In this document: positions 1 through 53,718 of the stretch, piece by piece
Numbering within the stretch: position 1 is the stretch's first letter
How the letters are laid out: the number at the start of each line of letters is the position of its first letter
IMG/VR virus record: IMGVR_UViG_3300030107_001340
Span: 1 to 53,718 of that record
Source: a virus
DNA length: 53,718 bases
Strand: one strand, 5' to 3'
The notes under the pieces: generated by a model
Seen by the model: the letters and a program-made list of their open reading frames with translations, nothing else
Databases searched by the model: none
Told to the model about the DNA's origin: nothing
Made by a program: the position numbers and the translations under genes

Positions 1-51
1 TACGAGTACTTGTCTCTCATCCAGTTTTCAGCTTCTTCTTTTAGTTTGTTC
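1..51. repeat. Terminal direct repeat, left copy (circular overlap)
   Basis: These 51 bases are identical to the last 51 bases of the window (53668-53718). An exact overlap of this size is the usual signature of an assembly of a circular or circularly permuted genome. It is too short for the terminal repeats of T7-type podoviruses, which are normally above 100 bp. Closing the circle brings the MazG-like gene start (53687, equal to 20) directly downstream of the Rmf-like gene. Confidence 0.95.
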
Positions 52-234
52 ATTCATAAGCCTTTTATAATTGTCGCTATACGCAACGTCATAACCACGC
101 TGCCACTCTTTGTGCTGCATGGTGTGTGGCTTCATGGGATTAGCCGCAATAAAAAAGTGATCTCTCTTTTGATCACAAACTTTGAATGCATCGTAGCCTT
201 TATGGTACGCTTTATCTAGTAACTTGTTAGCCAT
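28..234 (-). CDS. Small ribosome-modulation-factor-like (Rmf/CrpP-like) protein
   Basis: This 68-aa protein resembles the Rmf/CrpP type of small basic protein. It has an AYHKGYDAF segment near the N terminus, a central NP, then a KEWQRGYDVAY segment, matching the AYxxGxxA...NP...WxxGWxxA layout of that family. Rmf dimerises 70S ribosomes in starved bacteria; a phage version could act on host ribosomes, but that is inference. The start at 234 was chosen because GGAG precedes it; a longer frame to 252 has no better site. Its ATG overlaps the end of the upstream membrane-protein gene, suggesting translational coupling. The assignment rests on pattern only. Confidence 0.6.
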   Translation of the reverse strand: MANKLLDKAYHKGYDAFKVCDQKRDHFFIAANPMKPHTMQHKEWQRGYDVAYSDNYKRLMNEQTKRRS

Positions 235-439
235 TATCTCCACCATCATCAAATAGTTTAAAGCTTACCTCTCTAATAATTGAACTAACAGTGTCAGGGA
301 AAAGTCCGGGCACTATAGCATGTATAATAGAAAAGACTATTGCAAATAATAAGTAAGGAATTAAACTAAGGGCAAACAAAAAATGTTTCCAATAAGACAT
401 TTTTACTTCATGTAAGTGTTCTTTAGTTCGCCCAAACAT
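227..439 (-). CDS. Small membrane protein, DUF6356-like
   Basis: This 70-aa protein has one long hydrophobic segment (about residues 18-45) between a charged N terminus (HLHEV) and an acidic tail. The pattern HxxxVxxSYxxHxxFAL...HAxxPGLFxxTxSS matches my memory of DUF6356, a one- or two-helix membrane family of alphaproteobacteria. The frame is open to 517, but the ATG at 439 is preceded by AAGGAG at good spacing, so this start is preferred; it overlaps the nrdB end by 17 bp. It follows nrdB in the leftward operon. Function unknown. Confidence 0.65.
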   Translation of the reverse strand: MFGRTKEHLHEVKMSYWKHFLFALSLIPYLLFAIVFSIIHAIVPGLFPDTVSSIIREVSFKLFDDGGDNG

Positions 440-1394
440 CTGACCAATCTCCTTGTAATGCACCTTTAGCATAGTCTGTAGCCCTGTTCTCAAAGAAGTT
501 TGTATGAGTAGGGGCATTAATCATAGTTTCAACCCAAGGTAGTGGGTTAGTTTTTACTTTGAATATACCTTTCATTCCCATAGATATAAGCCTACGGTCT
601 GCTATATATCTAATATATTCCTTAACTTCTGACGGACTGAGGCCATCAATTGCCCCCATCTTAAACGCAAGATCGACAAATTTATCTTCCAATTCAACCA
701 TCTTAGTTGCCGTCTTATAGATTTCTGATTTGGTTTTATCATTCCATATCTCTATGTTTTCTTCTACATAAGTTCTAAATAATTTAATCATACCCTCTGT
801 ATGTTGTGTTTCATCTACGATAGACCATGTAACTATCTGTCCCATGCCCTTCATCTTACCGTGTCTAGGAAAATTAAGTAACATAATAAAGCTACTAAAC
901 AACGCCAAGCCTTCAGTAAAAGCTGATATAGCTGCTATCTGTAAAGGTATAGGCAGTTTACCTGATGTTACGTTTGCCTTAAAGAACTCATGTTTGTCTC
1001 TCATAGCTGCGTACTCATTAAACTCATTATATGTACTTTCTGGCATACCTAATGACTCAATAAGGTGTGAGTAAGCAGCAACATGTAAAGCCTCACGAGA
1101 AGCAAATGATAGTAGCATCATCCTTAATTCAGGTTGTGAAAAGTTAGGTAAATAATTACTCACATAACCACTTGCAACATCTATATCTGACTGTGTAAAA
1201 AAACGAAAAATGTTTGTAAGAAAGTATTTTTCTTCTGTAGATAGTTTATCTTTCCAATCCTTTACATCTTCAATCATTGGCACTTCGGTATGCAGCCAGT
1301 GTGATTGCTCATGTTTTTTCCATGCGTCATATGCCCAAGGATAATGAAAAGGTTTAAAATAATCTCTCTCATCTTGTAATTTTAAGTTACTCAT
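423..1394 (-). CDS. nrdB: Ribonucleotide reductase class I, small (radical) subunit
   Basis: This 323-aa subunit houses the di-iron/tyrosyl-radical cofactor that starts reduction of NDPs to dNDPs with NrdA. The metal ligands are visible: D70 (FTQSD), E101 and H104 (REALH), E161 (FTEGL), and E195 and H198 (DETQH). Y108 lies four residues after H104, the position of the radical tyrosine in the classical enzyme, so a tyrosyl-radical form is expected. Length is normal for the family. It is separated from nrdA by a nuclease gene and a membrane-protein gene, all co-directional. It likely supplies dNTPs for phage replication. Confidence 0.95.
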   Translation of the reverse strand: MSNLKLQDERDYFKPFHYPWAYDAWKKHEQSHWLHTEVPMIEDVKDWKDKLSTEEKYFLTNIFRFFTQSDIDVASGYVSNYLPNFSQPELRMMLLSFASREALHVAAYSHLIESLGMPESTYNEFNEYAAMRDKHEFFKANVTSGKLPIPLQIAAISAFTEGLALFSSFIMLLNFPRHGKMKGMGQIVTWSIVDETQHTEGMIKLFRTYVEENIEIWNDKTKSEIYKTATKMVELEDKFVDLAFKMGAIDGLSPSEVKEYIRYIADRRLISMGMKGIFKVKTNPLPWVETMINAPTHTNFFENRATDYAKGALQGDWSDVWAN

Positions 1395-1683
1395 GTTCTC
1401 CCCCTGCTCCTCTGCCTAAACCCCCTGTAAATATTTGTGGTTTATCTTTTGCTAACTTAAAAGTTATAGCAGTTATAAATAGACCTGCTATTAATAATAT
1501 ATGTGCTATTGCAGATATGCCAAATACAACAAAAGATCCAACATAAATACTAAATATAATACACCACATCCATGCTAAAACCTGCATTATCATATGTCTA
1601 ACTGACATACTTGGTATATTACTTAGTGGGTTGTATCTATTGTCCATTATAGATGCCCAACAACTTCCTATGTACTTAATCAT
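1387..1683 (-). CDS. Small membrane protein between the RNR genes
   Basis: This 98-aa protein has an N-terminal cytosolic part with NRYNPLSNIP, two hydrophobic segments (about 30-55 and 57-78) and a Gly-rich acidic tail (GGLGRGAGGEHE). The motif order, including RHMIMQVLAWMWC, looks like a protein recurrent in marine phages, but no function is known to me. It overlaps the nrdB start by 8 bp, so it is translationally coupled to nrdB. It has no signal-peptide-like cleavage site. Confidence 0.75.
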   Translation of the reverse strand: MIKYIGSCWASIMDNRYNPLSNIPSMSVRHMIMQVLAWMWCIIFSIYVGSFVVFGISAIAHILLIAGLFITAITFKLAKDKPQIFTGGLGRGAGGEHE

Positions 1684-1686
1684 TTA

Positions 1687-2187
1687 TTACCACCCGGATA
1701 CTTTGTGTAAGTTATCTGGCACTGTTAGTTTATCTATAGGCTTGTTGTAACAATCTGCTTTTACTGTATAATTGTTATCTGGATCTACTTCACCCTTCTT
1801 CAAGAACTTACATGTTTCTTTGTAAACAGTGGGAGTATCATATCCTAAGATCCACCCAACACTCTGATCCTCTAGAACCCTACAGAAAACATAGTAATCA
1901 CAAGATTGTTTTGTATTAAACCTAGCAATAGAAACTTCGTAATAGTCTTTGGGAGTCACTGTAGTTTTCTTTGTTTTTACTTCTAGTAATACACCATTAG
2001 GTGACATCAAGTCGTGTTGATATGAGTTATCTAACTTACAGTCAAAATAATCCGCAACCATTACTTCACCAAGAAAACCTATGACATTCCCCTTTCCTCG
2101 TGTAATTGAATTGTTTAGTACACCCAGTTCCTTTGCTTTTGCATGAGCATAAGAACGCATCTTATCTGTAATAGGTACTTCAATCAT
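1687..2187 (-). CDS. Putative PD-(D/E)XK nuclease
   Basis: This 166-aa protein has the restriction-endonuclease-like signature: GFLGE with E41, then HDL with D59, and LLEVKTKK with E69 and K71. These give the E-D-ExK set of the PD-(D/E)XK core. The C-terminal half is not recognisable. It lies between nrdA and the membrane protein inside the RNR operon. It could process phage DNA or degrade host DNA to feed the RNR pathway; that role is inferred from position only. Confidence 0.7.
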   Translation of the reverse strand: MIEVPITDKMRSYAHAKAKELGVLNNSITRGKGNVIGFLGEVMVADYFDCKLDNSYQHDLMSPNGVLLEVKTKKTTVTPKDYYEVSIARFNTKQSCDYYVFCRVLEDQSVGWILGYDTPTVYKETCKFLKKGEVDPDNNYTVKADCYNKPIDKLTVPDNLHKVSGW

Positions 2188-2193
2188 ATTGAT

Positions 2194-3981
2194 CTATCCT
2201 TCACAAGCTAAACATTCTTCACCAGAAGCAAGTGCTTCCATACTAAGTTCATCTATAATCTGCCTCTCAATCTTACGACTTACCTTATCGGCCTTACCAA
2301 TCTTTTCTGATCTACAGTAGTACATTGTCTTCAAACCTTTCTTCCATGCCATAAAGTGTACAGCATGTAGATACTTGATGTCAACATCAGGTCTGAAGAA
2401 AACATTGAGAGATTGTGACTGATCTATATACTGCTGCCTATCCGCTGCATGTTCAATCACCCACCGTTGATCTATCTCCATAGCAGTCTTGAACACTTCT
2501 TTTTCATTTGGCTCAAGACAACGTAAGTGCTGAACAGATCCATCATTAGCTATAACACTTGACCAAATACGATCATAATTTAGTTTGCTATCTTTCTCAC
2601 ACTTTTCTTTAATTAGTTTATCTAAGAACTTGTTTTTGTTTAGAAAGGAACCACTAAGCGTATCTTGGCGATAGGCATTGGCTCTCCAAGGTTCAATTGA
2701 TGGTGACGTATTTCCCATAATAATTGAACTTGAAGCATTGGGTGCAATTGCCATAACGTGACTGCAACGTAATCCTGTCCCTGTTGCGTCAGGTGCTTCT
2801 CCTCTAAGAACTGCCAAGCTTCTGTTAGCATGATTGAGTTCTTTTCGTATATGCTTAAACATTCGCATGTTGATTGACTTAGCCATTGCTGATTCAAATG
2901 GAATGTTCTTGCCTTGTAGATATGCATGAAATCCCAATGCTCCAACACCGACTGACCTTTCACGCATGGCGGAAAACTTAGCACGACTAATGCTATTGGG
3001 AGCATCTTGAATAAACGATTGAAGAACATTGTCTAGCATCTCTAATGTGTCTACAAGAAAATATTTATCTTTTGACCACTCATCATAATATTCTAAATTA
3101 ACAGAAGACAAACAGCAAACGGCAGTCCTGTCAAAAGATGTAGGAAGAATAATCTCTGAGCAAAGATTAGATTGATTTATCTTTAAACCTTGTTGTTTTA
3201 ACCATGATGGCATCTCAGCGTTAGACTTATCTACAAAATGTAAATAAGGCTCCCCTGTTTGCATACGCATTTCAAGTATGCGCTGCCATAATTCTTTGGC
3301 ACTTACTACATCACGTACTTTACTACTATGAGGATCAACCAGATCCCACGAGTCATCTGAGTATGGATTAACCATAGCGTGTTCTAGTATACCCATAAAC
3401 TCATCAGTGATGTTAATACCATGATGCATGTTTAAGCATCTAAAATTTTGATCCCCAGTAGGTTTCCGCATCTCCAGAAACAAAAGAATATCAGGATGGC
3501 TAATGTCAAGGTAAGCGGCATAGCTACCACGCCTAGTGCTGCCTTGCCTGTACGCCAAGCTAGATGCATCATAAATTTTAAGATGTGGCATAACTCCTGT
3601 AGACTTATCGTCACTAGACCTAATACCAAAGCCAATGCCAACACCACCGCCCAACATACTGAGCCAATTAGTTTCACTAAGATTATCAACTAAGCCCTTT
3701 GAACTATCATGTATATAATTAAGATAGCAAGAAATAGGAAGGCCACCCCGTGAACGCCCGTACGATAGAATAGGTGTTGAATAAGATAACCAGTGTTTTG
3801 AAGAATATTCATAAAGTCTTTGAGCATGTTCTTGATTAGAAGCAAAATGTTTGGAAACATAGGCAAACCTTTCTTGCGGAGACAACTCTCTTTCCATCAT
3901 GTATGATTCTTTAAGACGTGCTATACCTAGCTCGTCAAAAAGATCATCTCTCTCTGGTGAGATCGTTATATCATAGGTCAT
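2194..3981 (-). CDS. nrdA: Ribonucleotide reductase class I, large (catalytic) subunit
   Basis: This 595-aa subunit has the active-site set of NrdA: C85 (ISCYL), N272-C274-E276 (NLCSE), a second redox cysteine at C289/C290, the radical-transfer tyrosines Y554-Y555 (TMYYC) and a C-terminal CLAC pair (C590, C593) that shuttles electrons to the active site. It begins directly with catalytic-domain sequence and lacks the roughly 90-residue N-terminal ATP-cone, so it should escape dATP feedback inhibition (inference from known enzymes). It is the first RNR gene in the leftward operon and pairs with NrdB at 423-1394. Confidence 0.95.
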   Translation of the reverse strand: MTYDITISPERDDLFDELGIARLKESYMMERELSPQERFAYVSKHFASNQEHAQRLYEYSSKHWLSYSTPILSYGRSRGGLPISCYLNYIHDSSKGLVDNLSETNWLSMLGGGVGIGFGIRSSDDKSTGVMPHLKIYDASSLAYRQGSTRRGSYAAYLDISHPDILLFLEMRKPTGDQNFRCLNMHHGINITDEFMGILEHAMVNPYSDDSWDLVDPHSSKVRDVVSAKELWQRILEMRMQTGEPYLHFVDKSNAEMPSWLKQQGLKINQSNLCSEIILPTSFDRTAVCCLSSVNLEYYDEWSKDKYFLVDTLEMLDNVLQSFIQDAPNSISRAKFSAMRERSVGVGALGFHAYLQGKNIPFESAMAKSINMRMFKHIRKELNHANRSLAVLRGEAPDATGTGLRCSHVMAIAPNASSSIIMGNTSPSIEPWRANAYRQDTLSGSFLNKNKFLDKLIKEKCEKDSKLNYDRIWSSVIANDGSVQHLRCLEPNEKEVFKTAMEIDQRWVIEHAADRQQYIDQSQSLNVFFRPDVDIKYLHAVHFMAWKKGLKTMYYCRSEKIGKADKVSRKIERQIIDELSMEALASGEECLACEG

Positions 3982-3987
3982 TTATTC

Positions 3988-4146
3988 TTACTCCTGAAGA
4001 GATTTAATGTTTAAAATGTAAACGCCATCTATGTCATACAAGTATTCTTGTAAACTCTCTTTTATTTCTTCTGCTACATTCTGATCAGAGGGTACGCAAT
4101 ATGCATTAGGATCTATCTCAAGAGTTAAGAATATTTTAACTTTCAT
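3988..4146 (-). CDS. Small conserved phage protein (52 aa)
   Basis: The protein begins MKVKIFLTLEIDPNAYCVPS and contains YDIDGVYI near the end. This compact layout (MKVK-hydrophobic-DP...P...VxEEIxxxxxxYxYDIDG) recurs in marine phages next to DUF3310 genes, from memory. It overlaps the DUF3310 gene stop by 4 bp and ends just before nrdA. Function unknown; a small alpha/beta fold is likely. Confidence 0.75.
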   Translation of the reverse strand: MKVKIFLTLEIDPNAYCVPSDQNVAEEIKESLQEYLYDIDGVYILNIKSLQE

Positions 4147-4397
4147 TTATATATCTCAATAAGTTTACTGAGATACCACTGTGCCTTTAACAAGTCCTCT
4201 TTCTTGTTCTTATATTCATATCTCCACATATATTTTAGAATGTTGCCTTGAAGATAGAACTTAAACCCATCTCCAAGAGCCGCTTCAATAGCAGTGATAC
4301 ATTCTATGCCATGTTTGTTATAATGTGGGGGATGGTCAACAGCAAGCATTTCACGTTTATGTTCTTCTTCTCGTATAATCTTGCCATAATCAGTCAT
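4143..4397 (-). CDS. DUF3310 (SaV-like) protein
   Basis: This 84-aa protein contains the family core: DHPPHYNKHGIECITAIEA, followed by FYLQGNILKYMWRYEYK and a final alpha-helix with LLKAQWYLSKLIE. DUF3310 proteins are common in phages near nucleotide-metabolism genes; their biochemical activity is not established. Start and stop overlap both neighbours (ATGA-type junctions), placing it firmly in the nrd operon. Confidence 0.9.
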   Translation of the reverse strand: MTDYGKIIREEEHKREMLAVDHPPHYNKHGIECITAIEAALGDGFKFYLQGNILKYMWRYEYKNKKEDLLKAQWYLSKLIEIYK

Positions 4398-4774
4398 TAT
4401 GCGTTTCCTTTAGTTTTAGTTCCAAAGTTTAAACGTATTATATTGTCACCCTCTGATGAGAACGAGCGAGGTTGTGTGTCTTCTACAATATTTTCTAAGT
4501 CTTGTCCATCTATATTTTGACTAACGTAATCAGAAACAAAGTTTCTAAAATCCTCATCTTCTTCCATCATAGGCACGGTAGAACAGAGCATTTTACAGAA
4601 ATGCATCATGTCACTATAACTTTCTTCGGTCATATTTACATTACTGCTATTAAGAATAGTAATGTTAACGTCACCTGTCCACGCACCCTCCTCTGTTTCG
4701 GGGCGTATTCTTATTATAAAATCATTAGGTTGAAAATCAAAAAGTTTTAAGTCTAGATCATCATTGTCATTCAT
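4397..4774 (-). CDS. Hypothetical acidic protein
   Basis: This 125-aa protein is rich in Asp/Glu/Asn, with no recognised family. The central segment has SYSDMMHFCKMLCSTVP; the C terminus is more basic (FGTKTKGNA). It overlaps the endonuclease I-like gene by 4 bp and abuts the DUF3310 gene, so it is translated in the same operon. No membrane segment or zinc motif is seen. Confidence 0.7.
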   Translation of the reverse strand: MNDNDDLDLKLFDFQPNDFIIRIRPETEEGAWTGDVNITILNSSNVNMTEESYSDMMHFCKMLCSTVPMMEEDEDFRNFVSDYVSQNIDGQDLENIVEDTQPRSFSSEGDNIIRLNFGTKTKGNA

Positions 4775-5232
4775 TCGTATCTCCTTTTAATTTTAGTCCC
4801 ACTAAACTTAATAAACTTTTGATGTTTGTTCTTACCTCTTTCAAGTAACCAATCTTCGGGAATAATTCTATCATAAAATCTAAAGCCATAACGATAGCAC
4901 CACTCACCATAGGTAGACTTGGCTCCTTTTCTTAACTTACGTCTACTGTTTTCAAAAACAAAACGTATGTCAAGTTTTGGATGTTGCTTCTGCACAGAAA
5001 GATGCTTACGTCTGTCAGCAGCAGTAAACATTCCTTTTGTTTCAATGATTATACCGTTGGGCAGCACAAAGTCTGGTGTGTAAGTTCTATAGGCAAGGTC
5101 TTCCCATTCAATCTTAACAGCTTCATAAAGATATTTAATATCTTTTTCTTTTAAAGCTTCTGCAACCTTATACTCTAGACCACTACGATATCCATACTTA
5201 CGTGCTGCCCGAAATTGTTTGTGATTTAGCAA
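4771..5232 (-). CDS. T7 endonuclease I-like Holliday-junction resolvase
   Basis: This 153-aa protein has catalytic residues in the T7 gp3 arrangement: E20 (RSGLE), D54 (YTPDF), E64 and K66 (IIETKG); T7 gp3 uses E20, D55, E65 and K67. The rest is basic, as expected for a four-way-junction-binding enzyme. It should resolve branched replication and recombination intermediates before packaging and may help break down host DNA. It sits next to a small coiled-coil protein and the exonuclease in the recombination module. Confidence 0.9.
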   Translation of the reverse strand: MLNHKQFRAARKYGYRSGLEYKVAEALKEKDIKYLYEAVKIEWEDLAYRTYTPDFVLPNGIIIETKGMFTAADRRKHLSVQKQHPKLDIRFVFENSRRKLRKGAKSTYGEWCYRYGFRFYDRIIPEDWLLERGKNKHQKFIKFSGTKIKRRYE

Positions 5233-5234
5233 AA

Positions 5235-5462
5235 CTAATTTAGGTTTCTCCAGTAATATTTATAACCCGGAATATTTAAAGAACCGTACCCCAGATCTCT
5301 ATATTCTTGACGCACACGTTCCTCTGCATCTCGCAGTGCCTCTCGTGCTGAATTTAAGTTGGCATATTTAAGTTCGTTGTATTGTTTCTTTAATTCACGG
5401 ATATGTTCTTCTGCTTGTTTAATCTCTTCAGCAAGAGCATCAAGAGAAATATTGTCAGACAT
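5235..5462 (-). CDS. Small coiled-coil protein
   Basis: This 75-aa protein is nearly all helix, with heptad-like Leu/Ile spacing over residues 8-55 and a tail rich in Tyr and Trp (PGYKYYWRNLN). No family is recognised. It lies between the exonuclease and the endonuclease I gene with 2-5 bp gaps, so co-translation is likely. It could be an accessory subunit for either nuclease (inference). Confidence 0.65.
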   Translation of the reverse strand: MSDNISLDALAEEIKQAEEHIRELKKQYNELKYANLNSAREALRDAEERVRQEYRDLGYGSLNIPGYKYYWRNLN

Positions 5463-5467
5463 TTTTT

Positions 5468-6319
5468 CTACTCCTCGATATGTACATACTGAACAGTTCT
5501 AGGTTCCTTTGCTTTAGATACGACTGAGGGAACCTCTTTTAGATTAGGCCAGCAATCAAATCTGAAAGAACAAAACTTACAGTTACTATTCAGTATCTTA
5601 TTACCTGTCGGCTTTCCTCTAAATAATTCTAGTTCAGGCTCAAAGCAGCGTTCAAATTTATTTTGTTTAATTTTATTAGCTGCATTGTTTATATTGGAAA
5701 CCTCTTGATCAATGTCAATACCTTCAGCAGGTAAATATTTAAACTGGCCTGTAGCTTTATTAACTACCCACCATCCACCCGCTTCTTTACCAGAAGCTTT
5801 GGCATATCCTGCAAGTTGACCAACATAACCAAACCCATCATGTTCTTTTAAAGAACTATATGTTTTAAACTTATTATCGTAAGACCATTTAGATGCAGAT
5901 TTAATATCATCTACACGATCATTAATGACAATATCATAAGTCCCATTAATGTTAGTGTTTTCATCTAACTCTAATGTTACCTCCTTTGAATCTTCGTAAT
6001 CTACTTCTGCTTCTTTTAACAACCCTTTGAATACAGCTTCAACTATATCTCCAAGCATCATATTCATTACAAAGGTGTTGGGTGGGGGTAATGCCTTCTC
6101 TGGTTTATTTTTCTCGTACCACAGTTGACAAGTAGGGCGTCCAACATTGGACATTCTAAGTCTAAACTTATTCCTCTTATTCCCCCCACCAAACTGACGT
6201 TGCAATGCTTTGGACACATCAGTGGCTATTTGATTTATTGTGTCCTCTGACATGGTGGACTCACCCTTACAGGCTTTCTCCATGTATGCATGTAACGCCA
6301 GTTCAGCAGGATGGTGCAT
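5468..6319 (-). CDS. PD-(D/E)XK exonuclease with Fe-S-type cysteines (Cas4/RecB-like)
   Basis: This 283-aa protein has a nuclease core with D129 (GTYDI), D138-x-K140 (VDDIKSASK) and the helix GQLAGYA (Q168), as in RecB/Cas4-type nucleases. One cysteine at C64 and three near the C terminus (C247, C250, C256; NCKFCSFRFDC) form the split iron-sulphur staple typical of Cas4 and AddB. It likely resects DNA ends for phage recombination. ATG overlaps the upstream gene stop (TAATG). An imperfect copy of the dispersed inverted repeat occurs in its coding sequence near 6138. Confidence 0.85.
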   Translation of the reverse strand: MHHPAELALHAYMEKACKGESTMSEDTINQIATDVSKALQRQFGGGNKRNKFRLRMSNVGRPTCQLWYEKNKPEKALPPPNTFVMNMMLGDIVEAVFKGLLKEAEVDYEDSKEVTLELDENTNINGTYDIVINDRVDDIKSASKWSYDNKFKTYSSLKEHDGFGYVGQLAGYAKASGKEAGGWWVVNKATGQFKYLPAEGIDIDQEVSNINNAANKIKQNKFERCFEPELELFRGKPTGNKILNSNCKFCSFRFDCWPNLKEVPSVVSKAKEPRTVQYVHIEE

Positions 6320-7221
6320 TATGCAGTCTCCAAATCCACTTCAATATCTACAATCTCAGACGCATCGAATGGAGATTCCTCTTTATGCAAATGCTGCCTC
6401 TCATCCCACTCACCTAAAATATATTTATTGTAGTTTTCTACCCACGCCAAGAAGTCAGCAAACATATCGTGATCATTCTTGGTTATCTCAAGCTTGTTTG
6501 TAATATTGAGATTGGTGATAGGCACATAGAACACCTGACCCGAGGGAATAGTACGTGACTCTGTAGTAGAAGTAAACACATGCTGCAATGGCATGAGTTG
6601 CATCTTGGCAAGTTTATTAAACACACTGCTTACATTTTTAAATGCGTCACGATTATCTATTTCCCAAATGAATGGCGTTTCATCTACGTCTACTGACTCG
6701 CCACTCTCATCCACTGCATTAACTAATTTTACTGTACCAAACACAACCCTTGTTCTCCTGATTGATTTGATAAGATCTTTAGTTGAGTCAGGAAGATTAT
6801 TAAAGTCTTCAATCCAACCCGCTGGCTTACCACAATTGAAACCACCATCATTATCCTTCAGATCTATATTAAGATCATCCGCCATTACAGTTTTAATGAA
6901 ACGATTAGATGTATCACCTGTGCCTCTTACAAATCTCTTATACATAAACCTTGTAAGGTATGGTCTTACTTCTATAGATGCTCCATAGTAAGTAGCACCA
7001 TTGGGAATTTCTAACTTATAAGTTCCACCACTTACAACTTCAGCTTTTACTGTCTTACCATTTATCTCAGTCTCTCCCATGATAGGAGTATGACTAACTC
7101 TAAGTCTTGCCAGAGTGCTTGATGATTTCTTTTCGCCTCTAGCTTCATTAGCTATGCCCGACATCTTAGCCATAGCTGCATAGTTGTTTGTGTCAATCGT
7201 TGTTACTTCAGTGCTTTCCAT
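6319..7221 (-). CDS. Putative single-stranded DNA-binding protein
   Basis: This 300-aa protein lies directly after DNA polymerase and before the exonuclease, the place of the gp2.5-type SSB in many podoviruses. It is predicted to be rich in beta strands and ends in a strongly acidic tail (DASEIVDIEVDLETA), as SSBs do to contact replication partners. No direct family motif is recognised, so the role rests on position and tail. Its start has AAGGAG upstream. Confidence 0.55.
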   Translation of the reverse strand: MESTEVTTIDTNNYAAMAKMSGIANEARGEKKSSSTLARLRVSHTPIMGETEINGKTVKAEVVSGGTYKLEIPNGATYYGASIEVRPYLTRFMYKRFVRGTGDTSNRFIKTVMADDLNIDLKDNDGGFNCGKPAGWIEDFNNLPDSTKDLIKSIRRTRVVFGTVKLVNAVDESGESVDVDETPFIWEIDNRDAFKNVSSVFNKLAKMQLMPLQHVFTSTTESRTIPSGQVFYVPITNLNITNKLEITKNDHDMFADFLAWVENYNKYILGEWDERQHLHKEESPFDASEIVDIEVDLETA

Positions 7222-7261
7222 ATATGAACTCCTTATGCGTCAAAAAAGATGCATAGTTTTA

Positions 7262-9301
7262 TCACACCACGTCCTTTGTGTCAAGCCAATTCGGACCTAT
7301 CTTTGCTTCTAATTCTAAAGGAACATTAAAATTTATGCCCCATTTAGATGATATTAAATTAGTCAACTGTGAATTGGTCAGCTTAATCGCATAGATACAG
7401 TCTTGCTCTTCGTTAGGGTGTACGTCTATGACAATACTATCATGCACACTATTTACTATACATGATTGTCTATTGTCAAGAAGTTTTTCAATGTGCATCA
7501 ATGCTAGTGGCACTATATCTGCCGTTGCAAAAGATTGCACAGGATAATTCTTTATCTGTGTAAAGTGTGTTATCCTACCCGATTGCATCCTGACAACATC
7601 TGGAAATGAAAACTCTCTTCCTGATGGGGTTACAATTTTACCATTAGACATAACCTCATTTGCCAGTTTATCATGCCACTTGCGAATACCTTTATACTTA
7701 TCAGTAAAGTGATTGTAGTATATTGCTTCAGCTTTTGTCCTACCAAATCCTGTTGCTCCATATAAAGGTGCGAACGTATGTGCTTTAGCTTCTTGCCTAG
7801 TAATCGGCTGACCTGCATCACTGATTACCTTGGCCGTATAAGAATGAACATCAAAGCCTGTCGATACTTCTTCAATAGCTGTAGTATCTTGAGACAGGTA
7901 CGCAGCGGCACGAAACTCTAGCTGTGCAAAGTCAGCTTCCATTATCTTGCCACCATCGAACCTAGACACAAACACTTTCTTAACAGGGAACGTGCCACCT
8001 CTAGGCATGTTCTGCATGTTAGGATCTGCTCCACTGAAACGCCCTGTCGCTGTTCTGTGTTGTAATAGTTTGACGTGTAATCTGCCATCGGACTTTGTAT
8101 GCAAAGCAATACCGTCAACGAATGAAGACAGATAGGTATCAACAGCAGACAATCTTCTCACCTTAGACAAGAAGTCAGCAGCCTCATACATTTGCTTTGT
8201 CGTAGCTAACGATTCCAGTATCTGTAGATTACCTTTACTCGTTGTGAAACCATTTGCACTAGCCCACTTAGCATTGGGCGGTTTAAATTTAAGACCCGCA
8301 AGATGTATAGTATTAGTAAGAGTATAGCCAGCTTCGTTACATACCTTGCAGCGATTGGATCTTGCAAAAGGTGTTCCATCTTTCTTTGTCTTTCTAATCT
8401 TACCTGTACCATTGCATGTCTTGCACATGACAGCTTGTGTTTTGTACACACGCTCAGTACTAACGTCCATTGCGGTATTGAAACTGTCCTTATCCATATA
8501 AGGATCTATACGATTGGCCCAAGCTTTTTTGTCGATAGGTTTACGACTATAGATAACCCAAGACAATTGCTCTGGACTATTTAAATTGATAGGAGTATCC
8601 CCCATCAAGTGCCTGACATGATCATTCAAAGCTTTCTCTAAGTCTAGCTTCTCCTTCTCAAACTCCTGCCTGACCTCTTCAAGCTTGGCAACGTCAACTG
8701 CAAAACCTCTACTGTACATACGTGCCAGACATGCAGCAACTTCATTTGTCAGTAGAACTGTATTAAATAAACCGACATTCTCTGCATGATTTAACTTAAT
8801 ATATTGACTGTTACACAGTTGCTGTGTTGCCTGTAAGTCAGCAGATAGATACATCGACAACTCAGCATGAGGTATGTCTCTAACACTATAACCCTTAGAT
8901 AGATACTCTTTTAAAGTGTCTTGCTTCTGTGTGTCTAGCTCGTACTTCTTAGCAAGCTCTTCTAGTGACAATGGTTCCTTCTGACCACGTTGTAAGATGT
9001 ACTCAGCGAGCATGGTATCATACACAGGACCGTCATACTTAAATCCAGACTCCCATAACCATACTAAATCATAAGCAGCATTGTGCATAATAAGTATAGT
9101 AGCTTTGTCCAGATACTCTTGAAGACCATGAGATAACATGTCTGGTGTTTTTTCTGCATGGTCAAACGTAAATATCTTTTCTTCCCCAAAGTCAGTTAAG
9201 ATGCCCACCATCACCAGAGAATTATTCTCCTCGAATGGGTCAAAGTGCATCTTACCACCTCTGCTAGTGGTAGTATTTTCAACATCCAAAGTTATCTTCA
9301 T
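7262..9301 (-). CDS. polA: Family A DNA polymerase with DnaJ-type zinc insertion
   Basis: This is a 679-aa replicative polymerase. The 3'-5' exonuclease ligands are D6/E8 (LDVE), N74/D78 (HNAAYD) and Y151/D155. The polymerase has motif A EADFAQLEFR (D457, E462), motif B R502-K506-F510-Y514-G515, and motif C VHDS (H620-D621, with Ser where Glu is usual). F510 is the equivalent of E. coli Phe762. Residues 293-321 hold two CxxC pairs (CKTCNGTG and CKVCNEAG), the DnaJ-type zinc repeat characteristic of HMO-2011-type phages. The stop overlaps nothing; the start overlaps the helicase stop by 4 bp. Confidence 0.95.
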   Translation of the reverse strand: MKITLDVENTTTSRGGKMHFDPFEENNSLVMVGILTDFGEEKIFTFDHAEKTPDMLSHGLQEYLDKATILIMHNAAYDLVWLWESGFKYDGPVYDTMLAEYILQRGQKEPLSLEELAKKYELDTQKQDTLKEYLSKGYSVRDIPHAELSMYLSADLQATQQLCNSQYIKLNHAENVGLFNTVLLTNEVAACLARMYSRGFAVDVAKLEEVRQEFEKEKLDLEKALNDHVRHLMGDTPINLNSPEQLSWVIYSRKPIDKKAWANRIDPYMDKDSFNTAMDVSTERVYKTQAVMCKTCNGTGKIRKTKKDGTPFARSNRCKVCNEAGYTLTNTIHLAGLKFKPPNAKWASANGFTTSKGNLQILESLATTKQMYEAADFLSKVRRLSAVDTYLSSFVDGIALHTKSDGRLHVKLLQHRTATGRFSGADPNMQNMPRGGTFPVKKVFVSRFDGGKIMEADFAQLEFRAAAYLSQDTTAIEEVSTGFDVHSYTAKVISDAGQPITRQEAKAHTFAPLYGATGFGRTKAEAIYYNHFTDKYKGIRKWHDKLANEVMSNGKIVTPSGREFSFPDVVRMQSGRITHFTQIKNYPVQSFATADIVPLALMHIEKLLDNRQSCIVNSVHDSIVIDVHPNEEQDCIYAIKLTNSQLTNLISSKWGINFNVPLELEAKIGPNWLDTKDVV

Positions 9302-10521
9302 GCTTCGTATCTTGCAGTTTGATTGTCGAGATTACAATTGACCATGCCATGCCAGCCATTCAATTTGTTCTTGACAATATTAATATGTCTCAGGGGACTC
9401 TCCTCCTCTTGTCCTTCGACACTAGCACTCTTGCCTATCAAGATCATAAGGTCAGCTTCAGCAGCTTTACCTGTTCTAGATCCTTCCATCATAGCCTGAT
9501 TCAATTGCGCTCTACCTTCGGCTTCAGCAGATAGCTGAGACATGTATAGCACGGCACAGTCATACGTCTTGGCTATTTGCCTAGCATATATGGCACATGC
9601 CTTTAGTGCCTCATCTGGCCTAGCGTATGAGCCGCTAACGGCAAACTTATCACCCATGTCAAGCACAATTACGTCTGGGTTGTACGACTTACACACAGAC
9701 TCAACCCATGCCATGTCTCTACCACTGCTCTCCTTAATCTTTATGTTGTCATACACAGGCTTATATAATTCTTTTGCCTTGCTCCAATTCTTGCAAACAG
9801 TGTACTGTGACATACCTGTTGCGGCAGTAAGGTATCTCCAAGCAACACGATTATAACTCTCTTCATTGCATAAGGTAATGCAACTGGCTCCCTGCCTAGC
9901 AAAGCCATTGGGTCCAGCAATTACGCTGGCATGAAAAGATGTCTTACCTGTGTTGGGCCTAGCCCCTATCTCAATTAAATGCCCACCGGATATGCCTTCA
10001 ATTTTGGTAGCTACACTAGGTATGTTAAATGCCCATTTAGCTTCAAGTTCTGCTTTAGCCATTAAAGTTTCAATACTGATGTCATCCCACTCTACATTGA
10101 GATTAGGAATGAAATCATCATTGTACTTTTCAAGAAGATCTCTTAACCTTTCGAGAGAGGCCACGTCACCATTGACCATATCAAAACCAATGTTAGCAAC
10201 GTCCTCTCCCACTATTTGTCTAAACAGTTTGGACAAAACTTCTTGGGCTATGTCTTCACCCATCACATTTTCTGTTTTAACTTTAGCAAATAAAGACTGA
10301 TATGCAGTCTTCTGTGCTGTAGTTAAAGTAGGATTGTTTGATATAAATAGTGCCTCAACCTCATCAGGTGTGACTGTTCGCTCATACTGCGACATAGCAC
10401 TATCAATTGTTTGCTTAATCTTTCTTACGTCTTGGCTGAAAAGTCTGTCGGGGCATTTAGCTCCACGATGATCATCGTAGAATGACTTGTCCATCAAACT
10501 ACGTATGAGGGATAATTCCAT
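9298..10521 (-). CDS. DnaB-like replicative helicase
   Basis: This 407-aa RecA-fold ATPase has Walker A GARPNTGKTS (186-195), Walker B VIVLDMGD (284-291), then YMSQLSAEAEGR and an SRTGKAAEADLMILI segment that corresponds to the arginine-rich H4 region. The N-terminal 170 residues are helical and not recognised. The primase is a separate gene immediately upstream (1-bp gap), so this phage uses split primase and helicase instead of the fused T7 gp4. It forms an operon with polymerase. Confidence 0.9.
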   Translation of the reverse strand: MELSLIRSLMDKSFYDDHRGAKCPDRLFSQDVRKIKQTIDSAMSQYERTVTPDEVEALFISNNPTLTTAQKTAYQSLFAKVKTENVMGEDIAQEVLSKLFRQIVGEDVANIGFDMVNGDVASLERLRDLLEKYNDDFIPNLNVEWDDISIETLMAKAELEAKWAFNIPSVATKIEGISGGHLIEIGARPNTGKTSFHASVIAGPNGFARQGASCITLCNEESYNRVAWRYLTAATGMSQYTVCKNWSKAKELYKPVYDNIKIKESSGRDMAWVESVCKSYNPDVIVLDMGDKFAVSGSYARPDEALKACAIYARQIAKTYDCAVLYMSQLSAEAEGRAQLNQAMMEGSRTGKAAEADLMILIGKSASVEGQEEESPLRHINIVKNKLNGWHGMVNCNLDNQTARYEA

Positions 10522-10522
10522 T

Positions 10523-11290
10523 TTATTCTCCTATGTTGGATAGGTTCTCAAAATCTACAGGGTTACGATATTTGAGGTCGTCTGTTAATCTTAATACCTT
10601 TACTGTTTGTACATGTCCTCTTAGTTCTTTTGCTATTGCAAGATTCTTTTTCAAAGCATCGGGGTCTAATGCTATAATAGCTGTCGAGAACTGTGATAAG
10701 TACCTCTTGTGTGACTCTGATAGAGACGTACCCAACACGGCAACCCCACACCGCACATCACTACCAACAACTGCAGCACTCACACAGTCCTCAACAACGA
10801 CAGCGGTTGTACCACACCCATACGAATAAGGCAAGTTATTTTTTCCATACCTTCTCCACTTAGGTAACCGACTACGGATAGCACGGCCTGTGGCATCCAC
10901 TGTCTTGCCCTCATGCACTATGGGAAACACTGCTCTGTGTTCCTTAACGTCATACATGAGGCCCAACTTCTTAGCGTCTAATTGATACAGACTAGAGGCC
11001 CATTCAACTACGTCACGATTAGCTGGTACAACATACTCAGGCATTGTAAACTGTATTTGATCAGCAAACTCTTCAGCACCAGAAAACCCAGCACGAATAT
11101 CCTCGACAGATAGATGAGTACGAGTACCACCACTAACAGTGCATGACGCTTTGTAACAATTCCAAACTAAACTGCCCATGTTATTAGTCACTGTAAATGT
11201 ATTATAACCTTTACAAACAGGACAATTTGTACGCTTGGTAGTCCCCACAGGTACGTTCATATCACTTACAATGTTATATATATTATACAT
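10523..11290 (-). CDS. DNA primase (zinc and TOPRIM type)
   Basis: This 255-aa protein has a zinc-binding module with C23, C26, C45 and C50, then a TOPRIM core with E167 (VVVEDCVSA) and D209-P-D211 (IIALDPD). This is the T7 gp4 primase half without its helicase. It makes RNA primers for lagging-strand synthesis with the helicase encoded next to it. It is shorter than bacterial DnaG because the helicase-interaction domain is missing. Confidence 0.9.
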   Translation of the reverse strand: MYNIYNIVSDMNVPVGTTKRTNCPVCKGYNTFTVTNNMGSLVWNCYKASCTVSGGTRTHLSVEDIRAGFSGAEEFADQIQFTMPEYVVPANRDVVEWASSLYQLDAKKLGLMYDVKEHRAVFPIVHEGKTVDATGRAIRSRLPKWRRYGKNNLPYSYGCGTTAVVVEDCVSAAVVGSDVRCGVAVLGTSLSESHKRYLSQFSTAIIALDPDALKKNLAIAKELRGHVQTVKVLRLTDDLKYRNPVDFENLSNIGE

Positions 11291-11296
11291 GATATA

Positions 11297-12409
11297 TCAC
11301 TTTCCTGTTCGGCACTTGGAGGTGCTTGTATCATGCTTCGCCCTTTCAGTCAATGCATAATTTGCACTTGTGTACGTATTTTTCATATACGGTTTAACAG
11401 ACTGTGGATTATTGTGTCCTGTAACTGACATGATCTGTGCCATACCGACACCTGCCTCTATCATTTCTGTTGTGCCTGTCCTCCTGAGATCCATTAGCCG
11501 TAGATCCTTTGGTAGTCCTGCTTTTTCCATGACCACCCTGCCCATAGTAGACATACCTTCCAGTGTATATGGATGGAACTGCCCCTCTCTAGGTCTAGGT
11601 CTAGGTGCTACATACTTTTGAAAACCAAAGTCATCTTTTTGATCTAGCAGCATTGGATATAAATCATTACTGATGGGCAGAGATACTTGCGCTCTACGTT
11701 TGCTTTGCTCAAGGTTTAACCTGCGATTGTCAAAGTCAAACATGTCCCATTCAAGTAACCTCATATCACCTAATCTCTGACACCACTCGTATGTCATCTG
11801 CACTATCAAGCCTATGTTGCGGGTAGAGAAATCACTGTATGCTTCATCAAGAAACTTTATTACTTGCTCTTTACTCCACATTACTTTGCGTTGTCTTGGT
11901 GACTTCCTACGAATACTTGAGAAGGGATTGAACTCAGTATACTCCATATCAATAGCGTAACGATACAGCCGTGACGATACAGTAGCGACATGATTTGCAA
12001 AGTGTATGCCCCTACCAATCCAGTCTTCATATGCAAGTTTAGCTTGTCGTGTAGATACTTTTTTGATTGGGCAGTCGCCCAAGCTCTCCAGTAATACAGA
12101 TAAAAAGTATTGATAATCTACTTTAGTTTTATGCTTTAACATATTGAAATCACTAGATTTATAGTAGGAATCCATCAACATAGACAAGGTGCTGCTGCCT
12201 GTTAGTACTACAATCTTTGCTTGCTCTTTACGCCATGCATCAATTTGTTTGTTTAATATTTTAGCCTGTGCTTTTGCCTCCTCAAAATTTCTACCAAGTT
12301 CCACTCGTTCAACCACCCCAGTATCTACTAGACGTTGGGGTGGATTGAAACGATAGTGGACTATACCATTAGCCAGCTTACGGGCTTGTGTATATCGTGG
12401 AAGTTTCAT
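11297..12409 (-). CDS. int: Tyrosine recombinase (integrase)
   Basis: This 370-aa protein has an Arm/SAM-like N-terminal half (SAM-like helices around 70-165) and a catalytic domain from about 175. The visible catalytic set is R212 (QRLGD), a Lys near 237, R309 (MDLRR), H332 (VTGHNN) and nucleophile Y341 (KPYMKNT). The box II histidine is replaced by M306 where most integrases have HxLR. It lies inside the replication operon between primase and the DUF932 gene, with no flanking intergenic space for an attachment site. It suggests temperate capacity or resolution of genome multimers. Confidence 0.9.
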   Translation of the reverse strand: MKLPRYTQARKLANGIVHYRFNPPQRLVDTGVVERVELGRNFEEAKAQAKILNKQIDAWRKEQAKIVVLTGSSTLSMLMDSYYKSSDFNMLKHKTKVDYQYFLSVLLESLGDCPIKKVSTRQAKLAYEDWIGRGIHFANHVATVSSRLYRYAIDMEYTEFNPFSSIRRKSPRQRKVMWSKEQVIKFLDEAYSDFSTRNIGLIVQMTYEWCQRLGDMRLLEWDMFDFDNRRLNLEQSKRRAQVSLPISNDLYPMLLDQKDDFGFQKYVAPRPRPREGQFHPYTLEGMSTMGRVVMEKAGLPKDLRLMDLRRTGTTEMIEAGVGMAQIMSVTGHNNPQSVKPYMKNTYTSANYALTERAKHDTSTSKCRTGK

Positions 12410-13278
12410 GCAGCGACTAACTCTTTGAAAGTATTGCTATCAATCCACTTGCTTACTTCATGTTCTCTGCTGAACATAGAAACAGCGGCTGAGTCTACCT
12501 TAGATTCCTTCAATGAGAACCCATTACGCTCGTCAGCATAAGAAGCATAGTTAGTGAAGGCACTATACAATGCCCATGCATTTTGCCCACGCACCGTGGA
12601 CTCTTGTGAGTACAGGTTCAACATCTTATCTACCTTGCGCTCAGACTTTATTAGCTTCTCTAATGCTTGTCTAACTTCATACATATACAAACGCTTTTTG
12701 GCCCATGATTTCAGTGTCTCTGACTGTTCATAAAAAGATTGTGTTGACTTTCTAAGACTTGTTTCAAATCTTTGCATGGTAAAGTTAGAAGTATTTTTTC
12801 TTCTCACCTTGTCATGCTCACCTCTTATCATTCCATTTGTACAAAAGAAATCAATAGCACCAAAGTACACCTGATTAGAACATGAACCATCAATACCGTG
12901 TAACGCTATGATTCTCTGCGCTATGTTAGTCTCGTGTCTATCACTAATAATCTTAGCAGTAACTTTAGGCAAGGTCATATTCATCATGGCCCATGCATTT
13001 TTGTGGGCTATTGACCATGAGGTTATCATACCCTCACACTCGTAAGGAGTTAAGTTCTCTGTCACAACTCTCTTTACACCAGAGAAAAAGTCCCTGTGTG
13101 ACGCACAGGTGAAAGAGTCACCCACTACCGCTAGGTATTCATCTGTCTCTGAATTAATAACGTACTTCTTACCTTCAACTTTGGTTGGCTCAAACACAGG
13201 ATCAAAGTCCAAACTTGTTGGCATATTCTCCGGTGTAAAGTTTGGACCGTAAGGGTCTGGCATAAAATCAAATGGCAT
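12406..13278 (-). CDS. DUF932 (phage/plasmid-like) protein
   Basis: This 290-aa protein matches DUF932 in layout: YAVVGDSF-type core (YLAVVGDSFT), a central domain with THxR-like RHETNIAQRI, and NQVYFGAIDFFCTNGM (the family usually reads C.N.......G). DUF932 proteins are widespread on plasmids and phages and have no established activity. The start at 13278 has AAGGAG upstream; copy 1 of the dispersed inverted repeat ends 21 nt before it, within the preceding gene. Confidence 0.8.
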   Translation of the reverse strand: MPFDFMPDPYGPNFTPENMPTSLDFDPVFEPTKVEGKKYVINSETDEYLAVVGDSFTCASHRDFFSGVKRVVTENLTPYECEGMITSWSIAHKNAWAMMNMTLPKVTAKIISDRHETNIAQRIIALHGIDGSCSNQVYFGAIDFFCTNGMIRGEHDKVRRKNTSNFTMQRFETSLRKSTQSFYEQSETLKSWAKKRLYMYEVRQALEKLIKSERKVDKMLNLYSQESTVRGQNAWALYSAFTNYASYADERNGFSLKESKVDSAAVSMFSREHEVSKWIDSNTFKELVAA

Positions 13279-13544
13279 TAGTCTTCTCCTTCTTGCAAAT
13301 GTCCAACCTTGGACAACTGATAGTTAGTTATGTATGGTTGTTGTGTTAGTTTAAGAAAGTTTTCTAGAACATCTTTCAATCCCTTACCATCTAGATCAAA
13401 GATGGGGCCGACCTGTCCTTTACAATCATTTTGAGACATGAGCATTACTTCAACTCTTTGACATTTGCTATCTTTAGGTTGAATGATAGATAAAAAATAT
13501 CTATCCCCCATGTTTAGTATTATTCTGTTAAATGTTTCAGTCAT
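13278..13544 (-). CDS. Hypothetical protein (88 aa)
   Basis: No family is recognised. It is a mixed alpha/beta protein with MTETFNRIILNMGDRYFLSI at the N terminus. Its last codons (LSKVGHLQ) are encoded by copy 1 of the 16-bp inverted repeat (13300-13315). It shares one base with the DUF932 start and overlaps the next upstream gene by 8 bp. GAGG precedes its ATG. Confidence 0.65.
   Translation of the reverse strand: MTETFNRIILNMGDRYFLSIIQPKDSKCQRVEVMLMSQNDCKGQVGPIFDLDGKGLKDVLENFLKLTQQPYITNYQLSKVGHLQEGED
13300..13315 (-). promoter_or_regulatory. Dispersed inverted repeat, copy 1
   Basis: TGTCCAACCTTGGACA on the plus strand; read on the transcribed strand it is TGTCCAAGGTTGGACA. It lies inside the last codons of the 88-aa gene and 21 nt upstream of the DUF932 start. 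Confidence 0.85.
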
Positions 13545-13764
13545 TACTTTCTACCTCAATCATCTTGGATATTTTCTCCTCTATTGTCATTACCTTTTCA
13601 CCCTCAATCATGTCTATAATAAGATTAGTTATATCAATTTCTTTCTGAAGTATACTAACCTTTTTTACAAGGCGAGTCAGGGCTTCTTGATAGTACTCTA
13701 ACTCTTGCTCTTTACGCAAGCGAGACTCAATCAAATCCGACAGACTCACAATGTTATCAGTCAC
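13537..13764 (-). CDS. Small coiled-coil protein, GTG start
   Basis: This 75-aa helical protein has heptad-like leucines from residues 10 to 55 (SRLRKEQELEYYQEAL). The frame opens with GTG at 13764 with a weak AGGG upstream. It overlaps the next gene by 8 bp. Function unknown. Confidence 0.55.
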   Translation of the reverse strand: MTDNIVSLSDLIESRLRKEQELEYYQEALTRLVKKVSILQKEIDITNLIIDMIEGEKVMTIEEKISKMIEVESND

Positions 13765-13797
13765 AACAGCAACCCTATTAAAATTCCAATAATAAAC

Positions 13798-13986
13798 TCA
13801 ACCATCTTCCGCACTTTCTTCTAGCTCATTCAATCTATGCTTTAGTGTATTGATAGTAGTATGGATGTGTCCTTGTCCACCTATGTTTGGATCAATCAAG
13901 TCGCTTAGATATTCAATTTCAATCTTTAAATGTTGTATATGATACCAATTATTAAACATACCAGTAACTGTTTTTGTATTTCTCAT
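13798..13986 (-). CDS. Small helical protein (62 aa)
   Basis: Mostly helical protein with a His-rich centre (GGQGHIHTTINTL) and an acidic end (LEESAEDG). AGGAT lies 8 nt before the ATG. The next upstream gene stops 2 bp before it. No family is recognised. Confidence 0.55.
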   Translation of the reverse strand: MRNTKTVTGMFNNWYHIQHLKIEIEYLSDLIDPNIGGQGHIHTTINTLKHRLNELEESAEDG

Positions 13987-13987
13987 C

Positions 13988-14164
13988 TTAGCTATCCTCT
14001 TTCATTATCTGTTCAATGTGCCAGTGTAACATATCAGTAGTAGTTTTAACGTCATCAATGAACTCAGGTGTGTTACCTTTTGCATAAACCTTCAGCAACT
14101 CGATCTCATCACGCAGCACATGAACGTGATTGAATAATCGTGTGTCTAATTCTTTCTTTGTCAC
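13988..14164 (-). CDS. Small helical protein, GTG start (58 aa)
   Basis: The frame opens with GTG, preceded by AAGGAGAG at good spacing. The protein starts TKKELDTRLFNHVHVLRDEI and contains VYAKGNTPEFIDDVK. It overlaps the zinc-ribbon gene by 56 bp in another frame. No family is recognised; one of a run of short helical proteins at 13.5-14.2 kb. Confidence 0.55.
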   Translation of the reverse strand: MTKKELDTRLFNHVHVLRDEIELLKVYAKGNTPEFIDDVKTTTDMLHWHIEQIMKEDS

Positions 14165-14279
14165 TGTGTCTCTCCTTATCTACCTTGATCCAACAATAGC
14201 AACACACAGCTTTGCCGTCGAGTAACACACCCTTTTCGCCACGTTGACCAATGTCCCTCTTACATTTGGGACAGTCCAT
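14109..14279 (-). CDS. Small zinc-ribbon protein (56 aa)
   Basis: The N terminus has CPKC (C3, C6) and about 20 residues later CCYC, a typical zinc-ribbon spacing, followed by a basic tail (KERHSDKERIRHT). GAGG lies upstream of the ATG. Its 3' part overlaps the next gene by 56 bp, which lowers confidence in the exact end. Such ribbons in phage early regions often bind nucleic acid or host RNA polymerase (inference). Confidence 0.55.
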   Translation of the reverse strand: MDCPKCKRDIGQRGEKGVLLDGKAVCCYCWIKVDKERHSDKERIRHTIIQSRSCAA

Positions 14280-14280
14280 T

Positions 14281-14526
14281 CTACCTCGCTCTCTTGATTG
14301 TGTACTCTGTGTTATTGAAAGAGGTTACACGATATAGGTTCCAAAATGGATTGCCATAGTATCGTATGCGTAAGCCATCATTTATCTGAAAGAACTTACC
14401 ACTCTTACTTGGTCCTACATAGTGTTTACCCATGCAGTTATACTGTCTAAAGTTAGTCCTATCTATGGACGGCTTCTGTCCTGTCAGCTTCATCTTGAGT
14501 AATGCTAGTTTAACTTTAATGCTCAT
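14281..14526 (-). CDS. Hypothetical basic protein (81 aa)
   Basis: Basic protein with aromatic-rich beta-like segments (QINDGLRIRYYGNPFW). No family is recognised. It has its own promoter-like sequence just upstream (14556-14584) and a strong AGGAG; its start context AAACAAAATG matches neighbours. Ends 2 bp before the zinc-ribbon ATG. Confidence 0.7.
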   Translation of the reverse strand: MSIKVKLALLKMKLTGQKPSIDRTNFRQYNCMGKHYVGPSKSGKFFQINDGLRIRYYGNPFWNLYRVTSFNNTEYTIKRAR

Positions 14527-14555
14527 TTTGTTTTCTCCTTATTGTTTATACAAGA

Positions 14556-14584
14556 AGTATACACAAGTTATAGGTTACTGTCAA
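14556..14584 (-). promoter_or_regulatory. Sigma-70-like promoter P1 (leftward)
   Basis: On the minus strand TTGACA (14579-14584), a 17-nt spacer, and TATACT (14556-14561). This is a near-consensus promoter reading into the 81-aa gene. Copy 2 of the dispersed inverted repeat lies 13 nt upstream of the -35 box. Confidence 0.8.
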
Positions 14585-14591
14585 GTCTCAT

Positions 14592-15002
14592 TTAAAATGT
14601 CCAACCTTGGACATTCTCACGCTCATATGGTTTATCTGAGTTAGCTTTGGGAAATCTTTTGTCACCCTTCAAAGCGTCAATCAATCTACGCCTAGATTGC
14701 TCCTCTTCTGAAAAGTAATTTTTGTTTATGTGATTGATATATGACTTATCATAGGCAGGTTCTCTTATGCCCGTTCTGTGTAAGTGTCTTTGTATCGGAT
14801 CAGGAACACAGCCTCCACCTTTATTCTTATGCCCTAAAACTTTGTTCTTATTTAAATGAAGAGATGGCATACGTTTGTTAAGAATACTAGCTATCTCAGT
14901 AGCCGTGTAGCGAGGTTTGCCAGTATTAATATCAATAACGGCGGTTAAATCCATGATCCATTGAAATAATTCTTTCGGATATTTACTGCGTCTTTCCTTC
15001 AT
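14592..15002 (-). CDS. Putative DNA-binding regulator, GcrA-like HTH
   Basis: This 136-aa basic protein has a segment around residues 30-65 (YTATEIASILNKRMP then KNKVLGHKNKGGG) that resembles the GcrA-type helix-turn-helix (SxxxIAxxL...RNAVIGKxxR). GcrA regulates transcription in alphaproteobacteria. The match is weak and from memory. The C terminus ends NVQGWTF, encoded by copy 2 of the inverted repeat. Start has GGAG and the AAACAAATG context. A candidate binder of the dispersed repeats. Confidence 0.6.
   Translation of the reverse strand: MKERRSKYPKELFQWIMDLTAVIDINTGKPRYTATEIASILNKRMPSLHLNKNKVLGHKNKGGGCVPDPIQRHLHRTGIREPAYDKSYINHINKNYFSEEEQSRRRLIDALKGDKRFPKANSDKPYERENVQGWTF
14598..14613 (-). 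promoter_or_regulatory. Dispersed inverted repeat, copy 2
   Basis: Exact 16-bp copy, in the same orientation as copies 1 and 3-7. It encodes the last residues (NVQGWT) of the 136-aa gene and sits just upstream of promoter P1. Confidence 0.85.
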
Positions 15003-15017
15003 TTGTTTATCTCCATC

Positions 15018-15278
15018 CTAAAAGTTTACTTCTTGTGTTATGTTATTCTGTTTAAATGTTCTACGCAAGCAGTTCCTAGCACTAATAATGTGATAGTCTA
15101 ATGATCTAGGTGAACTACTTAGCACCTGTATGATACGGACTTTTTTACCTTGGTCATTTAGCATTGTCCACGATACTTTTATGTGTGTGTTATGTATCAC
15201 AACAAAAGATGTAGGTGGATCAGCGTATGCTTTCATTGCTTTAATTATTTTCCTTGTCTGTTTTGTTTTCATAGTCAT
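15018..15278 (-). CDS. Hypothetical basic protein
   Basis: About 86 aa, basic, with an alternating beta-like centre (TSFVVIHNTHIKVSWTML). Three in-frame ATGs lie within 12 bases; the middle one (15278) has AAGGG at the best spacing, the first would be at 15284. It overlaps the upstream 61-aa gene by 38 bp. No family is recognised. Confidence 0.55.
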   Translation of the reverse strand: MTMKTKQTRKIIKAMKAYADPPTSFVVIHNTHIKVSWTMLNDQGKKVRIIQVLSSSPRSLDYHIISARNCLRRTFKQNNITQEVNF

Positions 15279-15426
15279 GGTCATTTACCCTTTTGTGTTT
15301 GGCATCACGAGGCAATTGCTTTGACATATCTTTGTGCGGCCCACCCGCACCACTACGCCGGAGTTGCCTCATGTATTTGTGATGCGTACTGCGTAGTCTA
15401 GATATTTTATTTTTCATAGTGTTCAT
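15241..15426 (-). CDS. Small very basic protein (61 aa)
   Basis: Rich in Lys, Arg and His (KNKISRLRSTHHKYMRQLRR), which fits nucleic-acid binding, but no family is recognised. ATG at 15426 is preceded by AGGG; a GTG lies one codon earlier. Copy 3 of the inverted repeat ends 26 nt upstream. Overlap with the following gene lowers confidence. Confidence 0.45.
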   Translation of the reverse strand: MNTMKNKISRLRSTHHKYMRQLRRSGAGGPHKDMSKQLPRDAKHKRVNDHDYENKTDKENN

Positions 15427-15452
15427 CACCCTGTACTAGTAACGATAAGGAT

Positions 15453-15468
15453 TGTCCAACCTTGGACA
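15453..15468 (-). promoter_or_regulatory. Dispersed inverted repeat, copy 3
   Basis: Exact copy lying in the gap between the 3' end of the tRNA-like RNA (8 nt away) and the start of the 61-aa gene (26 nt away). Confidence 0.85.
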
Positions 15469-15476
15469 TTTAATGT

Positions 15477-15604
15477 GGGGAAGGTAGGGATCGAACCTAC
15501 CTTAGATAGTGAAGAGGTAAAACACTATCTTGCATCTATATCTGGCTTGTGTGTACCCTCTTAATACACTCGCGATAGATACATTAGCTCTTCCAGAGTT
15601 CCCC
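15477..15604 (-). ncRNA. tRNA-like structured RNA with predicted kissing loop (128 nt)
   Basis: Numbering is 5' to 3' on the minus strand. GGGGAA (1-6) pairs with TTCCCC (123-128). GTAGG-TTCGATC-CCTAC (105-121) is a normal tRNA T-arm. A 3-4 bp D-like arm (7-17) contains GG in its loop. The central arm pairs 22-30 with 66-74 and is topped by hairpin 36-40/50-54. A variable-like arm pairs 75-82 with 94-101. Loop AAGAGG (43-48) is perfectly complementary to CCTCTT (88-93), a 6-bp kissing interaction. No standard anticodon loop is found, no CCA is encoded, and it is too short for tmRNA. It lies between two early ORFs, so processing from the leftward transcript is implied. Confidence 0.7.
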
Positions 15605-15616
15605 ATAATTCTATGT

Positions 15617-15784
15617 TTATCTGCCTTTAGTTGCTCTTTTATTAAATATACCCTCATCGAATCTAGGATTTGTTGGTTTTAGTTTCTCTGCAAATGCTTC
15701 TACTAAATCATTTATAGTAAAGATACCCTTTACTTTGTGATCATATAACACATCGGCTATGAGTTGAAAATCTTTGCGCGTCAT
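15617..15784 (-). CDS. Small helical protein (55 aa)
   Basis: MTRKDFQLIADVLYDHKV is followed by a helix LVEAFAEKLKPTNPRFDEG. The layout resembles a short phage protein seen elsewhere next to early genes, function unknown. The start at 15784 is chosen over 15805 because AAGGAG precedes it at 8 nt and the earlier ATG lies inside inverted repeat copy 4. It ends 12 bp before the tRNA-like RNA. Confidence 0.65.
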   Translation of the reverse strand: MTRKDFQLIADVLYDHKVKGIFTINDLVEAFAEKLKPTNPRFDEGIFNKRATKGR

Positions 15785-15789
15785 TTGTT

Positions 15790-15933
15790 TTACTCCTTTG
15801 TCCAACCTTGGACATTTATAGTTGCCTGTCTTTCAGCTTCCTTAATGGACAGCCCCTCTATATTAGTCAGCCTGTCATACTCCTCGAAGTATTTGTTTTC
15901 CTCTTGGATCTCCTGCCAATATTCCTTGCTCAT
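15790..15933 (-). CDS. Small protein ending in the repeat-encoded NVQGWT peptide (47 aa)
   Basis: Acidic helical protein (MSKEYWQEIQEENKYFEEYD) with a clear AGGAG before its ATG. Its C terminus INVQGWTKE is encoded by inverted repeat copy 4, in the same frame as in the 136-aa gene at 14592. It stops 5 bp before the next start. No family is recognised. Confidence 0.6.
   Translation of the reverse strand: MSKEYWQEIQEENKYFEEYDRLTNIEGLSIKEAERQATINVQGWTKE
15799..15814 (-). promoter_or_regulatory. Dispersed inverted repeat, copy 4
   Basis: Exact copy, 14 nt upstream of the 55-aa gene start. It directly abuts that gene's Shine-Dalgarno sequence and encodes the tail of the 47-aa protein. Confidence 0.85.
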
Positions 15934-15934
15934 C

Positions 15935-16195
15935 TTACGCTCCTATTGCTTCATAATATCCTATACAACGACATTTGCTATATCCACCTAACAATTCAAC
16001 TACCCTAAGTTCTGCCCCAGTAAAAAACATACAAGCCTCATTGTAAAGATCAAAATCACAGTCAGAGATGACGCATTCAAACGGCATCTTCCAATTGTCA
16101 GGGTCACAGATTGAGTGGAAAGCATCCGATAGTTGCCCTCGTGTAAAACCCCGAAGACTTACCACTGTGTCGTCCATATCGTCACACAGTTTCAT
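15935..16195 (-). CDS. Hypothetical protein (86 aa)
   Basis: Contains FTRGQLSDAFHSICDPDNWK and a later FFTGAEL. The order AF..I.DP..WK.P........FFTG recurs in small alphaproteobacterial phage proteins, from memory, with no known function. Cysteines at the end (KCRCIG) could bind metal. It overlaps the following upstream gene by 4 bp. Confidence 0.65.
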   Translation of the reverse strand: MKLCDDMDDTVVSLRGFTRGQLSDAFHSICDPDNWKMPFECVISDCDFDLYNEACMFFTGAELRVVELLGGYSKCRCIGYYEAIGA

Positions 16196-16539
16196 TTATT
16201 TTTCTCCTCTTTTTCCCAATCATTTCCTACAAGAACCACGCAATCGCCATCCGTTATGTCTCTGTAGAGTGTTTCACCAAACTCGTTTTGGTATTTCTCT
16301 AGTGGATAAACAGTGACAGAAAAAAAACTTTTAAAAGGATTCTCCTTACTTGGATACTCCCAAGATACATCAACAGTATATCTTGTATTATCTACCTGAT
16401 CATGTATGTCAAACCATATATCTGTTTCAGATATATTTTCTAGCTTAGTTCCAAAATCTATAGAACGATGTATAAAACCATCTATTTTTCTGAGAGCAGT
16501 TTTAAGTATTCTATTTTCTAAATCGTCACGCAGTTTCAT
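16192..16539 (-). CDS. Hypothetical protein (115 aa)
   Basis: Starts MKLRDDLENRILK, close to the first residues (MKLCDDMDD) of the next gene, which may hint at an old duplication of the start region. The rest is mixed alpha/beta with aromatic beta strands. AAACAAAATG start context. No family is recognised. Confidence 0.65.
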   Translation of the reverse strand: MKLRDDLENRILKTALRKIDGFIHRSIDFGTKLENISETDIWFDIHDQVDNTRYTVDVSWEYPSKENPFKSFFSVTVYPLEKYQNEFGETLYRDITDGDCVVLVGNDWEKEEKNK

Positions 16540-16553
16540 TTTGTTTACTCCCC

Positions 16554-16964
16554 TTAATCCATTCTTGATGTTGCGTAGGCATCAATGCCATGCTTGTTTA
16601 AAACATCGGCATATGTTCTGGCGTATACCTCTTTGCGTTCCATCGACTGATTGTAATCAGATACCCAGAGAGACAGCCCACCATAACAATGTTTCTCAAA
16701 ATTGGTATTCTTTTTGGCCCATCTAGCAAATGAAGTATTGCCCTTGGGCAGTCGGACTTCAGCAAACCCACACACGCCATCATCTATCACCCAATTATTT
16801 TTGCCATCAGTGACGTGCATTGGGGTAGGCGTATGTTTCTTTACCGCCTGATGCGCTACAATGTGAGCCTCTAAAACTACTTGTTCATAGAATTGGTATC
16901 TCTTTTTGCGCTCTTTTGTCTCCGCCGCAATCTTTTCTCTGAGTGATTTGTATTGAGTAGTCAT
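16554..16964 (-). CDS. Hypothetical protein (136 aa)
   Basis: Helical basic N terminus (REKIAAETKERKKRYQFYEQ), then a mixed domain with GVCGFAEVRLPKGNTSFARW. The frame opens at 17024, but the ATG at 16964 has GAGGGAT and the shared AAACAAATG context, so that start is used. The Trp/Gly-containing C-terminal half (CYGGLSLWVSDYNQS) suggests a compact globular fold. No family is recognised. Confidence 0.65.
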   Translation of the reverse strand: MTTQYKSLREKIAAETKERKKRYQFYEQVVLEAHIVAHQAVKKHTPTPMHVTDGKNNWVIDDGVCGFAEVRLPKGNTSFARWAKKNTNFEKHCYGGLSLWVSDYNQSMERKEVYARTYADVLNKHGIDAYATSRMD

Positions 16965-16968
16965 TTGT

Positions 16969-17094
16969 TTATCCCTCTTTCTTTTCTTTTTTAAGAACTT
17001 CCACACTGTCGGGTTTGCTGTCACTATTTATCATCACGTTTTTACCATTCCAGATACCCCATTTCCAAGATGGTTTTACTTGTGGCGTTTTCAT
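16969..17094 (-). CDS. Tiny protein (41 aa)
   Basis: MKTPQVKPSWKWGIWNGKNV followed by a Lys/Glu-rich tail. GGAAGGAT precedes the AAACAAATG start. It lies directly downstream of promoter P2. No family is recognised; retained because of promoter, ribosome site and tight packing. Confidence 0.5.
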   Translation of the reverse strand: MKTPQVKPSWKWGIWNGKNVMINSDSKPDSVEVLKKEKKEG

Positions 17095-17128
17095 TTGTTT
17101 ATCCTTCCGTTTGTTTAGTTGATGATTA

Positions 17129-17157
17129 TTTATACAAGAAAACAGACAGCACGTCAA
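17129..17157 (-). promoter_or_regulatory. Sigma-70-like promoter P2 (leftward)
   Basis: TTGACG (17152-17157), a 17-nt spacer, and TATAAA (17129-17134) on the minus strand. It reads into the 41-aa gene and beyond. It starts immediately after the upstream gene's stop. Confidence 0.75.
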
Positions 17158-17161
17158 GTCA

Positions 17162-17335
17162 CTATTTCCATTCCATTTCGGAACCCGCAATGCACCAGTA
17201 CTGACTATGATCAATTTTAGTAATGGGCTGATGTGCATCACTAATAGCTTTAGCAATTTCTCTCAGCTCTGCAAAATATTCTTCTTCTCTTAGCTCTGCA
17301 AGATATTCTTCAATTTCTAATTGTGATTGTTCCAT
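17162..17335 (-). CDS. Small acidic helical protein (57 aa)
   Basis: Contains an internal near-repeat EEYLAELREEEYFAELRE, so an amphipathic helix is likely. Start at 17335 with AGGGAT upstream; the open frame to 17482 runs through inverted repeat copy 5 and the previous gene and is rejected. No family is recognised. Confidence 0.6.
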   Translation of the reverse strand: MEQSQLEIEEYLAELREEEYFAELREIAKAISDAHQPITKIDHSQYWCIAGSEMEWK

Positions 17336-17368
17336 TTTATCTATCCCTACTTTACCATCATTTAAAAA

Positions 17369-17384
17369 TGTCCAACCTTGGACA
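17369..17384 (-). promoter_or_regulatory. Dispersed inverted repeat, copy 5
   Basis: Exact copy directly after the stop codon of the 244-aa gene and 33 nt before the next start. On the transcript the extended stem is followed by TTTTTAAA, which also fits a weak intrinsic terminator. Confidence 0.85.
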
Positions 17385-18119
17385 TTATGCACTAGCATAA
17401 TTACTTTTACCTGCACCATGTACAGCAACGACAATCGACTTGGCTTGTTTGCTAGTACCCGCACATAATAAGCAATCTTCACACGTCGTACGTTTGCCGC
17501 CCTCCTCAGTGGCCGGACATATAATCTCTTTACCTTTCACGATATCTTGCACATTGGTTGTAACTCTAAACGTGCGTTGCCCCATTGCCCACGCTTGCTT
17601 TGCCTCATCCAGATTGTCAGCACTACGCATAAACATATCAGCCCGAAAATCGCTGGATTTGATATTAAATTGGTGACTGTAGCCAGTATGACCTAGTGAA
17701 TCGGTCAACAAACTTTGCCAGATATAACTTGGCACTGCCGCTGGATCGCCATATGTGCCAAGCCGGACACGTTTACCCGCACCAATGCGCCGCAAGTTAT
17801 CGTGGCCCATGCTTTCGATATAATTACCCTTGCGATATGATTTGAACACAGATAGCACCATCAAAAGCATGACATAGCACGAGCGTTCTTTTGCCCCACC
17901 CTTGTCACCATCATGGGGTTTACCCCTATGGATACAATCCCCACAGATAGAAAAATCCTTGCCTGTTCTATTAGCCGTGATGGGGTCCGTATCTTTTACA
18001 AGGATCAAGGTTTGGATCATATCGCCTGTCTTATTATTGCGTGATTTTTCCAACGCGATGACCACGATACCCTTGCCATCCAATAAGCTTGGTCCGTCAT
18101 AAATAATATATCCGCTCAT
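17385..18119 (-). CDS. Cysteine-rich phage protein (244 aa)
   Basis: Two cysteine clusters are visible: ICGDCIHRG (about residues 58-66) with a later Cys in RSCYVML, and TTCEDCLLCAG near the C terminus. This looks like a metal- or Fe-S-binding protein. The order KTGDMIQTLILV...ICGDCxHRG...CYV is familiar from alphaproteobacterial phages and plasmids (function unknown, from memory). It is the largest gene of the small-gene region and appears less AT-rich than its neighbours. Promoter P3 lies 32 bp upstream. Confidence 0.75.
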   Translation of the reverse strand: MSGYIIYDGPSLLDGKGIVVIALEKSRNNKTGDMIQTLILVKDTDPITANRTGKDFSICGDCIHRGKPHDGDKGGAKERSCYVMLLMVLSVFKSYRKGNYIESMGHDNLRRIGAGKRVRLGTYGDPAAVPSYIWQSLLTDSLGHTGYSHQFNIKSSDFRADMFMRSADNLDEAKQAWAMGQRTFRVTTNVQDIVKGKEIICPATEEGGKRTTCEDCLLCAGTSKQAKSIVVAVHGAGKSNYASA

Positions 18120-18150
18120 TTGTTTTTCCTCATATGTTTAACTTGATTTA

Positions 18151-18179
18151 CTTATACTAGCAAACTTGTAACACGTCAA
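18151..18179 (-). promoter_or_regulatory. Sigma-70-like promoter P3 (leftward)
   Basis: TTGACG (18174-18179), a 17-nt spacer, and TATAAG (18151-18156) on the minus strand. It drives the 244-aa gene; its -35 box overlaps the stop codon of the 28-aa gene. Confidence 0.75.
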
Positions 18180-18262
18180 CCCGATATAGCGACTAACACG
18201 CCAACGCCTAGCGCAACAATTACATAACCGCACAAGGCTATAAATATTTCAAAATTTGTCAT
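18176..18262 (-). CDS. 28-aa single-helix membrane peptide
   Basis: MTNFEIFIALCGYVIVALGV continues as one hydrophobic helix to the end. GAGAGGAT precedes the shared AAACAAATG start context, and inverted repeat copy 6 ends 23 nt upstream, as for its neighbours; these three signals support a real gene despite its size. Short membrane peptides can modulate membrane enzymes or act as small toxins; no role can be assigned. Confidence 0.55.
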   Translation of the reverse strand: MTNFEIFIALCGYVIVALGVGVLVAISG

Positions 18263-18285
18263 TTGTTTTATCCTCTCATTTAAAT

Positions 18286-18301
18286 TGTCCAACCTTGGAC
18301 A
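18286..18301 (-). promoter_or_regulatory. Dispersed inverted repeat, copy 6
   Basis: Exact copy, 2 nt after the stop of the 67-aa gene and 23 nt before the 28-aa membrane peptide start. Confidence 0.85.
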
Positions 18302-18303
18302 TA

Positions 18304-18507
18304 TTACAGCAAGCCTTTATCAATTAATCGCTGACGCATTTCTGCCAGTTTTTGATTTGCGTCATGCTCGCGTTTGCGCTCTTTATAATCGACAACACTA
18401 CCGCTTAACGAACCTTCACCACCCGATTTACTACGTGGTATTCTAGGCCAAGCCGATTTTAATTTGTATACTTCGCGAACCATTATACCACCATGTTTTC
18501 TAGACAT
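18304..18507 (-). CDS. Small basic protein (67 aa)
   Basis: MSRKHGGIMVREVYKLKSAW is followed by a Gly/Ser linker and a charged helix (YKERKREHDANQKLAEMRQR). The start at 18507 with AGGGG is preferred over 18534, which lies inside inverted repeat copy 7. No family is recognised. Confidence 0.55.
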   Translation of the reverse strand: MSRKHGGIMVREVYKLKSAWPRIPRSKSGGEGSLSGSVVDYKERKREHDANQKLAEMRQRLIDKGLL

Positions 18508-18511
18508 TTTA

Positions 18512-18703
18512 TCAACCCCTGTCAGATTGTCCAACCTTGGACATTTTTAGAAACATAAAAACACACATAAACCCAAAACCTACCCCGCACGAAATCAGCA
18601 AGGCTAAAATATGGGGTTGGTTTGCTGGCACGTTATCAGCCCAGTACATACAGCCGATTGATAGGGCAAAAAATAACACGCCTAGAAAATCGTATTTATT
18701 CAT
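18512..18703 (-). CDS. Small two-helix membrane protein (63 aa)
   Basis: Hydrophobic segments at about residues 5-21 and 32-52 joined by a short polar turn (DNVPANQPH) predict a hairpin in the membrane. The C-terminal MSKVGQ is encoded by inverted repeat copy 7. TAGGAG precedes the start. No family is recognised. Confidence 0.65.
   Translation of the reverse strand: MNKYDFLGVLFFALSIGCMYWADNVPANQPHILALLISCGVGFGFMCVFMFLKMSKVGQSDRG
18528..18543 (-). promoter_or_regulatory. Dispersed inverted repeat, copy 7
   Basis: Exact copy within the last codons of the 63-aa membrane protein and 20 nt before the 67-aa gene start. Confidence 0.85.
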
Positions 18704-18737
18704 TTTTAAAACTCCTATTTTTGTTTCTCATTGTCAC

Positions 18738-18769
18738 AATATAAAACACGTTACCCCATGTTTTATATT
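18738..18769. promoter_or_regulatory. Perfect 11-bp inverted repeat
   Basis: AATATAAAACA (18738-18748) and its exact complement (18759-18769) are separated by 10 bp. It lies upstream of the 63-aa membrane gene, where a promoter would be expected, so it may be an operator. It differs in sequence from the dispersed 16-bp element. Confidence 0.5.
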
Positions 18770-18781
18770 CTAGCAATAGGG

Positions 18782-18815
18782 AAAATAGGGGTGACAAATA
18801 GCCACCCCTTATTTT
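18782..18815 (-). terminator. Putative intrinsic terminator after the 180-aa gene
   Basis: AAAATAGGGGTG (18782-18793) pairs with CACCCC-T-TATTTT (18803-18815, one bulge) around a 9-nt loop. It sits 4 nt after the stop of the 180-aa gene and ends in a T-rich stretch on the minus strand (CTATTTT). Confidence 0.6.
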
Positions 18816-18818
18816 AGA

Positions 18819-19361
18819 TTATGCTGCTTTTTTAGTTGGAACCATTGCCATTTTCAACATGGTTTTCTCGCCTAGTAATGGGCGGAAAACATCAGCAACC
18901 GGGACATCATTTTTTTCGCACCATGAGGCAACGAATGCCGACATTTCAATAGCGGTCATACCCTCAGGCAATGCTTCAGATAATTCGGGAGTGCTATCAC
19001 CCTCCGATTTTTCCCCTTGTGATGTTTCACCCTTGGCTGGTTTATTCAGTTTCCGGTATTCATTTAAAAACCCATGGACTGAGCTAAACCGACCAGATCT
19101 GTACAATTCCCAAAATCCGGTAAAATCATTTTGTATTATAGATAATAACTTTCCAGCGTCGGAGCGTCGTCGACGATCAATAAATTGCAAACCATATTCA
19201 ACTAACATTTTCTGAGATACCGATTTTTTATCCCCTTTTATGTGTGCAAGTATTCTTGCCAATCGGAGGATAGAAGAAAATTTATTGGCCTTTGCGTTTT
19301 CCAATGCTTTTTCTTGTCTCTTAGTTATTACCAGAGCGTTTTTGAATTGTGCGTTTTGCAT
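18819..19361 (-). CDS. First leftward gene, hypothetical (180 aa)
   Basis: Basic N-terminal half (RRRRSDAGKLLSIIQNDFTG, YRSGRFSSVHGFLNEYRKL), a Lys/Glu/Ser linker around residues 110-130, and a separate helical C-terminal domain. This is the first gene leftward of the control region and has its own terminator, so it is probably the earliest expressed gene and a candidate regulator, though no DNA-binding fold is recognised. Start ATG 19361 has AAGGAT upstream. Confidence 0.7.
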   Translation of the reverse strand: MQNAQFKNALVITKRQEKALENAKANKFSSILRLARILAHIKGDKKSVSQKMLVEYGLQFIDRRRRSDAGKLLSIIQNDFTGFWELYRSGRFSSVHGFLNEYRKLNKPAKGETSQGEKSEGDSTPELSEALPEGMTAIEMSAFVASWCEKNDVPVADVFRPLLGEKTMLKMAMVPTKKAA

Positions 19362-19504
19362 GATGCATATCCTTATGTTTAGTTGTTTAAGTAAGTAACA
19401 ACCTCAGATTAGCAAAATCAGATATCTTGTAAACAAAAAAATATTCAACCTGTGGATAACTTTTACAAGTCATTGTTTTTATTACATAAATCAGAATAAA
19501 AAAA

Positions 19505-19520
19505 TGTCCAAGGTTGGACA
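19505..19520 (+). promoter_or_regulatory. Dispersed inverted repeat, copy 8 (opposite orientation)
   Basis: TGTCCAAGGTTGGACA on the plus strand, the reverse orientation to copies 1-7. It lies 143 nt upstream of the first leftward gene. Read leftward it is followed by TTTTTTT. Confidence 0.85.
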
Positions 19521-19875
19521 TATTGGATATATGACCACGTTTTTTATGGGGGTATATGCTCCGACCATTACACATCGGGGGGTATGGTAAAAATAGGCTA
19601 TTCTTGACACATTAAATATATAAACTGATTTTATAACAGTTAGAATATATAGCTAAGTTATTGATATATAAGGATTTTATAGCTTAATGGTGGATTGATT
19701 ATGGTTTTATGCTTTCACCACGTCAAAAATCACGAGGCAAAGGGTGTTTTTTTGTTATTTATAAGGTGTCGGGCATGGGCCACCCCCCGTACCTACGTAC
19801 ACGTATACACACACATACACAGATCAGGATTTTGAAGTGTTAACCACACGACTAACTGACAACATATATAGTGCC

Positions 19876-19959
19876 TATCACACATAATACTGTGATAAAT
19901 ATATCACACACATAAATAAAATACGTGCTATCACATAAATTGTATTGACATACTATCAC
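19876..19959. repeat. Cluster of five TATCACA/TGTGATA motifs
   Basis: TATCACA occurs at 19876, 19902 and 19929, its complement TGTGATA at 19891, and TATCAC at 19954 inside the promoter spacer. The spacing (about 11-27 bp) suggests a multi-site operator or iterons for an initiator protein. Confidence 0.55.
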
Positions 19960-19973
19960 GAATCAAGTATAAT
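19945..19973 (+). promoter_or_regulatory. Consensus sigma-70 promoter, rightward
   Basis: TTGACA (19945-19950), a 17-nt spacer, and TATAAT (19968-19973), an exact consensus match. A TATCAC motif lies in the spacer. It should start the transcript of the right arm about 170 nt before the first gene. Confidence 0.85.
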
Positions 19974-20153
19974 TATATATAACAAAACATAACACTATAA
20001 GTGATTCAGTATACTGCTTTATACAGCTTAATAAAATAACACTTAGCTAATACACTTATAATGTTATTAGACATTTTCTTGTTAAAGGCATTTAACTGTA
20101 ACAGTATAACTGCTCTTTAGTTTAGAATAAATATCACGTACTTGTACATTTAG

Positions 20154-20393
20154 ATGTACGGTATAAATAACTTCTTGACAATGTATAAAAAATCAGTAAA
20201 ACTATACACAGACAATGTTATAGAAGCATTCTACGATAGCATTCGTAACTATTCATTGGATCGTTTACATATTCCTCATAGCGATGTATTCTATGTACGT
20301 AATGCTTTGCGTGCTAGATACGGTCGTAAGTTTTCTTTACGTGAAGTAGAAAGTGCCATGAAACTGGAGGGTTGGTCAGATAAAGGCGATTAG
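20154..20393 (+). CDS. First rightward gene, small basic protein (79 aa)
   Basis: Contains SDVFYVRNALRARYGRKFSL followed by VESAMKLEGW, a helical segment that could be a small winged-helix-like DNA-binding unit. No family is recognised. No clear Shine-Dalgarno exists for the ATG at 20154 or the in-frame ATG at 20181. As first gene under the consensus promoter it is a candidate regulator. Confidence 0.55.
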   Translation: MYGINNFLTMYKKSVKLYTDNVIEAFYDSIRNYSLDRLHIPHSDVFYVRNALRARYGRKFSLREVESAMKLEGWSDKGD

Positions 20394-20397
20394 GTAA

Positions 20398-20685
20398 ATG
20401 GCTAAATTTATAATCATTATTGTAATGTTTTTTCCAAACTTTGAAGATTATCTAGGTGGTAATACATTTATCGTTAGTCATAAACACGATAAAGAATTAG
20501 TGTTTAAAACTCAGATAGAATGTTTTGAATATGTTACAGAAAACATTAGCGATCTAGTATTGTTTGGTGAGCAAACTTATAGTAATATAGAGGGGGCAGA
20601 AGTAAGTGAGTTTCTCTGTGTAACTAAAAAAGACTCTGAAGAATTTAAAAAAATAGAGAAGAAGGTTAAGGGTCTTGATACATGA
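20398..20685 (+). CDS. Hypothetical protein with hydrophobic N terminus (95 aa)
   Basis: MAKFIIIIVMFF at the start could be a short membrane anchor or signal sequence; the rest is acidic and soluble (FECFEYVTENIS-type helix, KKDSEEFKKIEKK). The stop overlaps the next ATG (ATGA), so translation is coupled. No family is recognised. Confidence 0.6.
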   Translation: MAKFIIIIVMFFPNFEDYLGGNTFIVSHKHDKELVFKTQIECFEYVTENISDLVLFGEQTYSNIEGAEVSEFLCVTKKDSEEFKKIEKKVKGLDT

Positions 20686-20822
20686 TAAGTTTGAAAAGAG
20701 TAAATGACAGATACATTGTGTATGACGATGACTATGTTGTAATTGTTACAACGTATCGTAATATCGCAGAAGAGATGATGGCACGTAGAATACAGGCGAG
20801 AGAGAATAATGGCTCTAAGTGA
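20682..20822 (+). CDS. Tiny protein (46 aa)
   Basis: MISLKRVNDRYIVYDDDYVV then a basic helix (ARRIQARENNGSK). It starts on the ATGA overlap with the previous gene and ends 14 bp into the next, the tight packing expected of real genes in this block. Function unknown. Confidence 0.55.
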   Translation: MISLKRVNDRYIVYDDDYVVIVTTYRNIAEEMMARRIQARENNGSK

Positions 20823-21153
20823 ATCTGAAAAGAATAAGCTAAAACGATATGGCTTATCAGGTTTAAACAAGCCCAAGCGCACTCCAGACCATGCAACGAA
20901 GAAAGGTATCGTAGCGGTACGTGATGGAGAAAGAATAAAGATTATTCGTTTTGGTGATCAGAAGATGGGTCACAATTATTCTAAGGAAGCACGTAAATCA
21001 TTTAAATCAAGACACGGAAAAAATATAAGAAAAGGAAAAACATCAGCAGCTTTCTGGGCAAATAAATTGTTTTGGGCTGGATCTGGTGGATCAAAGAAGA
21101 TGCCCCCTAAAAGTCAAAAGGTTGTTAAGGGCATTAAACGTAGAAGTAAATAA
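20809..21153 (+). CDS. Small basic phage protein (114 aa)
   Basis: Lys/Arg-rich protein with KGIVAVRDGERIKIIRFGDQ, then KEARKSFKSRHGKNI and SAAFWANKLFWAGS. This order (VRDGxxIKxIRFGDQKMGHN...FKSRHxKNI...SAxFWANK) recurs in marine phages and large viruses, from memory, without known function. It is a candidate DNA-associated virion protein. Stop overlaps the next ATG. Confidence 0.75.
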   Translation: MALSESEKNKLKRYGLSGLNKPKRTPDHATKKGIVAVRDGERIKIIRFGDQKMGHNYSKEARKSFKSRHGKNIRKGKTSAAFWANKLFWAGSGGSKKMPPKSQKVVKGIKRRSK

Positions 21154-21383
21154 TGACTGAGCCAGTATATCAATCTATAATGGCTGGCAGTATACAACCA
21201 GTAGAAGTACATAAGCAGTATATGGTAAAGGGTGGCGGTGATGATATTACCTATGTCACTCGTAAGTATGAAATAGATGGTCCTGTTGTGAGGGTATCCG
21301 AATCATCTGTTACGTTGTACGATAGATACGGGCAGACATATGAGGTAGGTAAACCATCTCACACTAAAGAAATTTTTGTATAA
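21153..21383 (+). CDS. Hypothetical protein (76 aa)
   Basis: Beta-rich small protein (ITYVTRKYEIDGPVVRVSES, VTLYDRYGQTYEV). Coupled to the previous gene through TAATG. No family is recognised; could be a small OB- or SH3-like barrel. Confidence 0.65.
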   Translation: MTEPVYQSIMAGSIQPVEVHKQYMVKGGGDDITYVTRKYEIDGPVVRVSESSVTLYDRYGQTYEVGKPSHTKEIFV

Positions 21384-21403
21384 CTAGAAAAGGAATATGT
21401 AAG

Positions 21404-22399
21404 ATGGCTAAACGGGGAAGCATGAGTGCTGCTATTAAAGCTATTAAAGGCACTCCCGGTGAAGAGAGAGCAGTTAGAGCAGGAGTCAAAGCCGCTAAAG
21501 AAGCACTTGAAGATGGTAAGACGCAAGCTCAAGCAAAGAAGATTGGCGCAGAAGTTACTGAAAAAAGACTAGGTGAAAATCGTAAAAGAGCAGGTAAAGA
21601 ATTATTGAACCTTGCTGTAACGGCAGCACCGGGAGGTTTGTTAGCATTAGCAGGGCGCACAGCAGTAAAAACAACAGCTAAAGCAGCAATTAAAAAAGCT
21701 CAAACAAAAAGAAAGCAATCGGATGCTGCTGCTAAAACAAATAAGATGAGAAAAGAAAAGAGAGATGCTGCTGAACCAACTCGTGGTAAAAAAACTCTTG
21801 AAGCAGTCGAAAAGGGTAAAGCGGATAGGAAAGCTGCACCTGCTAGAGAAGCTGCTAAAAAAGAAAGACGTAGGGCTGCAACTGCTGCAGGAGCAGGAAT
21901 AGGAATTGGTGCAGGTATTCTTGCTGGTATGTCTGCTATACCTGATAGAAAGAAAAAACAAGCCCAAGCGGAAGAAGCACCTACTAAAACTCGTACACTT
22001 CCTAAATCTGAAGTAGAAGTAGCAAAAGAAACACCTACTAGAACTCGCACACCTTCTGGTCGAACGGCACGTATTAAACGTGGTGATACTCTATCTGCCA
22101 TAGCACGTAAGGCAGGAGTTAGCTTAAAAGAACTTATGGAAGCTAATCCTAGCATTAAAGACGCTAACAAGATTCGTGTTGGTCAAAGTATTAAAATTCC
22201 ATCTAAGAGTGGTAGAGGAACATACGAAGGTATGTCTCGTTCTGAAATGAGAGCTATATCTAGGGACCGTGAGGACCAAGGTGATACACCCTTCCAAAAA
22301 GGTGGTATGGTTAAAAAGACAAATTTTGGGGCAATGGACTTCCGTAAAGGTGGTATGGTCCTTAACGTAACAGACAATAGGAGAAAGTCCCGTGGCTAA
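21404..22399 (+). CDS. LysM-domain protein with GGM motifs (331 aa)
   Basis: Residues 1-160 are Lys/Ala-rich and helical. A Gly/Ala/Ile stretch at 160-178 may insert in membrane. Residues 223-266 form a LysM domain (RIKRGDTLSAIARKAGVSLK, then NKIRVGQSIKIP), which binds peptidoglycan. Two GGMV motifs follow (FQKGGMVKK about 298-305 and FRKGGMVLN about 313-321). It could help the virion or the lysis machinery hold the cell wall. AAGGA precedes the start. It lies upstream of other GGM proteins and the lysis cassette. Confidence 0.8.
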   Translation: MAKRGSMSAAIKAIKGTPGEERAVRAGVKAAKEALEDGKTQAQAKKIGAEVTEKRLGENRKRAGKELLNLAVTAAPGGLLALAGRTAVKTTAKAAIKKAQTKRKQSDAAAKTNKMRKEKRDAAEPTRGKKTLEAVEKGKADRKAAPAREAAKKERRRAATAAGAGIGIGAGILAGMSAIPDRKKKQAQAEEAPTKTRTLPKSEVEVAKETPTRTRTPSGRTARIKRGDTLSAIARKAGVSLKELMEANPSIKDANKIRVGQSIKIPSKSGRGTYEGMSRSEMRAISRDREDQGDTPFQKGGMVKKTNFGAMDFRKGGMVLNVTDNRRKSRG

Positions 22400-22652
22400 A
22401 CATAGCAAGAAAAAAGGTAAAAAGGATATGGTCACGGTTGTGTCTATTGGCATAAGTGCCATACCAAAAAAGAAATTAAAAGAGAAAATGAAGAAAGCCA
22501 AAAAAGCTAATATGATGGGCGGTGGTATGGCTAATGGTAAAATGCATAACTACGCTACAGGGGGAATGGTAACGGATAAGCTTAACCCCGGACTTAAAGC
22601 ACTAGCTAAAAAACGCCCAGACGTAGTAAAGAATATTTTAAAGAACTCATAA
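22392..22652 (+). CDS. Basic GGM-motif protein (86 aa)
   Basis: Lys-rich N terminus (KKKLKEKMKKAKKANMM), then GGGMANGK and ATGGMVTDK, and a short C-terminal helix (KRPDVVKNILK). It overlaps the LysM gene by 8 bp. The GGM segments match those of the neighbouring genes. Function unknown. Confidence 0.7.
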   Translation: MAKHSKKKGKKDMVTVVSIGISAIPKKKLKEKMKKAKKANMMGGGMANGKMHNYATGGMVTDKLNPGLKALAKKRPDVVKNILKNS

Positions 22653-22653
22653 T

Positions 22654-23196
22654 TTGCATCCTATTGAAATTGATATACGTACTTGGTCAGAAGAGTTTCT
22701 TGAAAAGCCAAGTGATAAACTAGGGGGATTGCCCCCATGCCCATACGCTAGAAAGGCGTGGCTAGATAATAGAGTACACTTTTCTATTCACGAAAGCTTT
22801 GATAGCCTTTTTAATGTAGTGTATAATTATACAAGAGATACATCTGTTTGTGATGTATTAGTCTGGGCAAGTTACGAGATACCAGATCAACCATACTTTG
22901 AAGGAGTTGTTGACGGTATCAATGAAACATTTTCTTTATTAAAAAAGGATGTGTACCTTATGGGTTTTCATCCTGACTTTGACGCCGAAGATGCTGACTT
23001 TGATTTGTTATCGTCTTACCAGTTTCAAGGCGAAGAAGAAAAAGAGTACGTTATGGTATTCTTGCAGGCGTTATCAAAATTAGATGACGCATCATTAGAG
23101 TTAGAGAAAACAGATTATTATAAAAGTTTTCCTGACCATATATATAACAGCCTAATTCTAGATAGAAGGAGATTACGTAATGGCTATGAATCGTAA
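22654..23196 (+). CDS. DUF1415-like protein, TTG start (180 aa)
   Basis: Contains WSEEFLEKPSDKLGGLPPCP then YARKAWLDNRVHF, a CPxAxxAWxxxxVxF motif resembling DUF1415-type proteins, and a long acidic C-terminal region. The frame starts with TTG at 22654 directly after the preceding stop. Function unknown; family match is a weak memory-based call. It overlaps the next gene's start. Confidence 0.65.
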   Translation: MHPIEIDIRTWSEEFLEKPSDKLGGLPPCPYARKAWLDNRVHFSIHESFDSLFNVVYNYTRDTSVCDVLVWASYEIPDQPYFEGVVDGINETFSLLKKDVYLMGFHPDFDAEDADFDLLSSYQFQGEEEKEYVMVFLQALSKLDDASLELEKTDYYKSFPDHIYNSLILDRRRLRNGYES

Positions 23197-23359
23197 GAAA
23201 ACAATGCGTGGTGGAAAAAAGAAAATGATGAGAGGTGGCGGCATGGCTACCGTGAAAAAAATGCGGGGCGGTGGTATGGCTAAAAAGAAGATGATGCGTG
23301 GTGGCGGCATGGCTAAAAAGAAGATGATGCGTGGCGGTGGAATGGTTAAGAAAAAATAA
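23180..23359 (+). CDS. Tandem MRGGGMAKKK repeat protein (59 aa)
   Basis: Almost the entire protein is copies of MMRGGGMAKKK or variants (four full GGGM units plus one degenerate GGKKKM unit). Extremely basic, with only Met, Arg, Lys, Gly, Ala and a few others. It has a clear AAGGAG before the ATG at 23180. It shares the GGM motif with the LysM protein, the 86-aa protein and the 968-aa protein. Too low in complexity to fold alone; probably binds DNA or a partner protein. Confidence 0.7.
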   Translation: MAMNRKKTMRGGKKKMMRGGGMATVKKMRGGGMAKKKMMRGGGMAKKKMMRGGGMVKKK

Positions 23360-23361
23360 CT

Positions 23362-23481
23362 ATGCCAAAAAATCATGCGATTGGATTGAGTAACTATGAA
23401 TCTAAAAAACGTATTAGACGTAAAGGTCGTCACAAGAAAAATGTTAACAAAAGCAAAAAAGTTAAGCAACATTTTTGTTAA
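23362..23481 (+). CDS. Tiny basic protein (39 aa)
   Basis: MPKNHAIGLSNYESKKRIRR is followed by more Lys/Arg/His. It starts 2 nt after the previous stop. It overlaps the following frame by 86 bp in a different phase. Its composition matches neighbouring basic proteins. Confidence 0.5.
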   Translation: MPKNHAIGLSNYESKKRIRRKGRHKKNVNKSKKVKQHFC

Positions 23482-23605
23482 ATACTACGCTTGTGTTTTG
23501 TTGTGGCTAAGTAAATTGTTTACATGTAAACGATGTATCTTTTGTGCATTTGGTAAGTGGATTTATAAGAGGCATGTAAAAGCATCGAACTACCTAAGAA
23601 AATAA
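23396..23605 (+). CDS. Possible small Cys-containing protein (up to 69 aa)
   Basis: Basic N terminus, a hydrophobic stretch (YYACVLLWLSKLF), then CKRCIFC and a basic tail. Its stop lies 1 nt before the next ATG, which fits operon packing, but its start overlaps the 39-aa gene and has no clear ribosome site; an internal ATG at 23441 is an alternative start. Confidence 0.4.
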   Translation: MNLKNVLDVKVVTRKMLTKAKKLSNIFVKYYACVLLWLSKLFTCKRCIFCAFGKWIYKRHVKASNYLRK

Positions 23606-23606
23606 T

Positions 23607-23975
23607 ATGCCTGATTTAGATACAGCTAAGTTTACAACAGAAAGCATTACAGTTACAAGCACAAGTGCTGATGCTTCTGCTGATGTAGTGTATACTGTGC
23701 CAGATAATCACAGTGCTTTAATAAAGTTTTTGCATTTGAGTAATGGCACAGCTTCAGCAAAAAAAGCATATGTTCAGTTTTATCAGAATGACTCCACCTC
23801 TTATAAGTATTTAGCTAATGGGCTTTCTATATCAGCTAATAGTGTAATTAATTTAATAAGTAGTGGTGAATTTTTACTACATCAAAAAGATAAAATTGTT
23901 TGTTTCATGGAAGCTGGTATGACATTGAATGTAACAGTGTCATCAAGAGAATATTTTGATCCTGTTAGACAGTAA
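23607..23975 (+). CDS. Beta-rich putative virion protein (122 aa)
   Basis: Thr/Ser/Ala-rich beta-strand protein (ESITVTSTSADASADVVYTV, then SALIKFLHLSNGT). This composition and layout are typical of small head-decoration or tail proteins in marine phages. Function not assignable. AATAAT precedes the start. Confidence 0.65.
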   Translation: MPDLDTAKFTTESITVTSTSADASADVVYTVPDNHSALIKFLHLSNGTASAKKAYVQFYQNDSTSYKYLANGLSISANSVINLISSGEFLLHQKDKIVCFMEAGMTLNVTVSSREYFDPVRQ

Positions 23976-23987
23976 AGGAAAACGAAA

Positions 23988-24350
23988 ATGCCTCTGACAT
24001 CAAAAGGAAAAAAGATTAAAAAAGCCATGACTAGTCGTTATGGTTCTAAAAAAGGCAAAGAGGTATTTTATGCGTCAGCAAACAAAGGGACGATTAAAGG
24101 AGTCTCGAAAGGAAAAAGCTACTCGAAAGGCGGCACGGCTACAAAAACTCGCAAATCGAAGAAGCCTAAAACGAAGAGCAAAAGTAGAGTTAATGAGGCT
24201 GGCAACTACACTAAGCCAGAAATGAGAAAGAGATTATTTAACAAAATAAAAGCAGGATCTCGCGGCGGAAATCCGGGTCAATGGAGTGCGAGAAAAGCTC
24301 AATTGCTGGCTTCAGAATATAAAAAGAAAGGTGGCGGCTACAGGAGCTAG
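23988..24350 (+). CDS. Basic phage protein with NEAGNYTKPEMRK motif (120 aa)
   Basis: N-terminal SKGKKIKKAMTSRYGSKKGK, a Lys-rich linker with SKGGTATKTRKSKK, and a conserved-looking C-terminal NEAGNYTKPEMRKRLFNKIK region, then GQWSARKAQLLASEYKKKGG. I recall the same C-terminal block from many marine phage proteins of unknown function. Very basic; possibly packaged with DNA. Confidence 0.75.
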   Translation: MPLTSKGKKIKKAMTSRYGSKKGKEVFYASANKGTIKGVSKGKSYSKGGTATKTRKSKKPKTKSKSRVNEAGNYTKPEMRKRLFNKIKAGSRGGNPGQWSARKAQLLASEYKKKGGGYRS

Positions 24351-24409
24351 TATAGTTCTGATAACTGTGTGCCTAAACTAATTTACCCCTAAAATAAGGT
24401 ATACATATA

Positions 24410-24856
24410 ATGTTAGCTGAAATTGCAGCTTGCAATGCAGCTTTCGGCGTTATCAAGCAAGTTGTTTCCAACGGACAAGACTTGTTAAGTGCTGGAAAGG
24501 CTATTGCTAAATTTGTAAGTGGAAAAGAAGAACTACAACGTCGGGTTGCTGGTAAGGATAAATCAAAAGCAAATCAGTCTGATCTTGAAGCGTTTCTTGC
24601 TTTAGAAAAAATAAGAGAACAAGAATCAGAATTAAAGCAAATGATGATCTACTTAGGTAGACCGGGACTATGGACAGATTATCAAAAGTATTGTGCTGAA
24701 GCTAGAAGAGCTAGGCGGCAATCAGAAAAAGAAGCGGTAGCTAAACGTGAGAAAATAGTATATCGTTCAATAGTAGGAGGTTTAATTAGTTTTTTTGTAC
24801 TATTAATAACTGGTATTATAGTGTTAGTATATATGGCAGCGCAAGGAAAGTTATGA
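24410..24856 (+). CDS. Membrane protein of the lysis region (148 aa)
   Basis: N-terminal AEIAACNAAFGVIKQVVSNG helix, a long charged coiled-coil-like middle (KIREQESELKQMM, ARRARRQSEKEAV) and one C-terminal membrane helix (about 120-143). The topology fits a spanin-like or holin-accessory protein. Stop overlaps the next gene start. The family is common in marine phages, from memory. Confidence 0.7.
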   Translation: MLAEIAACNAAFGVIKQVVSNGQDLLSAGKAIAKFVSGKEELQRRVAGKDKSKANQSDLEAFLALEKIREQESELKQMMIYLGRPGLWTDYQKYCAEARRARRQSEKEAVAKREKIVYRSIVGGLISFFVLLITGIIVLVYMAAQGKL

Positions 24857-25104
24857 GTCTTAAAAAATCACAAAAGAGTTTAAAGTCTTGGACAAAACAA
24901 AAGTGGCGTACTAAGTCAGGTAAACCTTCCTTGAAAACTGGCGAAAGATATTTGCCTGAAAAGGCAATCAAAGCATTATCCCCTAGTCAATACGCTTCAA
25001 CTTCTAGAGCTAAACGAAAGGGTATGAGACAGGGTAAGCAGTTCGTTAAACAACCAAAGAGTGTTGCAAAGCGAACTGCTAAATTTAGAAGGGGCATGGC
25101 ATAA
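24853..25104 (+). CDS. Small basic phage protein (83 aa)
   Basis: LKKSQKSLKSWTKQKWRTKS followed by GERYLPEKAIKALSPSQYAS and a Lys/Arg tail. The order SLKxWTKQKWxTKSGKPS...GERYLPxxAI recurs in marine phages, unknown function. It is inserted between two membrane-protein genes with 4-bp and 1-bp overlaps. Confidence 0.75.
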   Translation: MSLKKSQKSLKSWTKQKWRTKSGKPSLKTGERYLPEKAIKALSPSQYASTSRAKRKGMRQGKQFVKQPKSVAKRTAKFRRGMA

Positions 25105-25508
25105 TGTTAGGACTAGCTGAAAGTGTAGTAGGTGTAGCTGGTAAGGTTCTCGATAAGTTTGTTGAGGATAAAGATCTTAAAACAAAATTGGAAGCAGAAC
25201 TAAAACAGCAGATGATTAGTCTTGATCTTGCTCAAGCACAAGCAAATATAGAACAAGCTAGACATCCTTCTATTTTTGTTGCCGGAGCTAGACCTGCCAT
25301 CATGTGGATATGTGCTGTGGCTCTTGGATGGCAGTTTATACTGGCTCCAATATCATCGTGGATTATTATAACTTGGTATCCTACGATAACACTACCTGTG
25401 TTACAAACAGGGGAGTTGACAAGTTTAGTTCTTGCACTTCTTGGTCTTGGCGGCATGAGAACTGCTGAGAAGTGGAAGGGCGTTGAAAGAAATAATATGA
25501 AAAGATAG
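25104..25508 (+). CDS. Holin, GTA_holin_3TM-like
   Basis: 134 aa. N-terminal amphipathic helix (VLDKFVEDKDLKTKLEAEL), then RHPSIFVAGARPAIMWICAV, the typical family segment, followed by three hydrophobic segments. These holins of gene transfer agents and phages permeabilise the inner membrane so that lysozyme reaches the wall. It lies two genes before the lysozyme. Confidence 0.8.
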   Translation: MLGLAESVVGVAGKVLDKFVEDKDLKTKLEAELKQQMISLDLAQAQANIEQARHPSIFVAGARPAIMWICAVALGWQFILAPISSWIIITWYPTITLPVLQTGELTSLVLALLGLGGMRTAEKWKGVERNNMKR

Positions 25509-25517
25509 GAATTTTTT

Positions 25518-25760
25518 ATGGCCGCACAAAAAATACTTGAGTGGAAATTACTTCCTAGATTTATGATGTTTGTAATGACAATTATGAGTTGGCGTGTCGT
25601 AGAATGGTTTATGACATTACCTGCACCTACACCGTCACAAGCTGGGCTTGTTAGTGTGGTAACAGGTGCAATGACAGGGGCGTTTGCTGTTTGGGTAAAC
25701 CATGAAGGCAGACATCCTCCACAGCCTACATCTTCAATAAAGGTAACTAACAAAAAATGA
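25518..25760 (+). CDS. Small membrane protein of lysis cassette (80 aa)
   Basis: Two hydrophobic segments (about 11-31 and 41-60) joined by LPAPTPSQAG; EWKLLPRFMMFVMTIMSWRV is the conserved-looking start. A holin or antiholin candidate by position between the 3TM holin and the lysozyme; no direct family evidence. Overlaps the lysozyme ATG by 4 bp. Confidence 0.65.
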   Translation: MAAQKILEWKLLPRFMMFVMTIMSWRVVEWFMTLPAPTPSQAGLVSVVTGAMTGAFAVWVNHEGRHPPQPTSSIKVTNKK

Positions 25761-26251
25761 AATATAACACAATAGAGTTAGTAGAAGAATTAAAAAGATC
25801 AGAGGGTGTTGTCCTTACTGTATACAAAGATAGTTTAGGTATTGACACGATTGGAATAGGGCGTAATCTAAAAGATCGTGGAATATCAGATGAAGAGTTT
25901 GATATGCTGCATGTTTCTTCTATGGAAGAGGTATATGCTGTGGGTATTAATGAAGGTGAAGCTTTATATCTAGCTACAAATGATATTAGAATTGTGGAAA
26001 CAGAACTGCTTCAAAAGCATCCTTGTGTTAATGAACTTGATCCTGTTAGACAAATGGTTTTAGTGGACATGGCATTTAATATGGGAGTGCCAAGATTATG
26101 TGGTTTTAAACGCATGTGGGAAAACATATATAATAAAAATTTCACTGGCGCAGCATCCGAAATGTTAGATTCTAGATGGGCTACGCAGGTAAAATCAAGG
26201 GCTAATAGATTAGCTGATAAAATGCGTGTTGGCACAAAAACAGATTGGTAG
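25757..26251 (+). CDS. T4-type lysozyme (GH24 endolysin)
   Basis: 164 aa. The catalytic triad spacing E16-x8-D25-x5-T31 (RSEGVVLTVYKDSLGIDT) equals T4 lysozyme E11-D20-T26. Later FNMG and the C-terminal SRWATQVKSRANRLAD are family features. It hydrolyses the NAM-NAG bond of peptidoglycan for host lysis. No signal peptide is seen, so it depends on the neighbouring holin. Confidence 0.93.
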   Translation: MKYNTIELVEELKRSEGVVLTVYKDSLGIDTIGIGRNLKDRGISDEEFDMLHVSSMEEVYAVGINEGEALYLATNDIRIVETELLQKHPCVNELDPVRQMVLVDMAFNMGVPRLCGFKRMWENIYNKNFTGAASEMLDSRWATQVKSRANRLADKMRVGTKTDW

Positions 26252-26257
26252 TATAAT

Positions 26258-26632
26258 ATGGCTAGACAATTAAATGAAAGACAACAAAAGTTCCTTGAGG
26301 TTTTATTTGAGGACGCAGGTGGCGACGTTGTTGCTGCAAAAAAACTAGCAGGTTATTCTAACAATACACCCACTACATCTGTTGTTCGTAGTCTTAAAGA
26401 AGAGATACTTGAAGCTACACAAATGTTTATGGCACGTAACGCACCTAAAGCAGCTATGGCAATGACAGGAGCTTTGTACGATCCAACTGAACTTGGTATA
26501 AAAGATAAAATGCAAGCCGCTAAAGAATTATTAGATCGTAGCGGATTAGTTAAAACAGAAAAGATGCAGGTAGAGGCTACAGGTGGAGTAATGCTTATGC
26601 CACCAAAAGCACCAGTAGAGGATGAAGAGTAG
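26258..26632 (+). CDS. Terminase small subunit
   Basis: 124 aa. LNERQQKFLEVLFE followed by VVAAKKLAGYSNNT is the N-terminal HTH of phage small terminases. The middle is helical and the tail acidic (EDEE), as needed for oligomerisation and docking to the large subunit. It recognises the packaging site. It is separated from TerL by two small genes. Confidence 0.8.
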   Translation: MARQLNERQQKFLEVLFEDAGGDVVAAKKLAGYSNNTPTTSVVRSLKEEILEATQMFMARNAPKAAMAMTGALYDPTELGIKDKMQAAKELLDRSGLVKTEKMQVEATGGVMLMPPKAPVEDEE

Positions 26633-26920
26633 ATGCCTGACCCCAAAAAAGGCACAGGTAAAAAACCAAAAGGATCTGGGCGAAGACTTTACACAGACGA
26701 AAATCCAAAGGATACCGTCAAAATAAAATTTGCCACTCCATCAGATGCAAGGGCTACAGTAGCTAAAGTTAAGAGAATTAAAAAACCATACGCACGTAAA
26801 ATACAAATACTTACAGTTATGGAACAACGTGCAAAAGTTATGGGTAAGACTGAAGTTGTACGAATTGCTAAACAAGCAAAAAAGGTATTAAAAGAAAGCA
26901 ATAAGAAAAAGAAAAAATGA
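26633..26920 (+). CDS. Small basic phage protein (95 aa)
   Basis: KPKGSGRRLYTDENPKDTVK and then PYARKIQILTVMEQRAKVMG followed by a Lys-rich tail. I recall this block in many marine phages and large DNA viruses as a domain of unknown function. It abuts both terminase-region neighbours with 0-4 bp junctions and could bind packaged DNA. Confidence 0.75.
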   Translation: MPDPKKGTGKKPKGSGRRLYTDENPKDTVKIKFATPSDARATVAKVKRIKKPYARKIQILTVMEQRAKVMGKTEVVRIAKQAKKVLKESNKKKKK

Positions 26921-27312
26921 CTAGAAGTATAGGTAAATGGAAACTCCCTCAACCAATAGATATTAAGGAAGAAAATGAATGGATACCCATTCCTAAAGTT
27001 GCAAGGACAGTTCCATTTGGATATATGCAAAGTAATGAAGACCCAGACATTCTAGACCCTATACCCCTTGAATTAGATTTGTTAGAAAAGGCAAAGAAAC
27101 ATCTTAAACAGTATTCATATCGTGAAGTTGCTAATTGGTTGTCCAAACAATCTGGCAGATCTATTTCACATGTAGGGTTAAAGAAAAGAGTAGATAATGA
27201 GCGACAGCGTAAGAAAAAAGCTGCTGGCCTCCGCAGATGGGCAAACTATGCGGAAAAGGCAATCGCCAAGGCGAAAGAAATCGAAGCCAAAAGAACGGGC
27301 GCAAAAGTCTAA
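26917..27312 (+). CDS. HTH protein next to terminase (131 aa)
   Basis: Residues about 65-95 (KQYSYREVANWLSKQSGRSI then SHVGLKKRV) form a helix-turn-helix-like unit, followed by a basic helical tail. Such genes precede TerL in marine podoviruses; it may be a packaging accessory or a second terminase-like DNA binder. Its 3' end overlaps the TerL frame by 116 bp. Confidence 0.65.
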   Translation: MTRSIGKWKLPQPIDIKEENEWIPIPKVARTVPFGYMQSNEDPDILDPIPLELDLLEKAKKHLKQYSYREVANWLSKQSGRSISHVGLKKRVDNERQRKKKAAGLRRWANYAEKAIAKAKEIEAKRTGAKV

Positions 27313-28768
27313 ACAAGTAACTATCAAAGAGGTTGATCTTAAAACTGAGAAACTTCTTCCGATAGAAGAAGAACGAAATGTTATATTTAAACCTAATGAT
27401 GGGCCGCAAACAAATTTTCTAGCAGCTAGTGAAAGAGAGGTTTTATATGGGGGTTCAGCAGGAGGCGGTAAGTCTTACGCCATGCTTGCTGACCCTTTAC
27501 GTTACATGGGGCATCCTGCATTTAGTGGACTATTGTTACGTCACACTACTGAAGAATTAAGAGAACTTATATTTAAATCGCAAGAGTTGTACCCAAAAAT
27601 CTGGCCCGGAATAAAATGGTCAGAGAGAAAGATGCAGTGGACCGCACCATCTGGCGCAAGATTGTGGATGTCTTATCTGGATAGAGATGAGGATGTCTTG
27701 CGATATCAGGGTCTAGCATTTAGCTGGATAGGGTTTGACGAGTTAACTCAATGGGCCACACCATACGCATGGAATTATATGCGATCTCGTCTACGATCCA
27801 CTGCCCCTGATTTACCTATCTACATGAGGGCTACAACAAACCCCGGAGGTAGGGGGCATCATTGGGTTAAAAAAATGTTTATTGACCCATCCGCATACGA
27901 TAAACCTTTTGACGCTACAGATATTGATACAGGAGAAACTTTAAGATACCCAGCAGGACACTCTAAAGCTGGGAAGCCACTTTTTAAAAGGAGATTTATC
28001 CCGGCTCGTTTATCTGACAATCCATATCTTTGTACTCAAGGTGACTACGAAGCAATGCTTTTGTCTTTACCTGAACAGCAAAGAAGACAATTGTTAGATG
28101 GTGATTGGGATATTAAAGAGGGTGCTGCTTTTACAGAATTTAATAGAGATGTTCATGTTATTGAGCCTTTTGACATTCCTTCTAATTGGGTTAAGTTTCG
28201 TGCTTGTGATTATGGGTATGGTAGTTATTCTGGTGTTCTTTGGTTCGCTGTTGCACCCTCTGAACAAATTATTGTTTACCGTGAGTTGTACGTTTCTAAA
28301 GTTCTTGCAGCGGATTTGGCAGATCAAATTTTAGATCTTGAAGCTGGTGATGGTAATATTAAGTATGGCGTTCTTGATAGCTCTTTGTGGCATAAGCGTG
28401 GAGATACTGGACCTAGTTTGGCAGAGCAAATGATAATGAAAGGATGTAGGTGGCGACCTTCGGATAGAAGTAAAGGTAGTAGAGTTTCTGGAAAGAATGA
28501 AATACACAGAAGATTACAGATAGATGAGTATACAGACGAACCAAGACTAGTGTTTTTTGATAACTGCACAAATACAATATCACAATTACCAGCATTACCA
28601 ATTGATAAAAGAAATCCAGAAGATATCGACACACATTCAGAAGATCACTTGTATGATGCGTTGCGTTATGGTATAATGTCAAGACCAAGGTTTAGTATCT
28701 TTGACTATAATCCTACAGGTAGACCACAACAAACAATGTCAGTTGCTGACGCAACATTTGGGTACTAA
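27197..28768 (+). CDS. terL: Terminase large subunit
   Basis: 523 aa. ATPase domain with Walker A GGSAGGGKS (85-93), Walker B WIGFDE (177-182; D181, E182) and coupling motif ATTNPGG (212-218). The RNase H-like nuclease shows D338 (RACDYG), D394 (VLDSS) and a C-terminal SEDHLYDALRYG. It pumps DNA into the prohead and cuts it. The annotated start gives a basic 50-residue leader overlapping the upstream gene by 116 bp; a start further in is possible. Confidence 0.93.
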   Translation: MSDSVRKKLLASADGQTMRKRQSPRRKKSKPKERAQKSKQVTIKEVDLKTEKLLPIEEERNVIFKPNDGPQTNFLAASEREVLYGGSAGGGKSYAMLADPLRYMGHPAFSGLLLRHTTEELRELIFKSQELYPKIWPGIKWSERKMQWTAPSGARLWMSYLDRDEDVLRYQGLAFSWIGFDELTQWATPYAWNYMRSRLRSTAPDLPIYMRATTNPGGRGHHWVKKMFIDPSAYDKPFDATDIDTGETLRYPAGHSKAGKPLFKRRFIPARLSDNPYLCTQGDYEAMLLSLPEQQRRQLLDGDWDIKEGAAFTEFNRDVHVIEPFDIPSNWVKFRACDYGYGSYSGVLWFAVAPSEQIIVYRELYVSKVLAADLADQILDLEAGDGNIKYGVLDSSLWHKRGDTGPSLAEQMIMKGCRWRPSDRSKGSRVSGKNEIHRRLQIDEYTDEPRLVFFDNCTNTISQLPALPIDKRNPEDIDTHSEDHLYDALRYGIMSRPRFSIFDYNPTGRPQQTMSVADATFGY

Positions 28769-28779
28769 GGAAAAAATAC

Positions 28780-30915
28780 ATGGCTGATGATGAAATTATG
28801 ATGGAAGATGACGCTATTGCGTTAGAAGATAGTGAAAACTCTATAGAGGACGATGCAGATATAGCTGGCATTGTTCCTTTTATTATGGAGAAATTTACTC
28901 GCGCAGAAGACTATCGTTATCAAGATGAAGAGCGTTGGTTAAAGGCGTACAGAAATTATCGGGGTTTATATGGACCTGACGTGCAGTTTACTGAATCTGA
29001 AAAGTCTAGAGTATTTATTAAGGTAACTAAAACAAAAACACTCGCTGCCTATGGGCAAATTGTTGACGTGTTATTTGCGGGTCAAAAGTTTCCTATAACA
29101 ATTGAACCAACAGAGCTTCCAGAAGGAGTTGTTGAAAGTGTTCATTTTGATCCTAAAGCTCCACAAGATACTACAGATACAGATGCGTTGGAAAGTCCAT
29201 ATGGTTTTGAAGGAGATGGGCAAGACTTTCCTCGTGGTGCTACACAAAATTCTTTATTAGAAAAGTTAGGAGCTTTACGTAATAAACTTTCTCCTGTTGA
29301 GGATAAATTAAAAGAAGGTCCGGGTACAACACCCACCGCCATTACATTTAGTCCTGCACAAATTTCTGCAAAGAAAATGGAGAAAAAAATACAAGATCAA
29401 TTACAGGAGTCTAGTGCTAATAAATATTTGCGATCTACTGCTTTTGAAATGGCATTATTTGGCACAGGTGTAATGAAAGGACCGTTTGCTGTAGATAAAG
29501 AGTATCCTAATTGGGGAGAAGACGGTCAATATGATCCTATGTTTAAAACAGTTCCACAGGTATCCCATGTATCTGTTTGGAATTTTTATCCCGACCCTGA
29601 CGCTAACAATATGGAAGAAGCACAGTTTGTAATTGAGAGACACAAACTTTCAAGAACACAATTACGTAATCTTAAAAAGCGTCCGTACTTCCGCGACAAT
29701 GTTATTGATGATTGTATTTCTATGGGAGAAAATTATACAAAAAAATATTGGGAAGATGATTTAGAAGATTACGCACCTGAACATGGTATTGAGCGTTTTG
29801 AAGTTCTTGAATATTGGGGAACTATAGATACAGAAATGCTTGAAGAGCAAGGTGTGGAAATACCAGACGATTTAAAAGATTTTGATGAACTTCAAGCAAA
29901 CGTATGGGTAACAAACGATAAAATTATTCGTATGGTCCTTAATCCATTTAAACCTGCTCGTATTCCTTACATGGCTGCTCCATATGAACTTAATCCATAC
30001 AGCTTCTTTGGTATTGGTCTTGCTGAAAATATGGACGATACACAAACTCTGATGAATGGCTTTATGCGTATGGCTGTTGACAATGCTGTATTGTCTGGTA
30101 ATTTATTAGTTGAAGTAGATGAAACAAACTTAGTGCCGGGGCAAGACTTAGCTTTGTATCCCGGCAAAGTATTTAGAAGGCAAGGTGGCGCACCGGGACA
30201 GGCAATATTTGGAACTAAATATCCAAACGTGTCCAGTGAAAACATGATGATGTTTGACAAGGCAAGACAACTTGCAGATGAAAGCACGGGCTTTCCATCA
30301 TTCGCACATGGTCAAACAGGTGTGGCAGGTGTAGGTAGAACCGCCAGTGGTATATCAATGTTGATGAACGCTGCCAGTGGTAGTATTAAAAATGTAATTA
30401 AAAACGTAGACGATTATCTTTTACGTCCGTTAGGTGAAGGTCTGTTTAGATTTAATATGCAGTTTGACTTTGATCCTGACATTAAAGGTGATCTAGAAGT
30501 AAAAGCAAGAGGCACAGAAAGTCTCATGGCTAACGAAGTAAGAAGTCAAAGACTCATGCAGTTCTTACAAATCTCAAGTAGTCCAGCCCTTGCACCATTT
30601 GCAAAGTTTCCTTATATTATTAGAGAGATTGCAAAGGCAATGGACTTAGACCCCGACAAAGTTACCAACAACATGGGTGACGCTGCTATTCAAGCTGAAG
30701 TAATGAAAGGCATGATGCAGCAGCAACAAGCACAAGGCGGTCCACCTCCAGCAGGTGCAGACGCTATGGACCCGACAGGTGCAGGTGGTGGCACTATAGG
30801 AACAGGTATGGCTCCGGGTCCGGGTCAACAAGGATTTACAGGAAATGCACAAGGAAATACTGAGCAAGCTCAAGCCGCTGGTCAGCAACAACCGCCAGTG
30901 GCAAGCATTCAATGA
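28780..30915 (+). CDS. Portal protein
   Basis: 711 aa, the size of P22-type portals. An acidic N terminus is followed by a long alpha/beta body, then the helical stem region (ASGISMLMNAASGSIKNVIK) and a Gln/Gly/Pro-rich tail. Position directly after TerL and before scaffold and capsid supports the call. It forms the dodecameric DNA gate. The 3' end overlaps the next gene by 71 bp. Confidence 0.88.
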   Translation: MADDEIMMEDDAIALEDSENSIEDDADIAGIVPFIMEKFTRAEDYRYQDEERWLKAYRNYRGLYGPDVQFTESEKSRVFIKVTKTKTLAAYGQIVDVLFAGQKFPITIEPTELPEGVVESVHFDPKAPQDTTDTDALESPYGFEGDGQDFPRGATQNSLLEKLGALRNKLSPVEDKLKEGPGTTPTAITFSPAQISAKKMEKKIQDQLQESSANKYLRSTAFEMALFGTGVMKGPFAVDKEYPNWGEDGQYDPMFKTVPQVSHVSVWNFYPDPDANNMEEAQFVIERHKLSRTQLRNLKKRPYFRDNVIDDCISMGENYTKKYWEDDLEDYAPEHGIERFEVLEYWGTIDTEMLEEQGVEIPDDLKDFDELQANVWVTNDKIIRMVLNPFKPARIPYMAAPYELNPYSFFGIGLAENMDDTQTLMNGFMRMAVDNAVLSGNLLVEVDETNLVPGQDLALYPGKVFRRQGGAPGQAIFGTKYPNVSSENMMMFDKARQLADESTGFPSFAHGQTGVAGVGRTASGISMLMNAASGSIKNVIKNVDDYLLRPLGEGLFRFNMQFDFDPDIKGDLEVKARGTESLMANEVRSQRLMQFLQISSSPALAPFAKFPYIIREIAKAMDLDPDKVTNNMGDAAIQAEVMKGMMQQQQAQGGPPPAGADAMDPTGAGGGTIGTGMAPGPGQQGFTGNAQGNTEQAQAAGQQQPPVASIQ

Positions 30916-31063
30916 TTATCTTGATGAATTAATTTCACAAGAACACAAGTCTCTTGAGCAAGGTGATAACATGACAATTGTTCACAGATCACAAGGGGCT
31001 ATAAATTGCTTACGTAAGTTAAAGCAACTTAGGGATGAAATAAATGGTAGCGGGACTAGCTAG
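30845..31063 (+). CDS. Small helical protein after the portal (72 aa)
   Basis: MHKEILSKLKPLVSNNRQWQ followed by two helices (LDELISQEHKSLEQG, GAINCLRKLKQLRDEING). This small protein accompanies portals in related marine phages, from memory. Its first 71 bp overlap the portal 3' end and its last 20 bp overlap the 968-aa gene. Function unknown. Confidence 0.7.
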   Translation: MHKEILSKLKPLVSNNRQWQAFNDYLDELISQEHKSLEQGDNMTIVHRSQGAINCLRKLKQLRDEINGSGTS

Positions 31064-33950
31064 ACTTATATCAAAAGGTGGAAAAGAAATAGCTTCTGAA
31101 ATGGAAGACCTGTTTTCTTCTACAGCTAAACGTGAAACAAGAGAAATACCAGACGCTCCTGTAGAGGAAACTTCTACACCTGTGGCTAGAGAAATACCAG
31201 ACGCTCCTGTAGAGGAAACTTCTACACCTGTGGCTAGAGAAATACCAGACGCTCCTGTAGAGGAAACACCTGCACCCGTAGCTAGAGAAATATTTGATGA
31301 ACCTATAGAAGAAACCCCTATATCTACGGCTATATCAAAAGAAGAAGATATTACACAAGCAGAAGAATTAGTTGCTAATCCAGAAAAGTTAAAAGCATGG
31401 CAAAATAATAAAGAAGCAGAAGTAGGGGGTAGTCAAAGACAAGAAAATCCTGAGTTGGCAAAACAAGCGGCTGAAGATTTATACCAAAGAAAGATAACAT
31501 CAAAACAAGCTAGAGAAATAATAAAAAATGAGTTACCTATTACATCAACTTACACTAAAGAAGATGTAGATGAGTTAATTCCTAGCGTTACAGAAGTTGT
31601 AGGAGCATTGGGTAAAAAAGCTTTTAAAGATGGAAGCAGAGTTTTAAAAGTTAAAGGATTTGATTTAAAAGATGGTGAAAGAGTAGCGTCTAGATTAGAT
31701 ATTCCCTCTTATAATAGATTCAATACATGGGTAGTTTCTATACATGAAAAAGGAAGAAAAGGACGAAGTAAAGGGTATGGTCAGGCAATTAGATTAAAAA
31801 ATATTGAATTTACTAGCGATTCTAAAGACGCTTTGAATATCGCAAGAGGTAAAAGATTTAGTCCAAAAGAACAAAAAGATATAGGTATGGGTAAAGCAAC
31901 TATAGCTCGTATACAAGGAGATTATGTAAAGTCTGAACCTGAAGATTTAGTAGCTTTGGCAAAAGAATTAATAGACGATCCTGAATGGACTCAAGTAGGA
32001 ATGAATCCTTACAGAGGTAGTTTCTTCTACAATAAAGAAACTGGCACACCTGTATTTGAAGCAGATGAAGTTATTCAAGTAGGCCCATTAGTTTTAGCTA
32101 AAAATATTAAGAAACCGACAATAACACAATTAAAACAGTTAGCAGTTTATGATACGATAGAAAAAAATGGCAAAGTTAAAAAAACAAACATACGACTTTT
32201 TAATGAAGGTGGCATGGCTATGAATAAAAAAACAATGTCAAAGCAGATGGAGCTATTTCAAGAAGGAGGTTTGGCTGATCAAGGCGGTGAAATAGATATG
32301 GAGTCTGGCAATGAAGTGCCTACAGGTTCATTAAAAGAGGAAGTACGTGACGATATTCCTGCTAATCTAAGCGAGGGTGAGTTTGTTATGCCAGCTTACG
32401 CTGTTAGATTTCATGGCATTGATAAGATGATGCAGCTTGTAGATGAAGCTAAAGTTAAGCTAGAGCGCATGGAACAAATGGGTATGATGGGTAATTCAGA
32501 AGAAGCAACATTACCAGATGATACGTTATTAGAGGGTGGACAAAAAGAACAAGAAGCGTTAAACTATCAAGTAGGTGGCTATGTGCAACCTGTTGTGGGC
32601 GCACCAGTACAGCCATATGTTCCGGGTCAAACTGTTTTTTCACCTCCACCTGCCGCTTCTTCTATTCCACAACAACCTTCTACTGTAGCAAGTCAATTTA
32701 ATATACAACCTACCCCTCAAACGTATCAACAACAAACAGGTTACACACCTCCAGTAATACAGCCTGTGCCTATTCAACAAAGACAAACTACTCCTAGATT
32801 TAAAGATTATTTAATTTCATCTGGAGGTAAATACGACGAGTTAAGAGAATATGTAAATGATGCAGGTAATATATTAACTATACCTTTTATACAGGGTAGA
32901 CCTATTTATCCAGTGCCTGAAGGTTATAGACCACGAAAAACAGATTCTGTTGAATCTGATGAAGTAACAACTACAACAACTACGGTGACACCTAAAGAAA
33001 CTGATGGCGAAGATCCTGTAACAGTTACAGGTAAAAATCAGGCAAACATCGGAGGTCTTTCACCCGGAGAAGTAGCATCAGGCGTATCAAAAGATAAATC
33101 TGTACAAAATAAAATTGGACTTAGTTTAAGTGAATTAAATAAAAGTCCTATGGCTAAAGTAGCATTAGGTTTTGCGTTGGGCGGTCCTATAGGGGCAATA
33201 GGCTCAGTAGTAGGTTTAGCTGCAAAGGAAATGCTTGGAGTTAATATACCTAGTATAACAGATTTAGCATCTAAAGTATTTGGAAAACCACAAAATCAAC
33301 TTAGTCAAACAGAGTTAGATCAAATTAGTAATTTAACTTCTGCTCAAACTCAAGCAAGTATTGCAGGGGCATTAGGAGTTGATTCTTTATCAGGAAACTA
33401 TGGCAATAAACCGGGAGATATAGACGCAGCAACAGGCGGTATTTTTAATGATCGTGGTATTGCTATGGCTGTAGATGTAACAGGTAGAATAATAGGTCAG
33501 GCTACGGGACCAGACGATGATCTACCAAGTTTCAACAGTATAGGTTCTTGGGGTAAGGAGCTTTCTACTTCATTTGATACAGGATGGTATGGTGGTCCTC
33601 AAGGTCCACAAAGTTTACAAGATATGGACAGAGAGACACTTGATAACTATGGAAAATATGCTGAAGCTGTAGGAGGTAAAACTAAACAAGATTATGAAGA
33701 TGAACAAGCAAATAGAGATTTTGATGACTTAATGGATATGGGAGAAGATAGAACAAAACAGGAAATAGCACTTGATGATGAATTAGAAGAAGAGGAGGCT
33801 GCAGCAGAGCAAGCAGCAGCAGCGGCGGCAGAAGCAGCGGCAGAAGCTAAAGAAGAAACATTAAGTCAAGACGAAAGAGATGAAATGGAAGATAGCGGTG
33901 CAAATCCAGATACTGGTCAAAGTCCCGCTGAAGATATGGGAGATATATAA
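31044..33950 (+). CDS. Large putative virion protein with GGM and tape-measure-like GEFV motifs (968 aa)
   Basis: Residues 33-96 hold three exact and one degenerate copies of a 16-aa unit (EIPDAPVEETSTPVAR). About 389-412 has EGGMAMNKK and EGGLADQGG. About 436-449 is DDIPANLSEGEFVM, which resembles the motif found at the C-terminal part of many tape-measure proteins. Then a Pro/Gln-rich stretch (530-590), a Gly-rich hydrophobic part near 715-735 (FALGGPIGAIGSVVGLAAKE) and an Ala/Glu-rich end. Position between portal and scaffold suggests a head or ejection component. No enzymatic motif. Confidence 0.75.
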   Translation: MVAGLARLISKGGKEIASEMEDLFSSTAKRETREIPDAPVEETSTPVAREIPDAPVEETSTPVAREIPDAPVEETPAPVAREIFDEPIEETPISTAISKEEDITQAEELVANPEKLKAWQNNKEAEVGGSQRQENPELAKQAAEDLYQRKITSKQAREIIKNELPITSTYTKEDVDELIPSVTEVVGALGKKAFKDGSRVLKVKGFDLKDGERVASRLDIPSYNRFNTWVVSIHEKGRKGRSKGYGQAIRLKNIEFTSDSKDALNIARGKRFSPKEQKDIGMGKATIARIQGDYVKSEPEDLVALAKELIDDPEWTQVGMNPYRGSFFYNKETGTPVFEADEVIQVGPLVLAKNIKKPTITQLKQLAVYDTIEKNGKVKKTNIRLFNEGGMAMNKKTMSKQMELFQEGGLADQGGEIDMESGNEVPTGSLKEEVRDDIPANLSEGEFVMPAYAVRFHGIDKMMQLVDEAKVKLERMEQMGMMGNSEEATLPDDTLLEGGQKEQEALNYQVGGYVQPVVGAPVQPYVPGQTVFSPPPAASSIPQQPSTVASQFNIQPTPQTYQQQTGYTPPVIQPVPIQQRQTTPRFKDYLISSGGKYDELREYVNDAGNILTIPFIQGRPIYPVPEGYRPRKTDSVESDEVTTTTTTVTPKETDGEDPVTVTGKNQANIGGLSPGEVASGVSKDKSVQNKIGLSLSELNKSPMAKVALGFALGGPIGAIGSVVGLAAKEMLGVNIPSITDLASKVFGKPQNQLSQTELDQISNLTSAQTQASIAGALGVDSLSGNYGNKPGDIDAATGGIFNDRGIAMAVDVTGRIIGQATGPDDDLPSFNSIGSWGKELSTSFDTGWYGGPQGPQSLQDMDRETLDNYGKYAEAVGGKTKQDYEDEQANRDFDDLMDMGEDRTKQEIALDDELEEEEAAAEQAAAAAAEAAAEAKEETLSQDERDEMEDSGANPDTGQSPAEDMGDI

Positions 33951-34049
33951 CAAAACGTGGTCTAGCTGCACGTTAAACAGCTATATATGTTGGCTACCTA
34001 ACCCCCCTACTAACATGGCTACGGTTAGCCCCTACAGGAGAAAGACACA
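33951..34049. other. Short gap with hairpins before scaffold gene
   Basis: Contains ACGTG...CACGT and GGCTA-CGGT-TAGCC inverted repeats followed by AGGAG for the scaffold gene. No promoter was seen. Confidence 0.4.
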
Positions 34050-34925
34050 ATGTCTGATACAATAATGGCTGAAGAAGTAAAGCCCGAAACTAAAGTAGCG
34101 TTTATGGCAAAACCATATTCACGAGATGATAAAATAAAACAAGAAGAAGAAGAACTAGAGCAATTGTTAAAAGCTCAACGTGGAGAAACAGAGGAGGAAA
34201 CAGAAGAGGTAAAAGCCAAAGAAGAAGAGCCTACTTCTGCTGAAGAAAAAACATTTAAGAAAAGATATGGTGACTTACGCCGTCATACACAAGAAAAAGA
34301 AAAAGAGTTTCAAACTCAGATTGATGATCTTAAAAGACAGCTTAAAGCTGCGTCAGAAAAAGAAATTAAATTGCCACGTTCTGAAAAAGAATTAGAAGAA
34401 TGGGCATCTGAGTATCCTGATGTTGCAGCTATAGTAGAAACCATAGCTATTAAAAAAGCAAAAGAGCAAGCTGCTGCATTAGAAGAACGTATAAAGAAAG
34501 TTGATCAACTTGAGTACACTGCTAAAAAAGAAAAGGCAGAAGCCGAGTTATTAAGAATACATCCTGACTTTGCTGAAATAAGAGACAGTGATGATTTCCA
34601 TACGTGGGCTGAAGAGCAACCTCGTTGGGTACAAGATGCTTTGTACGAAAACGATGATGATGCAAAGTCTGCTGCACGAGCTATAGATCTGTACAAATCG
34701 GATAAAGGTATTAGCAAAAAGAAATCATCGGGCAAAGATGCAGCTAAGTCTGTGCAAACAAAAACTTCACGTAGTAAACCGCAAGACGATGAAAGGTCTA
34801 CGTATCTACGTGAATCTGAAGTTCAAAGAATGTCTGCCCATGAATATGAACAACATTCTGAAGAGATCATGGAAGCTATCCGTTCTGGTAAGTTTGTCTA
34901 TGATGTATCTGGTTCTGCCAGATAA
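34050..34925 (+). CDS. Scaffolding protein
   Basis: 291 aa, highly charged and mostly helical with coiled-coil stretches (about 28-60, 75-110, 135-170), no cysteine. It lies immediately before the major capsid gene. These are the hallmarks of podovirus scaffold proteins that shape the prohead and exit before packaging. The C terminus (about 225-291) is basic then helical, as expected for the coat-binding end. Strong AGGAG upstream. Confidence 0.85.
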   Translation: MSDTIMAEEVKPETKVAFMAKPYSRDDKIKQEEEELEQLLKAQRGETEEETEEVKAKEEEPTSAEEKTFKKRYGDLRRHTQEKEKEFQTQIDDLKRQLKAASEKEIKLPRSEKELEEWASEYPDVAAIVETIAIKKAKEQAAALEERIKKVDQLEYTAKKEKAEAELLRIHPDFAEIRDSDDFHTWAEEQPRWVQDALYENDDDAKSAARAIDLYKSDKGISKKKSSGKDAAKSVQTKTSRSKPQDDERSTYLRESEVQRMSAHEYEQHSEEIMEAIRSGKFVYDVSGSAR

Positions 34926-34931
34926 AAACAG

Positions 34932-34959
34932 TTGACAAATAGTTATCTGTAAGTATAAC
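34932..34959 (+). promoter_or_regulatory. Sigma-70-like promoter before the capsid gene
   Basis: TTGACA (34932-34937), a 16-nt spacer, and TATAAC (34954-34959). It gives the capsid gene its own transcript with a leader of about 195 nt. Confidence 0.6.
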
Positions 34960-35162
34960 TATAGTCATCAGTAGTCTATGTGAGTAGCTATCACATTTAC
35001 TACTGTCAAGCAAACAACATTCAGCTTTCGGATTACCTGACGAACACGGCCCGTTATTATGTAGGTAGGCCAACTTACACTATAATGCACCCGTAGTGAA
35101 TCAGCCCCTGATGAGTCTGGTTAGTTTGCATCTGTAATAATGCTAAACTAGGAGATTATACA
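34960..35162 (+). promoter_or_regulatory. Structured 5' leader of the capsid gene
   Basis: Several inverted repeats are present: GGCC...GGCC, CACTA...TAGTG, ATCAG-CCC-CTGAT (35100-35112). A stem of 10 bp with one bulge (35122-35131 with 35140-35150, 8-nt loop) runs into the first base of the AGGAG ribosome site at 35150-35154. The structure may tune translation or mRNA life. Confidence 0.5.
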
Positions 35163-36224
35163 ATGGCATTTAATACCGCTGCTGGGTATGGTAATCTTCC
35201 TAACGGCAATTTTTCACCCGTCATTTACAGCAAACAGGTGCAACTTGCTTTCCGCAAGGCATCTGTTGTTGAGGCGATCACCAATAACGATTACTTTGGT
35301 GAGATTGCCAATATGGGTGATTCCGTTAAGATTATCAAGGAACCCGAAATTACAGTTAAGGAATATGCTCGTGGTACTCAAATCACGCCGCAAGACCTTG
35401 ACGATGAAGACTTCAGCCTTACGATTGACAAAGCTAATTACTTTGCTTTCAAGGTTGATGACATTGAAGAAGCTCACAGTCATGTGAACTTTCAGTCGGT
35501 TGCGTCAGATCGTGCGGCGTATCGACTTGCTGATCAGTTTGACCAAGACGTACTTGGTTATCTTTCTGGTTTTAAACAGTCTGCTATTAGCAGCCGTGCT
35601 GATACCGCTAACGATGTTGTCAATGGCAGCAAAGCGGTTGATACGGCTGGATCAGATGAACTTCTTACCAGCATGAAACTGGACGCTAGTGACTTTAACG
35701 GTGGTTCTTCAGGGAACTCTATCGTAGTCAAACCACGTACGGGTGGTGATTCTTTGAATACAACAACGGCTAATGCTACGCCGCTTCAAGTTATTGCTCG
35801 TATGTCTCGTAAGCTTGATCAGCAAAATGTTGATACTGCTAGTCGTTGGCTTGTTGTTGACCCTGTATTTGCAGAACTTTTGAAAGATGAAGATTCTCGT
35901 CTTTTAGATTCTGACTTTGGTGGGTCTGGCTTGCAGAACGGGCTAGTCTTCAACAACATTCATGGTTTCAAAGTTTATATGTCAAATAACTTGCCTGAAA
36001 AAGGTAATGGCCCAACCGGGGCAACGGCTACAGGTAGCACCCATTTTGGTGTTCTTGTTGCTGGGCATTCTGGTGCGGTTGCTACTGCAGAGCAAATCAA
36101 CAAAACTGAAACCTACCGTGACCCTGACAGCTTCGCTGACATTGTTCGTGGTATGCATTTATATGGTCGCAAGATTCTCCGTCCTGAGTCTCTTGTTAAT
36201 GCCATATATGTTTCTGGAATTTAA
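35163..36224 (+). CDS. Major capsid protein (HK97 fold)
   Basis: 353 aa. N-terminal FSPVIYSKQVQLAFRKASVV, then a P22/T7-like coat body with ITPQDLDDEDFSLTIDKANY and RWLVVDPVFAELL, and the C-terminal RGMHLYGRKILRPESL typical of podovirus and marine phage coat proteins. Follows scaffold; codon use appears more GC-rich than most neighbours, as often seen in highly expressed genes. It has its own promoter and structured leader. Confidence 0.93.
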   Translation: MAFNTAAGYGNLPNGNFSPVIYSKQVQLAFRKASVVEAITNNDYFGEIANMGDSVKIIKEPEITVKEYARGTQITPQDLDDEDFSLTIDKANYFAFKVDDIEEAHSHVNFQSVASDRAAYRLADQFDQDVLGYLSGFKQSAISSRADTANDVVNGSKAVDTAGSDELLTSMKLDASDFNGGSSGNSIVVKPRTGGDSLNTTTANATPLQVIARMSRKLDQQNVDTASRWLVVDPVFAELLKDEDSRLLDSDFGGSGLQNGLVFNNIHGFKVYMSNNLPEKGNGPTGATATGSTHFGVLVAGHSGAVATAEQINKTETYRDPDSFADIVRGMHLYGRKILRPESLVNAIYVSGI

Positions 36225-36239
36225 GGGGAGGATTGAACT

Positions 36240-36761
36240 ATGGCTACATTTGATATGACTTCCTCTGCTACTGCTGGCGTTGCGTCCAACTCAATCGCTG
36301 CGCTTCCTGCAAGTAGAAGTGGCTTAAATTTACGTATTGTTGAGGCAATTCTTGACATTGAGAAAATCACTGATTATTCTTGTACAAACGGTGATATATT
36401 TCAACTTCTTGAAATTCCTGCTAATACAATGGTACTATTTGCTGGAGCAGAAGTTCTTAAAGCTTTCAACGGAACTTCACCAACTGTAGACATTGACTTT
36501 GCCGCAGGTGATGACATTGTCGATGGTGGTGACGTTACTAGCACAGGTTTTCTTGCTTCGGGATCTAACGGGGCTGCAATGACAACCTCTGGTACTATTA
36601 CCTTTACGCAGCATGTAACTACGACAGATACAATTGATGTTAAATTAATTGCATCTTCTGCTGACGTAACGGAAGGTCGTCTGAGAGTTTTAGCTGGTGT
36701 TGTTGATACAAACGGCGCACAAGAACTTGCAGTTGAAGTTTCTCGTGATCAAGCGTCTTAA
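36240..36761 (+). CDS. Putative head decoration/structural protein (173 aa)
   Basis: Ala/Ser/Thr-rich beta protein (TSSATAGVASNSIAALPASR, later GTITFTQHVTTTDTIDVKLI). Located right after the capsid gene with GGGGAGG upstream. Marine phages often encode a decoration-like protein of this composition here. No enzymatic motif. Confidence 0.7.
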   Translation: MATFDMTSSATAGVASNSIAALPASRSGLNLRIVEAILDIEKITDYSCTNGDIFQLLEIPANTMVLFAGAEVLKAFNGTSPTVDIDFAAGDDIVDGGDVTSTGFLASGSNGAAMTTSGTITFTQHVTTTDTIDVKLIASSADVTEGRLRVLAGVVDTNGAQELAVEVSRDQAS

Positions 36762-36780
36762 TTAGACGTTCATTAAAGTG

Positions 36781-36809
36781 TATGGGGGTGGTATAATGCC
36801 ACCTCCATA
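36781..36809 (+). terminator. Strong hairpin downstream of capsid/decoration genes
   Basis: An 11-bp stem (36781-36791 with 36799-36809, one G-U pair) with a 7-nt loop. No T-run follows, so it may be a transcript-stabilising or processing hairpin and not an intrinsic terminator. It ends 25 nt before the next start. Confidence 0.6.
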
Positions 36810-36834
36810 TGCACATGAATTAAGGAGATAAGTG

Positions 36835-37272
36835 ATGGCAATCACTACTGCAATGTGTACCTCTTTTAAATCAGAGCTTCTTGGTGGCACTCACGATTTA
36901 GATACACATAGCATTAAGCTTGCTCTCATTAAAGCTAGTCCCTCTGGTACTTATGGAGCAGCTACTACAAATTATTCTGACGTAACTGGTAATAGTGATG
37001 AAGCGTCTGGAACAAATTACTCTGCAGGAGGACAAGTTCTAGATGGTGCTTCTATCTCTATTGACGGAACAACAGCTATTGTAGACTTTACAGATGAAGT
37101 TTTTTCCAATGTAACCGTCTCTACAGACGGTTGTATTATTTATAACTCAAGCCAAAGCAATAAAGCTATTTGCACAATTAGCTTTGGTGGAACGGTTTCA
37201 GCAACTGCTGGTGATTTAACAATTGGATTTCCTGCTGCTGGAGCGTCAACGGCAGTAATTAGAATAGCATAA
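36835..37272 (+). CDS. Putative virion protein (145 aa)
   Basis: MCTSFKSELLGGTHDLDTHS then IKLALIKASPSGTYGAAT and GTNYSAGGQVL: a layout common to small structural proteins in marine phages. The ATG at 36835 with AAGGAG is used; a GTG lies one codon earlier. Function in the head or tail unknown. Confidence 0.75.
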   Translation: MAITTAMCTSFKSELLGGTHDLDTHSIKLALIKASPSGTYGAATTNYSDVTGNSDEASGTNYSAGGQVLDGASISIDGTTAIVDFTDEVFSNVTVSTDGCIIYNSSQSNKAICTISFGGTVSATAGDLTIGFPAAGASTAVIRIA

Positions 37273-37275
37273 TTT

Positions 37276-37671
37276 ATGGCTGTAATAGCATCTTCAGCAC
37301 GATACGGTTCTGGTCTTTATGGAACTTCTAAATATGGAGTAGTCAATCTAGATGCTACTCTTACAGGAGTGTCTGCTACAGGGACTATCGGAACTATCGT
37401 ACCGCAAGCAGATTCTTTAATTGTTTCTGATGCAGTATCTGCTACAGGTTTTATAGGAGAAGTAAACGCTTTTATTACGGCATCTTTAACAGGTGTTTCA
37501 GCTACAGGTGCAATAAATACTGTATCTGAAAACGTATCTGAGAAATTAGATTCTGTATCTGCTATAGGTAGCATAGGAGCAACAACTCAAAATGCAGTAG
37601 TATTTGATTTTCAAGCTGTTAGAAATCAATATAGTAGAAGTAGAACAGTTAAAATACCAAGAGCAGCTTAA
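37276..37671 (+). CDS. Repeat-containing small structural protein (131 aa)
   Basis: About four copies of a short unit of type GVSATGTIGT/SVSAIGSIGA spaced by about 25 residues, preceded by SARYGSGLYGTSKYG and ended by basic YSRSRTVKIPR. Likely a beta-structured virion protein. The final ERTV/RTVKIP-type end resembles the repeats in the next gene. Stop overlaps the next start. Confidence 0.65.
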   Translation: MAVIASSARYGSGLYGTSKYGVVNLDATLTGVSATGTIGTIVPQADSLIVSDAVSATGFIGEVNAFITASLTGVSATGAINTVSENVSEKLDSVSAIGSIGATTQNAVVFDFQAVRNQYSRSRTVKIPRAA

Positions 37672-37850
37672 TGTCTACAGCAGCAGAAAGAACAGTAGAT
37701 ATACCTTTTGAAAATAGAAAAGTGTTAATACCTCGTGGCAGTACATCTAATGATCGCACTGTAAAAATAAAATTTGAAAATAGAATTATTTATATAGAAA
37801 AACAGTCTACATCAAATGAAAGAACTGTTCATGTTACGGAGATAGCCTAA
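37671..37850 (+). CDS. Tiny protein with ERTVxIxFENR repeats (59 aa)
   Basis: Three imperfect copies of an ERTV-beta-strand unit (ERTVDIPFENRKVLIP, DRTVKIKFENRIIYIEK, ERTVHVTE). It is packed with 1-bp overlaps on both sides. The same RTVKIP element ends the previous gene, suggesting duplication or a shared binding strand. Function unknown. Confidence 0.65.
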   Translation: MSTAAERTVDIPFENRKVLIPRGSTSNDRTVKIKFENRIIYIEKQSTSNERTVHVTEIA

Positions 37851-38194
37851 TGTCATTTAAATGGCCTTCTAAAGATAAAGACGAACAATTAGATTATAGT
37901 GTAGATTGGTCTAGATTTTTAAGCACTGCTACTATTAGTTCTGTTACGTGGTCTGTGCAAACTTCAGAAATAGGTAAAACCACGCTTGCTTCAGGTCAAA
38001 CATTAACAACTGCATCTGGAAGTTCAGTTACAGATAACATACAAAATGTTTCTCAATCAAATACAACAACCGTTGCAACTATTAATATAGGTGGTGGAGT
38101 TAATAATAGAGAGTACACATTTACGTGCAGCATGGTAGATAGCACAGGAAGCACTGCTGAACGTACTATAAAACTTGTTATAAGAGAAAAATAA
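37850..38194 (+). CDS. Small Ig-like beta protein (114 aa)
   Basis: LDYSVDWSRFLSTATISSVT then alternating beta strands and a final NREYTFTCSMVDSTGSTAER segment, typical of Ig-like or phage surface-domain proteins. It lies between small structural proteins and the tail adaptor. Starts and ends on 1-bp overlaps. Confidence 0.7.
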   Translation: MSFKWPSKDKDEQLDYSVDWSRFLSTATISSVTWSVQTSEIGKTTLASGQTLTTASGSSVTDNIQNVSQSNTTTVATINIGGGVNNREYTFTCSMVDSTGSTAERTIKLVIREK

Positions 38195-38931
38195 TGGCTT
38201 ATAATTTTTTAGGGGTTGTCAACGATATAAATAGAAGACTAAATGAAGTTGAGCTTACATCTTCAAATTTTAGCACAGCTAATGGTTTTTATGCTCATGC
38301 AAAAGACGCTGTTAATTCTTCGTTACGTTATATTAATCAATCGGAATATCAGTGGCCTTTTAATCATGTTGAACAAGAAGATACATTAACGGCAGGTACT
38401 TCTCGATATTTATTTCCTGCTGATTCTAAAACAGTTGATTTTGATTCATTTAGAATTAAAGAAAATAGTTCATTGGGTAACTCAACTGTTAAATTACCTA
38501 CTCTCGCGTATGAAGAGTACTTAGAAAAACATGTATCTCAAGAGTACGCAAGTTCAACTAACAATAGGGGTGTGCCAAGTAGAGTTGTTCATTCCCCCTC
38601 TCTTGAGTATATTATGACTCCTGCCCCAGATAAAGCGTATACAGTAGTATATGAGTATTACCGTATACCTGTAGATTTAGAATTACATGATGATGTTCCA
38701 GAAATACCGGAAAGATTTAAGCATGTTATTGTAGATGGTGCTATGTATTATGCTTATTTATTTAGAGGCAATACTCAAGACGCACAATTATCTAAACAAA
38801 AATTCGATGATGGTATTAAGAGTATGCGCTCCCTACTTATTAATCGTTACCATTATGTAAGATCTTACATGATAGTTCAAAATACAGGCGGTGGTGGTCG
38901 CATAGGTTACTCTAGATTACCTCTTGGATAG
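38194..38931 (+). CDS. Tail tubular protein A-like (head-tail adaptor, T7 gp11 type)
   Basis: 245 aa, the size of gatekeeper/tail-tube A proteins. N-terminal FLGVVNDINRRLNEVELTSS followed by helices (DAVNSSLRYINQSEYQWPFN) that insert below the portal; later YYRIPVDLELHDDVPEIPER is typical of this family. Together with the next gene it builds the short tail tube. Confidence 0.82.
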   Translation: MAYNFLGVVNDINRRLNEVELTSSNFSTANGFYAHAKDAVNSSLRYINQSEYQWPFNHVEQEDTLTAGTSRYLFPADSKTVDFDSFRIKENSSLGNSTVKLPTLAYEEYLEKHVSQEYASSTNNRGVPSRVVHSPSLEYIMTPAPDKAYTVVYEYYRIPVDLELHDDVPEIPERFKHVIVDGAMYYAYLFRGNTQDAQLSKQKFDDGIKSMRSLLINRYHYVRSYMIVQNTGGGGRIGYSRLPLG

Positions 38932-38937
38932 TATATA

Positions 38938-40917
38938 ATGGCAGATAGATGGCAAACATATCCTATTGAATTTAAGGGTGGTTTAATTACAAATCTAAGT
39001 CCTTTGCAGCAGGGTATTAATGCACCGGGAAGTGCTAGAATACTACGTAACTATGAACCTTCAATTGAGGGTGGATATAGAAGAATTGAAGGCTTCAGTA
39101 AATATGATAGTAATCAAATTCCTCCATACGGTTCTCCTGTTGTACATGGGGCTAGTCAAACAGGTACGACTCTTGTAATTGGAAACATACACACAACCCC
39201 TGTAGTAGGGGATACGTTAACTATTACAGGTGTGTCTGGTACGTATACTATAGCAAGTGGTGGCGTAACATATGATTCTACTAATAATAGAGCAACTCTT
39301 ACTTTAACTAGTAGTTTAAATTCAAGTCCAGCTAATGCAGCAGCAGTTACTTTTGCAACTACTACAAACAAATATTTAATAAATGGGATAGCAAGTTGGG
39401 AAGATTCTGCTATTGTTGCAATTAACGATGATATATTTAAAACATCAGGATCAGGAACTACACATATAAATATACCAAACTACGGCACAGTATTAGTTAA
39501 TGGTGCTAGTCAAACAGGTACAAGTTTAATCGTTGACGGGCTTACTTCTGCACCACAAGCAGGAGATGTTTTTAAAATAAACAGTGTTGATTTAGTCTAC
39601 ACAGTTACTGCTGACGCTAGTGTATCTTCGGGGGGAGCAACATTAAGTATTAATCCTTCTTTAGCTAGTAGCCCTGCTGATGATGCAGCAATTACATTTT
39701 TATCAACTAGCAGAGATGGTGCTGTAAAGACTAGATTTGCAAAATATAATTTTTCAGGCACAGAAAAAATAGCTATAGTGGATGGGGCTAATGCTCCAGC
39801 TTTATATAACTCAAGTGTATTTACTGTTTTAGACAGCGCACCAGCAGAAGTAATATCTGCAAGTCATGTAACAGACTTTAAAAAATCTTTGTTTTTTGCA
39901 AAGGGATCTACTGTTACTTTTACCGCACCTTATACTGACAATGATTTTTCAGTTGCTACAGGTGGGGGGAGTATTAACGTAGGATCTACTGTAACTGGCT
40001 TAATAGTATTTCGTGAACAATTAATTATTTTTACAGAAACTAATATACAACAACTCGTTGGTAATAGTGTAGCAGATTATAGATTACAACCTATTGCTAG
40101 TGACATAGGATGCTTAGAAGGAGATACAATAAAAGAAATTGGTGGCGATGTAATGTTCTTAGGACCAGATGGATTAAGAATGTTAAGTGCTACAGAACGT
40201 ATAGGTGATTTTGGTTTAGCCTCTGTTTCAAAAATAATACAAGATAATATGACTAACTTTATTCGTGATAATACTTCGTTTATAAGTGTAGTTATAAGAG
40301 AAAAATCACAATATCGTTTATTAGGTTTTAACACGAATTATACACAAGAAAATGCTCAAGGCATTATAGCAACACAGTTTGCTGAACAGGGTGGTGCTAA
40401 TATGGGGTTTTCTGAAACTAGAGGAATAAAAGCTCACGCAGCAGACAGTAATTATAATGGTAAAACAGAAGTAGTCTTATTTGCAAATGATGATAGATAT
40501 GTTTATCAAATGGAAAGTGGAAATAGTTTTGATGGGTCAAATATATCCACTACTTTTGCTACTCCCCATATGCCAATATCAGATCCTAGAGTAAGAAAAA
40601 CTTTTTATAAAATGTTTTTATATACAGATCCGCAAGGAAGTGTTAACTTTGACACAAGTTTAAAACTTGATTTTGACGCAAAAGACATTATTCAACCTAA
40701 TTCAATTTCTTTTGACAATAGTGATGGTCAAGTAGGATTTTATGGAACTGGGTTTTTTGGATCAACTACTTACGGTGGTAAGCTTCAAAAGTTATTTTCA
40801 AGTCAGGTAATAGGTTCTGGTTTCTCTGTTTCATTTCAATTTAATTCAGATAGCACAGATCCACCATTTTCACTAGATGCACTCACCGTAGAATACGGTA
40901 CTAACGATAGAAGGTAA
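38938..40917 (+). CDS. Tail tubular protein B-like (tail nozzle/stabilisation protein)
   Basis: 659 aa. FKGGLITNLSPLQQGINAPG with later GYRRIEGFSKYD is the family-type N terminus (proteins that start by removing or counting points of a polyline, as T7 gp12/P22 gp10-like). Two GASQTGT-containing segments (about 71-75, 190-194) are internal repeats. The rest is beta-propeller-like. It follows tail tubular A, confirming podovirus tail order. Confidence 0.82.
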   Translation: MADRWQTYPIEFKGGLITNLSPLQQGINAPGSARILRNYEPSIEGGYRRIEGFSKYDSNQIPPYGSPVVHGASQTGTTLVIGNIHTTPVVGDTLTITGVSGTYTIASGGVTYDSTNNRATLTLTSSLNSSPANAAAVTFATTTNKYLINGIASWEDSAIVAINDDIFKTSGSGTTHINIPNYGTVLVNGASQTGTSLIVDGLTSAPQAGDVFKINSVDLVYTVTADASVSSGGATLSINPSLASSPADDAAITFLSTSRDGAVKTRFAKYNFSGTEKIAIVDGANAPALYNSSVFTVLDSAPAEVISASHVTDFKKSLFFAKGSTVTFTAPYTDNDFSVATGGGSINVGSTVTGLIVFREQLIIFTETNIQQLVGNSVADYRLQPIASDIGCLEGDTIKEIGGDVMFLGPDGLRMLSATERIGDFGLASVSKIIQDNMTNFIRDNTSFISVVIREKSQYRLLGFNTNYTQENAQGIIATQFAEQGGANMGFSETRGIKAHAADSNYNGKTEVVLFANDDRYVYQMESGNSFDGSNISTTFATPHMPISDPRVRKTFYKMFLYTDPQGSVNFDTSLKLDFDAKDIIQPNSISFDNSDGQVGFYGTGFFGSTTYGGKLQKLFSSQVIGSGFSVSFQFNSDSTDPPFSLDALTVEYGTNDRR

Positions 40918-40922
40918 AAACT

Positions 40923-43900
40923 ATGGGTAATGGATATACTCGAAATGATACTTCAAATAATATTGCAGATGGTAATGTTATTAACGCAGCGGATTTTGAT
41001 GGCGAGTTTGACGCAATTGAAGCTGCATTCGTAGAAACTACGGGTCATACACATGATGGCACTGCGGATGAAGGTGCGCCTGTAACGGTAGTTGGCCCTG
41101 TCCAAGACTTTGTAGTTTCAGCCACTGAAATTAAACCAAAGACTACCAATACACTTGATATAGGAACTTCAGGACTTCAGTTTAAAGATTTGTACATTGA
41201 TGGCACTGGCTACATTGACGCTGTAGACATTGATGGTGGTAACATCGATAATACTGTGATAGGTGCGTCTACTGCCGCTGCGATTACAGGAACAACTATC
41301 ACAGCAGAAACATCTTTTGTACCTGATGCTTCTGATGGCGCAACATTAGGTACTGCATCTTTAGAATTTAGTGACTTGTACTTAGCGGATGGGGCGCAGA
41401 TACTTTTTGGTGACGATCAAGATACGACTCTTACACACACTGACGGTACAGGTCTTACCTTAAACTCCACTAATAAATTAGCCTTTGGTGATGCAGCTAG
41501 CTTTATTCAACAAAGCAGCGATGGAGTTCTTCGCATAGATGGAGAAGCTACCATTGACCTCAATGCATCAACAGTGGTTACTGTTAGCAATGATCTTAAA
41601 TTAAACTCTGATTCTGCCGTTTTAGGATTTGGCGCAGACAATGACACTACTCTCACGCATACAGATGGTACAGGTCTTACTCTAAACTCTACTAATAAAT
41701 TAACTTTTGGTGACGCAGCTAGTTTTATACAGCAGAGTGGTGATGGTGTTTTAAGAGTAGATGGAGAAGCAACTATTGATCTTAATGCATCAACAGCGGT
41801 TACAGTTAGCAACGATCTTAAATTAGACTCTGATTCTGCCGTTTTAGGATTTGGAGCAGATAATGATACTACTCTCACACATACAGATGGCACAGGACTG
41901 ACTCTTAATTCTACTAATAAATTAACCTTCGGTGATGCAGCTAGCTTTATACAGCAGAGTGGCGACGGTGTTTTAAGAATAGACGGAGAAGCTACCATTG
42001 ACCTCAATGCATCAACAGCGGTTACGGTAAGTAATGATCTTAAATTAGACTCTGATAGTGCAGTTCTAGGGTTTGGCGCAGACAACGATACAACTCTTAC
42101 ACACACTGATGGCACAGGGCTAACTCTTAATTCTACGAATAAATTGACCTTTGGCGATGCAGCCAGCTTCATTCAACAAAGTAGTGATGGTGTTCTCCGT
42201 ATAGATGGAGAGGCTACTATTGATCTTAATGCGTCTACGGCTGTTACAATTAGTAACGATCTTAAATTAGACTCTGATGATGCAGTTTTAAGTTTTGGTT
42301 CGGACAGTGACATAACTATTACGCACGACCCTGATGATGGTTTAAAATTTAAATCAGTAGCAACGGGCGATGATAATCCTTTCGTGCTTACATTGGAAAC
42401 AGGCGAATTAAATATTGAAGCTAACGATAAACTAGGGGTTATTAATTTTCAAGCTCCTAATGAGCAAGAAACTGGTGATGCTCAAAAGGTAGCTGCTGGC
42501 ATAGAAGCTGTATCAGAGGGTGATTTTGCAGCCGATTCAAATGCTACATCTTTAGCTTTTAAAACAGGGTCATCAGACGACGCTGACGAAAAAGTTAGGA
42601 TAGACTCATCAGGCCGTGTGCAAATAGGAACAACAAGTGCAACAAACGACGCCTTTCTAACAATAAAAGACACTGGTTCTGCAAACCCCGTAGCAAGGAT
42701 ATCTTTTGATCGTACAGATTCTGCTGTAACAAATGGTGTAAAGATAGGATATACTTTTGCTGGTGCATCAGCAGATTTTGAAATTGCTAATCGAGACGCA
42801 GGCTTGGTCCGAATATCAACATCTGATACTGAGAGATTGCGAGTTGAAAGCGATGGTGATGTTCTAATAGGCCATACTGCAAACGTATGGCCTGAAAAAT
42901 TATTATCTTATCAAGGCACATCTGAAAATAAAGTAGGAGTTGGGGTTTACGCAACCAACACCAGCTACACTGAAACTCTTGTTAGAGTGCAGAGTGAAAC
43001 AACCAGTACAGGCGGTAATTATAAATTCTTTGAAGGCCGTTCTACAGGAGGAGCAATTCAATACTTTGTTAAAAGTGATGGCTCTGCATTTTTTGCTGGC
43101 TCAATAGGTGCAGGGACTTCATCTCCAAGTAGTAGTGTTGATATAGACTGTCGTAATACTGGTGTAATTCAGATTGTTAGTACAGATACTGTTCAACTTG
43201 TAGCATCCAACGGTGGATCTACATTAAAGAATGTATCCAACAATCCACTGCTTTTTGGAACTAATAATACAGAGCGTATGCGTATTACTGCAGCAGGTAA
43301 TGTTGGCATTGGCGCTCAAGCCCCTGCCGCTAGATTATCTCTTGGCGCACTTGTCGCCAACAAAGTCTTTGGTCTTTACGATGACGGAACGAATTTTTAT
43401 GGCTTAGGAATTGGATCAGCAAACTATAAGTTTAATAAACCTAGTGCTGCGGTTTTTACATTTAATAACTTAGATAGAGCAAACGATACAACTACTGAAA
43501 TTGCTCGATTTGATACTTCTGGACGCCTTTTGATAAGAAAGACAGCAGCAGGGTTAACTAGTCCCGGCGTTGAAACACATACCGCCGACAACAGCTTCCT
43601 AGGTACGACAAGCACGGGAGCAGCCCTCCATGTCAACCGACAAGACAGCGATGGAACGCTCGTCACTTTTAGGCATGATAACACCTCTGAGGGTAGCATT
43701 ACCGTATCTGGCAGCACTGTAAGTTACAATGGTGGACACTTGTCACGCTGGTCACAAGCTGCGGACGGAAACCGTATTGACGGCTTGCTTAAAGGGACGG
43801 TCATGACCAATCTTGACAAGATGGCTGTCTGGACCAGTGAGGATGGCAAAACAAAAAATAACGAACAATTAAACTGCATGGCTGTATCTTCTGTAGAAGG

Positions 43901-44210
43901 TGATGCGAATGTAGCTGGGGTGTTTGTCAATTTCAATGAAGATAAAGAGGAAGAACTCAATGATCCTTACGGTAAAAGTTGTGTTAATGACATGAATATC
44001 GCAATGACTGGAGATATGGTTATTCGTATTGCTAGTGACACAACAGTGGCACGAGGTGACTTGCTGATGAGTGCTGGTGATGGGACAGCCAAGCCACAAG
44101 GCGATGACATTGTTCGCAGCAAAACTATCGCGAAAGTCACCAGCATAAATGTTTCACATACTTACAGCGATGGTAGCTATCTTGTGCCATGCGTTTTAAT
44201 GGCTTGCTAG
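40923..44210 (+). CDS. Tail fibre / receptor-binding protein with 74-aa repeats (1095 aa)
   Basis: The N terminus contains TGHTHDG near residue 40, a phage fibre element. Four tandem 222-bp/74-aa repeats lie at 41421-42308, each with LTHTDGTGLTLNSTNKL and GEATIDLNAS. A degenerate fifth follows (ITHDPDDG). Further on are NTERMRIT-type fibre segments. The C-terminal about 215 residues use a different, more GC-rich codon style and carry NVAGVFVNFNED and SYLVPCVLMAC. Probably the adsorption fibre. Confidence 0.85.
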   Translation: MGNGYTRNDTSNNIADGNVINAADFDGEFDAIEAAFVETTGHTHDGTADEGAPVTVVGPVQDFVVSATEIKPKTTNTLDIGTSGLQFKDLYIDGTGYIDAVDIDGGNIDNTVIGASTAAAITGTTITAETSFVPDASDGATLGTASLEFSDLYLADGAQILFGDDQDTTLTHTDGTGLTLNSTNKLAFGDAASFIQQSSDGVLRIDGEATIDLNASTVVTVSNDLKLNSDSAVLGFGADNDTTLTHTDGTGLTLNSTNKLTFGDAASFIQQSGDGVLRVDGEATIDLNASTAVTVSNDLKLDSDSAVLGFGADNDTTLTHTDGTGLTLNSTNKLTFGDAASFIQQSGDGVLRIDGEATIDLNASTAVTVSNDLKLDSDSAVLGFGADNDTTLTHTDGTGLTLNSTNKLTFGDAASFIQQSSDGVLRIDGEATIDLNASTAVTISNDLKLDSDDAVLSFGSDSDITITHDPDDGLKFKSVATGDDNPFVLTLETGELNIEANDKLGVINFQAPNEQETGDAQKVAAGIEAVSEGDFAADSNATSLAFKTGSSDDADEKVRIDSSGRVQIGTTSATNDAFLTIKDTGSANPVARISFDRTDSAVTNGVKIGYTFAGASADFEIANRDAGLVRISTSDTERLRVESDGDVLIGHTANVWPEKLLSYQGTSENKVGVGVYATNTSYTETLVRVQSETTSTGGNYKFFEGRSTGGAIQYFVKSDGSAFFAGSIGAGTSSPSSSVDIDCRNTGVIQIVSTDTVQLVASNGGSTLKNVSNNPLLFGTNNTERMRITAAGNVGIGAQAPAARLSLGALVANKVFGLYDDGTNFYGLGIGSANYKFNKPSAAVFTFNNLDRANDTTTEIARFDTSGRLLIRKTAAGLTSPGVETHTADNSFLGTTSTGAALHVNRQDSDGTLVTFRHDNTSEGSITVSGSTVSYNGGHLSRWSQAADGNRIDGLLKGTVMTNLDKMAVWTSEDGKTKNNEQLNCMAVSSVEGDANVAGVFVNFNEDKEEELNDPYGKSCVNDMNIAMTGDMVIRIASDTTVARGDLLMSAGDGTAKPQGDDIVRSKTIAKVTSINVSHTYSDGSYLVPCVLMAC
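41421..42308 (+). repeat. Four tandem 222-bp repeats in the tail fibre gene
   Basis: Unit starts at 41421, 41643, 41865 and 42087, with a constant 222-bp period. Protein copies are almost identical while many third codon positions differ. Confidence 0.9.
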
Positions 44211-44225
44211 AATAAGGAGAAAAAA

Positions 44226-44543
44226 ATGGCAGCGACATGGACAGTCAACAGTCTTGACTTTTACAAAAGTCATGGAGGTAAAACAAACGTAGTTTTTACT
44301 GTACATTGGAATTGTGCAGATAAAGATTCAAATGGAAATACGGGACGATGTTATGGTTCTATTGTTATTCCAACAGATGATCTATCTAGTTTTACCTCTT
44401 ACTCAGAAATAACAGAAACACAAGCAATAGGTTGGGCAAAAGACGCTTTGGGTTCTGATGAAGTAACTTCAATAGAAGCTAATGTTGCTGGTCAAATTGC
44501 AGAAAAAGCAACCCCAAAACAAGGTTCTGGTAAGCCTTGGTAA
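44226..44543 (+). CDS. Small cyanophage-type protein (105 aa)
   Basis: TWTVNSLDFYKSHGGKTNVV followed by WNCADKDSNGNTGRCYGSIV. Resembles a small protein found near tail genes in T4-like cyanophages (from memory); function unknown. AAGGAG precedes the start. Likely a fibre-associated or assembly factor. Confidence 0.7.
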   Translation: MAATWTVNSLDFYKSHGGKTNVVFTVHWNCADKDSNGNTGRCYGSIVIPTDDLSSFTSYSEITETQAIGWAKDALGSDEVTSIEANVAGQIAEKATPKQGSGKPW

Positions 44544-44548
44544 TAAAA

Positions 44549-44562
44549 TTGATCTAAATCAA
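44549..44562. promoter_or_regulatory. FNR-like box
   Basis: TTGAT-CTAA-ATCAA is a perfect match to the FNR/Anr half-site pair TTGAT-N4-ATCAA, in a 39-bp intergenic gap. TATAAT-like boxes lie 10-20 bp downstream. Confidence 0.4.
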
Positions 44563-44582
44563 TTAATGTAATATAATATATA

Positions 44583-44825
44583 ATGGAGATAAACATGGAA
44601 AAAGTAGGTAATGTCATAAATATAAATGGCACAGATTATAATGAAAATGATCTAAGTGATACACAAAAATATTTGATAGCTCAAATTAAAGACTTGCAAG
44701 ATAAGGCAGGTAACTTTAAGTTTCAATTAGATCAAGTTCAAGTTAGTTTAAATTCTTTTACTAATGCTCTTATACAAGAACTAGAAAAGAACACTGAAGA
44801 AACTGAAGAACAAAAAGTTTCTTAG
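44583..44825 (+). CDS. Small coiled-coil protein, DUF6447-like (80 aa)
   Basis: GNVININGTDYNENDLSDTQ followed by a long helix with QIKDLQDKAGNFKFQLDQVQ. The G..Y...DLS.....I..I..L pattern resembles a short cyanophage family. The alternate ATG at 44595 gives 76 aa. Function unknown, possibly chaperone for fibre assembly. Confidence 0.65.
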   Translation: MEINMEKVGNVININGTDYNENDLSDTQKYLIAQIKDLQDKAGNFKFQLDQVQVSLNSFTNALIQELEKNTEETEEQKVS

Positions 44826-44852
44826 CATTTAATTACAACAAGGAAAAAGAGA

Positions 44853-45080
44853 ATGGAAATGTCTAGCATGATGTTTTGGAATGTAATACTTACGTTAGTA
44901 ATAGCTCCAGCATTTTGGATGTTCCGTTCTCTTTTAGTTGAAGTTAAACGAATTGACATATTAGTAAATAAAACCCGTGAAGAGTACGCCACTAAAATAG
45001 AACTAAGAGAAGATTTAAATAGAGTTATGGAAGCTCTTCATCGTGTTGAAGATAAGTTAGATCAAGCTTTACGGAAATAA
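44853..45080 (+). CDS. Small membrane-anchored coiled-coil protein (75 aa)
   Basis: One N-terminal membrane helix (about 6-28, MFWNVILTLVIAPAFWMF) then a long charged helix (about 35-75). This topology fits an inner-membrane spanin-like or virion-ejection accessory protein. AAGGA lies upstream. No family is recognised. Confidence 0.65.
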   Translation: MEMSSMMFWNVILTLVIAPAFWMFRSLLVEVKRIDILVNKTREEYATKIELREDLNRVMEALHRVEDKLDQALRK

Positions 45081-47788
<2,708 letters not shown>

Positions 47789-47805
<17 letters not shown>

Positions 47806-48301
47806 TCAACCTTCCTTTAGCGCACCTGTACCGGGACAGTCATTGACTGCAGAGTTAGGTGCTAGGCCGTGGCAGAATCCACCTGAGTATTCAACAGTAG
47901 ATGAGGCTATTGAGTATTATATGCAACGCATGTCTGCTGAAGATTTTATGCTTCAGGCGGCTGATATACTAGAGATGGGTGTTCCTGTTACAGTGCTTGC
48001 CAATACAATGCAAATGTCAAGTGTAATGGAGGGATTGCATACTGTTGATGTAGGCATGATGACTTTACCATTATTAATGGAAATGCTTATGTTAATCGGT
48101 GACGCTGCAGGTATAGAATATAATACAGGTTTAGATCGCCCAACAGAAACAAGAGATAGTTTCTTAGCTAAAATGGTTTCTAAATTTCAAAAAGAGGTAG
48201 AGGGCGTTGATCTTAAAAGTGAAAGAGAAGAAGACGAAGAACCTATTGAAATGGACGTTGAAGATGATGAGCCTGTAGGCTTGATGGCAAGGAGAAGGTA
48301 A
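47789..48301 (+). CDS. Putative virion protein (170 aa)
   Basis: APVPGQSLTAELGARPWQNP followed by PEYSTVDEAIEYYMQRMSAE and a hydrophobic central helix region (GMMTLPLLMEMLMLIGDAAG). The PGQSLTxxxxxRPWxxPPxxxTxxEA start recurs in cyanophage structural proteins (from memory). Acidic C terminus. Stop overlaps the next ATG. Confidence 0.7.
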
Positions 48302-49731
48302 TGGGATTCTTTAGTGGAAGTTTTGGTTCAGGTCTTTTAAGTGGGCTTGTCACATCTGTAGACGCTACATTGAAATCGGCAATAGATCAGAGAAACAAAG
48401 ACATGAGTAGGGCAAGAACCTTCTGGGAAACTCGTCAAGCACAAAAGATACAGAGAGCAGAAGAGCATGATACTCGTGCAGAGAAAGCAATTGTTCGTTT
48501 GGCTAATGAATTTGATGGTGATTTTGCAAAAGGACTAGCTGCTTATAAAGCGTTAGGTGGAGATATTGATAAAGTTCAAGCCTATATAGATGATGTAGAT
48601 GAAACACGAAAGATTAATTCTAGTTATTCTTTAAAAGATAAAATTGCATTTGATAAAATAGACTTGTCTCAGTTTGGTGATGTTGACAAAGAAAGAGCTA
48701 TGAAGGCTATACGTATGGAAGTTAAGCCAGTTAGCACCAGCTATAGAGATACATCAGGTCTTGCTCGTCTGGGTCTTGGCATGGATGACGCTAGTGAGAA
48801 AATGGATGAAAAGATTAATTCTATGTTTCAATCTAGATTGCGTGAAGATATTGAAGGTCTTAAAGGTGCTATAATAAATAGAGAAGGTTTAATTTCAAGT
48901 ATCGAAAAACAAAACAAGGTAATTGCTGGTCTACCAAAGCTACAAGAAGATATTCAGTATCATGCCCGAATATTTACTACAGGTATAAATCCTATAACTA
49001 GAGAAAAAGTATCTGCTAAAGAAAGGTACAAAGCGGAAAATAATATGTTAGACAGCTTGAAGACGCTTGAACGTATTAAAAGAAGAACAAGTAAATCTAC
49101 GTCAGGTTTAACTGCTCCAAGCATGTCTAGTACTGTTAAAGATGGATTATTGGGACTTGACCGTAGAATGGGGTGGACCCCTATAGCTGCTGAAGGAGCG
49201 TCATTTGTTACAGAAAAAGATTTAAAAGGTGATCAGGCTATTGCTTATAGAGAAGAACAAAGAAAAAAATATTTTGAAAATATAGCTAGTCAATTTCTAA
49301 ACGAAGATGGCTCTCTCAAAAGAGATGAGTATCAACTTACAATAGAAGCTTTTCCAGCCCTAAAAGACGCAATTAATAATAGAATAGCAGAGATAACGAA
49401 ACCTAAAACTGAAGACACGATTATAGATGATCTACCAATACCAAAAGAGAAGCCGCCTGTTCCACCTAGATTAGGTCCAGATGGAAACCCTAGACTAACA
49501 CCAGAGGTTGAGGAAGCCCGACAAGCTGCTGAAAGAAAAAAGCAAATTGAAGAAGAAAAAAAGAAAACGGCTATAATGGCTCAAGACAAACCAAAAGAAT
49601 TAGCTAGGCAATTAGTAGATAAAGTAAAATCAATACCTCAACTTAGGAGAGATTTACAAGGGGCGGGTGTATCAAATAGTGATATTAATGCTGTTGTAAA
49701 TGAAATTAGAGCATTAAAATCTAAACAATAG
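48301..49731 (+). CDS. Internal virion protein (476 aa)
   Basis: Glycine-rich hydrophobic start (MGFFSGSFGSGLLSGLVTSV), then long charged helices with coiled-coil character (about 25-75, 180-260) and a Pro-rich hinge (about 385-400) before a final Ala/Lys helix. It resembles inner-core or ejection proteins by position and composition, between the Q-rich protein and the 1191-aa protein. No enzymatic motif is seen. Confidence 0.65.
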   Translation: MGFFSGSFGSGLLSGLVTSVDATLKSAIDQRNKDMSRARTFWETRQAQKIQRAEEHDTRAEKAIVRLANEFDGDFAKGLAAYKALGGDIDKVQAYIDDVDETRKINSSYSLKDKIAFDKIDLSQFGDVDKERAMKAIRMEVKPVSTSYRDTSGLARLGLGMDDASEKMDEKINSMFQSRLREDIEGLKGAIINREGLISSIEKQNKVIAGLPKLQEDIQYHARIFTTGINPITREKVSAKERYKAENNMLDSLKTLERIKRRTSKSTSGLTAPSMSSTVKDGLLGLDRRMGWTPIAAEGASFVTEKDLKGDQAIAYREEQRKKYFENIASQFLNEDGSLKRDEYQLTIEAFPALKDAINNRIAEITKPKTEDTIIDDLPIPKEKPPVPPRLGPDGNPRLTPEVEEARQAAERKKQIEEEKKKTAIMAQDKPKELARQLVDKVKSIPQLRRDLQGAGVSNSDINAVVNEIRALKSKQ

Positions 49732-49744
49732 AACTGATCATATA

Positions 49745-52700
49745 ATGGCTGAACCACAATTAAATTTTGATTGGATGCAATCTATTCGGGAGCTTGAGCC
49801 TGAAAAAGAGGAAGAGAAAGTAGAACAAATAAGTACTACTGAACCCAGTCCTGTTAAGCCCGAAGTACCTGTAATAGAGCCTGATAAAGTGGAAGAGCAG
49901 GATAAAGTTAACACTGCTTTAGATTTTAGCTGGATGAAATCTGTTCAAAAAGATGACGACAAAGATATAACTCCTACTGTTAGGACTCAACCTAACGAAA
50001 GTGATGAAGTTACCTTTGAACAGTTAGCGTCTGATAAAAATTATATGAATATGTTACGCGAGTATCAGGAAAGTAGATTTGGTGAAGAGGGATTACAAGC
50101 TAAAGATGAAACGAACGAAGAATATGTTAAACGATTTCTATCTCATGTAAGAGAATTTGAAACTAATTCACTTGATCTAGGAAGACAACTTAGCTGGGTA
50201 CGTGAAGCCAAACCTGAAATGAGAAAGAAGTTTGGTATACTATATTCTCAAATGGAAAAGGCTCCGTCTTTCTGGGAAGAAGGTGGAACTAGTGTAGTAT
50301 CCGCTATACGGGATTATGGACTAGCTTTAATTACAGATCCTATTAATTATATAGGATTAGGCGCAGGTTCCATTGCACGTATAGCCGCTACTCGTGCCGT
50401 AACAAAAGCAATGCTTGAAGGTGGTAAAAAAGCTGCCGCTGAAGAAGCGAAAAAATATGGCATTAAAGGTATGCTAAAAACAAAACCCGGCTTGATAGCT
50501 ACTTCTGGCATAGCGGCTGAGTCAGGATTAGCTGCACAACAATCATTAAAATTGCAAGAAGCTAGAGTTCTGTCTGGTATGCAAGAGGAGGTTAGTGGTA
50601 CTCAAGCAGCAGCCGTAGGTGTAATAGGATTAGGTTTGGGTGCGGGTGGTGTGGCAGCTTCTCGTGGTATTGGTAGTAAATATATATTACAGGCTGGTAA
50701 GGAAAGGGCAAAACGAAGAAAAAAATTAGCTGCTGATTATGCAAAAAGAGAAAAGAGATTATCTAATAAGGCAGCTTCTTTAGCAGCCGAAGGTAATAAA
50801 CTAGGAACTGAATCAGGAGTTATATTTGACAAAGCTGCGGGTCGAGAAGTTTTAGAAGAGCTAGTTACTGTAGATTCAAAAGCAGATTTTGTTGCTCAAG
50901 CGGCATTTAAAAAAGAACTAATGAAACGAGTAGGTATGGTAGCTACTGATTTGGTAGACGATCTTGCTCGTGCTGGTAAGCTTGGAGAAATAGTAGACCA
51001 AGATGATAAAGCTTCAGAGGTTATAGCTAAGTTAGTTAAATCTACTGTAGCTAAAGGTGAAAAAGAAAAAACTTTAAAAGGTGTAAGCGAGCAAACTCGA
51101 AAAATTTTATACGGTACAGATAAAGATAAAGGACTTTTTGATACAATTCCTGCTGGAACTGTTGATTCCACAACTCTTAAAGCCGCATTACAAAGAGCGG
51201 GTCTAACTACAGAACAATTTGTTAACGCTATGGGAGCAAGTTTTTCTGATGCTGGCGCATATTTAAACACAGCAAGTAAAATTGGTAAGACAATAAAAAA
51301 CAGACTTAAAGTCCTTGGTCTTGAACAAAAGGAGATAGATAAATTATTGCCTTCATCTAGCGAAGTTAATAAGTTAACTAATCCATTTAGTTCTTTTTAT
51401 AACAGTGTTAAAGTATTTGATAGAAATCGTAGGGCATTTATGGTGAGTCAAATAGCCACGACTGTTCGTAACGTGTACACTGGCGGTGTTAGACTACCTA
51501 TGCATATGATAGCTGATGGTATAGAGTCAGCCATGTATCACTATGGTAAAGGTTTTAATGCTGCTACATCAGGTGAGATACAAAAGGGTACTCCTTTACA
51601 TATAGGTAAAACTATTTTTAGAGACGCTATAGGTTCTTTAAATAGGTTATCCCATGTAGCAAATACTGCCGACTTAGCTGATGCCTTGCTTAAACACAAC
51701 AATGTTCTAGCTTCTCGCTTTAGTCGATCTCTACAAGAGACAACAGATGACGAAGTGCTGTGGAAAGTATCTGAAAAACTAAACACGCTAAACATAGCGC
51801 AAGATTTATTATTTAGAAGAGCTATACTTACAGATAGCTTAGATAAAAGATTGCGAAGGGCAGGTGTAATCGTTGATAAACCTACTAAAATTGGTCAGTT
51901 TAAAAGTCTAGAAGAGCTTTCTGCTTCAGGTAGGAGAATACCTGATAAAGTATTGCAAAAATCAGTAGAAGACTCTTTATACTTTACTTTTTCAAGAATG
52001 CCTAAAAAAGGTGGAGAGAAAGTTGGTGATACATTTGGTAGAGGTTTTATAGATTTTATAGAATCTGCTCCTATTATTTTAACTGGCCCAGTACCTTTTT
52101 CAAGATTTATGGTGGGTGCATTACAAATGCAGTTTGATTATTCACTAGCTGGTTTTGGAATGGGTGTAAGAAATCTATTAAAAGCACGTAAGTTAAGCGA
52201 TGATCCCGCTATTCAAGACCAAATAATTCAAAAATCATACGGAGAAATCTCTAAAGGAATAGTGGGAACGGCTGCGTTAGGGGCAGCTATTCTTTATAGG
52301 GCTAACAACCAAGATACTCCTTTTAATCAATATAAAACTGGGGAAGATACTACTGTAGATTTAAGACCTATGTATCCCTTGGCTCCATATCTAGCCATAG
52401 CAGACGTTATGGTTAAGGCCGCTAATGGTAATTTAAATGAGGCTGATGCTAAAGGCATTGGTGAGGCAATAACAGGTTTTCAAGCAAGAACTGGAGCTAG
52501 TGGATATGTAGTGGATACTTTATTTAAGAGTATTGCTGGACAAGATAAAGCTAATTTAAATTTATCGCAGCTTGCCGGAGAATTTACCGGAGAAATATTT
52601 GGTTCTTTCAATACCCCTGCTAGAGTTGTGAGAGATATAATAGCAGGATATGATACTGAAGAAGCAGTTGTTAGAACGTCTAATGAGTATCAGGGTCTGA

Positions 52701-53320
52701 CTGTTGCTGATAGATTTTTTGAATCTTTTACAAACAAGTTTACAAAAGATATACCGATTGTATCTAGGCATCTTCCTGAATTAGAAAGTCCTACTAGAGA
52801 ATCTCCTGTGTATAGAAGAAGTTCTACACTGGGGCAATTAACAGGTATACGAACAGAATCGCCACGAAATATTGTCGAAAAAGAATTAGATAAGTTTGGG
52901 ATTAAACGCTATACAATAGCTCCAAAAACAGGGGATAAAGAAGCAGACAGTGCTATCAAGAGATATCTAGGTAAATACGCAGAGACATCAATAGCTGATA
53001 TAATCTCTGAAAAGGATTATCAGTCGGCTAGTAGAGTAAAACAAAAAGCAAAGATAAATAAATTATTTAATGTGTATAGAGGAATTGCAAAAAAAGTAGC
53101 GGAACATGAAGCAAAAATATCAAAAGAAAATAAAAAGATGTATACGCCTTTTGATCGTGCAAAGTATTTTAAATTGTCGAATTTACAAAGAGAAATTGCA
53201 GAAGAATGGTATCAGGAAAGATACGGAAAAAGTGTACTTGAAATGCAAGAGGAACAACCTAATGTAAATCACTTTATAGAAGCTGCTAATTTAGGAAAAG
53301 GAATCTATAAACTGATGTAA
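49745..53320 (+). CDS. Large internal virion / ejection protein (1191 aa)
   Basis: Residues 1-90 have two copies of LNFDWM/LDFSWM-QS and an acidic linker. YMNMLREYQESRFGEEGLQA starts the conserved body. Several Gly/Ala hydrophobic segments (about 185-215, 253-310, 775-800, 840-855) may insert into host membrane during infection. The last gene of the late operon, matching gp16-like T7 or gp20-like P22 core proteins in position. No lytic-transglycosylase motif (no ES/GLMQ) is found, unlike T7 gp16. Confidence 0.72.
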   Translation: MAEPQLNFDWMQSIRELEPEKEEEKVEQISTTEPSPVKPEVPVIEPDKVEEQDKVNTALDFSWMKSVQKDDDKDITPTVRTQPNESDEVTFEQLASDKNYMNMLREYQESRFGEEGLQAKDETNEEYVKRFLSHVREFETNSLDLGRQLSWVREAKPEMRKKFGILYSQMEKAPSFWEEGGTSVVSAIRDYGLALITDPINYIGLGAGSIARIAATRAVTKAMLEGGKKAAAEEAKKYGIKGMLKTKPGLIATSGIAAESGLAAQQSLKLQEARVLSGMQEEVSGTQAAAVGVIGLGLGAGGVAASRGIGSKYILQAGKERAKRRKKLAADYAKREKRLSNKAASLAAEGNKLGTESGVIFDKAAGREVLEELVTVDSKADFVAQAAFKKELMKRVGMVATDLVDDLARAGKLGEIVDQDDKASEVIAKLVKSTVAKGEKEKTLKGVSEQTRKILYGTDKDKGLFDTIPAGTVDSTTLKAALQRAGLTTEQFVNAMGASFSDAGAYLNTASKIGKTIKNRLKVLGLEQKEIDKLLPSSSEVNKLTNPFSSFYNSVKVFDRNRRAFMVSQIATTVRNVYTGGVRLPMHMIADGIESAMYHYGKGFNAATSGEIQKGTPLHIGKTIFRDAIGSLNRLSHVANTADLADALLKHNNVLASRFSRSLQETTDDEVLWKVSEKLNTLNIAQDLLFRRAILTDSLDKRLRRAGVIVDKPTKIGQFKSLEELSASGRRIPDKVLQKSVEDSLYFTFSRMPKKGGEKVGDTFGRGFIDFIESAPIILTGPVPFSRFMVGALQMQFDYSLAGFGMGVRNLLKARKLSDDPAIQDQIIQKSYGEISKGIVGTAALGAAILYRANNQDTPFNQYKTGEDTTVDLRPMYPLAPYLAIADVMVKAANGNLNEADAKGIGEAITGFQARTGASGYVVDTLFKSIAGQDKANLNLSQLAGEFTGEIFGSFNTPARVVRDIIAGYDTEEAVVRTSNEYQGLTVADRFFESFTNKFTKDIPIVSRHLPELESPTRESPVYRRSSTLGQLTGIRTESPRNIVEKELDKFGIKRYTIAPKTGDKEADSAIKRYLGKYAETSIADIISEKDYQSASRVKQKAKINKLFNVYRGIAKKVAEHEAKISKENKKMYTPFDRAKYFKLSNLQREIAEEWYQERYGKSVLEMQEEQPNVNHFIEAANLGKGIYKLM

Positions 53321-53327
53321 CTAACAC

Positions 53328-53687
53328 CTACCTATCATCTCCATTACCACTGAGCTTGCCCCGCTGTTTACGTGAGGCAAGCTTTTCTTTATTGTGGGCC
53401 GCTATTACAGACAGTGACATATCTAAGTCATGCGCCAATGCAGCACAGTACCATAACACATCACCTATCTCAGCAGCTACTTGCTCACGCCAGTTCTCAG
53501 GTAGGCTGGCCTCACCATCTCGTGCCAGCTTCTTTACTTTGTTGGCTACCTCACCTGCTTCTGCAGCTAATCCAAGTGCAGGGTAGAGTATCTTATACTG
53601 ATCAGGGTAGATGGCAGTCTCAATAGCAGACTTTTGATATGTGTCAAATAAAATATTCTTACTGAAATACGAGTACTTGTCTCTCAT
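53328..53687 (-). CDS. MazG-like nucleotide pyrophosphohydrolase
   Basis: 119 aa. GLAAEAGEVANKVKK supplies the EXXE pair and EIGDVLWYCAALAHDL the EXXD pair of the MazG helical fold, which bind the metal to hydrolyse (d)NTPs or ppGpp. In phages it may clear aberrant nucleotides or lower ppGpp. It is convergent with the late operon, and its C-terminal coding part contains the rightward terminator. After circle closure it follows the Rmf-like gene. Confidence 0.9.
   Translation of the reverse strand: MRDKYSYFSKNILFDTYQKSAIETAIYPDQYKILYPALGLAAEAGEVANKVKKLARDGEASLPENWREQVAAEIGDVLWYCAALAHDLDMSLSVIAAHNKEKLASRKQRGKLSGNGDDR
53353..53390 (+). terminator. Rightward intrinsic terminator inside the convergent MazG gene
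   Basis: AGCTTGCC (53353-53360) and GGCAAGCT (53376-53383) form a perfect 8-bp stem with a 15-nt loop, followed by TTTCTTT. It lies 33 bp after the stop of the last late gene and is read only on the plus strand. Confidence 0.7.
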
Positions 53688-53718
53688 CCAGTTTTCAGCT
53701 TCTTCTTTTAGTTTGTTC
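53668..53718. repeat. Terminal direct repeat, right copy (circular overlap)
   Basis: Exact copy of bases 1-51. It contains the start codon of the MazG-like gene (53685-53687). Confidence 0.95.

What the first reader, a model, noticed from the sequence alone, without database searches (positions are those of the whole stretch)
15477..15604. tRNA-like RNA of 128 nt with a predicted kissing loop
A perfect tRNA-type T-arm and six-pair acceptor stem enclose a D-like arm, a double-storey central arm and a long variable-like arm. The loops of the two long arms are complementary over six bases (AAGAGG with CCTCTT). No normal anticodon loop is present, and it is too short for tmRNA. It lies between coding genes. 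I know of no described RNA class with this layout; it may be a tRNA mimic, a decoy for host tRNA enzymes or an unusual tRNA with an insertion.
Basis: partly seen in the sequence, partly recalled or inferred. Interest (0 to 1): 0.85.

Follow-up and report, generated by a model that had tools for sequence, protein, structure and literature searches.

The report
Phage tRNA mimic with kissing loops
A phage of the marine HMO-2011 group encodes a 128-130-letter RNA that looks like a tRNA without a decoding loop and appears to lock two of its arms together; the same blueprint occurs in phage T4's long-known but unexplained 'species 1 RNA', and many other phages carry oversized tRNA-like RNAs that standard tRNA finders miss.

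Summary
The feature is real. On the minus strand, 15605-15476 can form a tRNA-type T-arm (6 bp, loop UUCGAUC), an acceptor stem (UGGGGAA/UUCCCCA), a small GG-bearing D-like arm, a two-storey central arm and an 8-bp variable-like arm whose loops are complementary over six bases. It is not a tRNA, tmRNA or Rfam RNA, and does not look like an attP fragment. No relative of the sequence was found, so covariation in this RNA cannot be tested.

The layout has a precedent. T4 'species 1 RNA' (rnaC, function unknown) has the same order of parts. In 13 divergent rnaC homologs its central and variable loops pair 6/6 in every sequence, with compensatory changes in two pairs. A third RNA (L155) has a 10-base kissing match in equivalent arms, though its identity is uncertain. 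An rnaC covariance model does not detect the window RNA: layout is shared, homology is not shown.

A pattern search also revealed dozens of oversized tRNA-like RNAs (100-190 nt), mostly in tRNA clusters of large phages.

Best reading: a stable, host-processed, non-decoding tRNA mimic of the T4 rnaC type. Its cellular role is unproven; decoy or titrator of tRNA-acting host factors is my leading guess.

The parts
15476..15605 (-). whole tRNA-like RNA (130 nt with the outer U:A pair; 128 nt from G1)
15599..15605 (-). acceptor 5' strand UGGGGAA (U may be position -1)
15476..15482 (-). acceptor 3' strand UUCCCCA (A may be the discriminator, followed by C74)
   Evidence: A73 and C74 are common in other long tRNA-like RNAs
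15588..15598 (-). D-like arm CUCU-GGA-AGAG with GG in its loop
15531..15583 (-). two-storey central arm: 9-bp outer stem, internal loop, 5-bp inner stem, 9-nt loop
15557..15562 (-). kissing partner AAGAGG in the central loop
   Evidence: sequence
15504..15530 (-). variable-like arm, 8-bp stem and 11-nt loop
15512..15517 (-). kissing partner CCUCUU in the variable-like loop
   Evidence: sequence
15483..15501 (-). T-arm GGUAGG-UUCGAUC-CCUACC
   Evidence: matches T-arms of annotated phage tRNAs

Best explanation
A phage-encoded, non-decoding tRNA mimic of the T4 species 1 RNA (rnaC) type. Inferred steps: it is cut out of an early leftward operon transcript by host RNase P at the acceptor 5' end and trimmed at the 3' end like a tRNA; the acceptor/T-arm handle stabilises it; the kissing of the central and variable-like loops packs the two long arms side by side into a compact body. 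My best guess for the job of that body is to occupy or titrate a host protein that acts on tRNAs, such as a tRNA-processing enzyme or a tRNA-directed defence nuclease (about 0.2 on its own). Shown: the predicted architecture, and the identity of layout with rnaC. Inferred: transcription, processing, the kiss in this particular RNA, and the function.
For: Architecture and non-chance tests. T4 rnaC has acceptor, two-storey central arm, long variable-like arm and T-arm in that order. Across 13 rnaC homologs the kissing helix is 100% paired with 2 of 6 pairs compensated; structure-wide 18 pairs change on both sides against 7.8 in shuffles, and sliding the partners destroys it. The rnaC outer central arm is replaced in Melville, Kosakonia 305 and MY02, yet the loop pairing is kept. 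L155 has a 10-nt loop-loop match in corresponding arms. Long tRNA-like RNAs are real as a group: 55 of 192 unassigned T-arms not chosen by the search pattern have a distant 7-bp acceptor partner, against 3.4% with shuffled strands. In the pattern-found RNAs C74 is nearly universal and U(-1) and A73 are the commonest bases, as in the window. All stems are intact, unlike a relic.
Against: No homolog of the window RNA was found in 17 related records, by IMG/VR patterns or in GenBank phages, so no covariation in it. The rnaC model gives no credible match to the window. The other long tRNA-like RNAs show no more loop-loop matches than chance. It stands alone in a genome without tRNA genes, unlike most of the others. 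No expression data. T4 rnaC's own function is unknown (PMC9697503, PMC3014915), so the function step has no direct support.
Confidence: 0.6

Rival explanations
1. A cis-acting processing or punctuation element: a tRNA-shaped RNase P substrate that cuts the early polycistronic mRNA between genes, with no function after release.
For: It sits between small genes on the same strand. Mycobacteriophages carry minimal acceptor plus T-arm minihelices between genes, with a compensatory change in the T-stem. Acceptor/T-arm minihelices are classical minimal RNase P substrates (own knowledge).
Against: A minihelix would suffice; the D-like arm, two long arms and loop-loop match are unexplained extras.
Confidence: 0.2
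2. attP: the 3' part of a host tRNA carried by a temperate phage, with the rest a coincidence.
For: The phage has a tyrosine integrase (11297-12409), and relatives do carry tRNA 3' halves as attP: CRP-3 tRNA-Met (PMC6918029) and CRP-738, apparently tRNA-Asn.
Against: Those copies keep an intact CCA end; the window has CCCCACAUU. The 19-mer from T-loop to acceptor occurs in no tRNA among 84,980 species genomes (one hit, not called a tRNA). The 5' acceptor partner and three arms would be chance.
Confidence: 0.07
3. A degenerating or insertion-bearing tRNA gene.
For: True tRNA T-arm and acceptor; the acceptor resembles alphaproteobacterial tRNA-Gln (own knowledge).
Against: All stems are intact; excision of any one segment gives no default ARAGORN tRNA; no anticodon arm.
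Confidence: 0.06
4. Chance folding of an intergenic spacer.
For: Stability rank 8 of 3248 windows, not unique; single sequence.
Against: T-arm plus acceptor plus three arms plus loop match; none of 60 resampled genomes reached even the T-arm/acceptor score.
Confidence: 0.05

Closest known systems
T4 species 1 RNA / rnaC (NC_000866 70908-71046)
   Same: ~130-140 nt; tRNA acceptor and T-arm ends; no anticodon arm; two-storey central arm with 5-bp inner stem and 8-9-nt loop; long variable-like arm; 6-bp kissing pairing between the two loops; phage-encoded.
   Different: No detectable sequence homology; T4 acceptor carries two U.U mismatches; no D-like hairpin predicted in T4; T4 copy lies in a tRNA cluster, the window copy in an orphan early region of a phage without tRNAs.
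Oversized tRNA-like RNAs in tRNA clusters of large phages (found here, e.g. L056, L066, L094, L113, L125)
   Same: tRNA acceptor and T-arm, 100-190 nt, extra arms, missed by ARAGORN at default, often GGGGAA acceptor (partly by selection), C74 at the 3' end.
   Different: Different internal architectures; no general kissing-loop signal; one group has an anticodon-like 7-nt loop and a conserved UACAAGC block.
tmRNA
   Same: tRNA-like acceptor and T-arm with a reduced D region.
   Different: No tag ORF, too short, no tmRNA call.
Canonical tRNA (class II)
   Same: Acceptor, T-arm, variable-like arm.
   Different: No anticodon arm; far too long; fails ARAGORN and Rfam tRNA.

Membership tests
T4 species 1 RNA (rnaC) layout | tRNA-type acceptor and T-arm enclosing a two-storey central arm then a long variable-like arm | tested here: met
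T4 species 1 RNA (rnaC) layout | 6-bp kissing pairing between central and variable-like loops | tested here: met
   6/6 complementary in the window; covarying in rnaC. For the window this is complementarity only, not covariation.
T4 species 1 RNA (rnaC) homologs | detectable homology (covariance model of 13 rnaC) | tested here: not met
   therefore not filed as an rnaC homolog
T4 species 1 RNA (rnaC) layout | stable mature RNA made in infection | not testable with these tools
   needs infected cells; shown for T4 in PMC9697503
tRNA | 5-bp anticodon stem with 7-nt loop; ARAGORN/Rfam RF00005 match | tested here: not met
tmRNA | tag-encoding ORF and tmRNA model match | tested here: not met
attP in a tRNA gene | identity to the 3' end of a bacterial tRNA including CCA | tested here: not met
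   exact match over 19 nt only, one genome per species

The most novel reading that the evidence does not exclude
Phages widely encode a class of non-decoding, kissing-loop tRNA mimics (T4 species 1 RNA being the first-seen member) that arose repeatedly in unrelated phages to capture or disarm host tRNA-directed enzymes.
Probability: 0.25. Interest if true: 0.92.

Novelty: new variant of a known kind. Interest (0 to 1): 0.74.

Why it matters
T4 species 1 RNA is an old orphan of phage biology: annotated, stable, function unknown. Seeing the same blueprint, with an independent kissing sequence, in an unrelated 54-kb phage suggests the shape is selected rather than a T4 oddity, and gives precise mutations to test. 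The wider set of oversized tRNA-like RNAs in large phages means tRNA annotation of phage genomes misses a group of structured RNAs, some with anticodon-like loops lacking the usual U33.

Tried and rejected
R1, a model of the window RNA alone, against HMO-2011 relatives: no hit. Exact patterns of the T-arm and D-arm in IMG/VR: 0 hits and 2 chance hits that look coding. Neighbour proteins as baits: no relatives. ARAGORN with introns or relaxed scores: only spurious calls. Intron-containing tRNA reading of the other long RNAs: anticodons inconsistent among homologs. tRNA-likes with 8-nt anticodon loop (L049, L051) are a different thing, probably frameshift tRNAs. Kissing loops as a general feature of all long tRNA-likes: rejected, counts close to expectation. 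The first count of distant acceptor partners was biased because loci were fetched by pattern; replaced. Paper searches found no description of a kissing loop in T4 rnaC, but the library lacks most subscription papers, including the early T4 RNA work.

Full report
What is there. The minus strand of 15605-15476 reads UGGGGAA CUCU-GGA-AGAG CUAA [UGUAUCUAU CGCGA GUGUA-UUAAGAGGG-UACAC ACAAGCCAGAU AUAGAUGCA] [AGAUAGUG-UUUUACCUCUU-CACUAUCU] AA [GGUAGG-UUCGAUC-CCUACC] UUCCCCA. The minus strand is the right one: neighbouring genes run that way and the T-loop only makes sense there. T-arm and acceptor together beat all 60 Markov-resampled windows. Raw stability is high but not unique in this genome.

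What it is not. ARAGORN, tmRNA search and all 4227 Rfam families are negative. Removing any one segment does not leave a default tRNA. attP is unlikely: attP copies in relatives CRP-3 and CRP-738 keep a tRNA 3' end with CCA (CRP-3 integration into tRNA-Met is experimental, PMC6918029), while the window ends CCCCACAUU, and its T-loop-to-acceptor 19-mer is in no tRNA of 84,980 species genomes.

Host genome. The window is an HMO-2011-type phage with DUF932, tyrosine integrase, DnaB-like helicase, family A DNA polymerase and ribonucleotide reductase. The RNA lies in a stretch of orphan genes, and no relative of the RNA was found in 17 records, by IMG/VR patterns or in GenBank phages. Its own covariation is therefore untested.

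Finding the layout elsewhere. A degenerate pattern (GGGGAA, 81-141 nt, T-arm, UUCCCC) in IMG/VR returned 78 stretches; almost all are not ordinary tRNAs but oversized tRNA-like RNAs of about 110-162 nt, mostly in tRNA clusters. A control acceptor (GGAGGA) returned 29. The fetched loci hold 126 distinct such RNAs of 100-190 nt, up to five per locus. Because loci were fetched by pattern, I recounted only T-arms with other acceptors: 55 of 192 have a distant 7-bp partner, against 3.4% with shuffled strands. In one group (27 sequences) a 14-sequence alignment has 22 of 29 predicted pairs with compensatory change, including an anticodon-like arm.

T4 rnaC. T4's species 1 RNA has acceptor, two-storey central arm, long variable-like arm and T-arm. 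Its variable loop CGUCAA is complementary to UUGACG in the central loop. BLAST finds matches to rnaC in 720 phage records. In 13 divergent homologs the kissing helix is paired in every sequence; Yersinia fHe-Yen9-01 has UUGAUG/CAUCAA and Klebsiella MY02 UUGGCG/CGCCAA. The alignment used for counting was a sequence alignment, not fitted to the structure, though I chose the structure after looking at the T4 sequence; each of the two compensated kissing pairs rests on one sequence. Yen9 also restores a full 7-bp acceptor in place of two U.U mismatches. The window has the same elements at the same places with an unrelated kissing sequence. A third RNA, L155, has loops AUGUGCCAAU and AUUGGCACAU in corresponding arms; its host is unknown and it may be something else, for example an archaeal intron-bearing tRNA.

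How far the parallel goes. A covariance model of rnaC does not detect the window RNA, so I claim shared layout, not membership by descent. Across the 125 long RNAs tested, loop matches of six or more are little commoner than chance (observed 5, expected 2.6), so the kiss marks the rnaC type, not all long tRNA-likes.

Mechanism. Most likely a processed, stable tRNA mimic with a kiss-locked two-arm body. The function of rnaC is unknown (PMC9697503; PMC3014915). Occupying a tRNA-acting host factor is a guess from shape. Processing punctuation is the main rival; attP, tRNA relic and chance are unlikely.

Noticed in passing
window 13300, 14598, 15453, 15799, 17369, 18286, 18528 (-) and 19505 (+), 16 bp each: Eight exact copies of the palindrome TGTCCAAGGTTGGACA, several just upstream of a ribosome-binding site in the early region; 17 hits with up to 2 mismatches against 0.01 expected. 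Looks like a repressor operator or stoperator-like repeat. One copy starts 7 nt after the 3' end of the tRNA-like RNA.
   Followed up: partly
L062, L063, L064, L070, L072, L080, L094, L113, L126, L151: A group of 120-145-nt tRNA-like RNAs in large-phage tRNA clusters with a D-arm, a 5-bp/7-nt anticodon-like arm often lacking U33 (CGGUAAA, CAGUUAA) and a conserved two-storey block ending UACAAGC; strong covariation.
   Followed up: partly
L046 ~1484-1527; L048; L055 (mycobacteriophages Cuke, Indlulamithi, Rope): Unannotated intergenic minihelix GGGAC-linker-T-arm-GUCCCAC, up to four places per genome, with a compensatory T-stem change (GGUAGG/CCUACC to GGGAGG/CCUCCC); resembles a minimal RNase P substrate.
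   Followed up: partly
L054 ~554-626 (crAss-like Bohxovirus PV686213): An unannotated RNA of about 75 nt with GGGAGAG/CUCUCCC acceptor and perfect T-arm, not called as a tRNA.
   Followed up: no
L155 106-231: GC-rich tRNA-like RNA in an AT-rich viral contig without tRNAs in the fetched stretch; two arm loops complementary over 10 bases.
   Followed up: partly
L049 3518-3596 (-), L051 763-841 (+): tRNA with an 8-nt anticodon loop (CAGU), a likely frameshift-type tRNA.
   Followed up: no
CRP-738 (MZ892992) near 2948 (-): Probable attP: a tRNA-Asn-like 3' half with intact CCA end, about 1.3 kb from the integrase.
   Followed up: no
L056-L162, oversized tRNA-like RNAs: Motif GUUACUUC occurs in 14 of 123 and UACAAGC in 24 of 123 of the RNAs, against 0.1 and 0.9 expected.
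   Followed up: partly
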